Shown here piece by piece: positions 1-31,791 of a stretch of 31,791 bases of DNA; position 1 is the stretch's first letter, and each line of letters opens with the position of its first letter. A model generated the notes under the pieces. The model saw only the letters and a program-made list of their open reading frames with translations, ran no database searches and was not told where the DNA came from. A program made the position numbers and the translations under genes. The stretch lies in the IMG/VR virus record IMGVR_UViG_3300011258_000102, positions 1,000 through 32,790 of that record. One strand, written 5' to 3'. The DNA is from a virus.

Positions 1-342
1 GGAACTTGGACTGTTACGGATGCTAGTGGTGCAGGATTAACTTTTACACAAACAAGAACTGCTCAATATATTAAGGTTGGTAATATGGTTCATGTAAATG
101 CTTATTTTGATTTTCCTTCTACATCAAATGGAACTGGTATTCTTTTGGGTGGGTTGCCATTCACACCTTTTAAAGTAGCTTATGGTTCAGGTAGAGTTCA
201 ATCAGTAGGAACATCAAATTTAGTTTTTCAGTTTAATGAAGGCAGTGCAAATATCTATATTATGCACCCTCATGCAGTAGTAACTAATGCCACTAATTCA
301 AGTCAGTATGTTTTATTTAGTGGTGTATATCAAACTTCATAA
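1..342 (+). CDS. Tail-fibre C-terminal part (5' truncated)
   Basis: The reading frame is open from base 1 and stops at 342, so this is the last 113 residues of a larger protein. It begins GTWTVTDASG and contains the pattern YIKVGNMVHVNAYF followed by LLGGLPFTPF and a final LFSGVYQTS. That beta-rich, Gly/Ser/Thr-rich layout is one I recognise from C-terminal knob domains of phage tail fibres, where the protein contacts the host surface. It is followed after 20 bases, with an AAGGA ribosome site, by another small + strand gene, so it sits at the head of the fibre/lysis gene run. It may be the C-terminus of the fibre gene that leaves the right edge of the window (30509 onward), but the two frames do not join directly. 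Fibre assignment is fairly sure; identity with the right-edge gene is inference. Confidence 0.7.
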   Translation, partial: GTWTVTDASGAGLTFTQTRTAQYIKVGNMVHVNAYFDFPSTSNGTGILLGGLPFTPFKVAYGSGRVQSVGTSNLVFQFNEGSANIYIMHPHAVVTNATNSSQYVLFSGVYQTS

Positions 343-362
343 TTTTAAAAGAAGGAAAAAAA

Positions 363-653
363 ATGGCAATAGAAAAACAAATAGAAATAGCAAAATTAGA
401 AATAGTTAATGGGTGGAATATACAAGTCGCAACGGATATGGTCATTAAAGAAGATGGTACTGAAATCAGTAGGTCAAGGCATCGCCACGTTCTACAACCA
501 TGCACATCATCAAAAGATAGTGATGACAAGTGGACACACACCGACACCGACATAAGTTCAGAAGCTACCGAAGTACAAGCAGTAGCCAATGCAGTATGGA
601 CAGATACAGTCAAAGCTAATTACAAAACATTCGTGGAAAGCCAAGAGGTCTAA
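363..653 (+). CDS. Small conserved phage protein next to tail fibres
   Basis: This is a 96-aa soluble protein with no membrane segment or signal peptide. It starts MAIEKQIEIAKLEIV and carries a central VIKEDGTEISRSRHRHVLQP stretch and a C-terminal VWTDTVKANYKTF stretch. Proteins with this arrangement are common beside tail-fibre genes in marine phages, but I know of no assigned function. The ATG at 363 is preceded by AAGGA seven bases upstream, which fixes the start. It lies between two fibre-related genes, so a role as fibre accessory or chaperone is possible but unproven. Confidence 0.75.
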   Translation: MAIEKQIEIAKLEIVNGWNIQVATDMVIKEDGTEISRSRHRHVLQPCTSSKDSDDKWTHTDTDISSEATEVQAVANAVWTDTVKANYKTFVESQEV

Positions 654-655
654 CA

Positions 656-1858
656 ATGACTAGAGCAAAAGACATATCCAAGATACTTACTGATGCTGAT
701 ATTAGTGGCACATTAGATGTTACTGGAGAAACTACTTTAGCTACACATCTTAATCTTGGTGATGGAGATATAATCAAACTTGGTGCTAGTGCAGATTTAA
801 CTATTCAACATGATGGTTCAGATAGTATTATTACTGATGCTGGTACTGGCAGATTAAAAATACAAGGAAGTCGTGTTGATATAAATAAAAGTGATGGCTC
901 TGAGGGAATGGCAGCATTTATAGAAGATGCACAAGTTATTCTTTATCATAATAATGCAGTTATGTTTCAAACGACTTCAAGTGGTGTAGACATTAGTGGA
1001 ACAATAGAAGCTGATGATAAAGTCACTATTGCTTATGAAGCTGGAAGTAGTGATTGGGAACTTGAATCTACCTCTGGTGATGATTTTACTATTTCAAGGA
1101 ATGGTTCACAAAAGTTACTAATAGATGGAAGTACAAGCAACGTAGGTATAGGTACTAGCTCACCATCTTCTTTTAATCAATATGCAGATAATTTAGTAGT
1201 GGGTACGACTTCAGGAGAAAATGGAATTACGATTGCTTCAGGAACTGGTAATAGTGGAAGATTTGTATTTTCTGATAATACTACAAGTTCAGCATCTGCG
1301 TTTGTAGGTGCTATGGAGTATTCTCATGGCAGTGATGCTTTACATTTTTATACAGCAGGTTCACAACGTATGTCCATTCAATCAAATGGCAGAGTAAACA
1401 TAGGTGTTAGTAATAGCACTGATACTGGATTTAGATTTTTTGCACCATCAGGTCAATCAAGTAAGGTTGCAGAATTTGCTAGAAGTGATGGTACTGGTTG
1501 TCATTTACCAATTGGTAGTACTGCTTTTACAGCTTCTTCAGATGAAACTCTTAAAGAAAACATAACTGAATTTAATAAGCAAACAAGTTATGACGATATA
1601 AAAAAAATGAGAGCAGTCACTTTTAATTATAAAGATTGGACTCTAAATGGAATTAATTATCAAGATGATAAAAAACGTATAGGTTTCATAGCTCAAGATT
1701 GGGTAACAAACTATCCAGAAATTATTGATAAAGACGAAAACGATAAACTATGTATGAAATACACAGAAACAATACCAGTTTTATTATCGGCTTTACAAAA
1801 AGCACAAGAAAAGATTGAAGCAATGGAAGCAAGAATAACAGCACTAGAAGGAGCATAA
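656..1858 (+). CDS. Tail fibre/spike with S74 self-cleaving chaperone domain
   Basis: This 400-aa protein has an N-terminal half rich in ADLTIQHDGSDS and RLKIQG-type beta repeats, typical of phage fibre shafts. The last ~110 residues form an intramolecular chaperone domain of the peptidase S74 class. The signature TASSDETLKENI is visible, giving a likely Ser295-Lys300 catalytic dyad. It is followed by MRAVTFNYKD, RIGFIAQDW and a closing coiled coil (ALQKAQEKIEAMEARITALEG). In this family the domain drives trimer folding and then cuts itself off just before the catalytic serine. The start has an AGAGGT ribosome site and is two bases after the previous stop. It is likely a receptor-binding or side-fibre protein, distinct from the T7-type fibre at the right edge. 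Confidence 0.88.
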   Translation: MTRAKDISKILTDADISGTLDVTGETTLATHLNLGDGDIIKLGASADLTIQHDGSDSIITDAGTGRLKIQGSRVDINKSDGSEGMAAFIEDAQVILYHNNAVMFQTTSSGVDISGTIEADDKVTIAYEAGSSDWELESTSGDDFTISRNGSQKLLIDGSTSNVGIGTSSPSSFNQYADNLVVGTTSGENGITIASGTGNSGRFVFSDNTTSSASAFVGAMEYSHGSDALHFYTAGSQRMSIQSNGRVNIGVSNSTDTGFRFFAPSGQSSKVAEFARSDGTGCHLPIGSTAFTASSDETLKENITEFNKQTSYDDIKKMRAVTFNYKDWTLNGINYQDDKKRIGFIAQDWVTNYPEIIDKDENDKLCMKYTETIPVLLSALQKAQEKIEAMEARITALEGA

Positions 1859-1859
1859 A

Positions 1860-2174
1860 ATGGCTATAACATGGACAATATCATCAATGGATAGAGATAT
1901 CACACAAGATGGAAAAGCTAATGTAGTAACAACTATTCATTGGAGAGCAAGTGATACAGACAGTGATGGGAATACTGGCTCATCATATGGCTCTGTAGGT
2001 GTAACATTGGGATCAGGTGCTTTTGTAGCATATGCAGATATCAAAGAGTCTGATGCAATACAATGGGCAAAAGATGCTCTTGGATCAGATCAAGTTACAG
2101 CAATAGAAACAAGTATTGCTAGTCAAATAGCAGAAATGAAAACACCGACAGTAGCAAGTGGAGTATCGTGGTAA
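1860..2174 (+). CDS. Small conserved phage protein (DUF7936-like)
   Basis: The protein has 104 aa and begins MAITWTISSMDRDI. It has a mid-protein VTTIHWRASDTDSD stretch and a Trp/Ala-rich C-terminal half (AIQWAKDALG, then IASQIAEMKTP ending GVSW). It matches in outline a family of ~100-aa proteins that follow fibre genes in marine phages; I recall the label DUF7936 but cannot verify it. The AAGGAG site seven bases before the ATG supports the start. No enzymatic motif is visible. It could be a tail-fibre assembly factor or a minor structural protein. Confidence 0.75.
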   Translation: MAITWTISSMDRDITQDGKANVVTTIHWRASDTDSDGNTGSSYGSVGVTLGSGAFVAYADIKESDAIQWAKDALGSDQVTAIETSIASQIAEMKTPTVASGVSW

Positions 2175-2410
2175 TGGCTGAACAAACAAACGTAATCAAT
2201 ATTGATGGCAAAGAATACAAGCAAGAAGATTTGTCTGTGGAGCAGATAAGACTAGTAAGCAAGATTGCCAAGTATCAGAAGCAAAGCAATGATCTCAAAG
2301 ATGCTTTTGAAGATGCCAATATATTACAGCAACAATATCTCCAAGCATTAAAGACATCATTAAGCAATGATGAAACTACACAAGCTATGGAAAATTCAAA
2401 GGCAAGTTAA
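2174..2410 (+). CDS. Small coiled-coil protein (DUF6447-like)
   Basis: This 78-aa protein has a short N-terminal NVINIDGKEYKQEDLSVEQ motif followed by a predicted helical coiled coil of about 45 residues (ISKIAKYQKQSNDLKDAFEDA region). The INIDGKEY...DLS start is typical of a family I recall as DUF6447, frequent in marine phages. The ATG at 2174 overlaps the previous stop in a TAATG junction. A GTG at 2168, closer to the upstream GGAG, would add two residues. Function is unknown; it is translationally coupled to its neighbours in the pre-lysis cluster. Confidence 0.7.
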   Translation: MAEQTNVINIDGKEYKQEDLSVEQIRLVSKIAKYQKQSNDLKDAFEDANILQQQYLQALKTSLSNDETTQAMENSKAS

Positions 2411-2640
2411 TGGAGTTAGATGGCACATTGGTTTGGAACATAGTTATTACTCTAATCATTATGCCATTTGCTTGGGCATTTAATAAGATGTTTGCAGAAG
2501 TCAAACGTCTACAGATACTACTGAATAAGACAAGAGAAGAATACGCAACTAGAGATGATCTGCGTGATGCGTCTGGTCGTGTGATGGAGGCATTGCATAG
2601 ACTAGAAGATAAACTTGATAAGGTTCTTAATGTGAGGTGA
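2410..2640 (+). CDS. Membrane-anchored coiled-coil protein near lysis genes
   Basis: The protein has 76 aa. Residues about 7-24 (LVWNIVITLIIMPFAWAF) form one hydrophobic membrane segment. The rest is a charged helix (EVKRLQILLNKTREEYATRDDL, then VMEALHRLEDKLDKVL). One N-terminal membrane helix followed by a coiled coil fits an accessory holin, antiholin or inner-membrane spanin-like role, but no definite family signature is seen. Its ATG overlaps the preceding TAA. It is similar in architecture to small proteins found just before the holin in other marine podoviruses. Confidence 0.7.
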   Translation: MELDGTLVWNIVITLIIMPFAWAFNKMFAEVKRLQILLNKTREEYATRDDLRDASGRVMEALHRLEDKLDKVLNVR

Positions 2641-2644
2641 CATT

Positions 2645-3115
2645 GTGCTTGAAATGTTAATGGTCGCAAATAGTGCCTTCGCAATTATAAAACAAACACT
2701 CGAAAATGGCAAAGATATAGCTTCAGCAGGATCTGCAATCTCTAATTTTGTAGGTGCAGAAGAAAAACTAAAGCAAGATTTACATAGAAAAAAGAATAGT
2801 ATCTGGACTAACTTCTTAGGTAAAACTGACAATGATCTTGAGGAGTTCATGGCTCTTGAACAGATACGAGTCAAGCAAGAAAAACTTCGTGAGTATATGC
2901 AGCTTTATGGTCGTGCCAATCTTTATAAAGATTACGTTCAGTTTTGTGCTGATGCTCGTGTGGCAAGAAAAGAAGCACGAGTCAAACAAGAAAAACGTAT
3001 AGAACATATTAAAGACATAGCTCTAAAAATAGTATTAGGTATATTAATTACTGCTTTATTAGCAGGTGTTGTGACTGTATTAGTAGTAATAGCTAAGAAG
3101 AGAGGTATAATATGA
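2645..3115 (+). CDS. Conserved protein with C-terminal membrane helix
   Basis: This 156-aa protein starts at GTG 2645, supported by a GAGGTGA site just upstream and the short gap to the previous gene. It opens MLEMLMVANSAFAIIKQTLENG, continues through a long charged helical region (DLEEFMALEQIRVKQEKLREYM, residues 64-85), and ends in a single strongly hydrophobic helix at residues 126-150 followed by a basic KKR tail. This layout is common in marine phages beside the lysis cassette. Function is unknown; a tail-anchored membrane protein acting with the holin is a reasonable guess. The 3' end overlaps the next gene by four bases. Confidence 0.75.
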   Translation: MLEMLMVANSAFAIIKQTLENGKDIASAGSAISNFVGAEEKLKQDLHRKKNSIWTNFLGKTDNDLEEFMALEQIRVKQEKLREYMQLYGRANLYKDYVQFCADARVARKEARVKQEKRIEHIKDIALKIVLGILITALLAGVVTVLVVIAKKRGII

Positions 3116-3312
3116 CAGCATTTATGTTAGCTTGTTATCTTAATGGTGTGTCTCAAGGTGGGATATACTTTAGGAATGTCACTGACTGCACATTCTATAC
3201 TAAATATTTAAGTGAACAATCATATGATAGTGCTACTGGTGAGAACGTAACATATAATTGTATATGTAAACTTGTGCCACGAGTAGACGAAGAGAAAGTG
3301 AGGGTATACTAA
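3112..3312 (+). CDS. Small cysteine-containing protein of the lysis cluster
   Basis: The protein has 66 aa with four cysteines (8, 26, 50, 52), the last two as CIC in a conserved-looking YNCICKLVPRV segment. The N-terminus MTAFMLACYLNGV is mildly hydrophobic and might insert in or cross the membrane; C8 could then be a lipidation site, but no proper lipobox is visible. It starts in an ATGA overlap with the gene before, and the ribosome site is GAGAGG. Proteins with the pattern FxLACYxNG...YNCICK are found in the same place in other marine phages without a known function. A small outer-membrane spanin partner is one possibility. Confidence 0.65.
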   Translation: MTAFMLACYLNGVSQGGIYFRNVTDCTFYTKYLSEQSYDSATGENVTYNCICKLVPRVDEEKVRVY

Positions 3313-3707
3313 TGATACAAGCATTGATAGGACCAATAGCAAATCTTGCAGGTTCATGGTTTGAAAACAAGATTGCTAAAACAAAAGCTGATGGACAAGC
3401 TAAAGTTGCAGAGGCAAAGGCTCGTGCTTCTGTCGCTGAGAAAGTTGCCGCAGGTGAGGTGGCTTGGGAAGGCAAGATGGCAGATGCTTCCAACGATTCT
3501 TGGAAAGATGAATTTGCTTTGGTTGTCCTACTTGCTCCTGCCATTCTAGTTTTTATTCCCAGTATGAGAGAGTACGTCAAGGAAGGCTTTGCTGTACTTG
3601 CTGATTTACCTGACTGGTATCAGTATTTATTATACATTGCCGTGTCTGCAAGTTTTGGAATAAAAGGTGTGGGTCAAGCAGCCAAGATGATAAAGGGTAA
3701 GAAGTAA
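3312..3707 (+). CDS. Holin, GTA 3TM-type
   Basis: This 131-aa protein has an N-terminal amphipathic stretch (IGPIANLAGSWF), then an Ala/Lys-rich helix (residues 22-50), the motif MADASNDSWKDEF (56-68), and two hydrophobic segments at about 68-83 and 103-119, ending in a basic KMIKGKK tail. The central DSWKDEF followed by two membrane helices and DWYQYLL is characteristic of the holin family related to gene-transfer-agent 3TM holins. Holins make the timed membrane hole that lets lysozyme reach the wall. The gene overlaps both neighbours in stop/start junctions and directly precedes the lysozyme, the expected cassette order. Confidence 0.82.
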   Translation: MIQALIGPIANLAGSWFENKIAKTKADGQAKVAEAKARASVAEKVAAGEVAWEGKMADASNDSWKDEFALVVLLAPAILVFIPSMREYVKEGFAVLADLPDWYQYLLYIAVSASFGIKGVGQAAKMIKGKK

Positions 3708-4153
3708 TGGACATAGAACAATTTAGAGATGAACTAAAAAGAGACGAGGGTGTTAAGAACGAAGTCTACCTAGATCATTTAGGCTTACCTACTTGTGGGA
3801 TAGGACACCTTATCACTGAATGGGATAAAGAATATAATGCTGAAGTTGGTACACCAGTGGCAGAAGAAAGAGTTAACGAACTTTTTGAAAAGGATCTGTC
3901 TGTTACAATTAGTGAATGTAAACATATCTATCAAGACTTTGATGTGCTACCAGTCAAGGTGCAACATATCGTAGCCAATATGATGTTCAACATGGGCAGA
4001 CCAAGACTATCTCGTTTCCATAAGATGAAGAAAGCAGTCGATAATCGTGACTGGCATGAAGCTGCACTACAAATGCAGGACTCTAAATGGTATAATCAAG
4101 TACCTAACAGGGCAGATAGGCTTGTTCAAGAAATGAAAACTGTGAGTGAATAG
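3707..4153 (+). CDS. Endolysin: T4-type lysozyme (GH24 muramidase)
   Basis: This 148-aa enzyme has a complete T4-lysozyme catalytic triad in the right spacing: Glu14 in KRDEG, Asp23 in YLDHLG and Thr29 in LPTCGIGH, the same 9- and 6-residue steps as E11-D20-T26 of T4. The C-terminal half has the family's helix core (VQHIVANMMFNMG and DSKWYNQVPNRADRLVQEM). It hydrolyses the MurNAc-GlcNAc bond of peptidoglycan. No signal peptide or SAR segment is seen, so export should depend on the holin encoded immediately upstream. The start overlaps the holin stop in TAATG. It is the last gene of the rightward lysis run before a terminator hairpin. Confidence 0.95.
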   Translation: MDIEQFRDELKRDEGVKNEVYLDHLGLPTCGIGHLITEWDKEYNAEVGTPVAEERVNELFEKDLSVTISECKHIYQDFDVLPVKVQHIVANMMFNMGRPRLSRFHKMKKAVDNRDWHEAALQMQDSKWYNQVPNRADRLVQEMKTVSE

Positions 4154-4173
4154 ACCATATTCTAGGGTACAAT

Positions 4174-4229
4174 CATACTAGAGGGAGTGTTTACCCCCTC
4201 TGTATGAGGCTTAAATCAAGCATTTTTTT
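4174..4229 (+). terminator. Terminator-like hairpins after the lysozyme gene
   Basis: CATAC-T-AGAGGG (4174-4185) pairs with CCCTCTGTATG (4196-4206): an 11-bp stem with one bulged T and a 10-base loop. A second small stem GCTT/AAGC (4209-4221) is followed by seven Ts at 4223-4229. It lies 20 bases past the lysozyme stop, in the convergent gap between rightward and leftward arms. The T run follows the weaker stem rather than the strong one, so it is not a textbook terminator. Confidence 0.6.
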
Positions 4230-4299
4230 ACAACTTCCTGCAGATTAGGTGGCAAATCAGCATGATCTGTAATTTTTGCAATTACTATACCATTTACGA

Positions 4300-5031
4300 C
4301 TAACCACCATAAATCTTTAGTCTTATTCTTCTTTCAGGAGTAGTTTTATGGTTATATAGTTTCTCAATATTGAGTATGAAATCATTACGACTACCTTGAT
4401 TGGTTAGCTTAGACGAGAAGTTCTTGAGTTTATTCTCAAAGATATTCCAGACGAATGAGTTATCATTCATTGCAGATATCATGGCATGAACAAAAGACTT
4501 CTTTCTATAATGCTCAAAGTATTCACCACAGCACTCTATGCACTTGGCAATCTTCTTACCTTTCTCAAGATCATGGATAACAAACTTTCCCTCTTTGAAA
4601 CTTTGCATATCAAATCCGTTGCAGTAACCTTTGCCATTGAGCATGGCTAGTGAATCAGTGACACTGAATCCATACGTTCTGACAAACCACTCAAGGCTCA
4701 TATAGTCTGGCACTTCTAGCTTACAGTGACTCATAAGGTATTCTTGCATAGTCCATTTGCGATTGACTGAGTTTAGTTTTCTAATATCATTTAACTCAAG
4801 ACCTTCTTTGATAATATAAGGTACTGCTTTACTCAATACTTTATATGCTTCTAGTCTATGCTGACCATCACATACTTCCATTTTCTCATTGACAATGATA
4901 GGTATTTCTAAGTCACGATTTTCTATCTCACCTGATAGATCTTTGACGTGCTTATTAACTACATCTCTATTGCCTTTGAGATAAGTAAATATATGATAGT
5001 CTTTAGTATAATATATTCTATTCTTATTCAA
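4300..5031 (-). CDS. ParB/Srx-superfamily nuclease-like protein
   Basis: The protein has about 243 aa. The N-terminal third has the ParB-like fold signature: IPIIVNEKMEVCDGQHRLEAYKVL, with DGQHR at residues 55-59, and a preceding YLKGNRDVVNKHVKDL helix. This domain binds nucleotide and/or nicks DNA in partition and phage proteins. The C-terminal 150 residues, with two Cys in CIECCGEY and a basic end, are not recognised. A start at ATG 5043 is possible, but that ATG lies inside the phrase AATGGAGGTTAC, which serves as ribosome site before several early genes; the following TTG at 5031 is then the better start. It is the last gene of the exonuclease/ERF transcription run. A role in DNA replication, host takeover or partition is open. 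Confidence 0.78.
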   Translation of the reverse strand: MNKNRIYYTKDYHIFTYLKGNRDVVNKHVKDLSGEIENRDLEIPIIVNEKMEVCDGQHRLEAYKVLSKAVPYIIKEGLELNDIRKLNSVNRKWTMQEYLMSHCKLEVPDYMSLEWFVRTYGFSVTDSLAMLNGKGYCNGFDMQSFKEGKFVIHDLEKGKKIAKCIECCGEYFEHYRKKSFVHAMISAMNDNSFVWNIFENKLKNFSSKLTNQGSRNDFILNIEKLYNHKTTPERRIRLKIYGG

Positions 5032-5045
5032 TGTAACCTCCATTA

Positions 5046-5384
5046 CTATTGTTTTGTTGCATACATAACGAGTTGGCTTCTACCTGCACCACCTTTACGA
5101 GTGTCGCCATTGCGAGTAATTAAACCTTTTCGTTCAAGAGTAGCATATCGTGGGGTAATACTACCCTCACGAAATGTATTATGTTTATGTGACTTTATAA
5201 GATGACTCCAAACTTCATCATGTATAGCACCTATTTTACCATGTGCTTTGATAGAACTAAGAACTATCTTTTCTAGTCTGTTAGTGTCCACTTTTTCGGC
5301 AGCTTCCCATGATGTTTTAGGATCATGGGTTCTTGCCATTGCAGGTGTGAATATAATACCTTGTCCTTTAGAATGGGATTTCAT
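5046..5384 (-). CDS. Winged-helix DNA-binding-like protein
   Basis: The protein has 112 aa. The core reads LEKIVLSSIKAHGKIGAIHDEVWSHL ... GSITPRYATLERKGLITRNGDTRKG, which fits a winged helix: helix, turn, recognition helix (ITPRYATLERKGLI) and a wing. It is preceded by ARTHDPKTSWEAAEKV, a motif often found before this domain in phage proteins. The start at 5384 is chosen because GAGGAG lies just upstream; the track-like longer frame to 5405 lacks one. The gene overlaps the SSB-like gene by 17 bases, and its ribosome site is formed by the codons for that protein's acidic tail. It is probably a DNA-binding regulator or replication accessory. Confidence 0.75.
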   Translation of the reverse strand: MKSHSKGQGIIFTPAMARTHDPKTSWEAAEKVDTNRLEKIVLSSIKAHGKIGAIHDEVWSHLIKSHKHNTFREGSITPRYATLERKGLITRNGDTRKGGAGRSQLVMYATKQ

Positions 5385-5769
5385 CTTTAATCTCCTCACC
5401 ATCATTGTTGTATGTTACTGATTCATCACCGACTCGTGGTGTCTTGTCACCTATCCGTGCTGACAAGAACTTCGTATTGCCATCTTTGGATATAGTTTTC
5501 CAACAAGCAATCCTGCGACTGTCTTGATTGGGCAGTGTTACTGGACCACTGAAGTCTGGTGACTTCTCGTTCTGAGACTTGTCGTTTTCGTACATAGTAC
5601 CGACTTTGGCATAGACATCTCGTGCAGTACCACCATCAGGTAGTGAGGCTTTGACAATGACAATCCTATGCTCTGTGCCATTACTGTCTAGCTTCCCTTG
5701 CACAAGCAGACTTTCATCTGCTCGTGGTTTGAAGAAACTACCTCTGTCTGTGTTATCATAATCCATCAT
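5368..5769 (-). CDS. SSB-like protein with acidic DEIPF tip
   Basis: The protein has 133 aa. The body is beta-rich (LLVQGKLDSNGTEHRIVIVKA, RIACWKTISKDGNTKFLSARIGDK) and may form an OB-like fold, though I cannot assign it to the classical SSB family from sequence alone. The last nine residues EEIKDEIPF match the acidic C-terminal tip of bacterial single-strand DNA-binding proteins (consensus DDDIPF), which docks partner proteins. It lies directly downstream of, and overlaps by 14 bases, the ERF annealase gene, and belongs to the same run as a YqaJ exonuclease, the context expected for an SSB working in phage recombination. Two adjacent ATGs (5769, 5766) share the AGGA site. Confidence 0.65.
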   Translation of the reverse strand: MMDYDNTDRGSFFKPRADESLLVQGKLDSNGTEHRIVIVKASLPDGGTARDVYAKVGTMYENDKSQNEKSPDFSGPVTLPNQDSRRIACWKTISKDGNTKFLSARIGDKTPRVGDESVTYNNDGEEIKDEIPF

Positions 5770-6274
5770 CTTGTCCTTTCATTTTTGGTTTTGATGTAGT
5801 TATTGTAGGTTGACTTGCGACATTACCATCATCATCTTCGGAAGGTAATCCGTACACACTCTGCAAAGTATATCTTTTGTAGTATGTGATAGCTGATCCA
5901 ATTTTCTGTGGATTTTCCATGTTTGCTTTTGCTAACATTATAGGTAGCTTTGACTCAATGACAGTATCATCATGCTCGTGCATTACTTTTGTAACAACAA
6001 TTGGTATGACATAACCTATTTCATTATCGTCAAAACCTTTTTCATATGTCATTTCTTGAGTAAAGAACAAACCAAACTGATTGCCTTGCTTTACTGCTTC
6101 GATAACTGACTCTAGTGTAGAGTAGTTACTTCTGAAGTGTGGGTTTTTACCATCTTTCTTTGCAGTGACAGCAAGTTTTTGGAACTCAAGAAGTGCAGTC
6201 TTTATTGTGTGCTTCTTGACAGTCCATACTTTACTAGGCTCTGCTTTTTTGGTATTAGTTTTAGTATCTGTCAT
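5756..6274 (-). CDS. erf: ERF-family single-strand annealing protein
   Basis: The protein has 172 aa. The ERF core is visible: FQKLAVTAKKDGKNPHFRSNYSTLESVIEAVK near residues 31-63, FGLFFTQEM, then PQKIGSAITYYKRYTLQSVYGLPSEDDDGN near 122-152. The last block (the SAxTYxxRYxLxxxxGLxxEDDDGN signature) is diagnostic of ERF proteins, which form rings and anneal complementary single strands. The start is fixed by GGAGG at six bases. Upstream is a YqaJ-type exonuclease, downstream an SSB-like gene: together a complete annealing recombination set, probably used for replication or genome circularisation. Length is at the short end of the family, with a plain C-terminal tail. Confidence 0.93.
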   Translation of the reverse strand: MTDTKTNTKKAEPSKVWTVKKHTIKTALLEFQKLAVTAKKDGKNPHFRSNYSTLESVIEAVKQGNQFGLFFTQEMTYEKGFDDNEIGYVIPIVVTKVMHEHDDTVIESKLPIMLAKANMENPQKIGSAITYYKRYTLQSVYGLPSEDDDGNVASQPTITTSKPKMKGQDDGL

Positions 6275-6301
6275 GTGTAACCTCCATTATACAGATAGTT
6301 G

Positions 6302-6330
6302 AAGGGGTGAGTTGGGTCTACTCACCCTTT
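6302..6330 (-). other. Hairpin over the exonuclease stop codon
   Basis: GGGTGAGT (6305-6312) and ACTCACCC (6320-6327) form a perfect 8-bp stem, extendable by a wobble and two A-T pairs, with a 7-base loop. The TGA stop of the exonuclease lies inside the stem. There is no T run on the leftward side, so it looks more like an RNA-processing or attenuation hairpin between exonuclease and ERF than a full terminator. Confidence 0.4.
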
Positions 6331-7119
6331 CTTTGTTATGCGAATTGACCCTCGCTTATCTCTTTTTACACTGATAAGATGATTATAGATTTCTGACTCA
6401 TCAGGTTTTATTTCTTCTTTCAAAGATTTCTTGGCAGACTCAAACATTTTTGCATAGCTTTCATTCTGAAGATATGCTTCTGTAGCTGATGTAAATGAAT
6501 TACTCCAAGTAACATCTCGTTTGGTCTTTCCATTGATAGGTATCTTGTCTGTCAATAGTTTGTCGAGTACAGTATTAACATCTTCAGGTTCATTACCATG
6601 CACTACACAATCCCAAAACATTTTGATTTGTGAAAGCATTTGATCTTGGTAATCAGCACTAGCATCAACAACTACTGCATCATATCTGTTACCAAATATT
6701 ACAGATAGTAGTCCTTGCTTTGCACCTGATAGATACATATAGAACTGAATTTGTGGCATATAGAAATCAATCATATGCTCCATAGTATTCATACTGTGTG
6801 TGTGTTTACATTCAATAAGTACATTGTTAGGATAGTCATATCCATCAAGTGTACCTTGTAGGTTTATGCTGCCATATTGCTTCTTGAATGGCACTTGATT
6901 AGAAAACCCATAGTCAAATTGTTCTTGTGACCATTGCATATTGAATGATTCTGTTTGTGATCCAAGCTGTACATTGAACTCACGAGACAAATCTTTACGA
7001 CCGATCTGACCCATCTTGATCTTGTATAACTCGTTCCATCTTCCTTGCATCAAAGATACCATATCGCTACCTCTGATAAAGTCCTCACGCATAGGTGAGT
7101 GTCGTATATCTAGTGTCAT
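6322..7119 (-). CDS. YqaJ-like PD-(D/E)XK exonuclease
   Basis: The protein has 265 aa. The nuclease centre is visible as GTLDGYD (Asp92), then VLIECKH (Glu103, Lys105), followed by the QIQFYMYL helix and VIFGNRYD, the order found in lambda-exonuclease/YqaJ-type enzymes that resect double-stranded ends to give 3' single strands. The start ATG at 7119 has GGAGG five bases upstream; an upstream ATG at 7146 lacks a site. It opens the exonuclease-ERF-SSB-like-wHTH-ParB-like transcription run, with a candidate extended -10 promoter about 40 bases upstream. The function in annealing recombination is supported by those neighbours. Confidence 0.88.
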   Translation of the reverse strand: MTLDIRHSPMREDFIRGSDMVSLMQGRWNELYKIKMGQIGRKDLSREFNVQLGSQTESFNMQWSQEQFDYGFSNQVPFKKQYGSINLQGTLDGYDYPNNVLIECKHTHSMNTMEHMIDFYMPQIQFYMYLSGAKQGLLSVIFGNRYDAVVVDASADYQDQMLSQIKMFWDCVVHGNEPEDVNTVLDKLLTDKIPINGKTKRDVTWSNSFTSATEAYLQNESYAKMFESAKKSLKEEIKPDESEIYNHLISVKRDKRGSIRITKKG

Positions 7120-7160
7120 TGAAACCTCCATTTCTGCTATCAGCATACACTATTTATTTA

Positions 7161-7169
7161 ATTATATCA
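7161..7169 (-). promoter_or_regulatory. Extended -10 promoter candidate for the recombination genes
   Basis: On the - strand the sequence TGATATAAT (7169 to 7161) is a perfect TGnTATAAT extended -10. No good -35 is seen at 16-18 bases upstream. It lies just past a terminator hairpin (7185-7221) and 42 bases before the exonuclease start, as expected for a fresh promoter after termination of the upstream operon. Confidence 0.5.
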
Positions 7170-7184
7170 ATAGTTTAACTAAAT

Positions 7185-7221
7185 AAATTTGGTCTTTGCA
7201 AAAGATCAGACCAAATTTTTT
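7185..7221. terminator. Two-way terminator hairpin
   Basis: AAATTTGGTCT (7185-7195) pairs perfectly with AGACCAAATTT (7208-7218), loop 12 bases. On the + strand it runs into six Ts (7216-7221); on the - strand it is followed by TTTATTT. It follows the last small gene (stop at 7232) of the leftward operon, separating that operon from the exonuclease run. Confidence 0.7.
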
Positions 7222-7231
7222 AGGGAAACTA

Positions 7232-7414
7232 TTAGCTAGGTCGGTAATCATAATTCCTATTTGTTGCAGTCATACCTGCAGGTTGTAGATTATCTTTCCT
7301 ATCAGGATAGAATAATAAATGCTGATAATAACTGTGATAGCTATTTATCTTTACATAACCTGCACGATCTAGTTCATCTAGTTCTTGTGGCACATCTTCA
7401 AATCTATCTTCCAT
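7232..7414 (-). CDS. Small hypothetical protein (60 aa)
   Basis: The protein begins MEDRFEDVPQEL, is acidic at the N-terminus and Tyr/Asn-rich at the C-terminus (SYHSYYQHLLFYPDRK, NRNYDYRPS). The start at 7414 has GGAGA six bases upstream, placed inside the end of the preceding gene; the longer frame to 7435 lacks a site. No family is recognised. It is the last gene of the small-gene operon before a terminator. Confidence 0.6.
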   Translation of the reverse strand: MEDRFEDVPQELDELDRAGYVKINSYHSYYQHLLFYPDRKDNLQPAGMTATNRNYDYRPS

Positions 7415-7607
7415 TTTTTCTCTCCCATTCATCATCTTCTATTTGTACTTGTCTGTTCCATAACACTAACCCATAATCATATCCTTGTTTATAGTAAGCA
7501 GAAAATAATTTACTTTCATCTTGCTTACCTACAAACAAACCATCAGCTACACCATCTTTAAAGAATGATAAGTAACCTCTACGTTTTATATCTTCAGGCT
7601 TTTCCAT
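7404..7607 (-). CDS. Small hypothetical protein (67 aa)
   Basis: The protein is MEKPEDIKRRGYLSFFKDG..., aromatic-rich and charged, with FSAYYKQGYDYGLVLW in the middle. Residues 12-45 look like one amphipathic helical unit. AGGAG lies eight bases before the ATG and is itself inside the end of the upstream gene, so the two are coupled (14-base overlap). The G(Y/V)ADGLxxG...YxQGYDYG pattern suggests a small family of phage proteins but no function is known to me. Confidence 0.6.
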   Translation of the reverse strand: MEKPEDIKRRGYLSFFKDGVADGLFVGKQDESKLFSAYYKQGYDYGLVLWNRQVQIEDDEWERKNGR

Positions 7608-7785
7608 TTGCTTTACTCCTCATTAATGCTTGTGCTAAGTCATAAATCATATGATCCATTTCCCAACATTTGATATTATATTCTTCACACTTAGTTTGAA
7701 ATTTATTAACCGACATTGATGAAACTTTATTCAATGTTTTTTCATCTATCTTCTGCTGCAAATCCCAATCATCTTTGTTGCTCAT
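7594..7785 (-). CDS. Small hypothetical protein (63 aa)
   Basis: The protein is MSNKDDWDLQQKIDEKTL..., mostly helical and charged, with two Cys (CEEYNIKC) and a C-terminal MDHMIYDLAQALMRSK helix. AGGAGG precedes the ATG and forms part of the upstream gene's glutamate-rich end (ATGA overlap). Nothing in it is diagnostic. Confidence 0.6.
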   Translation of the reverse strand: MSNKDDWDLQQKIDEKTLNKVSSMSVNKFQTKCEEYNIKCWEMDHMIYDLAQALMRSKANGKA

Positions 7786-7970
7786 TTTTCTTCCTCCTCT
7801 TCATCATTATAAAACACAACGATAGAATGTATCCTATCACTGTTAGGGTGATCGCCATTTCTTCTGCTCATTATCTTTTCATAATCAGACTTGTCTGCAT
7901 ATGCCCAGTTAGTGTGACCAGTTATTTCTTCGCAGCATTCATCAATGCTGTCTGAATCATATCTACTCAT
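7782..7970 (-). CDS. Small acidic hypothetical protein (62 aa)
   Basis: The protein is MSRYDSDSIDECCEEITG..., strongly acidic at both ends, closing in NDEEEEEK. It has a CC pair at 12-13. Small acidic early phage proteins are sometimes DNA mimics or inhibitors of host nucleic-acid enzymes, but nothing here proves that. AGGAGA lies seven bases before the ATG, and the start overlaps the previous stop (TAATG). Confidence 0.6.
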   Translation of the reverse strand: MSRYDSDSIDECCEEITGHTNWAYADKSDYEKIMSRRNGDHPNSDRIHSIVVFYNDEEEEEK

Positions 7971-8584
7971 TACTTATCTCCTATTGATGCAATTAGTTTA
8001 CTTGATATCAACTCCACCAGTGACTTACGATAGTATAGCTTTGGCTCTACATATTGATAGATCTCTGCCAGTGATGGGAAGAACTTACTGTTTAGACATA
8101 TCTTGTGACACGCATCACGCAATATATCTGCAGGTATGTGGCTGAGTTTAGTGGCATAGACCTTAGCCTTTAGTGCCATGTCTCTCTCGGTCAATGCTGA
8201 TTGTTTGGCAGTACATACCATGACTTCCATGATCCAGTCTTGAATATCTTTGGGATCAGCTACAGTCATAGCTTCTTGCATAGTCTTGATAACAAGATCT
8301 TTCTTTCTTGCAAGACGAGAAGCTACCTCTGATATAGTAGGCATCTCCCATCTGAAGAATACAAATGAACTGTTGACTCGTTCATTTATCTTGCAGTTCA
8401 GTGTAGACTCTAGCATAGAATGAATCTTCTTTGTGTATCCGTTTGGATCTGTACCCCACTGCTGAACGAGAGTTTTTGCGATCGGTCTGTTTGTCACACC
8501 ATTTGCAATACTCCTGATCCCAGTCTCCTCTACGATACTGGTTGTTAATGTAGAAATGTTTGAAGTATTTAGTTTCTCTGTCAT
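7970..8584 (-). CDS. Replication-associated protein with FFPS-AE motif
   Basis: The protein has 204 aa. The C-terminal part holds ADILRDACHKICLNSKFFPSLAEIYQYVE, a pattern (A-D-x-L...C...KFFPSxAE) found in phage proteins encoded beside replication initiators or helicase loaders, preceded by the helical block TISEVASRLARKKDLVIKTMQEAMTV. The function is not established; loading or tethering of a host helicase is a guess. The ATG at 8584 has a perfect GGAGG at seven bases, but the first ~67 codons run out of frame over another gene (8382-8663). Either the two genes truly overlap by 203 bases, or the pair is one gene split by a frameshift; see the finding. Confidence 0.7.
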   Translation of the reverse strand: MTEKLNTSNISTLTTSIVEETGIRSIANGVTNRPIAKTLVQQWGTDPNGYTKKIHSMLESTLNCKINERVNSSFVFFRWEMPTISEVASRLARKKDLVIKTMQEAMTVADPKDIQDWIMEVMVCTAKQSALTERDMALKAKVYATKLSHIPADILRDACHKICLNSKFFPSLAEIYQYVEPKLYYRKSLVELISSKLIASIGDK

Positions 8585-8663
8585 GGTTAACCTCCTTGTA
8601 TTTGTCCATGATTGCTTGGCTTGGTTGCCAATCTTTAGTTAGTTTTAAGTTAAACTGACTCAT
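8382..8663 (-). CDS. DnaT-like/replication-initiator tail domain protein
   Basis: The protein has 93 aa, starting at ATG 8663 with GGAG eight bases upstream. The first 55 residues read LTKDWQPSQAIMDKYKEVN, then ETKYFKHFYINNQ and RRGDWDQEYCKWCDKQ. This DW-P-S ... E-x-x-x-F-x-x-Y/F ... DWD-x-x-W layout is the well-known C-terminal module of phage replication initiators and DnaT-type primosomal proteins, here standing alone. The last 35 residues are not recognisable and may be read-through into a wrong frame. It overlaps the 204-aa gene by 203 bases and the 72-aa gene upstream by 14. Confidence 0.6.
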   Translation of the reverse strand: MSQFNLKLTKDWQPSQAIMDKYKEVNHDRETKYFKHFYINNQYRRGDWDQEYCKWCDKQTDRKNSRSAVGYRSKRIHKEDSFYARVYTELQDK

Positions 8664-8868
8664 TGTATTTGCTCCAGTACTCATTCCATACGTCTGTCGC
8701 AATAGCATTGCACCAGTCTTTGTCTGACTGATGGGTTGGTTTCATCTTGTAGTTGATGTATCGCTGTACTTGTGACACATCATCTGCTTGTTCTACTTGT
8801 TGCTCAAGACCATCAAGTGATACAACCTGATCGTAATAATCTTGCCATAGTTTTTTGTATTTGTTCAT
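8650..8868 (-). CDS. Small hypothetical protein (72 aa)
   Basis: The protein is MNKYKKLWQDYYDQVVSLDGLEQQVEQ..., helical, with a Trp-rich end (DWCNAIATDVWNEYW). GGAGG lies six bases before the ATG, in a sequence close to the ribosome sites of the other early genes. It overlaps the zinc-ribbon gene upstream by four bases and the DnaT-like gene downstream. No family is recognised. Confidence 0.65.
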   Translation of the reverse strand: MNKYKKLWQDYYDQVVSLDGLEQQVEQADDVSQVQRYINYKMKPTHQSDKDWCNAIATDVWNEYWSKYNESV

Positions 8869-9053
8869 TGTTTACCTCCACTACTTTGAACTATCATTTC
8901 TGTAACTCTTGCAGGAGTTACAATAGTATCATTGCAACTGTTGCAACATCTACCATCTGATATTGGCTCGGCACAATTACCTTGATCCCAATACATGATT
9001 CCTTCTTCTGTATATTGTTTTTCTATTTCTTTGTGGCATATCACACACATCAT
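8865..9053 (-). CDS. Small four-cysteine zinc-ribbon-like protein
   Basis: The protein has 62 aa (61 if the second ATG is used). CVIC at residues 3-6 and CCNSC at 36-40 supply two CxxC knuckles about 30 residues apart, with a further Cys27 (GNCAEPI). The pattern DGRCCNSCNDTIVTPARV is common in small phage and plasmid proteins of unknown function. A zinc-bound DNA- or protein-binding role is likely. AAGGAGA precedes the double ATG; the end overlaps the next gene by four bases. Confidence 0.75.
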   Translation of the reverse strand: MMCVICHKEIEKQYTEEGIMYWDQGNCAEPISDGRCCNSCNDTIVTPARVTEMIVQSSGGKQ

Positions 9054-9361
9054 TTGATTATCTCCTTAAATATTTTATCAGGTATTATGGCAACCCATCT
9101 TGGATCACCAGTCTTACGTTTATACATTGCAATATCTTTCCCCTCTAACACCTTGAATACACTAGGGAATTTATCTACTGCCCTGTATTTTATTTCGACA
9201 ACATACTCTACTCCTTTGATTACAAGTTTGATGTCACCAGTATGTTCTCCTCCCAGACTACCTGAGAGGGGAACCTTTTTCACTGGTAACTTCCATGAAG
9301 TAAATAGCTTTACAAACCAATTCTCATGATAGTTACCTTTGATCTTGCTTTTACTCGCCAT
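9050..9361 (-). CDS. PD-(D/E)XK endonuclease, resolvase-like
   Basis: The protein has 103 aa. The catalytic residues of a compact PD-(D/E)XK nuclease are visible: Glu13 (NYHENWF), Asp43 (HTGDIKL), Glu56 and Lys58 (YVVEIKYR), with VPLSGSLGGEHTGDI as the loop before the active site. Small phage proteins of this type are usually called Holliday-junction resolvase-like or VRR-like nucleases. It could resolve branched replication or recombination intermediates produced by the ERF system. The start has only a weak ribosome site and overlaps the 52-aa gene by 11 bases, suggesting translational coupling. Confidence 0.8.
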   Translation of the reverse strand: MASKSKIKGNYHENWFVKLFTSWKLPVKKVPLSGSLGGEHTGDIKLVIKGVEYVVEIKYRAVDKFPSVFKVLEGKDIAMYKRKTGDPRWVAIIPDKIFKEIIK

Positions 9362-9509
9362 CTTTTATACCAAGTTTTTCAAGATCTTCTTCCAGTCCAC
9401 GAACTGTTCTCTTTAATTCATTGATAAGTTTATGCAGTATTATTATTTTACCCTGCAAGAATGACTTATCCATGCCTTCTTTTACTAGTTGGTCTATTAC
9501 ATTATTCAT
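9351..9509 (-). CDS. 52-aa coiled-coil protein
   Basis: This small gene lies between the XRE-type and nuclease genes. It encodes MNNVIDQLVKEGMDKSF... and ends in a predicted coiled coil (LINELKRTVRGLEEDLEKLG). GGAGAG sits five bases before the ATG, and the start overlaps the previous stop as TAATG; the stop overlaps the nuclease gene by 11 bases. The tight packing and a good ribosome site argue that it is real. Function is unknown; dimerisation is likely. Confidence 0.65.
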   Translation of the reverse strand: MNNVIDQLVKEGMDKSFLQGKIIILHKLINELKRTVRGLEEDLEKLGIKDGE

Positions 9510-9760
9510 TAGAACTCTCCATCATCATGTGAAATTGTAAGATAAATTTGCAATGCTTCACACCAACATAGCAAATTAAAAAGTTTGGGTTCAACAAGTT
9601 TACGTTCCCATTGTCCAAACAACTTAGTGTCGATACCAATATCTAGAGCAAGTTTTTCTTGCGATATTTTTCTATCTTTTCGCAACAAAACTAGCTTGTC
9701 AATTAGTGCTACATATTGATATCTGACTGTGTTTTTCATTGTATTAGTGTAGCCACGCAT
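9509..9760 (-). CDS. XRE-family helix-turn-helix regulator
   Basis: The protein has 83 aa. LRKDRKISQEKLALDIGIDTKLFGQWERKL (residues 26-54) is a clear XRE/Cro-type helix-turn-helix with the usual ISQEKLA first helix and a recognition helix ending in WE. The C-terminal ALQIYLTI strand fits the family. No oligomerisation or cleavage domain is present, so it is Cro-like in size. The start is uncertain: ATG 9760 lies inside a hairpin and has no ribosome site, and ATG 9739 just after the hairpin also lacks one. The hairpin may be its own operator. It may regulate the early genes; no lysogeny genes accompany it. Confidence 0.8.
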   Translation of the reverse strand: MRGYTNTMKNTVRYQYVALIDKLVLLRKDRKISQEKLALDIGIDTKLFGQWERKLVEPKLFNLLCWCEALQIYLTISHDDGEF

Positions 9761-9780
9761 CAAGGAGAAGATGCGTGACT
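9751..9780. promoter_or_regulatory. Inverted repeat/hairpin in front of the XRE gene
   Basis: AGCCACGCATC (9751-9761) and GATGCGTGACT (9770-9780) pair over 11 bases with one mismatch, around the 8-base loop AAGGAGAA (TTCTCCTT in the leftward RNA). It sits between the 92-aa gene and the XRE gene. It can be an operator dyad for the regulator or an RNA hairpin controlling its translation. Confidence 0.55.
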
Positions 9781-9794
9781 ACTACCCAACCAAC

Positions 9795-10073
9795 TTAGGT
9801 ATTACTGAAACTATGTTTGATTTGACTGTCCATCATATCATTGAGAATATCAGATGCTTCTTTACCTTGCCAATCTTTTGGTGCATTTTGTTGCTCCCAT
9901 ATCTTGATTGTTTTGGCAGTCATTTTGTTGACCCAAAACTCAGGGTGATTGTAGCCATATGGTTTGGCAACGTCACACATATGATCGTACATTTCTCTGA
10001 AGTCTTGTGGTGTACCAAGTCTAGCATAGGCTTGGCACATTTTTAGTTCTGCTGTTGTGTAGTTGATGTCCAT
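9795..10073 (-). CDS. Hypothetical early protein (92 aa)
   Basis: The protein is MDINYTTAELKMCQAYARLGTPQDFREMYDHMCDVAKPYG..., soluble and mostly helical, with three Met/Cys-rich turns. A strong GGAGG at seven bases before the ATG, shared in form with its neighbours, supports the call. It lies between DUF932 and XRE genes. I recognise no family and see no catalytic motif. Confidence 0.7.
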   Translation of the reverse strand: MDINYTTAELKMCQAYARLGTPQDFREMYDHMCDVAKPYGYNHPEFWVNKMTAKTIKIWEQQNAPKDWQGKEASDILNDMMDSQIKHSFSNT

Positions 10074-10085
10074 TATTAACCTCCA

Positions 10086-10946
10086 TTAATTGAACATTGA
10101 GTCTGACTTAGACATATATGATAGCATCTTACTATTACGTTCTACAATAGTTTTGTTGGTGCTACTGACATTTTCTGGGTGAGATATCCAATGTGTTACT
10201 GCATTGTATAGACCCCATTTGTTGCAACCAATACTTTCTCTGTAGTCTCGCCAGTGTTGTTGCAGCTTGGCATACTGTGTTTCATTACGATACCTGCCAT
10301 CAATAGTTGGCTTTGGTGTGTAAGTAAGTTTGTCAAACAAAGATACTGCTTCATCATATTTGACTGGTGTATTGTACCACTCACGAAAGCGAGGCTCATT
10401 ACCACGAAACAAATTGATAGAGTCTTTGATCTGATCGAAGTTGTAGTTGAAATGACCATTGTGTTTTTGTCTGTAGTTGGCAACCTTATCAGGTGTAGTG
10501 CAACCATTCATGCACCACAGACGTAAACCATCAGCTTGTATCATCACGGACCAAACACCATTGTATGAATTACGAAGTGTAATTTGAAATGCAATGTAGT
10601 CTTGCATTGCAGGATCATCAAAGCAAATCTCTTTGCATATGATCTTGGCTTCCATCATTGCACCATTGTCAATCATATTTACTTGTGTAACATATGGTGT
10701 ATTCATACTGTCAACAATATCAATTACTGGATCAAGTACTTTTGCATGAGTGACAGGTCTATATGATTTGGAATGATTACCAAGATATTCATCTGTATCT
10801 GTTCTGATAATCATTACACGATCAGGACAATATACATCACCACTTGGATCATCATCTGCTCTTCCCATCATTGGAATTGTTTCAATAGGAAAGTTGTATT
10901 TTGCAGGTCTGTCTATTAGTTTAGCTAGTTGTGTCATGTGATTCAT
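10086..10946 (-). CDS. DUF932 phage/plasmid-like protein
   Basis: The protein has 286 aa. Typical DUF932 features are present: VMIIRTDTDEYLGNHSKSYRPVTH near the start, FQITLRNSYNGVWSVMIQADGLRLWCMNGC in the middle and HNGHFNYNFDQIKDSI after it. The family is widespread in phages and plasmids, usually beside replication and recombination genes, with no proven biochemical role. The start has AGGAGG. The preceding 32-aa peptide gene ends 15 bases upstream, so both are likely on one message. Confidence 0.9.
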   Translation of the reverse strand: MNHMTQLAKLIDRPAKYNFPIETIPMMGRADDDPSGDVYCPDRVMIIRTDTDEYLGNHSKSYRPVTHAKVLDPVIDIVDSMNTPYVTQVNMIDNGAMMEAKIICKEICFDDPAMQDYIAFQITLRNSYNGVWSVMIQADGLRLWCMNGCTTPDKVANYRQKHNGHFNYNFDQIKDSINLFRGNEPRFREWYNTPVKYDEAVSLFDKLTYTPKPTIDGRYRNETQYAKLQQHWRDYRESIGCNKWGLYNAVTHWISHPENVSSTNKTIVERNSKMLSYMSKSDSMFN

Positions 10947-10961
10947 TGTTACCTCCTTGAA

Positions 10962-11060
10962 TCAGTTTGGGTTAAAAGCTACAAGTGCAAATACAAATGT
11001 AGCAAACATTAATATACAAAAGATTATGTATATCAAATAGATTATAAAATAATTTGTCAT
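10962..11060 (-). CDS. 32-aa membrane peptide
   Basis: ATG at 11060 follows AAGGA by eight bases and opens a 32-codon frame: a short MTNYF start, then a single hydrophobic helix through residues 4-29 (IIYLIYIIFCILMFATFVFA), ending FNPN. A 40-aa version from an upstream in-frame ATG is possible. It is followed closely by the DUF932 gene. Small single-helix phage peptides often act on the host membrane or as inhibitors, but no function can be assigned. Confidence 0.55.
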   Translation of the reverse strand: MTNYFIIYLIYIIFCILMFATFVFALVAFNPN

Positions 11061-11147
11061 AGTGTAATTCCTTCTGTAATACATTAGTGAAAACGTCTCA
11101 GCCAACCTCCTAAATGTTGAGCCAATCTTCCCCATCTGTAATTCAAC

Positions 11148-11189
11148 AAAAAAAAAGAACCTCTGTTCTGCGTAATGCAGAACAGAGGT
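11148..11189 (-). terminator. Strong Rho-independent terminator (leftward)
   Basis: ACCTCTGTTCTG (11159-11170) pairs perfectly with CAGAACAGAGGT (11178-11189): 12 bp, 7-base loop. On the - strand it leads into TC and nine Ts (complement of 11148-11156). It ends the transcript of the 157-aa gene. Confidence 0.9.
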
Positions 11190-11190
11190 A

Positions 11191-11213
11191 GTTACTCTCT
11201 AAGAGAGAGTAAC
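11191..11213. other. Second hairpin at the 3' end of the 157-aa gene
   Basis: GTTACTCTCT (11191-11200) and AGAGAGTAAC (11204-11213) form a perfect 10-bp stem with a 3-base loop. It covers the last codons and the stop of the 157-aa gene and directly abuts the terminator hairpin, giving two stacked stems that may protect the message end. Confidence 0.6.
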
Positions 11214-11672
11214 GAACTTCTTTTTGACCTTAGCAACTTTAGCTTTGGTATTTGTTGAACCAACAGATTTCCTATCAGGATCAAACTTAGAACCATATAG
11301 ATTTTCATAACTGTCATTATGAGTATCATAACAGTTCTTCACAACATCATAGTCCTCTTTTAGTTGTGACAGTTTATCTTCTAACTTGTCAATATCAGTC
11401 GGAAAACCAAAACCACTACGTCTTTCGATAGCCATTCTAGCGTAACCACCATTGGTATCCATAGCATTATCATCACTATTCAAGTCCTGAAGAGCGATAC
11501 AACCTGCGTTGTATTCGTTCTTGACTTGATTAACAACTCTATGCAACGAACCCATAAAACAAGTAAATAAGTATTTTTTCTTATATCCAAGTTGGGAGCC
11601 ATTCTTGGTATCTTTTTCTGTGATACCAAAATCATTTAGTACTTCTAGTATGTTTGTCTTAACTTGTGTCAT
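11199..11672 (-). CDS. Unknown early protein (157 aa), first leftward gene
   Basis: The start at 11672 is set by AAGGAGA six bases upstream; a longer frame to 11711 has no site. The protein opens MTQVKTNILEVLNDFGITEKDTKNGSQLGYKKKYLF, has a charged middle helix (KLEDKLSQLKEDYDVVKNCYD) and a very basic C-terminus (KAKVAKVKKKF). No family is recognised. It is a single-gene unit: it has its own strong terminator and lies first beside the divergent control region, so it is a candidate immediate-early protein. A frameshifted copy of its first ~45 codons and its leader lies in inverted orientation at 11827-12037. Confidence 0.75.
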   Translation of the reverse strand: MTQVKTNILEVLNDFGITEKDTKNGSQLGYKKKYLFTCFMGSLHRVVNQVKNEYNAGCIALQDLNSDDNAMDTNGGYARMAIERRSGFGFPTDIDKLEDKLSQLKEDYDVVKNCYDTHNDSYENLYGSKFDPDRKSVGSTNTKAKVAKVKKKFVTLS

Positions 11673-11737
11673 TTGTATCTCCTTTGTTATGTTGATGACA
11701 AGCTCTGTCAATCATGGTGTCGCAACTACAAATAAGC

Positions 11738-11755
11738 GTGTCGCTGCAGCGACAC
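11738..11755. repeat. 18-bp perfect palindrome (TGTCGC half-sites)
   Basis: GTGTCGCTGCAGCGACAC reads identically on both strands. A related hairpin, GTCGCT-GT-AGCGAC, lies at 12115-12128. This one falls in the leader of the 157-aa gene, inside a ~40-base segment absent from the mirrored copy on the right. It is a possible operator or RNA hairpin. Confidence 0.7.
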
Positions 11756-11763
11756 ACAATAAC

Positions 11764-11825
11764 AATTACAAGAATAAAATCGTCTCTGTCGAGGCGAACA
11801 GCCGAGCTATTTTATACTTGTAATT
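11764..11825. repeat. Centre of a large inverted duplication
   Basis: AATTACAAG-A-ATAAAAT (11764-11780) is mirrored by ATTTTAT-A-CTTGTAATT (11809-11825), a 17-position stem with one A/A mismatch around a 28-base GC-rich core containing TGTCGAGGCGAACAGCC. Sequence similarity continues outward on both sides into the leaders and starts of the 157-aa gene (left) and its broken copy (right), so this is the symmetry centre of a duplication, not just a hairpin. Confidence 0.75.
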
Positions 11826-11839
11826 AGCGACATTGTGAT
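11811..11839 (-). promoter_or_regulatory. Leftward early promoter candidate
   Basis: On the - strand ATCACA (11839-11834), 17 bases, TATAAA (11816-11811): 4/6 and 5/6 matches to -35 and -10. It would start a message near 11804 with a ~130-base structured leader ahead of the 157-aa gene. It overlaps the right arm of the central stem. Confidence 0.4.
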
Positions 11840-11883
11840 AGACAGCAAGTCTTGGCTCAACAGAACTAAGGAGATTCTCACAA

Positions 11884-12037
11884 ATGACCAAGACAAACAT
11901 ACTTAGATGTACTTGATTTTGATATTACAGAAACACTGGGAGATACCAAGAATGGTGGACAACGACCTCACCTACCCTCGATATTCCCATCAGCTTTAAG
12001 GTATTTACTTGTTGATTGGGAGTCATTGCACACCTAG
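11884..12037 (+). pseudogene. Frameshifted inverted copy of the 157-aa gene start
   Basis: Behind an AAGGAG site, ATG at 11884 reads MTKTNIL and then shifts by one base: the next frame gives DVLDFDITETLGDTKNGG and later YLLVDWESLHT before a TAG at 12035-12037. This parallels MTQVKTNILEVLNDFGITEKDTKNG and YLFTCFMGSLHR of the leftward gene. At DNA level AAGACAAACATACT, GATACCAAGAATGG and ATTTACTTGTT are shared exactly. The copy stops where a new hairpin element begins. It is a remnant of a gene duplication, or a decoy leader; it cannot make the full protein. Confidence 0.7.
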
Positions 12038-12107
12038 TATTTACCTTAGTAAATACGTAAGAGTGTCGAGTCTGTGGCGAACAGCGAGACTTCTATCGTG
12101 CAATGAC
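12022..12107. ncRNA. Candidate structured RNA element (three-way fold)
   Basis: GTCATTGCAC (12022-12031) and GTGCAATGAC (12098-12107) form a perfect 10-bp closing stem. Inside are a perfect hairpin GTATTTAC-CTTA-GTAAATAC (12037-12056) and a second hairpin around AGTCTGTGGCGAACAG...ACT (12069-12090). The core TGTCGAG...GCGAACAGC recurs at the centre of the inverted duplication (11787-11802). No tRNA T-arm is present. An RNA, a replication origin element or a packaging site would all fit. Confidence 0.5.
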
Positions 12108-12347
12108 GTTGAGAGTCGCTGTAGCGACACCTTATGTTTGATACTTTTATAAAGTAGAAATCCATGTGAAGCCACGGAGCAACAAAGTAAAAAGCATGAC
12201 TTTTTACGTCTTTGTTGTGAGGACTGCAACATGGTTAGTTTTGTCCACTTTGGCGATACAAAGTGGCTCGTATCAATATAGTGGCTCTTTGTAATGAGTG
12301 AGTCCAATGACGTAAGTCATTGTTTTAACTAGAGAACTAGAATACCC
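12108..12347. other. Gene-free stretch packed with perfect hairpins
   Basis: No credible gene is seen on either strand. Hairpins in order: GTCGCT/AGCGAC (12115-12128); TACTTT/AAAGTA (12142-12156); CCATGT/ACATGG (12162-12234) enclosing CAACAAAG-TAAAAAG/CTTTTTA-CGT-CTTTGTTG (12180-12217, 15 bp with a 3-base bulge); CCACTTTG/CAAAGTGG (12245-12266); CAATGAC-GTAA-GTCATTG (12305-12322, a GNRA-type tetraloop). GTGGCTC is repeated at 12263 and 12281. The density is far above that of the coding regions; likely an origin, packaging site or structured leader ahead of the terminase promoter. Confidence 0.6.
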
Positions 12348-12376
12348 TTGACATATGAAATTAGCTAATCCATAAA
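12348..12376 (+). promoter_or_regulatory. Rightward late promoter candidate
   Basis: A perfect TTGACA (12348-12353), 17-base spacer, and CATAAA (12371-12376, 4/6). Transcription would begin near 12383, in the G-rich stretch just before the small terminase gene. It is the best sigma70-type promoter seen for the late arm. Confidence 0.55.
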
Positions 12377-12397
12377 AGGGGGGTAAGGGGGGTTCTC

Positions 12398-12769
12398 TTG
12401 TTAAAACAGCTAAGACTCACAAAGAAACAAAAGACACTAGTTGATACGATCGTAGCATTGGGTTGCAGTATAAAAGAGGCTAGTGCAAAGTCTGGATACG
12501 CAGAAGGCGAAGCAGGTAGAGTGACAGCCAGTAAGACTTTGCGATTGCCTCATGTCCAAGAGTATATGCAACAAATGGTAAGACAGAGTATTGGTCTTAA
12601 TGCTACGATAGCTTCTAGGAAGGTATTAGACTTAGCGAGTAGTGCTAAGTCTGAATACGTACAGCTAGAAGCTAGTAAAGACATACTAGATAGAGCAGGT
12701 TACAAACCAGTAGAAAAATCAATGTCGCTAGTGCAGGGTAATATCTCTGTGTCCATAGACCTAACTTGA
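12398..12769 (+). CDS. terS: Terminase small subunit
   Basis: The protein has 123 aa and starts at TTG 12398 behind the run GGGGGGTTCTC, the only good ribosome site in frame. The N-terminal half holds a helix-turn-helix-like DNA-binding part (TLVDTIVALGCSIKEASAKSGYAEGEAGRVTASKTL), followed by a central helix and the typical small-terminase C-terminal phrase ASKDILDRAGYKPVEKS...GNISVSIDL. It recognises the packaging site and feeds DNA to the large subunit (encoded at 14072). First gene of the late arm, next to a structured non-coding region that may contain its target. Confidence 0.85.
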   Translation: MLKQLRLTKKQKTLVDTIVALGCSIKEASAKSGYAEGEAGRVTASKTLRLPHVQEYMQQMVRQSIGLNATIASRKVLDLASSAKSEYVQLEASKDILDRAGYKPVEKSMSLVQGNISVSIDLT

Positions 12770-12844
12770 CTAGGGGGTCCAAAAACTTGTATGCTTATAC
12801 TGACAGTGGTCTCATACAAACATTAATATTCAAAAAGGTTCGAT
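12770..12844. other. Short gap with hairpin between terS and basic-protein genes
   Basis: TTGTATG (12787-12793) pairs with CATACAA (12813-12819) around a 19-base loop containing TATACT. No T run follows. It may be a processing or regulatory hairpin. Confidence 0.35.
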
Positions 12845-13147
12845 ATGGCTAAGACACCTGCATGGACACGAAAAGCAGGAAAGAATCCTAAGGGTGGATT
12901 AAATGCTAAAGGTCGTGCCTCATATAAGAAAGGCACATTGAAAGCACCAGTTAAGAGTGGTGACAATCCTAGACGAGCTTCCTTCTTGGCTCGAATGGCA
13001 GGAATGAGAGGACCAGAGAAAGATGCTAAAGGAAAACCTACTAGATTATTATTATCGCTTCGTGCATGGGGTGCTTCGAGTAAAGCAGATGCTCGTGCAA
13101 AGGCTAGAGCAATATCAAAAAGAAACAAAGCAAAGAAAAAGGCTTGA
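12845..13147 (+). CDS. Very basic small protein (DUF6321-like)
   Basis: The protein has 100 aa, with Lys/Arg/Ala/Gly dominating. It begins MAKTPAWTRKAGKNPKGGLNAKGRAS and continues with RRASFLARMAGMRGPEKD and LLLSLRAWGASSKADARAKARAISKRNK. I know this pattern from many marine phages; the Pfam label I recall is DUF6321. No enzymatic motif is present. The extreme charge suggests DNA or RNA binding, possibly packaging-related given its position between the two terminase genes. AAAAAGG precedes the ATG. Confidence 0.85.
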   Translation: MAKTPAWTRKAGKNPKGGLNAKGRASYKKGTLKAPVKSGDNPRRASFLARMAGMRGPEKDAKGKPTRLLLSLRAWGASSKADARAKARAISKRNKAKKKA

Positions 13148-13205
13148 CGAAACGAGAAGAAAAGTTGAAGTATTAAAGAAACAACTTAGAGAAAGGAAAG
13201 ATAAA

Positions 13206-13334
13206 ATGCCAATGGGTAAAGGAACATATGGAACTACTAAGGGTAGACCACCAAAGAAGAAGATGACTGCAAAGCAAAAGACATTACCTGCAGCTTTACA
13301 GAAAAAGATAATGGCATCTAAGAAGAAGAAGTAG
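13206..13334 (+). CDS. Very basic 42-aa protein
   Basis: The protein begins MPMGKGTYGTTKGRPPKKK and ends in KKIMASKKKK. GRPPKKK resembles an AT-hook-like minor-groove binder. AAAGG lies upstream of ATG 13206. The open frame continues upstream through a coiled-coil-like LDETRRKVEVLKKQLRERKDK without an ATG, which may be a longer ancestral N-terminus lost by a one-base shift. It is the second of four basic genes between terS and terL. Confidence 0.65.
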   Translation: MPMGKGTYGTTKGRPPKKKMTAKQKTLPAALQKKIMASKKKK

Positions 13335-13502
13335 ATGGCAGTTAATGCAGCAGGTAATTACACTAAGCCTTCAATGAGAAAGGCTTTGTTTAATAGGATC
13401 AAAGCGAGTAACAAAGGAGGCAGATCAGGTCAATGGTCTGCTCGTAAGGCACAGATGTTAGCCAAACAATACAAAGCTAAAGGTGGAGGTTATACTTCCT
13501 AA
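13335..13502 (+). CDS. Basic 55-aa protein
   Basis: The gene was found directly between two others: it starts at the base after the previous stop and ends in a TAATG overlap with the next. It encodes MAVNAAGNYTKPSMRKALFNRIK, then SGQWSARKAQMLAKQYKAKGGGY. The same sequence style (AAGNYTKPxMRK...GQWSARKAQxLAKxYK) recurs in marine phages. The function is unknown; basic and probably nucleic-acid binding. Confidence 0.8.
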   Translation: MAVNAAGNYTKPSMRKALFNRIKASNKGGRSGQWSARKAQMLAKQYKAKGGGYTS

Positions 13503-13762
13503 TGGCAATGAAGAAATCACAAAGGTCGCTTCGTGCATGGACAAGACAAAAGTGGAGAACGAAATCAGGTAAACCTAGTACACAAGGGTCAAAGGCAACT
13601 GGCGAACGTTATCTACCTGAGAAAGCAATTAAGGCTTTATCTTCCAGTGAATACTCCAAGACTTCGGCTCTTAAACGCAAAGCAATTAGAGCAGGTAAAC
13701 AAGTATCTAAACAACCCAAGAAGATTGCAGCAAAAACGAGAAGCTACAGATCTTATTCGTAG
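13502..13762 (+). CDS. Basic 86-aa protein (DUF5872-like)
   Basis: Key stretch: KWRTKSGKPSTQGSKATGERYLPEKAIKALSSSEYSKT, then KQPKKIAAKTRSYR. This phrase is highly characteristic of a family I recall as DUF5872, found in many marine phages and giant viruses. No activity is known. The ATG overlaps the preceding stop. It is the last of the four basic genes; after it comes a promoter-like gap. Confidence 0.85.
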   Translation: MAMKKSQRSLRAWTRQKWRTKSGKPSTQGSKATGERYLPEKAIKALSSSEYSKTSALKRKAIRAGKQVSKQPKKIAAKTRSYRSYS

Positions 13763-13805
13763 GTTAAAACAATGATTAATATATACTTCGAACTATTTAA
13801 ATTTT

Positions 13806-13834
13806 TTAATAAGATAGGTAATTATTTTTATAAT
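13806..13834 (+). promoter_or_regulatory. Promoter candidate upstream of the large terminase
   Basis: TTAATA (13806-13811), 17 bases, and a perfect TATAAT (13829-13834) lie in the AT-rich 128-base gap 13763-13890. Transcription would begin near 13841. A small ACTCG/CGAGT hairpin lies just before the next gene. Confidence 0.45.
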
Positions 13835-13890
13835 AAGTACTGTAGGAGTCTGCAAAGTAAACAATTGCATACTCGAACACGAGTTGTTAA

Positions 13891-14085
13891 ATGACATTCT
13901 TACATACTTTAAAGGTTGAAGAGAGACGAATACTTCGTGAAGTTGTAAAGCGAGTTCATCTAAAACACCACCCCAAAGAATTTTGTACTGATAGGGAAGC
14001 CGACAAAGTAATAGCAGTTATTGGTCCTGAGACTGTAGATACTCTTCTTAGAGTCGGAGTTAATACTAAAATTGATAGAGTTTAA
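13891..14085 (+). CDS. Small conserved protein preceding terL
   Basis: The protein has 64 aa: MTFLHTLKVEERRILREVVKRVHLKHHPKEF, then TDREADKVIAVIGPETVDTLLRVGV. It is helical and basic with two adjacent His (HLKHHPKE). Similar small genes directly precede the terminase large subunit in other marine podoviruses, and the end overlaps the terL start by 14 bases, so it is probably coupled to it. Function unknown. The ribosome site is weak. Confidence 0.75.
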   Translation: MTFLHTLKVEERRILREVVKRVHLKHHPKEFCTDREADKVIAVIGPETVDTLLRVGVNTKIDRV

Positions 14086-15592
14086 ATACAAACCTGATGG
14101 TCAAGTCATAAAAGACTTTATGAAAGATAATACTTTCTTTCGTGGCATTAGAGGTCCAGTTGGTAGTGGCAAGTCCGTTGCTTGTAGTATTGAGATATTT
14201 AGAAGAGCATTGATGCAGGAGAAAGATAAGAATGGTAAAAGAAAAAGCAGGTGGGCGATTATCAGGAATACGAATCCTCAACTCCGTACGACAACGATTA
14301 AGACTTGGCTTGACTGGTTTCCTGAAAATGAGTGGGGAAAGTTTATGTGGTCTGTACCATATACACATTTTATTACCCAAGCTGACTTGGAGATGGAAGT
14401 CATATTCCTTGCACTTGACAGACCTGAAGATGTTAAAAAATTACTTTCGTTAGAACTTACTGGTGTATGGGTCAACGAAGCTAGGGAAATACCCAAGTCA
14501 ATTATTGATGCGTGTACTATGAGAGTTGGCAGATATCCTAGTGTGAAAGATGGTGCTGCAACTTGGAGTGGTGTTATCTGTGATACTAACAGTCCTGAAG
14601 AAGATCACTGGTGGTCAATCATGAGTGGCGAAGTTCCAGTACCAGACCATATAACTTTGGAAGAAAGTCGTATGTTAGTTAAGCCTGATAACTGGAGATT
14701 CTTTACACAACCAAGTGGTATGCTTGAAGAGAAAGATGAGGACAATGCCGTTATTGGATACAAGCCAAACAAAGATGCAGAGAACAGAAAGAATATATTA
14801 GAAACATATTATCCTAACTTGGTACAAGGAAAGACTAAGAGTTGGATAGATGTTTATGTAATGAACAGACTGGGTAGTATCCAAGATGGTAAACCAGTTT
14901 ATAATATGTTTGTGCATGATACCCATGTTGGTAAGGAAGAAATACCAGTGGCAGATGGTGTGCCAGTATATATTGGATTGGACTTTGGACTTACTCCTGC
15001 TGCAGTCTTTGGTCAAAAGGTAAGAGGTAGATGGAATATACTACAAGAGATTGTAGCTTTTGATATGGGTATTGTTAGGTTTGCAGAATTGTTAAGAGCA
15101 GAAATAGCAACACGATATGCAAACTGTGAGGTGCATATCTATGGTGATCCTGCAGGTGACTTCAGATCACAGACAGATGAATCCACACCTTTTCAGATAT
15201 TAAGAGGTGCAGGATTAAGTGCCAGACCTACAATGAGTAATGATGTTGCGTTAAGAATTGAGTCTGTGGCATCTGTACTAAATAGAATGGTTGATGGGTT
15301 ATCAGGAATTTTGATTGACTTTAGGTGCAAAGAATTGGTAAAAGGGTTTGAGGGTGGTTATCAATATAGACGTATGCAGGTTTCAGGTGAACGATATGAA
15401 GATAAACCTCTCAAAGACCGATACTCACATATCCATGATGCTTTGCAGTATTTGATGTTGGGGTCAGGCGAGGGAAGGCAGGTACTAGGCATGAACAAAA
15501 AGATTGAACCTTTTAATGCTAGAGTAGAGTATGATGTTTTTAATCGCAGACCCAAGCAACAAAAAAGGCAGGGTCTATGGGCAAGAATGTAA
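14072..15592 (+). CDS. terL: Terminase large subunit
   Basis: The protein has 506 aa. The ATPase half has Walker A GPVGSGKS at residues 28-35 and a Walker-B-like VWVNEARE (132-138, catalytic Glu136). The nuclease half shows the three expected acidic positions: Asp304 (IGLDFGLTP), Asp359 (YGDPAGDF) and Asp456 (HIHDALQY). It powers DNA entry into the procapsid and cuts the concatemer. The start is TTG 14072, since conserved N-terminal residues (FKYKPDGQVIKDFM) precede the first ATG; GGAG is 11 bases away. Similar to the terminases of marine podoviruses that lack a phage RNA polymerase. Confidence 0.95.
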   Translation: MIEFKYKPDGQVIKDFMKDNTFFRGIRGPVGSGKSVACSIEIFRRALMQEKDKNGKRKSRWAIIRNTNPQLRTTTIKTWLDWFPENEWGKFMWSVPYTHFITQADLEMEVIFLALDRPEDVKKLLSLELTGVWVNEAREIPKSIIDACTMRVGRYPSVKDGAATWSGVICDTNSPEEDHWWSIMSGEVPVPDHITLEESRMLVKPDNWRFFTQPSGMLEEKDEDNAVIGYKPNKDAENRKNILETYYPNLVQGKTKSWIDVYVMNRLGSIQDGKPVYNMFVHDTHVGKEEIPVADGVPVYIGLDFGLTPAAVFGQKVRGRWNILQEIVAFDMGIVRFAELLRAEIATRYANCEVHIYGDPAGDFRSQTDESTPFQILRGAGLSARPTMSNDVALRIESVASVLNRMVDGLSGILIDFRCKELVKGFEGGYQYRRMQVSGERYEDKPLKDRYSHIHDALQYLMLGSGEGRQVLGMNKKIEPFNARVEYDVFNRRPKQQKRQGLWARM

Positions 15593-15602
15593 GGAGTTAA
15601 AT

Positions 15603-15827
15603 ATGTGTTTACCTAGAAGTTCAAGACCACCTGCTCCTACAGTTGAGGAGAAGGAAGAGGAAATGGAAAGAGAAGCTCAAGAAGAAGTTGAGACAGAAAA
15701 GAGAACAGATGCTCGACAAGATGTGCTTGAAGAAAACATAACTCGAAAAAGAAAAGGTAGTGGTAGACGATCTTTGCTAAGAGGTTCAGGTGGTGGCATA
15801 GGTTTCTACAACGAATACGATAAGTAA
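15603..15827 (+). CDS. Small charged protein between terL and portal
   Basis: The protein has 74 aa: MCLPRSSRPPAP, a long acidic Glu-rich helix (EEKEEEMEREAQEEVETEK), and a conserved tail GRRSLLRGSGGGIGFYNEY. The MC-xPRxxxPPxP start and the GRRSLL...GxGIG tail occur in the same position in many marine podoviruses. The role is unknown; being stuck between terminase and portal suggests portal assembly. AAGGAG at seven bases fixes the start. Confidence 0.8.
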   Translation: MCLPRSSRPPAPTVEEKEEEMEREAQEEVETEKRTDARQDVLEENITRKRKGSGRRSLLRGSGGGIGFYNEYDK

Positions 15828-17374
15828 TGCACGAAAAAACTGTAGAACAAATGCTTCAAAGATATGAGAAGGCTTTATCTGTAAGGTTAGAGTTTGAAGA
15901 TCTTTATGATGAAATTTTTGAGTTTTGTTTACCACAACGTCAGGGTTTCAAAAACTATTCGGCAGGTCAAAGACGAGATGATAAGATCTTTGATGAGACT
16001 GCAGTCGTAGGTATTCAGGAGTTTGCATCAAGACTTCAGGCAGGATTAACTCCTAACTTTGCTAGATGGGCAGACTTTGTTACTGGTCAGGAAGTTCCTG
16101 AAGGTGAAAAAGATGATATCAATAATGCACTTGATGGTGTCACTGATTATGTATTTGAGATATTGCAGACATCAAACTTTGCTCAAGAGATACATGAATG
16201 CTTTATAGACTTGGCACTTGGTACTGCAGTTCTTTGTGTTATGGAAGGTGATGCAGTTAATCCCATAAGATTTCAATCAATCCCATTACCTCATGTAGTT
16301 TTAGATACTGGACCTGATGGCAAGGTCGATCATGTTTATCGTGAACGTATGTTAAAGAATGAAGATATACCAGTTGCCTATCCTAATGCAGTCTTGACTC
16401 CACAGATGGCAGACAGAATTACTAGAAATCCTGAAAGTAAAACCAAGATACTTGAGGTATCATGTAGATTATATGATGATCCTAATGTTGAAAAGTATGG
16501 GTACTATGTCATAGATGTAGCAGATAAAGCTATGATAATGACTGAGATCTATACTGGTGTAGGATCAAATCCATTTATAGCATTTAGATGGAGCAAGGCA
16601 AGTGGCGAGGTATATGGCAGAGGTCCTGCATTAAATGCTCTTAGTGCAATCAAAACTTGTAACCTTACTATAGAAATGATTTTAGAAAATGCTCAGATGT
16701 CTATATCAGGCATCTATCAGATTGATGATGATGGTGTAATTAATGTTGATACAATAAACTTAGTCCCCGGCACAGTGATTCCTAAAGCACCAAACTCACA
16801 AGGGTTGCAACCAATTAGATCAGCAGGATCATTTGATGTGGCTAACCTTATTTTAAATGATATGAGGAATAATATAAAGAGAGCTTTGTATAATGATATG
16901 TTAGGTGATCCCAACAGAACACCTGCATCAGCTACCGAAGTTGCAGAACGTATGGCAGATCTATCTCGTAAGATAGGATCAGCATTTGGCAGACTGCAAT
17001 CTGAAATGGTGCAACCATTATTACAACGAGTTGTCTACATATTACAGAAGCAGGGTCGGATAGAAATGCCGACAGTTAATGGTAGAGAAGTAAAGATTCG
17101 TAGTGTTTCTCCCCTAGCACAAGCACAATCCAATCAGGATATTGTGTCGTTGAATAGATTTCTACAAACTGTAGCAGGATCATTCGGTCCTGAGATTTTA
17201 AATATATTAATATCTTCAGAAGAAACTGCATTGTATTTAGCCAAGAAGTTTGGTGTACCTGATAACTTAATTAGAGATGCAGATGAAAGACAGCAGTTAG
17301 TACAGATGGCACAGCAGATGCAACAGCAGCAACAACAAGGAGAGTTACCAAATGCCTCAACACTTGGGGGTTGA
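15827..17374 (+). CDS. Portal (head-to-tail connector) protein
   Basis: The protein has 515 aa. It matches the T7-type head-tail connector family: LPQRQGFKNYSAGQRRDDKIFDETAVVGIQEFASRLQAGLTPNFARWADF near the start, GTAVLCVMEGD, SGEVYGRGPALNALSAIKTCNL in the middle and TPASATEVAERMADLSRKIGSAFGRLQSEMVQPLLQR in the C-terminal half. It forms the dodecameric ring through which DNA enters. The end is a Gln-rich tail (QMAQQMQQQQQQGE). The start overlaps the previous stop as TAATG, with only a weak ribosome site. Confidence 0.95.
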   Translation: MHEKTVEQMLQRYEKALSVRLEFEDLYDEIFEFCLPQRQGFKNYSAGQRRDDKIFDETAVVGIQEFASRLQAGLTPNFARWADFVTGQEVPEGEKDDINNALDGVTDYVFEILQTSNFAQEIHECFIDLALGTAVLCVMEGDAVNPIRFQSIPLPHVVLDTGPDGKVDHVYRERMLKNEDIPVAYPNAVLTPQMADRITRNPESKTKILEVSCRLYDDPNVEKYGYYVIDVADKAMIMTEIYTGVGSNPFIAFRWSKASGEVYGRGPALNALSAIKTCNLTIEMILENAQMSISGIYQIDDDGVINVDTINLVPGTVIPKAPNSQGLQPIRSAGSFDVANLILNDMRNNIKRALYNDMLGDPNRTPASATEVAERMADLSRKIGSAFGRLQSEMVQPLLQRVVYILQKQGRIEMPTVNGREVKIRSVSPLAQAQSNQDIVSLNRFLQTVAGSFGPEILNILISSEETALYLAKKFGVPDNLIRDADERQQLVQMAQQMQQQQQQGELPNASTLGG

Positions 17375-17603
17375 TGGATATCCAAGACCTAAAGAAAAAG
17401 ACGAACAAATTTCAAAAGTTATTGATTCAGTATTTAAAACTCCTAATGGTAAGGAGGTGCTTCAGTATATGAGGTCAATAACTATTGATGCAGTAAGTGG
17501 TCCTAACATATCTGATATAGAACTTCGACATTTAGAAGGTCAAAGATATTTAGTCGCTTTATTAGTTAAACGAATCAATCATGCAACGAGGTTAAAACAA
17601 TGA
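17352..17603 (+). CDS. Small conserved head-gene protein (Bbp19-like)
   Basis: The protein has 83 aa: FKTPNGKEVLQYMRSITIDAVSGP, then LRHLEGQRYLVALLVKRINHATR. The F-x-T-x-xG-x-xVL...LRHLEGQRYLV layout is typical of a short protein always found between portal and scaffold; I would compare it with Bbp19-like proteins. The start overlaps the portal gene by 23 bases behind AAGGAG. Function unknown; perhaps a portal or scaffold assembly partner. Confidence 0.8.
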   Translation: MPQHLGVDGYPRPKEKDEQISKVIDSVFKTPNGKEVLQYMRSITIDAVSGPNISDIELRHLEGQRYLVALLVKRINHATRLKQ

Positions 17604-18337
17604 GTGAAGAACAAGTTACACCAACAGAATCTGCTACAGATACCCCTACAGAAACTACTACACCTCCAAGTGTTACTGAGTCTGTAGCAGAACCAACAAG
17701 ACCTGAAGGACTACCTGAAAAGTTTAATACTTGGGAAGATATGGCTAAGTCATATTCTGAGATAGAGTCTTGGAAAGGTAAGAAAGAAGAAGATATAAAG
17801 GCAGGACTTCTTCAGGAACTAGAGACAGAAGCCTACTCTAATAGACCTGCAAGTTCAGGTGACTATCAAATACCTGAAGTATTAGACGAGGGTGAAGCTG
17901 CAACTAATCCACTTCTTAAATGGTGGGCAGATTATTCTTGGGAGAATGGCTTATCACAAGATGAGTTCAATGAGGGAATAACTAAATGGGCAGAGCATAC
18001 TGGATCAAATCAACCTGATCTTGAAGCTGTAAAGAAAAGTCTAGGTGACAATGCTAACCTAAGAGTAGAAGCTACACAGTTATTTGTGCAAAAGTTTTTT
18101 CCTGAAGAGTTGCAAGATGCAGTTGCAGAACTGGGATCAACAGCAGAGGGAATCAAAGCATTAGAACTAATACAAAGATCAATGCAACAAACTAATGTTA
18201 ATCCACAAGCCACTGCACCTGCTAAAACAACTATTGAAGATCTTATGACTAAGATGAAAGATCCTAGATACTATGATCCTACAAGAAGAGATAGGGCATT
18301 TGTTCAAGAAGTGACAGATGGCTTTAAGAGAATTTAA
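17600..18337 (+). CDS. Capsid assembly scaffold protein
   Basis: The protein has 245 aa and is strongly acidic. It has a Thr/Pro/Glu-rich disordered N-terminus (residues 1-38), then LPEKFNTWEDMAKSYSEIESWKGKKEED, helical middle parts and a basic C-terminus DPRYYDPTRRDRAFVQEVTDGFKR. This is the T7 gp9-like scaffold layout: a disordered acidic body with a C-terminal capsid-binding segment. The scaffold leaves before DNA packaging. It lies between portal and capsid genes as expected and overlaps the next gene by 20 bases. Confidence 0.88.
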   Translation: MSEEQVTPTESATDTPTETTTPPSVTESVAEPTRPEGLPEKFNTWEDMAKSYSEIESWKGKKEEDIKAGLLQELETEAYSNRPASSGDYQIPEVLDEGEAATNPLLKWWADYSWENGLSQDEFNEGITKWAEHTGSNQPDLEAVKKSLGDNANLRVEATQLFVQKFFPEELQDAVAELGSTAEGIKALELIQRSMQQTNVNPQATAPAKTTIEDLMTKMKDPRYYDPTRRDRAFVQEVTDGFKRI

Positions 18338-18851
18338 AGGCGAGGGTATCTATGATGGATACCCAATCGTTAAAGCCAAAGTAAGTCATGTAGATTACCT
18401 GCAAAATAACCTAAGAGATGCAGATGTTAGGGAGTGCATTATACATGGTGCTACTCCTTTTCGTGCATTGATGGCAGGTATTAGAGAACCAAATGGCGAA
18501 AGTTATACTGTAATGGTAGACAAAAAACCTGCTTTAATGTTTGGTTGCAACCCAATATACAGTAATATGATAGGTAAAATATGGGCATTAGGCACATATG
18601 ATATCGAAAAAATACAAAGAAAGTTTCTTAAATGGTGCAATCCAGTAGTGGATTACTACCAAAAACAATATTATCAACTAGAAAATGTAGTACCTGCAGA
18701 CCATGCCAACACCTTATCATGGCTTGATTTTGTAGGTTTTGAGATTCTTGATCCACCAGTTATGATAAATGGTTTTGCAGTTTTACGATTTGTACGTTGC
18801 AAAGGCGAAGAAATTTTGGTAAACAAAGAATATAGCCCAGTTGTTAGCTGA
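18318..18851 (+). CDS. T7 gp13-like internal virion protein
   Basis: The protein has 177 aa. It resembles the T7 gp13/DUF2833 family, which has a GNAT-like fold: VSHVDYLQNNLRDADVRECIIHG, FRALMAGI, KPALMFGCNPIYS, IGKIWALGTYDI, QYYQLENVVPADHANTLSWLDFVGFEI. The WLDFVGF element near the end is the acetyltransferase-like strand. In T7 it is needed for correct core assembly. In T7 the gene follows the tail tubular genes; here it lies between scaffold and capsid. The ribosome site is weak, so it is probably coupled to the scaffold gene. Confidence 0.75.
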   Translation: MALREFKGEGIYDGYPIVKAKVSHVDYLQNNLRDADVRECIIHGATPFRALMAGIREPNGESYTVMVDKKPALMFGCNPIYSNMIGKIWALGTYDIEKIQRKFLKWCNPVVDYYQKQYYQLENVVPADHANTLSWLDFVGFEILDPPVMINGFAVLRFVRCKGEEILVNKEYSPVVS

Positions 18852-18861
18852 TAGCCCTTAC

Positions 18862-18896
18862 GGATAACTAGATGATGCTAAGATGGATAACTAGAT
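18862..18896 (+). repeat. 12-bp direct repeat before the capsid gene
   Basis: GGATAACTAGAT occurs at 18862-18873 and again at 18885-18896, 23 bases apart (about two helical turns). The second copy runs into TAAAAT, a -10-like hexamer. It lies in the 80-base gap before the capsid gene, a place where extra expression is useful; an activator site or RNA element is possible. Confidence 0.5.
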
Positions 18897-18931
18897 AAAA
18901 TGTAACATTAACTTTTTTGAGGAGAACTATA

Positions 18932-19744
18932 ATGGCTAATACAATAGACACAGCCTTTATTACGCAGTTCGAAACAGAAGTTCATTTAGCTTATCAAAGA
19001 ATGGGTAGTAAATTAAGAAATACTGTCCGTACTGTAGCTAATGTGAGTGGAAGTACAGCACGATTTCAAAAGATCGGTACTGGAACTGCATCAACTAAAT
19101 CCAGAAATGGACAAGTAACACCAATGGAATTGGCACACACCACAGTAGATGTGAGTATGTCTGACTTCTATGCTGCTGAATTTATCGATAAGTTAGATGA
19201 ATTAAAGACCAACATAGATGAGAGACAAGCTGTTGCAACAAGTGCTGCGGCTGCTCTTGGTCGAAAGACTGACGAGATCTTATATACTGCTATGGACTCA
19301 GGTGCTAATAGTTCAGCATTGCATGACACAAGTTCTGCAGTTGAAAAGGCAGACTTACTAAGTGCGTTTGAAACCTTTGGTACAAATAACATACCTGAAG
19401 ATGGTGGCAGATATATTGCTATGCACCCAAAGGGATATGCTGACTTATTTTTAATTACTGAGTTTGCATCATCTGACTTTGTTGGTGAGCAAAACTTACC
19501 ATTCGCAGGTGGCATGAGTATGAAAGAGTTCTTAGGATTTAAGATATTCTCTACTGCTGCAATTACTGCAGGTAAGAATATGGTCTATCATACAAGTGCA
19601 GTAGGATTAGGTATTGGTGCTGACGTAAGTACAGAACTAAATTATATACCTGAGAAAGTATCTCACTTAGCAACCTCAATGATGTCTATGGGTGCTGTTG
19701 TTATTGATAACAATGGTGTCTATGAACTTCTTGATAACAATTAA
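18932..19744 (+). CDS. Major capsid protein
   Basis: The protein has 270 aa. The start at ATG 18932 has GAGGAG seven bases upstream; the longer frame from TTG 18917 reads through that site and is wrong. The sequence has the T7-like HK97-fold look: FITQFETEVHLAYQRMGSKLRNTVRTV, GTGTASTKSRNGQVTPM, VDVSMSDFYAAEFIDKLDEL with DERQAVATSAAAALGRKTDEILYTAM, and a late IAMHPKGYADLFL. It is shorter than T7 gp10A (345 aa). It sits between scaffold and decoration genes with its own gap and strong ribosome site, as expected for the most abundant late protein. Confidence 0.92.
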   Translation: MANTIDTAFITQFETEVHLAYQRMGSKLRNTVRTVANVSGSTARFQKIGTGTASTKSRNGQVTPMELAHTTVDVSMSDFYAAEFIDKLDELKTNIDERQAVATSAAAALGRKTDEILYTAMDSGANSSALHDTSSAVEKADLLSAFETFGTNNIPEDGGRYIAMHPKGYADLFLITEFASSDFVGEQNLPFAGGMSMKEFLGFKIFSTAAITAGKNMVYHTSAVGLGIGADVSTELNYIPEKVSHLATSMMSMGAVVIDNNGVYELLDNN

Positions 19745-19756
19745 TAGGAGGATCAA

Positions 19757-20020
19757 ATGGCTTACGCAGCAAGTGGACTTCATAAAATGGCAGGTGCTAG
19801 TGGTGTTCAACTCTTTATCTACCAAACGGCAGATGCTATTGCGACTGTAAATACTGCAGGGTATTTTAATGATGCAGCAGGTATGCTGAATATTAGAGAT
19901 CTCATTATAGTGATGGATACTAATACACCAACAACAAGTTTTGTTTCAGTTTTATCTAATACTGGATCAGTAGTTGACGTTTCAGACGGAACTGCTGTAG
20001 CAGAAACAGACTCAGACTAA
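19757..20020 (+). CDS. Small head decoration/fibre-like protein
   Basis: The protein has 87 aa: MAYAASGLHKMAGASGVQLFIYQTADAIATVNTAGYFN, then LNIRDLIIVMDT and VVDVSDGTAV. This short beta-rich protein directly follows the capsid gene in many podoviruses and is generally taken to be a head decoration or head-fibre component. AGGAGG at six bases gives very good translation, fitting a structural part needed in many copies. No hydrophobic segment or enzyme motif. Confidence 0.82.
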   Translation: MAYAASGLHKMAGASGVQLFIYQTADAIATVNTAGYFNDAAGMLNIRDLIIVMDTNTPTTSFVSVLSNTGSVVDVSDGTAVAETDSD

Positions 20021-20023
20021 AGG

Positions 20024-20043
20024 GAGGGGGAGCAATCCCCCTT
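20024..20043 (+). terminator. G5/C5 hairpin between head and tail genes
   Basis: GGGGG (20026-20030) pairs with CCCCC (20037-20041) around AGCAAT, extendable by A-T and G-T pairs. It is followed by TTATCTT, so termination would be partial. It may reduce reading from the highly expressed capsid genes into the tail genes. The next start (20051) has no ribosome site other than the G-rich left arm. Confidence 0.5.
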
Positions 20044-20050
20044 ATCTTAC

Positions 20051-20638
20051 ATGGCAAGTACTGTAGCAAATTCAGCAATTGATATAGCATCTAGGGCATT
20101 AGTTCTTATAGGTGCAGAACCAATTACATCTTTTGACTCATCTAGTACTGAAGCATTGGTAGCAAGTAATATGTATGAAGATACTGTTCGTGCTACATTG
20201 GCTACAGCAAGATGGAGATTTGCATCAGAACAAGCTATACTAAATCAACTTACAGATAAACCGACTGGTAGATTTGATATTGCTCATCAACTTCCAAGTG
20301 ATCTTCTTGTTCTACATGGTGTAACTATCAGTGATAGATTAATAGAATATACTGTGTATGGTGACAAAGTATTTAGTGATTCAACTACTGCTGACACTTT
20401 GATAGCAGACTATACATTCAGAGCAGAAGAAGTCAACTTCCCAAGTTATTTTGCATTAGCACTACAATACTCACTGGCATCTATCTTTGCTACATCAATA
20501 GCAAGAGATGATAGGCTTATGCAATTAATGGAAACAAAAGCAAATATGTTAATGGCAAAAGCTAGAAACCTAGATGCACAACAACAAACAACAAGAAAAC
20601 TGTCAACATCTAGATTCATTACTAATAGGAGAAGTTAA
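20051..20638 (+). CDS. Tail tubular protein A (T7 gp11-like)
   Basis: The protein has 195 aa. Family features are clear: SAIDIASRALVLIGAEPITSFD at the start, LATARWRFASEQAILNQL, YTVYGDKVFSDS, LIADYTFRAEE and a final helical part with FALALQYSLASIFATSIARDD. It forms the dodecameric gatekeeper ring beneath the portal. ATG 20051 lacks a close ribosome site; the G-rich sequence 15-30 bases upstream may be brought near by a hairpin. Confidence 0.92.
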   Translation: MASTVANSAIDIASRALVLIGAEPITSFDSSSTEALVASNMYEDTVRATLATARWRFASEQAILNQLTDKPTGRFDIAHQLPSDLLVLHGVTISDRLIEYTVYGDKVFSDSTTADTLIADYTFRAEEVNFPSYFALALQYSLASIFATSIARDDRLMQLMETKANMLMAKARNLDAQQQTTRKLSTSRFITNRRS

Positions 20639-22918
20639 ATGGCAAGAGTGAGAGTGCCATTAAATAACTTTCAGTTTGGTGAAGTTAGTCCTGCACTTAC
20701 ATCTAGGACAGATACAAAAGTATATACTAATGCTGCAGAGCAAGTTAGAAACTTTTTTATTAGATCAGAGGGTGGTCTAAAGAAAAGAACTGGTACAAAA
20801 AGATTAGCTAACTTTGGCAGTAGTCCATCATTTACAGCAACAGCAAGTCTTAGACAGAGTGTTCGTATAGAACCATTTATATTTTCAGATGATGAAAAAT
20901 ATATAATAGCCTTTAGTAATACACGAATAGAGATCTTTCAGATAAATCCTAGTACTGGTGCAGTGGCATCTGTTCAGGCAATTACCAGTCAATCATGGTT
21001 AGTCAATACAACATCAGCATCTTATCTTGAAGAGATTACCTTTGCACAGCAAGGCGATCTAATGTTTATCTGTCACAATACATTTCAGACTAGAATATTA
21101 GAACGTACTGGTCTTACAACTTTTGCAGTATCCACATTTAACTTTGATACATCAAGAGATGGCAATGATATATTCCAACCATACTTTAGTTTCCAACCAT
21201 TAGGTATGACTATGGCTTGTAATGATACAAGTGGCAATAGTAAAACATTAACTGCAAGTTCTGATTACTTTGTATCAGGTCATGTAGGAACTGATATACT
21301 TATAGGTGAAACTCGTTGTCGTGTTACAGCAGTAGCCAGTGCAACATCAGCTACAGTAAATATACAAGGAACATTAAGACAGCAATTAGAAATAGATAGT
21401 ATAAAAACATTTGAAGGTAGTGGCACAGTAAGAGTTACCAAAGCCTTGCATGGTTTAGCAACTAGTGCATCTATTACAATAGAAAGATCAGGTGCAGTTG
21501 GTGGTATTGCTAATAGTAATATCAATGGAAGCAGAACTATAACTGCTGTTCCTGATGAAAATACATTTGAATTTACTGCAGGTGGCAGTGTCACTGCTAC
21601 ATCAAGTGCAATTGGTGGAGGAAGTCCACGAATAATTACTGGTGCGGCAACTACAGAATTTAGCGAACAAAGTTATTCATCACTTAGAGGGTATCCTGCT
21701 GCAGTTACATTTCATCAAAATAGATTATGGTTTGGTGGTACACTGGCACAACCTGATGGTATTTGGGGTAGTAAGTCAGGGCAGTTCTTTAACTTTGATA
21801 TAGGTGATGCTAGTGATAATGATGCTCTTGATCTTACTGCAAACGTAGGTGAGATATTTTCTATAAGACATTTAGTGTCTAACAGAGATTTACAAGTCTT
21901 TACTACTGGTGCTGAGTTGTTTGTTCAAGCACCAACTGATAAACCAGTTACACCTGCTAATGCACAGATACGCAGACAAACACCTTATGGTGCATCATTT
22001 GTTAAACCTACAGTGTTTGATGGTGCGACTTTGTTTATACAGAAAACTGGTAGTGCATTGAGAGAGTTTCTATTTACAGACTCAGAGGCAGCATATACTT
22101 CTGTAGCAGTGTCAGGTCTTGCACCTCATTTAATATTAGATCCAGTACAGATGACATCAATCAAAGGTGCATTGAATAGAAGTGAGTCATATGCTTTTCT
22201 TATAAACAATGATGGCACAATAGCTGTATTCTATTCTGTAAGAGGAGATCAAAAGGCAGGGTGGACATTGTGGGATACGCAGGGAACATGGCATAGTATA
22301 TGTGCAGTCCACGAAAGATTGTTTGTAGTTTGTGCTAGAGATGATGGATCAGGAACTACCAAGTTGTTTCTTGAGGAGTTTCAAACAGATATGCCTATGG
22401 ATTTCTGTGATACATTTAGTGGGAGCAGTAGTGCTTTTGGTAGTTTGGGATCACACTTTGCTAATGATGCAGTCGTAAAGGCTACAAATGGTAATGACTT
22501 TCTTGGGTCGTTTACTGTGTCAGGTGCAGCAATAGATGCTAGTGCAGTTAAGAGTGGATTATCTCAGGCATTTATTGGTTATGGTTTTACTCCTACACTA
22601 AAAACTTTACCTATAGATGCTGCTATACAAGGTGGTCCTTTAACTGGTGAGCCTAGACAAATACCTAAAGTCGTATTAGATTTGTTCTCAACATTAGCAG
22701 TTAGTGTTCAAGGACCAAGTGACACATCAACAACAAGAGATTTAGTTATTAGAAATACAACGGATAGTGTGTCAGGTGGTTTGATGGAAAGATCTTCTGT
22801 CACTGGTAAAGAGGAGTTTAGGTTATTAGGATATAGTCGTGATCCGAGAGTTATAGTATCACAGTCTTTTCCTTTGGATTTACAAATTAACGGAATGATA
22901 GTAGAGGTGGCATTTTAA
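20639..22918 (+). CDS. Tail tubular protein B (T7 gp12-like nozzle)
   Basis: The protein has 759 aa. It starts MARVRVPLNNFQFGEVSPALTSRTDTKVYTNAAEQVRNFFIRSEGGLKKRTGT, the signature opening of the nozzle family. Further family marks are FHQNRLWFGG, IWGSKSGQFFNFD, IRHLVSNRDLQVFTTGAELFV and QTPYGASFVKPTVFDG. It forms the hexameric tip of the short tail. There is no sign of an enzyme insert. AGGAG precedes the start; the end overlaps the next gene in TAATG. Confidence 0.93.
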   Translation: MARVRVPLNNFQFGEVSPALTSRTDTKVYTNAAEQVRNFFIRSEGGLKKRTGTKRLANFGSSPSFTATASLRQSVRIEPFIFSDDEKYIIAFSNTRIEIFQINPSTGAVASVQAITSQSWLVNTTSASYLEEITFAQQGDLMFICHNTFQTRILERTGLTTFAVSTFNFDTSRDGNDIFQPYFSFQPLGMTMACNDTSGNSKTLTASSDYFVSGHVGTDILIGETRCRVTAVASATSATVNIQGTLRQQLEIDSIKTFEGSGTVRVTKALHGLATSASITIERSGAVGGIANSNINGSRTITAVPDENTFEFTAGGSVTATSSAIGGGSPRIITGAATTEFSEQSYSSLRGYPAAVTFHQNRLWFGGTLAQPDGIWGSKSGQFFNFDIGDASDNDALDLTANVGEIFSIRHLVSNRDLQVFTTGAELFVQAPTDKPVTPANAQIRRQTPYGASFVKPTVFDGATLFIQKTGSALREFLFTDSEAAYTSVAVSGLAPHLILDPVQMTSIKGALNRSESYAFLINNDGTIAVFYSVRGDQKAGWTLWDTQGTWHSICAVHERLFVVCARDDGSGTTKLFLEEFQTDMPMDFCDTFSGSSSAFGSLGSHFANDAVVKATNGNDFLGSFTVSGAAIDASAVKSGLSQAFIGYGFTPTLKTLPIDAAIQGGPLTGEPRQIPKVVLDLFSTLAVSVQGPSDTSTTRDLVIRNTTDSVSGGLMERSSVTGKEEFRLLGYSRDPRVIVSQSFPLDLQINGMIVEVAF

Positions 22919-23391
22919 TGGCATTACCAATAGCACTAGCAATAGCATCAACAGCAATATCAGTATTTGGAGCAATGAGTGCTGCCAAAGCAGCCAAACG
23001 AGAAGCTGCAATGAGAGCAAGAATGTTAGAAAATCAAAAGAAACAAGCAAAGCTAAGAGCAATTCAAGAACATAATTCTAGAATGGGTAATCTTTCTACG
23101 TTTATAGGAATCAATCAAGCTCTTGCAGGAACTATGGGTAGAGCATTAGGAAGTGACAGAAGTCTTAATGCTATAATAAAGAAAGCAAAAACAGAAACTT
23201 CTATAACTGTAGATAGAGCAAGAGTGCAATTAGCAGGTGAACAAGCACAAAGAAGTTTTTCACAATCAATGGCAATTATGAAAGGCAATAATCTTGCACG
23301 AGCATATAGATATCAAGCCTTTGGATCAGTATTAAAAGGTGCGTATCAAGTTGATAGATTGTCTGATAACAAAGATGTGATGAGTATATAA
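22918..23391 (+). CDS. Internal virion protein, gp14-like
   Basis: The protein has 157 aa. It has an Ala-rich hydrophobic N-terminus (LPIALAIASTAISVFGAMSAAKAAKREA) followed by long basic and helical stretches (RARMLENQKKQAKLRAIQEHNSRMGN), then ALGSDRSLNAIIKKAK and a final AYRYQAFGSVLKGAYQ. The small size, membrane-seeking helix and position after the nozzle gene match T7 gp14, which forms the outer-membrane part of the ejection channel. Overlaps at both ends. Family similarity is by layout rather than by a distinct motif. Confidence 0.75.
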   Translation: MALPIALAIASTAISVFGAMSAAKAAKREAAMRARMLENQKKQAKLRAIQEHNSRMGNLSTFIGINQALAGTMGRALGSDRSLNAIIKKAKTETSITVDRARVQLAGEQAQRSFSQSMAIMKGNNLARAYRYQAFGSVLKGAYQVDRLSDNKDVMSI

Positions 23392-26282
23392 TGGCAGAAT
23401 TTATAAGGGCAAAACAATCATCATTTATTAACAAACCTATAGGTGTAGTGTCTGTTGATACTGGTGGAATTCAAGCAGGTAAGGTATTAGCTGATACTGG
23501 TGAACGATTAGCTAATATGTATTTTAAAGAAGCTACTGATCTTGAGCAAGAAAAAGGTAGAGATTATGTAGCTAATCTATCAACAAGAAAGATAGTTAAA
23601 GAATATGATATGTTTGATAATGAAATTGGTGAAACAAGTGAATTAAACTTTCAACCAATAGATACAACTTTAAGTTCTGTAGCACAAAGTACTGCAAAAC
23701 CATTAATGCAAAGAAAGTATGCTTTAGCATTATCAAATGATTTATCTAAAAACTTAGAGCAAATAAGATTGGATTCTAAATCATCTGCCGAGTTTAGAGA
23801 GAATGTAAACAACTTTGTTCCATCATATATTGAAGAAATAAACAAGCTAGGTGGTGGTAATTTTACATCACAAATACAAGAAGGTGTGGCTAAACTTTCT
23901 ACTCAACACTTTTTTGATATGGCACTAAAGGAAAAGAATGATAATATTCTTGAACTTGCTAATACACAAAGAACATTTACAAGCAGTGCATCACAAGAAT
24001 TAAATGCAGTTGCATCTAATTATGCTAATGAAAGTAACTTTACAGAATTTTATAATGGTCTTAAGCAACAAAAAGCTGATCTATTAAGTTCATTTAATGA
24101 CTCAGTAGATGAGTACGGATCTATTGGATATACTAAAAGCCAAGTTTCAAACACAAGAATTAATATAGAAACTACTGTTGCAAGAGGTTTGATAAAAGGA
24201 TTTAGTAAAAATCTACCTGCATATAAAATGGAAAGTGCTGAATTATATCTTCGTAATGGCACAAAAGTAAGTGGCAAAGATGGTTTATCTGAAGATGAAT
24301 TTAAGTTTCTTGATGTAGTAAAACAAGAAGCAGGTCAATATATACAAGTTGCGATTGACGAAGCTAATGGTTTGGCTGCTAATTTAAGAACTCGTGAAAG
24401 CGATATTCGTACAAGAAAAAACGAAATTCGTAAAGAAACAACTAATATAGAAACGGATATAAAAAATAGTCAGGATACTGTTAATAATAAACAAAACTTT
24501 GAAACATTTGCAAGTTTTACAAAACCTGAAGAGTTTGCAAAAGATTGGGTAGATACTGGTGGATTTGATTCAAATAAATTTCAAGAACTTAATAACTTAA
24601 TTAAAAATTCGATTGGTGTAAAAACAAAAGTAAAAGGATTTGGATTTATTAATAATAGTGAATCAGATGCTCGTATTTTTCAAAATAGAATTATTGGGTA
24701 TACAGCAACATCTTTATTTAGAAATTCAGAAACAATTAATACTGCAGAGAGTGTTGTAAAGGTCACTTCAAAATTAGCAAATCCAAATAAAAATATAGAG
24801 TTTACACCTAAAGAAAAAGATTTTTATAATGCAATGACAGAGTTATCAAAGTTTCATAGAGGAGGACCTGTTACTGGAAGTGATATAATAATTAAACAAC
24901 TTAACAGTATTGTTAATCAATCAACTAAATCTGCAACATCAAAAAAAGCAGAAATATCACTGAACAATACATTATCAGATTTAGAAGCAGGAAAAATAGA
25001 AAACAATATTACAGATAGAAAAAATATAGATATTCATTATAAATTTACTAATACTACATTTCAAGATGGTTCATATAACCCATCAGAGAGTGGACCTGAG
25101 GAACATCAAATGTATGATAAAGCACTTATGAATAGAGGTGCAGGATCACAAAGTTTGATTACATCTTTAAATGCTTTGTCTAAAGGAACATTATCGGAAA
25201 AAGCAGCATTAAATGTTTTAAGTGTTTATACAAGAGCCGCAAATGCAAGGAGTGGTTATACATCTACTCCAAGAAATATGTTAATACCTGCAGGTATAGA
25301 TGCAAATGTAAATGGCAAATTAGAAATGATAGCAGATTTGTTTATGGACTTTAAAGGTAGAAAATCTTTTTTTGGAACAGCAGGTAATGGTGCAAATGGA
25401 CAAATAACATTGACACAAATTATTGATAAGGTAAATGCCATCAATGTAGAAACAGATTTTAGTAAAACTGATTTGTCTAAATATGGTGATAAAATTAAAA
25501 ACGAAAAAGATTATCTATATAAATTAGGATTTAAATCTACTGAAGTTGCAGATTTGAGTGCTGCAGCAGAAATAGGTTTAAAGTTAAATATAGATCCTGA
25601 TAAATTAAAGCAAACATTAACAAAAATAAAAGATGGTGTTTATCACGACACTGGTGGTTTTCTTGTTGATCCATTTTATTCATCAGTATTAAGCAAATCA
25701 AAGTTTGCATTTACAGCAGTTGTTCCTGATGACGAAAAGAGAATGAGTATAACAAATCTTATCAATTCAAAGTTACCTGCTAATGCTATGTTAAATAATA
25801 CATCATTTGAAATTACAGATAATATTCGTGATGAAATAGATGTAATAGAAGAAGAGGGTAATATTGCTGAGGATACATTTGTTGGCAAACAAAAAAGTAT
25901 CTCTAAAGATTTTATTGTTGGTCAAACGTCTGCTGAAACAACAATGAGAAAAATGACACTAAGAGATTCTCCATCAGAAGAAGTTGCAAGAAAAACATTT
26001 AGAGGTAAAAGAACAGAAGATAAAGTTTATCTTGCACCAGTAAAAACCTCTTTTGCAAGAGGTGATTCACAAAAAACAAATATGGTATATCAAGCAGTAG
26101 AACTTTCAGAAGATGGCACATTTATACCTTACATTCGTAATAATCGTTACTTTGTATTTAATATTGATACATTATTATCTGAGTTAAAGACAAGTGAAGA
26201 TAGACTTGAAAGTATAGATGTAATGTCAAAAGAAGAAGCTAGTGGAGCAAAAGCAACAGTTGTTTTAGAGGATTTAAAATAA
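23391..26282 (+). CDS. Internal virion protein, gp15-like
   Basis: The protein has 963 aa, largely helical and charged, with few cysteines. It starts MAEFIRAKQSSFINKPIGVVSVDTGG, has a long helix region near residues 325-370 (RESDIRTRKNEIRKETTNIETD), and an acidic C-terminal third. Its order (after the gp14-like gene, before a giant gp16-like gene) and size match the T7 gp15 position, the periplasmic tube of the ejection apparatus. I see no enzyme motif. It is longer than T7 gp15 (747 aa). Confidence 0.75.
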   Translation: MAEFIRAKQSSFINKPIGVVSVDTGGIQAGKVLADTGERLANMYFKEATDLEQEKGRDYVANLSTRKIVKEYDMFDNEIGETSELNFQPIDTTLSSVAQSTAKPLMQRKYALALSNDLSKNLEQIRLDSKSSAEFRENVNNFVPSYIEEINKLGGGNFTSQIQEGVAKLSTQHFFDMALKEKNDNILELANTQRTFTSSASQELNAVASNYANESNFTEFYNGLKQQKADLLSSFNDSVDEYGSIGYTKSQVSNTRINIETTVARGLIKGFSKNLPAYKMESAELYLRNGTKVSGKDGLSEDEFKFLDVVKQEAGQYIQVAIDEANGLAANLRTRESDIRTRKNEIRKETTNIETDIKNSQDTVNNKQNFETFASFTKPEEFAKDWVDTGGFDSNKFQELNNLIKNSIGVKTKVKGFGFINNSESDARIFQNRIIGYTATSLFRNSETINTAESVVKVTSKLANPNKNIEFTPKEKDFYNAMTELSKFHRGGPVTGSDIIIKQLNSIVNQSTKSATSKKAEISLNNTLSDLEAGKIENNITDRKNIDIHYKFTNTTFQDGSYNPSESGPEEHQMYDKALMNRGAGSQSLITSLNALSKGTLSEKAALNVLSVYTRAANARSGYTSTPRNMLIPAGIDANVNGKLEMIADLFMDFKGRKSFFGTAGNGANGQITLTQIIDKVNAINVETDFSKTDLSKYGDKIKNEKDYLYKLGFKSTEVADLSAAAEIGLKLNIDPDKLKQTLTKIKDGVYHDTGGFLVDPFYSSVLSKSKFAFTAVVPDDEKRMSITNLINSKLPANAMLNNTSFEITDNIRDEIDVIEEEGNIAEDTFVGKQKSISKDFIVGQTSAETTMRKMTLRDSPSEEVARKTFRGKRTEDKVYLAPVKTSFARGDSQKTNMVYQAVELSEDGTFIPYIRNNRYFVFNIDTLLSELKTSEDRLESIDVMSKEEASGAKATVVLEDLK

Positions 26283-29200
26283 ATGGTTGATGCTTTTCGA
26301 GGAAGATTAGGTCCTGATATAATATCTGAAGATCAAATATTTCGATTGCAGACTCGTGGTTCTACACCACAATTTACATTAGATACTGATGATGGTCATT
26401 CTATTTATGACACAGCAGCAGCACAGTTAGGGTATTCATATATGCCATTAATTGATGCTGTATCAAATGCAGTAAGATTTAGAGATGAAGAAGATCCTGA
26501 TTATAATCCACTGACAGATATGATGGGTTATGAAGAATATTCTAAAGAACTTATTGATGCCAAAAATGAAGAGCATATGAGAGAATTAAAAACACAAATA
26601 GATGAGAATAGAGAAAGAAGGCAGATATTAGCAGAAAGCAGTATTCCTACACAACTAATAGCAGGTATCTTTGATCCTATAAATTTGTTTGCTATACCCT
26701 TTGGTGGCTTTACAGTTAATGCTGCCACTGCTGCTTTTCGTACTGGAAGAGGTGTGGCACTATTGACTGGTTTACAAGAAGCAGGTCGTTTGCCATTTGA
26801 TCCTCTTGGTACTGTTAATGAAGCTGCAGGTAATGTTGCATTTTCATTTGTAGGTGGTGCATTAATAGGTGGTGCTGTTGGTGCCGTTGTAAGTAGGCAG
26901 GTTGGTGCAATAAAAAAATTAGAAGAAGATGCTTTAGATTTAATGAAGCAAGTAAATGAAACTCCTGATGCAACACTTTTACAAAAAGCAAAAGAAAGTA
27001 AATCTGATAGACCATTTTCTGTAGAAAAAGAAGTAATTGTAGATAAGAGTGGCAAGTCATCTCCTAGATATACTACAGAATATTTACAAGGTTTAAAAAA
27101 AGCATTGCCTAAAGAAAAGTTTGGTAATGAAAAAAGATTGGCAGATATGAAACAAAAAGGTCACGATCTTATTGCTGAAGATTTGCCACGAATAAAAGAA
27201 AATTTGAAAAATGCAAGAGAACGATTAGCAAAAATAACTGAGTCTGGAGAAAAGACAGTTGTCCAAAGCACTATTAGAGATCTTGAAAAACAAATGGAAC
27301 TTGGTAATGCTTATAATAAAACTGTAGATGACTTAGAAACTAATCAAAGAATACTATCACAGATTGATGCAGAGTTATCTTTCAGAAGAGTAGAAGAAGA
27401 TGCACAATTAAATACAGAACTAGCAGATCCAGTATCATTAGAAAAGAATTGGTTTTTAGATAGTTTTTTATATAAAGCTATACCAACACCATTAAAGGTT
27501 GCTTTACAAGATAGCAAAATACCAACAATGGTAAAGGAACTATTAGTAGATTTAATTGGTGATAGTGGCATGACACTTGTTAAAAACAAGTTTGGGTTGG
27601 CTACAAATAATTCTGTTTATCAACTTTCAAAAATACGAGAAGGTGAATGGGTTGCTACACATGATATTTTAAGAACAATATATAGTGAACAGTTTGGTAA
27701 AAATCTGTATGCAATGGATATTGATATAGATGATGTTGTATCACGAGTAAGAAAAAGAACTACTTATCATGACTGGCTTGAATCAACATATAAAAAAATA
27801 TTAAAGCAAGAGCCATTAACCGATATAGAAAAAAGAGTTAAGTCACAAATTGATGGGTTTTTTCAAAGATGGGAAAAGCGATTAAGAGATGAAGGTATAA
27901 TTGGTAGTAGTTCCTCTATTGTAAAAGAAATACAAAAAAAACAGCTAAGAGTATTTAGAGATGTAAAAGAATTACAAAAGATGGCAGTGTTAGATCAGGA
28001 AATGTCAGTAAGGTATAAAGACATATTAGATCAACTTGATGCACAATTTACTGGCAAAGCAGAAAAATTAGGATTGACTCAAGAACAATTAAAGTTTTTA
28101 GAAAATCTAAAGATGAAAGCAGCCAAAGGTACGTTTTTACCTACACCTTTGTTAGCTAAGAAAAATACTATAATTAGTAGATTAAATAAAAATAATTTTG
28201 ACTTGCAAGATTTAGATGTAAATTTACGAGACACTAAGAAGAAAGCAGTTCTACCTGCTAATGAAGAGTTTTTCTTTCCACGATATTGGTCAGTTGAAAA
28301 AATTAAAGCTAATAGAGCAAAGTTTGCACAAGTATTAAGTGATTGGTTTAGGACAAATCCTACTGTTATGGTTACAAAAGCAGATGGCACAAAATTAAGA
28401 AGATCTGCAGAAACACCTGAGGAAATAAGCAGAGCAACAACTCCAGACTCTATTAGCAAAAGAGTAGATAATACAATAAAAGCTATTACTAAAGAAGGTG
28501 TTGATCTAACAGATGATTCTTTTGCCTTTTACGGATATGGGAAATCGTCACACTTTAGACATAGAGAATTAGACATACCTAATGCTTTAGTTACAGATTT
28601 TATAGAAGCCAATCCAGTACAAGTGATGAGAATTTACACACAAAGAGTTGCACCTAAATATGAATTTAGTAAAAAATATGGTGGCAGAACTATAGATGAA
28701 GTTCTTGATGATATTGATGATGATTTAATTAACGCAGGTAGATCAATGCGTGAAATTAATAAGTTTAGAAAAAACTTTTTACATTCATATGATCGAGTTG
28801 TTGGTAGGGTTTTGACCAATCCTGCAAGATTAGATATGAAGTTTGCAAATATGTTAAGAGATTTAGCACAGCTCAATTATCTTGGATCTGCAGGTATATC
28901 AAGCATACCTGATGCTGCAAAAGTATTAATGGAGCATGAACTTAAAAATGTATTTAAAGGTTTATATAATATTTTATCTGATTCAAAAGTTAGAATGACA
29001 AGAAAAGAATTAAGAGTTGCTGCCGAGGCTTTGGAGATATTGCAAGGTGATGCACATATGAAGTTTGTAGAAGATCTTACAAACAATCCTCTTGAAAATG
29101 GATTTAGAACAAAAGCTAGAAGTGCATTTTATATACTTAATGGATTAGCACCTATAACAAATATTATTAAAAAGTTAGATGGTATTGTTAGACAACATGA

Positions 29201-30509
29201 ACTAATTGAATTTAGTGTAAAAGAACATAATGGTACAGCCACAGCTAAAGATATTGAATATCTCAGACGTTATGGAATAGATAAAGACACTAGTAGAGAG
29301 ATTTCAAGTGCAGGTTGGGAAATGTCAGAGGGTGGTATGTATCTTGCTAACACTGATAAATGGACAACTGGAATTGTGTTTCCTGATTCAACAGCAAAAA
29401 TAATATATGGTAAAACTGGTAAAACTATCGAAGGCAGATACATTCCTGCTTTTTTTAGAAAGAATGAAAATGCTATATATATTGATAGAGATTATATTAA
29501 GGGTGAAATGTTTGAGTCACAAGCATGGACTAATCCAAAACTAGAAGGTGTAAAGCCATTATCTATTACTGAGTTTAAAGAGCCACAAGATTGGTTGGAT
29601 TTTGTAGTTATGCACGAAATAATGCACACAAGAAACAGTGCAAAAAGTTTAAATATTGATTTGCGAAAAAAAGGTGGCAAAGCAGAATACGAAAATAAAA
29701 TAAATGAATTAGCATTAGAAGCAATTAAGAAACAACAAAAAGTATCTGATTCTACTGTTGATAAATTTAGGGTGGCTATGAACTCAGGTGTAGCAAATAC
29801 AGTAGTAATGGGTACACCTGCTGATAAACCTATTATTTCAGATGGAGTTGCCTATATTCCAAAATGGATTGGTGAAAAGTTTGGTTTAAAAGAAGATGCA
29901 AGATATCGTGGATATACAAGAGTAGAAACTGGATTAGCAGGTTTACCATTTCAATTCTTTTCTTATAGTTTTGCTGCTGCAAATAAAATTACTGCAGCCA
30001 TGGCAACTGGACAAGCAAAGAATAGAGCAGTAGCTATGATAACTGGTATGGGTCTTGGTTATATGTCACTGTCAATTAAATATGAATTAGCAGGTACAAG
30101 TTATTTATGGGATAAAATGTCGATAGAAGATAAAATGGCTAGATCATTTGATGCTTCAGGATTAGCAGCAATATATAGTGATGCTTTTTATACTGGTATG
30201 CAAACATCACTTGCATTAGGTGGACCTGATATATCACAAGGATTATTGCAACCTAAATTTCCACAAGATCCAAGTTATGTAGATGCTTTTACTGCTATTG
30301 GTGGAGCAGGACCAAGTATTGGATATGATCTTACTGAGGGTGCATATAAGTTTGCAGTTGAAGGTGACATGAAGGGTGCATCTCAATTTGTAAAAAATCT
30401 TCCATTTATGCGATTGTGGTTTTTAAGAGATCATGTGAACGAATTTGGAAGAATGTTGCAAGACACAGACGAAAATGATATAGATAAATTATTAAGGAAT
30501 AGATTTTAA
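26283..30509 (+). CDS. Giant internal virion protein (gp16-like) with HExxH peptidase motif
   Basis: The protein has 1408 aa. The N-terminal part has a long Gly/Ala-rich hydrophobic region (roughly residues 120-215, IPFGGFTVNAATAAFRTG and VAFSFVGGALIGGAVGAVV) suited to membrane entry, followed by long helical stretches. The C-terminal third includes VVMHEIMHTR: His1111, Glu1112 and His1115 of a zinc peptidase HExxH motif, with a candidate third ligand Glu1137 in EYENKINELA. T7 gp16 instead has a lytic transglycosylase at its N-terminus, not seen here. The protein likely forms the inner part of the ejection channel and may cut wall peptides during entry. It directly follows the gp15-like gene; the end overlaps the fibre gene. 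Confidence 0.85.
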   Translation: MVDAFRGRLGPDIISEDQIFRLQTRGSTPQFTLDTDDGHSIYDTAAAQLGYSYMPLIDAVSNAVRFRDEEDPDYNPLTDMMGYEEYSKELIDAKNEEHMRELKTQIDENRERRQILAESSIPTQLIAGIFDPINLFAIPFGGFTVNAATAAFRTGRGVALLTGLQEAGRLPFDPLGTVNEAAGNVAFSFVGGALIGGAVGAVVSRQVGAIKKLEEDALDLMKQVNETPDATLLQKAKESKSDRPFSVEKEVIVDKSGKSSPRYTTEYLQGLKKALPKEKFGNEKRLADMKQKGHDLIAEDLPRIKENLKNARERLAKITESGEKTVVQSTIRDLEKQMELGNAYNKTVDDLETNQRILSQIDAELSFRRVEEDAQLNTELADPVSLEKNWFLDSFLYKAIPTPLKVALQDSKIPTMVKELLVDLIGDSGMTLVKNKFGLATNNSVYQLSKIREGEWVATHDILRTIYSEQFGKNLYAMDIDIDDVVSRVRKRTTYHDWLESTYKKILKQEPLTDIEKRVKSQIDGFFQRWEKRLRDEGIIGSSSSIVKEIQKKQLRVFRDVKELQKMAVLDQEMSVRYKDILDQLDAQFTGKAEKLGLTQEQLKFLENLKMKAAKGTFLPTPLLAKKNTIISRLNKNNFDLQDLDVNLRDTKKKAVLPANEEFFFPRYWSVEKIKANRAKFAQVLSDWFRTNPTVMVTKADGTKLRRSAETPEEISRATTPDSISKRVDNTIKAITKEGVDLTDDSFAFYGYGKSSHFRHRELDIPNALVTDFIEANPVQVMRIYTQRVAPKYEFSKKYGGRTIDEVLDDIDDDLINAGRSMREINKFRKNFLHSYDRVVGRVLTNPARLDMKFANMLRDLAQLNYLGSAGISSIPDAAKVLMEHELKNVFKGLYNILSDSKVRMTRKELRVAAEALEILQGDAHMKFVEDLTNNPLENGFRTKARSAFYILNGLAPITNIIKKLDGIVRQHELIEFSVKEHNGTATAKDIEYLRRYGIDKDTSREISSAGWEMSEGGMYLANTDKWTTGIVFPDSTAKIIYGKTGKTIEGRYIPAFFRKNENAIYIDRDYIKGEMFESQAWTNPKLEGVKPLSITEFKEPQDWLDFVVMHEIMHTRNSAKSLNIDLRKKGGKAEYENKINELALEAIKKQQKVSDSTVDKFRVAMNSGVANTVVMGTPADKPIISDGVAYIPKWIGEKFGLKEDARYRGYTRVETGLAGLPFQFFSYSFAAANKITAAMATGQAKNRAVAMITGMGLGYMSLSIKYELAGTSYLWDKMSIEDKMARSFDASGLAAIYSDAFYTGMQTSLALGGPDISQGLLQPKFPQDPSYVDAFTAIGGAGPSIGYDLTEGAYKFAVEGDMKGASQFVKNLPFMRLWFLRDHVNEFGRMLQDTDENDIDKLLRNRF

Positions 30510-31791
30510 TGACTATAGCTTTAAGTGCAAATACTCCAAGAGTGAGTTACACAGTTAATGAGGGTGCTAGTCAAACTTCATTCACTGTACCATTCGTATT
30601 TTTTACTGCATCAACAGATCTCAATGTTTTTGTTGATAATACTGCTCGGACATTTGATGCAAGTACATCAAACACATCACAATATACTGTGAGTGGTGGC
30701 AATGGATCTACTGGATCTATAACAACTTCTGTTACTGGTGCATCTGGTGGCAGTACTGTTGTCATTACAAGAGCAGTGCCATTGTCTCGTACCACAGACT
30801 TTCCAAGTTCAGGTGCATTTGAGGTAGCTAAACTAAATACGGAGTTAGATACTGTTACTGCAATACAATCTGATTTTAATGATGCTGCATCACGAGGAGT
30901 AAGGCTACAAGATTCTGATACTGCAGTATCAATGGAGTTGCCATTACTGGCTAGTCGTAAAGGTACAGTTTTAGGATTTAATGCAAGTACTGGTGCTGCA
31001 GAGGCAGGTCCTACAATTACTGCAGTGCAGTCTTTGTCGGCAGTCACAGCATCTATTAATTTATTAGGTACTTCTGCAGTAGTAGAGGACATGGGTTTAC
31101 TTGCCACATCTGCAGTCATAGAAGATATGGGTCTTTTAGCTACATCAGGCAATGTAACAGCTATGGGATTGTTAGGTGTTAGTAGTGTTATCACTGACAT
31201 GGGTATTTTAGGTACTGCCGATATTGTAGAGGACATGGGATTTCTAGGAACATCAGCTAACGTAACAGCTATGGGTCACTTAGGCACTAGTGCTAACGTA
31301 ACTGCAATGGGCAAACTAGGTAATGATGCCACTGTAGCTGACATGGCTATACTTGGTACAGATGCAGTAGTTGCTAACATGGCAACTCTTGCAACCAGTG
31401 ATATTATTGCTGATCTTAATACACTAGCCACAAGTGACATTGTAACTGATATGAATCTATTAGCTACTTCAGCCAATGTTACGGCAATGGGAGTACTAGG
31501 AACTTCGGCAAATGTAACGGCTATGGGATTACTGGGAACAAGTGCAGTTGTTACTGACTTGGGAATACTTGGTACTACAGCTATTGTAGAAGATATGGGC
31601 ATACTTGCTACAAGTGCCAATGTAACTGCAATGGGATTACTTGGTACTAGTGCTGTTGTAGAAGATATGGGATTATTAGGTACTGCTGCAGTGGTAGAAG
31701 ATATGGGTCTTTTAGCAACCAGTGCAGTAATAGAAGATATGGGTTTGTTAGCAACTTCAGCTAACGTAACTAACATGGCTACATTAGGTGC
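30509..31791 (+). CDS. Tail fibre with T7 gp17-type N-terminus (3' truncated)
   Basis: The window holds 427 codons plus two bases; no stop is reached. The start overlaps the previous stop in TAATG. Residues 1-160 match the T7 gp17 N-terminal attachment domain: VSYTVNEGASQTSFTVPFVFF, DLNVFVDNT, TVVITRAVPLSRTTDFPSSGAF and EVAKLNTELDTVTAIQSDFNDAASR. This part binds the portal/tubular-protein rim. From residue 185 the protein consists of regular 12-residue repeats that continue past the edge. It is the main receptor-binding fibre. Its C-terminus may be the fragment at 1-342. Confidence 0.9.
   Translation, partial: MTIALSANTPRVSYTVNEGASQTSFTVPFVFFTASTDLNVFVDNTARTFDASTSNTSQYTVSGGNGSTGSITTSVTGASGGSTVVITRAVPLSRTTDFPSSGAFEVAKLNTELDTVTAIQSDFNDAASRGVRLQDSDTAVSMELPLLASRKGTVLGFNASTGAAEAGPTITAVQSLSAVTASINLLGTSAVVEDMGLLATSAVIEDMGLLATSGNVTAMGLLGVSSVITDMGILGTADIVEDMGFLGTSANVTAMGHLGTSANVTAMGKLGNDATVADMAILGTDAVVANMATLATSDIIADLNTLATSDIVTDMNLLATSANVTAMGVLGTSANVTAMGLLGTSAVVTDLGILGTTAIVEDMGILATSANVTAMGLLGTSAVVEDMGLLGTAAVVEDMGLLATSAVIEDMGLLATSANVTNMATLG
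31061..31791 (+). repeat. Twenty 36-bp tandem repeats in the tail-fibre gene
   Basis: From 31061 twenty uninterrupted 36-base units (12 codons each) run to 31780, with 11 bases of a further unit at the edge. The consensus is LLGTSA-(V/N)-V-(E/T)-(D/A)-M-G. Two flavours are intermixed, AVVEDMG and ANVTAMG. Codons differ widely between units while the protein is kept, and no unit has gained or lost a base. It forms a rod of the fibre shaft, probably trimeric. Confidence 0.92.

Follow-up and report, generated by a model that had tools for sequence, protein, structure and literature searches.

Between gene X, the first gene of the leftward arm, and the small terminase gene terS, the virus DNA analysed here (the window, 31,791 nt, part of a virus contig of 32.8 kb) exhibits a structured element of about 700 nt. 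A cluster of hairpins had previously been pointed out at positions 12022-12347. This cluster is the terS-proximal (right) half of a larger element, the left half of which is a long rod made of the start region of gene X and a degenerate mirror copy of the same region. The mirrored X start, missed by the initial annotation, is the most distinctive feature of the locus. As the pairing is kept despite changes of the letters within a large family of marine phages, it is very probable that the locus forms a genuine RNA element not described before.

Gene X and its mirrored start

Early-type genes are located on the leftward arm of the window (ParB-like, single-strand DNA-binding protein, Erf-like annealing protein, RecE-like exonuclease, DUF932 protein), which ends at gene X. 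The rightward arm starts with terS, followed by terL, portal and capsid genes. The nearest isolate is Pelagibacter phage Hodr (65% identical terL); Methylophilales phage MEP301 is a more distant isolate. The features of gene X, of the rod and of terS are as follows.

11159-11189, minus strand: strong intrinsic terminator directly 3' of gene X (13-bp stem, T8)
11199-11672, minus strand: gene X, encoding a 157-aa protein of a helical-hairpin family
11599-11772, plus strand: left arm of the rod, antisense to the X leader, Shine-Dalgarno, start codon (11672) and about 25 codons (self-alignment, fold)
11738-11755, no strand: perfect 18-bp palindrome GTGTCGCTGCAGCGACAC, a hairpin within the left arm
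11773-11955, plus strand: right arm of the rod, degenerate mirror copy of the X start region
12398-12769, plus strand: terS, small terminase gene (phrog_2538, E-value 2e-12; Pfam Terminase_2)

Gene X is a real protein gene. An iterative HMM search recovered its homologues, which adjoin terS on the left, in about 60 loci of the family. The dN/dS ratio is about 0.08 against the close relative of the window and 0.08 to 0.4 overall, with no stops. The AF2 model of one family member (L109, pLDDT 89) is a helical hairpin, for which Foldseek returned no informative fold match. Gene X exhibits no Pfam or PHROG match, and a PDB sequence search was uninformative; weak coiled-coil-like matches were disregarded. 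With a terminator right after it, X looks like a one-gene transcription unit.

Comparison of the window with itself in inverted orientation revealed a long inverted repeat at 11599-11955. The corresponding rod (366 nt) folds at -162.5 kcal/mol (z = -15.9) on the plus strand and nearly as favourably, at -156.1 kcal/mol, on the minus strand. Its right arm contains a mirrored GGAG (11870-11873) and a mirrored ATG (11884-11886), from which the frame reads MTKTNILRCT before an early stop. A stem similar to the palindrome of the left arm recurs at 12115-12130, outside the rod. The structured stretch runs from about 11598 to 12327, so that the extent originally given to it was too small, the stronger half lying to the left. 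Nor is the stretch gene-free, as had been stated, since its left half mirrors the start of gene X.

The hairpin cluster next to terS

The stems named by the initial annotation are all present, as placed, in the right half of the element, which comprises the following.

12022-12031/12098-12107, plus strand: 10-bp stem closing a multi-branched hairpin (12022-12107)
12037-12044/12049-12056, plus strand: 8-bp hairpin with a CTTA loop, inside the multi-branched hairpin
12072-12075/12081-12084, plus strand: smaller inner hairpin, inside the multi-branched hairpin
12115-12119/12124-12128: small stem
12142-12147/12151-12156, plus strand: small hairpin, one compensatory change against the relative
12162-12167/12229-12234, plus strand: 6-bp stem enclosing the bulged stem
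12179-12194/12200-12218, plus strand: bulged stem of 16 pairs with a 3-nt bulge
12245-12252/12259-12266, plus strand: 8-bp hairpin CCACTTTG/CAAAGTGG, followed by CTCGTATCA
12305-12311/12316-12322, plus strand: 7-bp hairpin with a GTAA loop, followed by TTTT, weakly terminator-like (site 12305-12327)

The folding-energy comparison suggested for this cluster came out in its favour: it exceeds all 100 shuffled sequences on either strand and with DNA parameters. The z-scores of the 341-nt cluster stretch are -4.5 (RNA, plus strand), -5.3 (RNA, minus strand) and -7.2 (DNA). The window contains no Rfam match above the gathering threshold, in agreement with the earlier impression that the fold belongs to no known family, and a tRNA/tmRNA search returned no match.

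The sole close relative is represented by three loci (L004, L005 and L008) that are identical to each other here and exhibit 85-87% identity to the window across the region. Most stems of the cluster are kept in it. Covariation, proposed at the outset as a check, was found in the form of 12 two-sided changes that keep Watson-Crick pairs in the cluster, all against this one relative; one further two-sided change leads to a G-T pair. Three compensatory changes are in the closing 10-bp stem (GTCATTGCAC/GTGCAATGAC in the window, GTAACTACAC/GTGTAGTTAC in L005/L008), four in the inner CTGT/ACAG stem (window against L005/L008) and two in the long bulged stem, with single changes in other stems. Apart from the compensated ones, the pairs of the hairpins at 12142-12234 are mostly unchanged. 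When the relative is folded by itself, other bases re-form the stem at 12115-12128; the GTAA-loop stem at 12305-12322 is lost. The CAATGAC/GTCATTG arms of the first stem do recur in the last one, as had been noticed, but the repetition looks incidental, the last stem being absent from the relative. An intrinsic terminator array was considered and rejected because the T runs are weak and not conserved: there are two weak plus-strand sites among the stems, the last of which is not conserved.

The hairpin CTTTGGCG..CAAAG followed by CGTATCA (12245-12276) recurs in one otherwise unalignable locus (L023), which is 91% identical to L008 over 34 nt at this place. This hairpin is therefore a small conserved motif within a variable region.

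Recurrence and maintenance of the pairing

Searches with terL and terS yielded several hundred loci. Some of these phage relatives (L311-L318) reside inside MAGs labelled Gammaproteobacteria, Euryarchaeota, Rhodobacterales, Flavobacteriales and others; the taxon labels probably reflect binning contamination, and are accordingly uninformative on the host. The survey of inverted repeats covered the 189 unique loci in which the sequence upstream of terS measures 600 nt or more, a repeat being scored when at least 40 paired columns were found within 1.5 kb upstream of terS. Such a long inverted repeat is present in 96 of the 189 loci, against 0 of 169 control stretches. A further test took one locus per cluster and scored a gene as mirrored if more than 70% of its start region pairs with sequence lying to the right. 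The first leftward gene qualifies in 39 of 78 independent clusters, and none of the 128 other leftward starts does. In 69 of 84 loci, corresponding to 33 of 40 clusters, the left arm includes the start codon itself. Folding reveals the same arrangement in loci missed by BLAST, among them phage Hodr, with a 380-nt rod over the start of its X gene.

The rods fall into a short and a long class. The arm of the short class spans the X leader and extends roughly 50-85 nt into the coding sequence. That of the long class spans the entire X unit (about 500 bp), reaching in several cases the point that matches the X terminator, and the whole stretch of 1.2-1.4 kb folds with 480-550 pairs. Arms of up to 600 nt were observed. 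The rods accompany X proteins that are merely about 10-60% identical, and a rod is found also at one locus (L111) whose gene family was left unjoined by the X search.

For three long-class loci with left arms 65-74% identical, RNAalifold predicts 426 pairs, of which 152 exhibit a compensatory two-sided change. Our own count gives 162 compensatory pairs out of 465 in a first group, against at most 23 with slid partners, and 142 out of 486 in a second group, against at most 32. Between relatives with this left-arm identity of 65-74%, bulges of at least 2 nt are shared in 18 of 22, 15 of 22 and 11 of 22 cases, the null mean being about 4. Since bulge positions are shared beyond chance, the arms appear to have co-evolved and not to have been copied anew in each lineage. 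Between close relatives many one-sided changes break pairs, and in the pair counts of single genomes double changes are too few to decide alone. In the rod of the window no compensatory change was found against its close relative.

The arms might also be the non-selected product of inverted duplications by template switching, which can give inverted repeats, kept alike by repeated copying from one arm to the other. That one-sided changes are common between close relatives would suit this origin. It is at odds, however, with bulges shared across divergent lineages and with the isolation of the compensations, as well as with the wobble strand bias described below and the restriction to one locus, and we regard it as very improbable. 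The shared bulges and the isolated compensations likewise disfavour gene-copying between the arms as the cause of the covariation; the compensatory changes are mostly isolated single pairs, unlike what tract copying would leave. We hold with high confidence that a selected structure exists.

The helices of the rods are long and frequently bulged, and some reach 20-31 bp. Such bulged helices, together with a rapid change of sequence at constant pairing, could be expected of a decoy RNA whose duplex occupies a host dsRNA-binding enzyme, for instance RNase III, with the DNA of X serving as an economical arm. We give this idea very little credence: it leaves the position of the arm on the X start region unexplained, and some of the helices are long enough for cutting.

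Transcribed strand and possible functions

A wobble pair on one strand corresponds to an A-C mismatch on the other, so that the balance of the two may point to the strand that folds. On the plus strand, G-T outnumbers A-C by 494 to 132 in 46 clusters (one locus each), against an expectation of 1.29:1 from composition. Among the 42 untied clusters, 36 lean to G-T and 6 to A-C (sign test, p = 3e-6), with extremes of 61:0 (L194) and 32:1 (L046). The rod of the window is balanced (9:8), and some clades exhibit no strand bias (6:13 in L269). The simplest reading of the bias is an RNA that runs rightward and is antisense to gene X, and we consider it probable that the element acts as RNA. The proposal of a candidate structured RNA made in the initial annotation thus gains support from the compensatory changes and the plus-strand wobble bias, together with the lack of Rfam matches.

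The same annotation had considered an origin or a packaging site. An element acting as DNA, by a cruciform or a single-strand hairpin in replication, recombination or packaging (pac/cos), would be in keeping with the hairpin cluster having its strongest z-score with DNA parameters, and with the vicinity of terS. The strand bias of wobbles, and G-T pairs amounting to 8-12% in some clades, are on the contrary RNA-like. Nor do any ends lie here: in the contig the element has an internal position, and the record of Hodr is circular. Overall such a role is improbable; in the clades lacking a wobble bias, a role at the DNA level may nevertheless apply.

Promoters for a rightward RNA were searched with a consensus, with the density of exact TTGACA and with a matrix learned from terS promoters. 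No conserved promoter for this RNA was found by these means; the candidates are scattered, and the terS promoter alone stands out. Two sites in the window are relevant.

11530-11558, plus strand: candidate promoter TTAACA-17-CATAAA for the rightward RNA, inside the antisense of X (weak evidence)
12350-12376, plus strand: terS promoter TTGACA-17-CATAAA, directly followed by GGGGGGTAAGGGGGG (to about 12397)

An RNA initiated at the first would begin immediately upstream of the left arm; this site is found also in L005/L008, and is not general in the family. The second is located to the right of the structure and cannot produce the rightward RNA. As it is downstream of the hairpins, these are outside the terS leader, contrary to the suggestion of a late leader. 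Of the 189 loci, 160 have its TTGACA, and in 120 of these the promoter is followed by two G-tracts separated by 3-7 nt. An inverted repeat (TGTTTTAACTAGAGAAC/GTTCTCTTGTTAAAACA, 12321-12337/12392-12408, 94% complementary) brackets the terS promoter and the G-tracts in the window, and similar arms repeat also in L024.

No DNA polymerase was found among the window genes examined. This leaves room for a start of replication driven by the host, in which a structured rightward transcript would form a lasting RNA-DNA hybrid at the G-tracts and act as primer in the manner of the ColE1 preprimer, the X mRNA being the counter-transcript. The two G-tracts that recur in 120 loci, and the large structured RNA upstream of them, would suit such a role. 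But the terS promoter between the structure and the G-tracts explains the latter as its own start region, and the replication-related genes found are of the recombination type only (Erf, RecE-like exonuclease); we judge such priming to be improbable.

The element could also belong to the mRNA of X itself. Transcribed leftward from a start to the right of the element, this mRNA would carry a cis-acting leader whose hairpin hides the ribosome binding site until opened. The arm of the short type, covering the Shine-Dalgarno, the start codon and about 50-85 nt of coding sequence, has the shape of a translation-start lock, and the minus strand of the rod folds well too (z = -14.8). The wobble bias nevertheless favours the opposite strand, no conserved leftward promoter was found right of the right arm, and arms that mirror the whole gene with its terminator exceed what a start-site lock needs. 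A leader of this kind is thus unlikely.

Because the left arm is antisense to the X start region, control of X is the most economical idea. We tentatively favour, while not calling it probable, a structured RNA of about 700 nt between X and terS, of the rightward strand, that would control the translation of gene X. The RNA would be made across both arms, and its left arm, antisense to the X translation start, could pair with the X mRNA. The mirror arm would hold or shape the antisense arm, and the hairpin cluster would follow the rod in the same RNA. In this way the RNA might set when X is translated, around the early/late switch. The computed support consists of the structure, its reappearance at the corresponding position across the family, the compensatory pairing, the plus-strand wobble bias and the overlap of the arm with the Shine-Dalgarno and start codon of X. 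Simple silencing of X is not obvious, as within the rod the mirror arm already pairs with the antisense arm. A broader reading, which we find possible if rather doubtful, is that of a new RNA class, in which a rod of up to about 1.3 kb made from a protein gene and its co-evolving mirror serves at the early/late switch throughout the family; one strand would then encode a protein and the other be constrained as RNA structure.

Cis-encoded antisense RNAs over a translation start are known from type I toxin-antitoxin systems, plasmid copy-control, phage P22 sar and lambda OOP. The present element resembles them in carrying, on one strand, a stretch antisense to the neighbouring gene's ribosome binding site and start codon, complementarity to the X translation start region being observed. 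It differs by the mirrored copy of the target, which pairs with the antisense stretch over its full length, in arms that extend to 600 nt. GOLLD, ROOL, OLE and HEARO are large structured RNAs of phages and bacteria, and are likewise long, non-coding and in some cases carried by phages. In contrast to these, the element has no Rfam match, its sequence is conserved in close relatives only, and it forms a rod without branches out of the neighbouring gene. Hepatitis delta virus and obelisks have rod-like RNAs in which one arm carries a gene; these share with the long type (about 1.3 kb) an unbranched, bulged rod having a protein gene along one arm. Here, however, the rod is in a DNA phage locus, the short type mirrors the gene start only, and the Rfam search of the window, the sole check for ribozymes, gave no match. 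ColE1 RNA II preprimer is a structured RNA of several hundred nt upstream of a G-rich tract, an order found here as well, with the difference that a strong promoter separates the structure from the G-tracts and that priming is hypothetical.

To our knowledge, no system combines features of antisense RNAs, large phage RNAs and rod-like RNAs, and we know of no form of regulation by inverted copies of a gene's own start that are kept complementary by compensation, as they are here in dozens of phage lineages. The literature covered, which left out most subscription papers and all bioRxiv preprints, holds no description of the element or of phage Hodr. If the element is confirmed, abundant marine phages would possess a large structured RNA, and the locus would exemplify DNA that is constrained as protein code and as RNA structure at once. 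The element would also offer a clue to the separation of early and late genes in small phages devoid of their own polymerases. Pelagibacter HTCC1062 and phage Hodr are a cultured pair, which makes the element directly testable. The GenBank record OQ414635.1 (our locus L086) is titled EXVC031P Hodr and bears locus tags EXVC032PBaldr; its annotation may be swapped or mislabelled.
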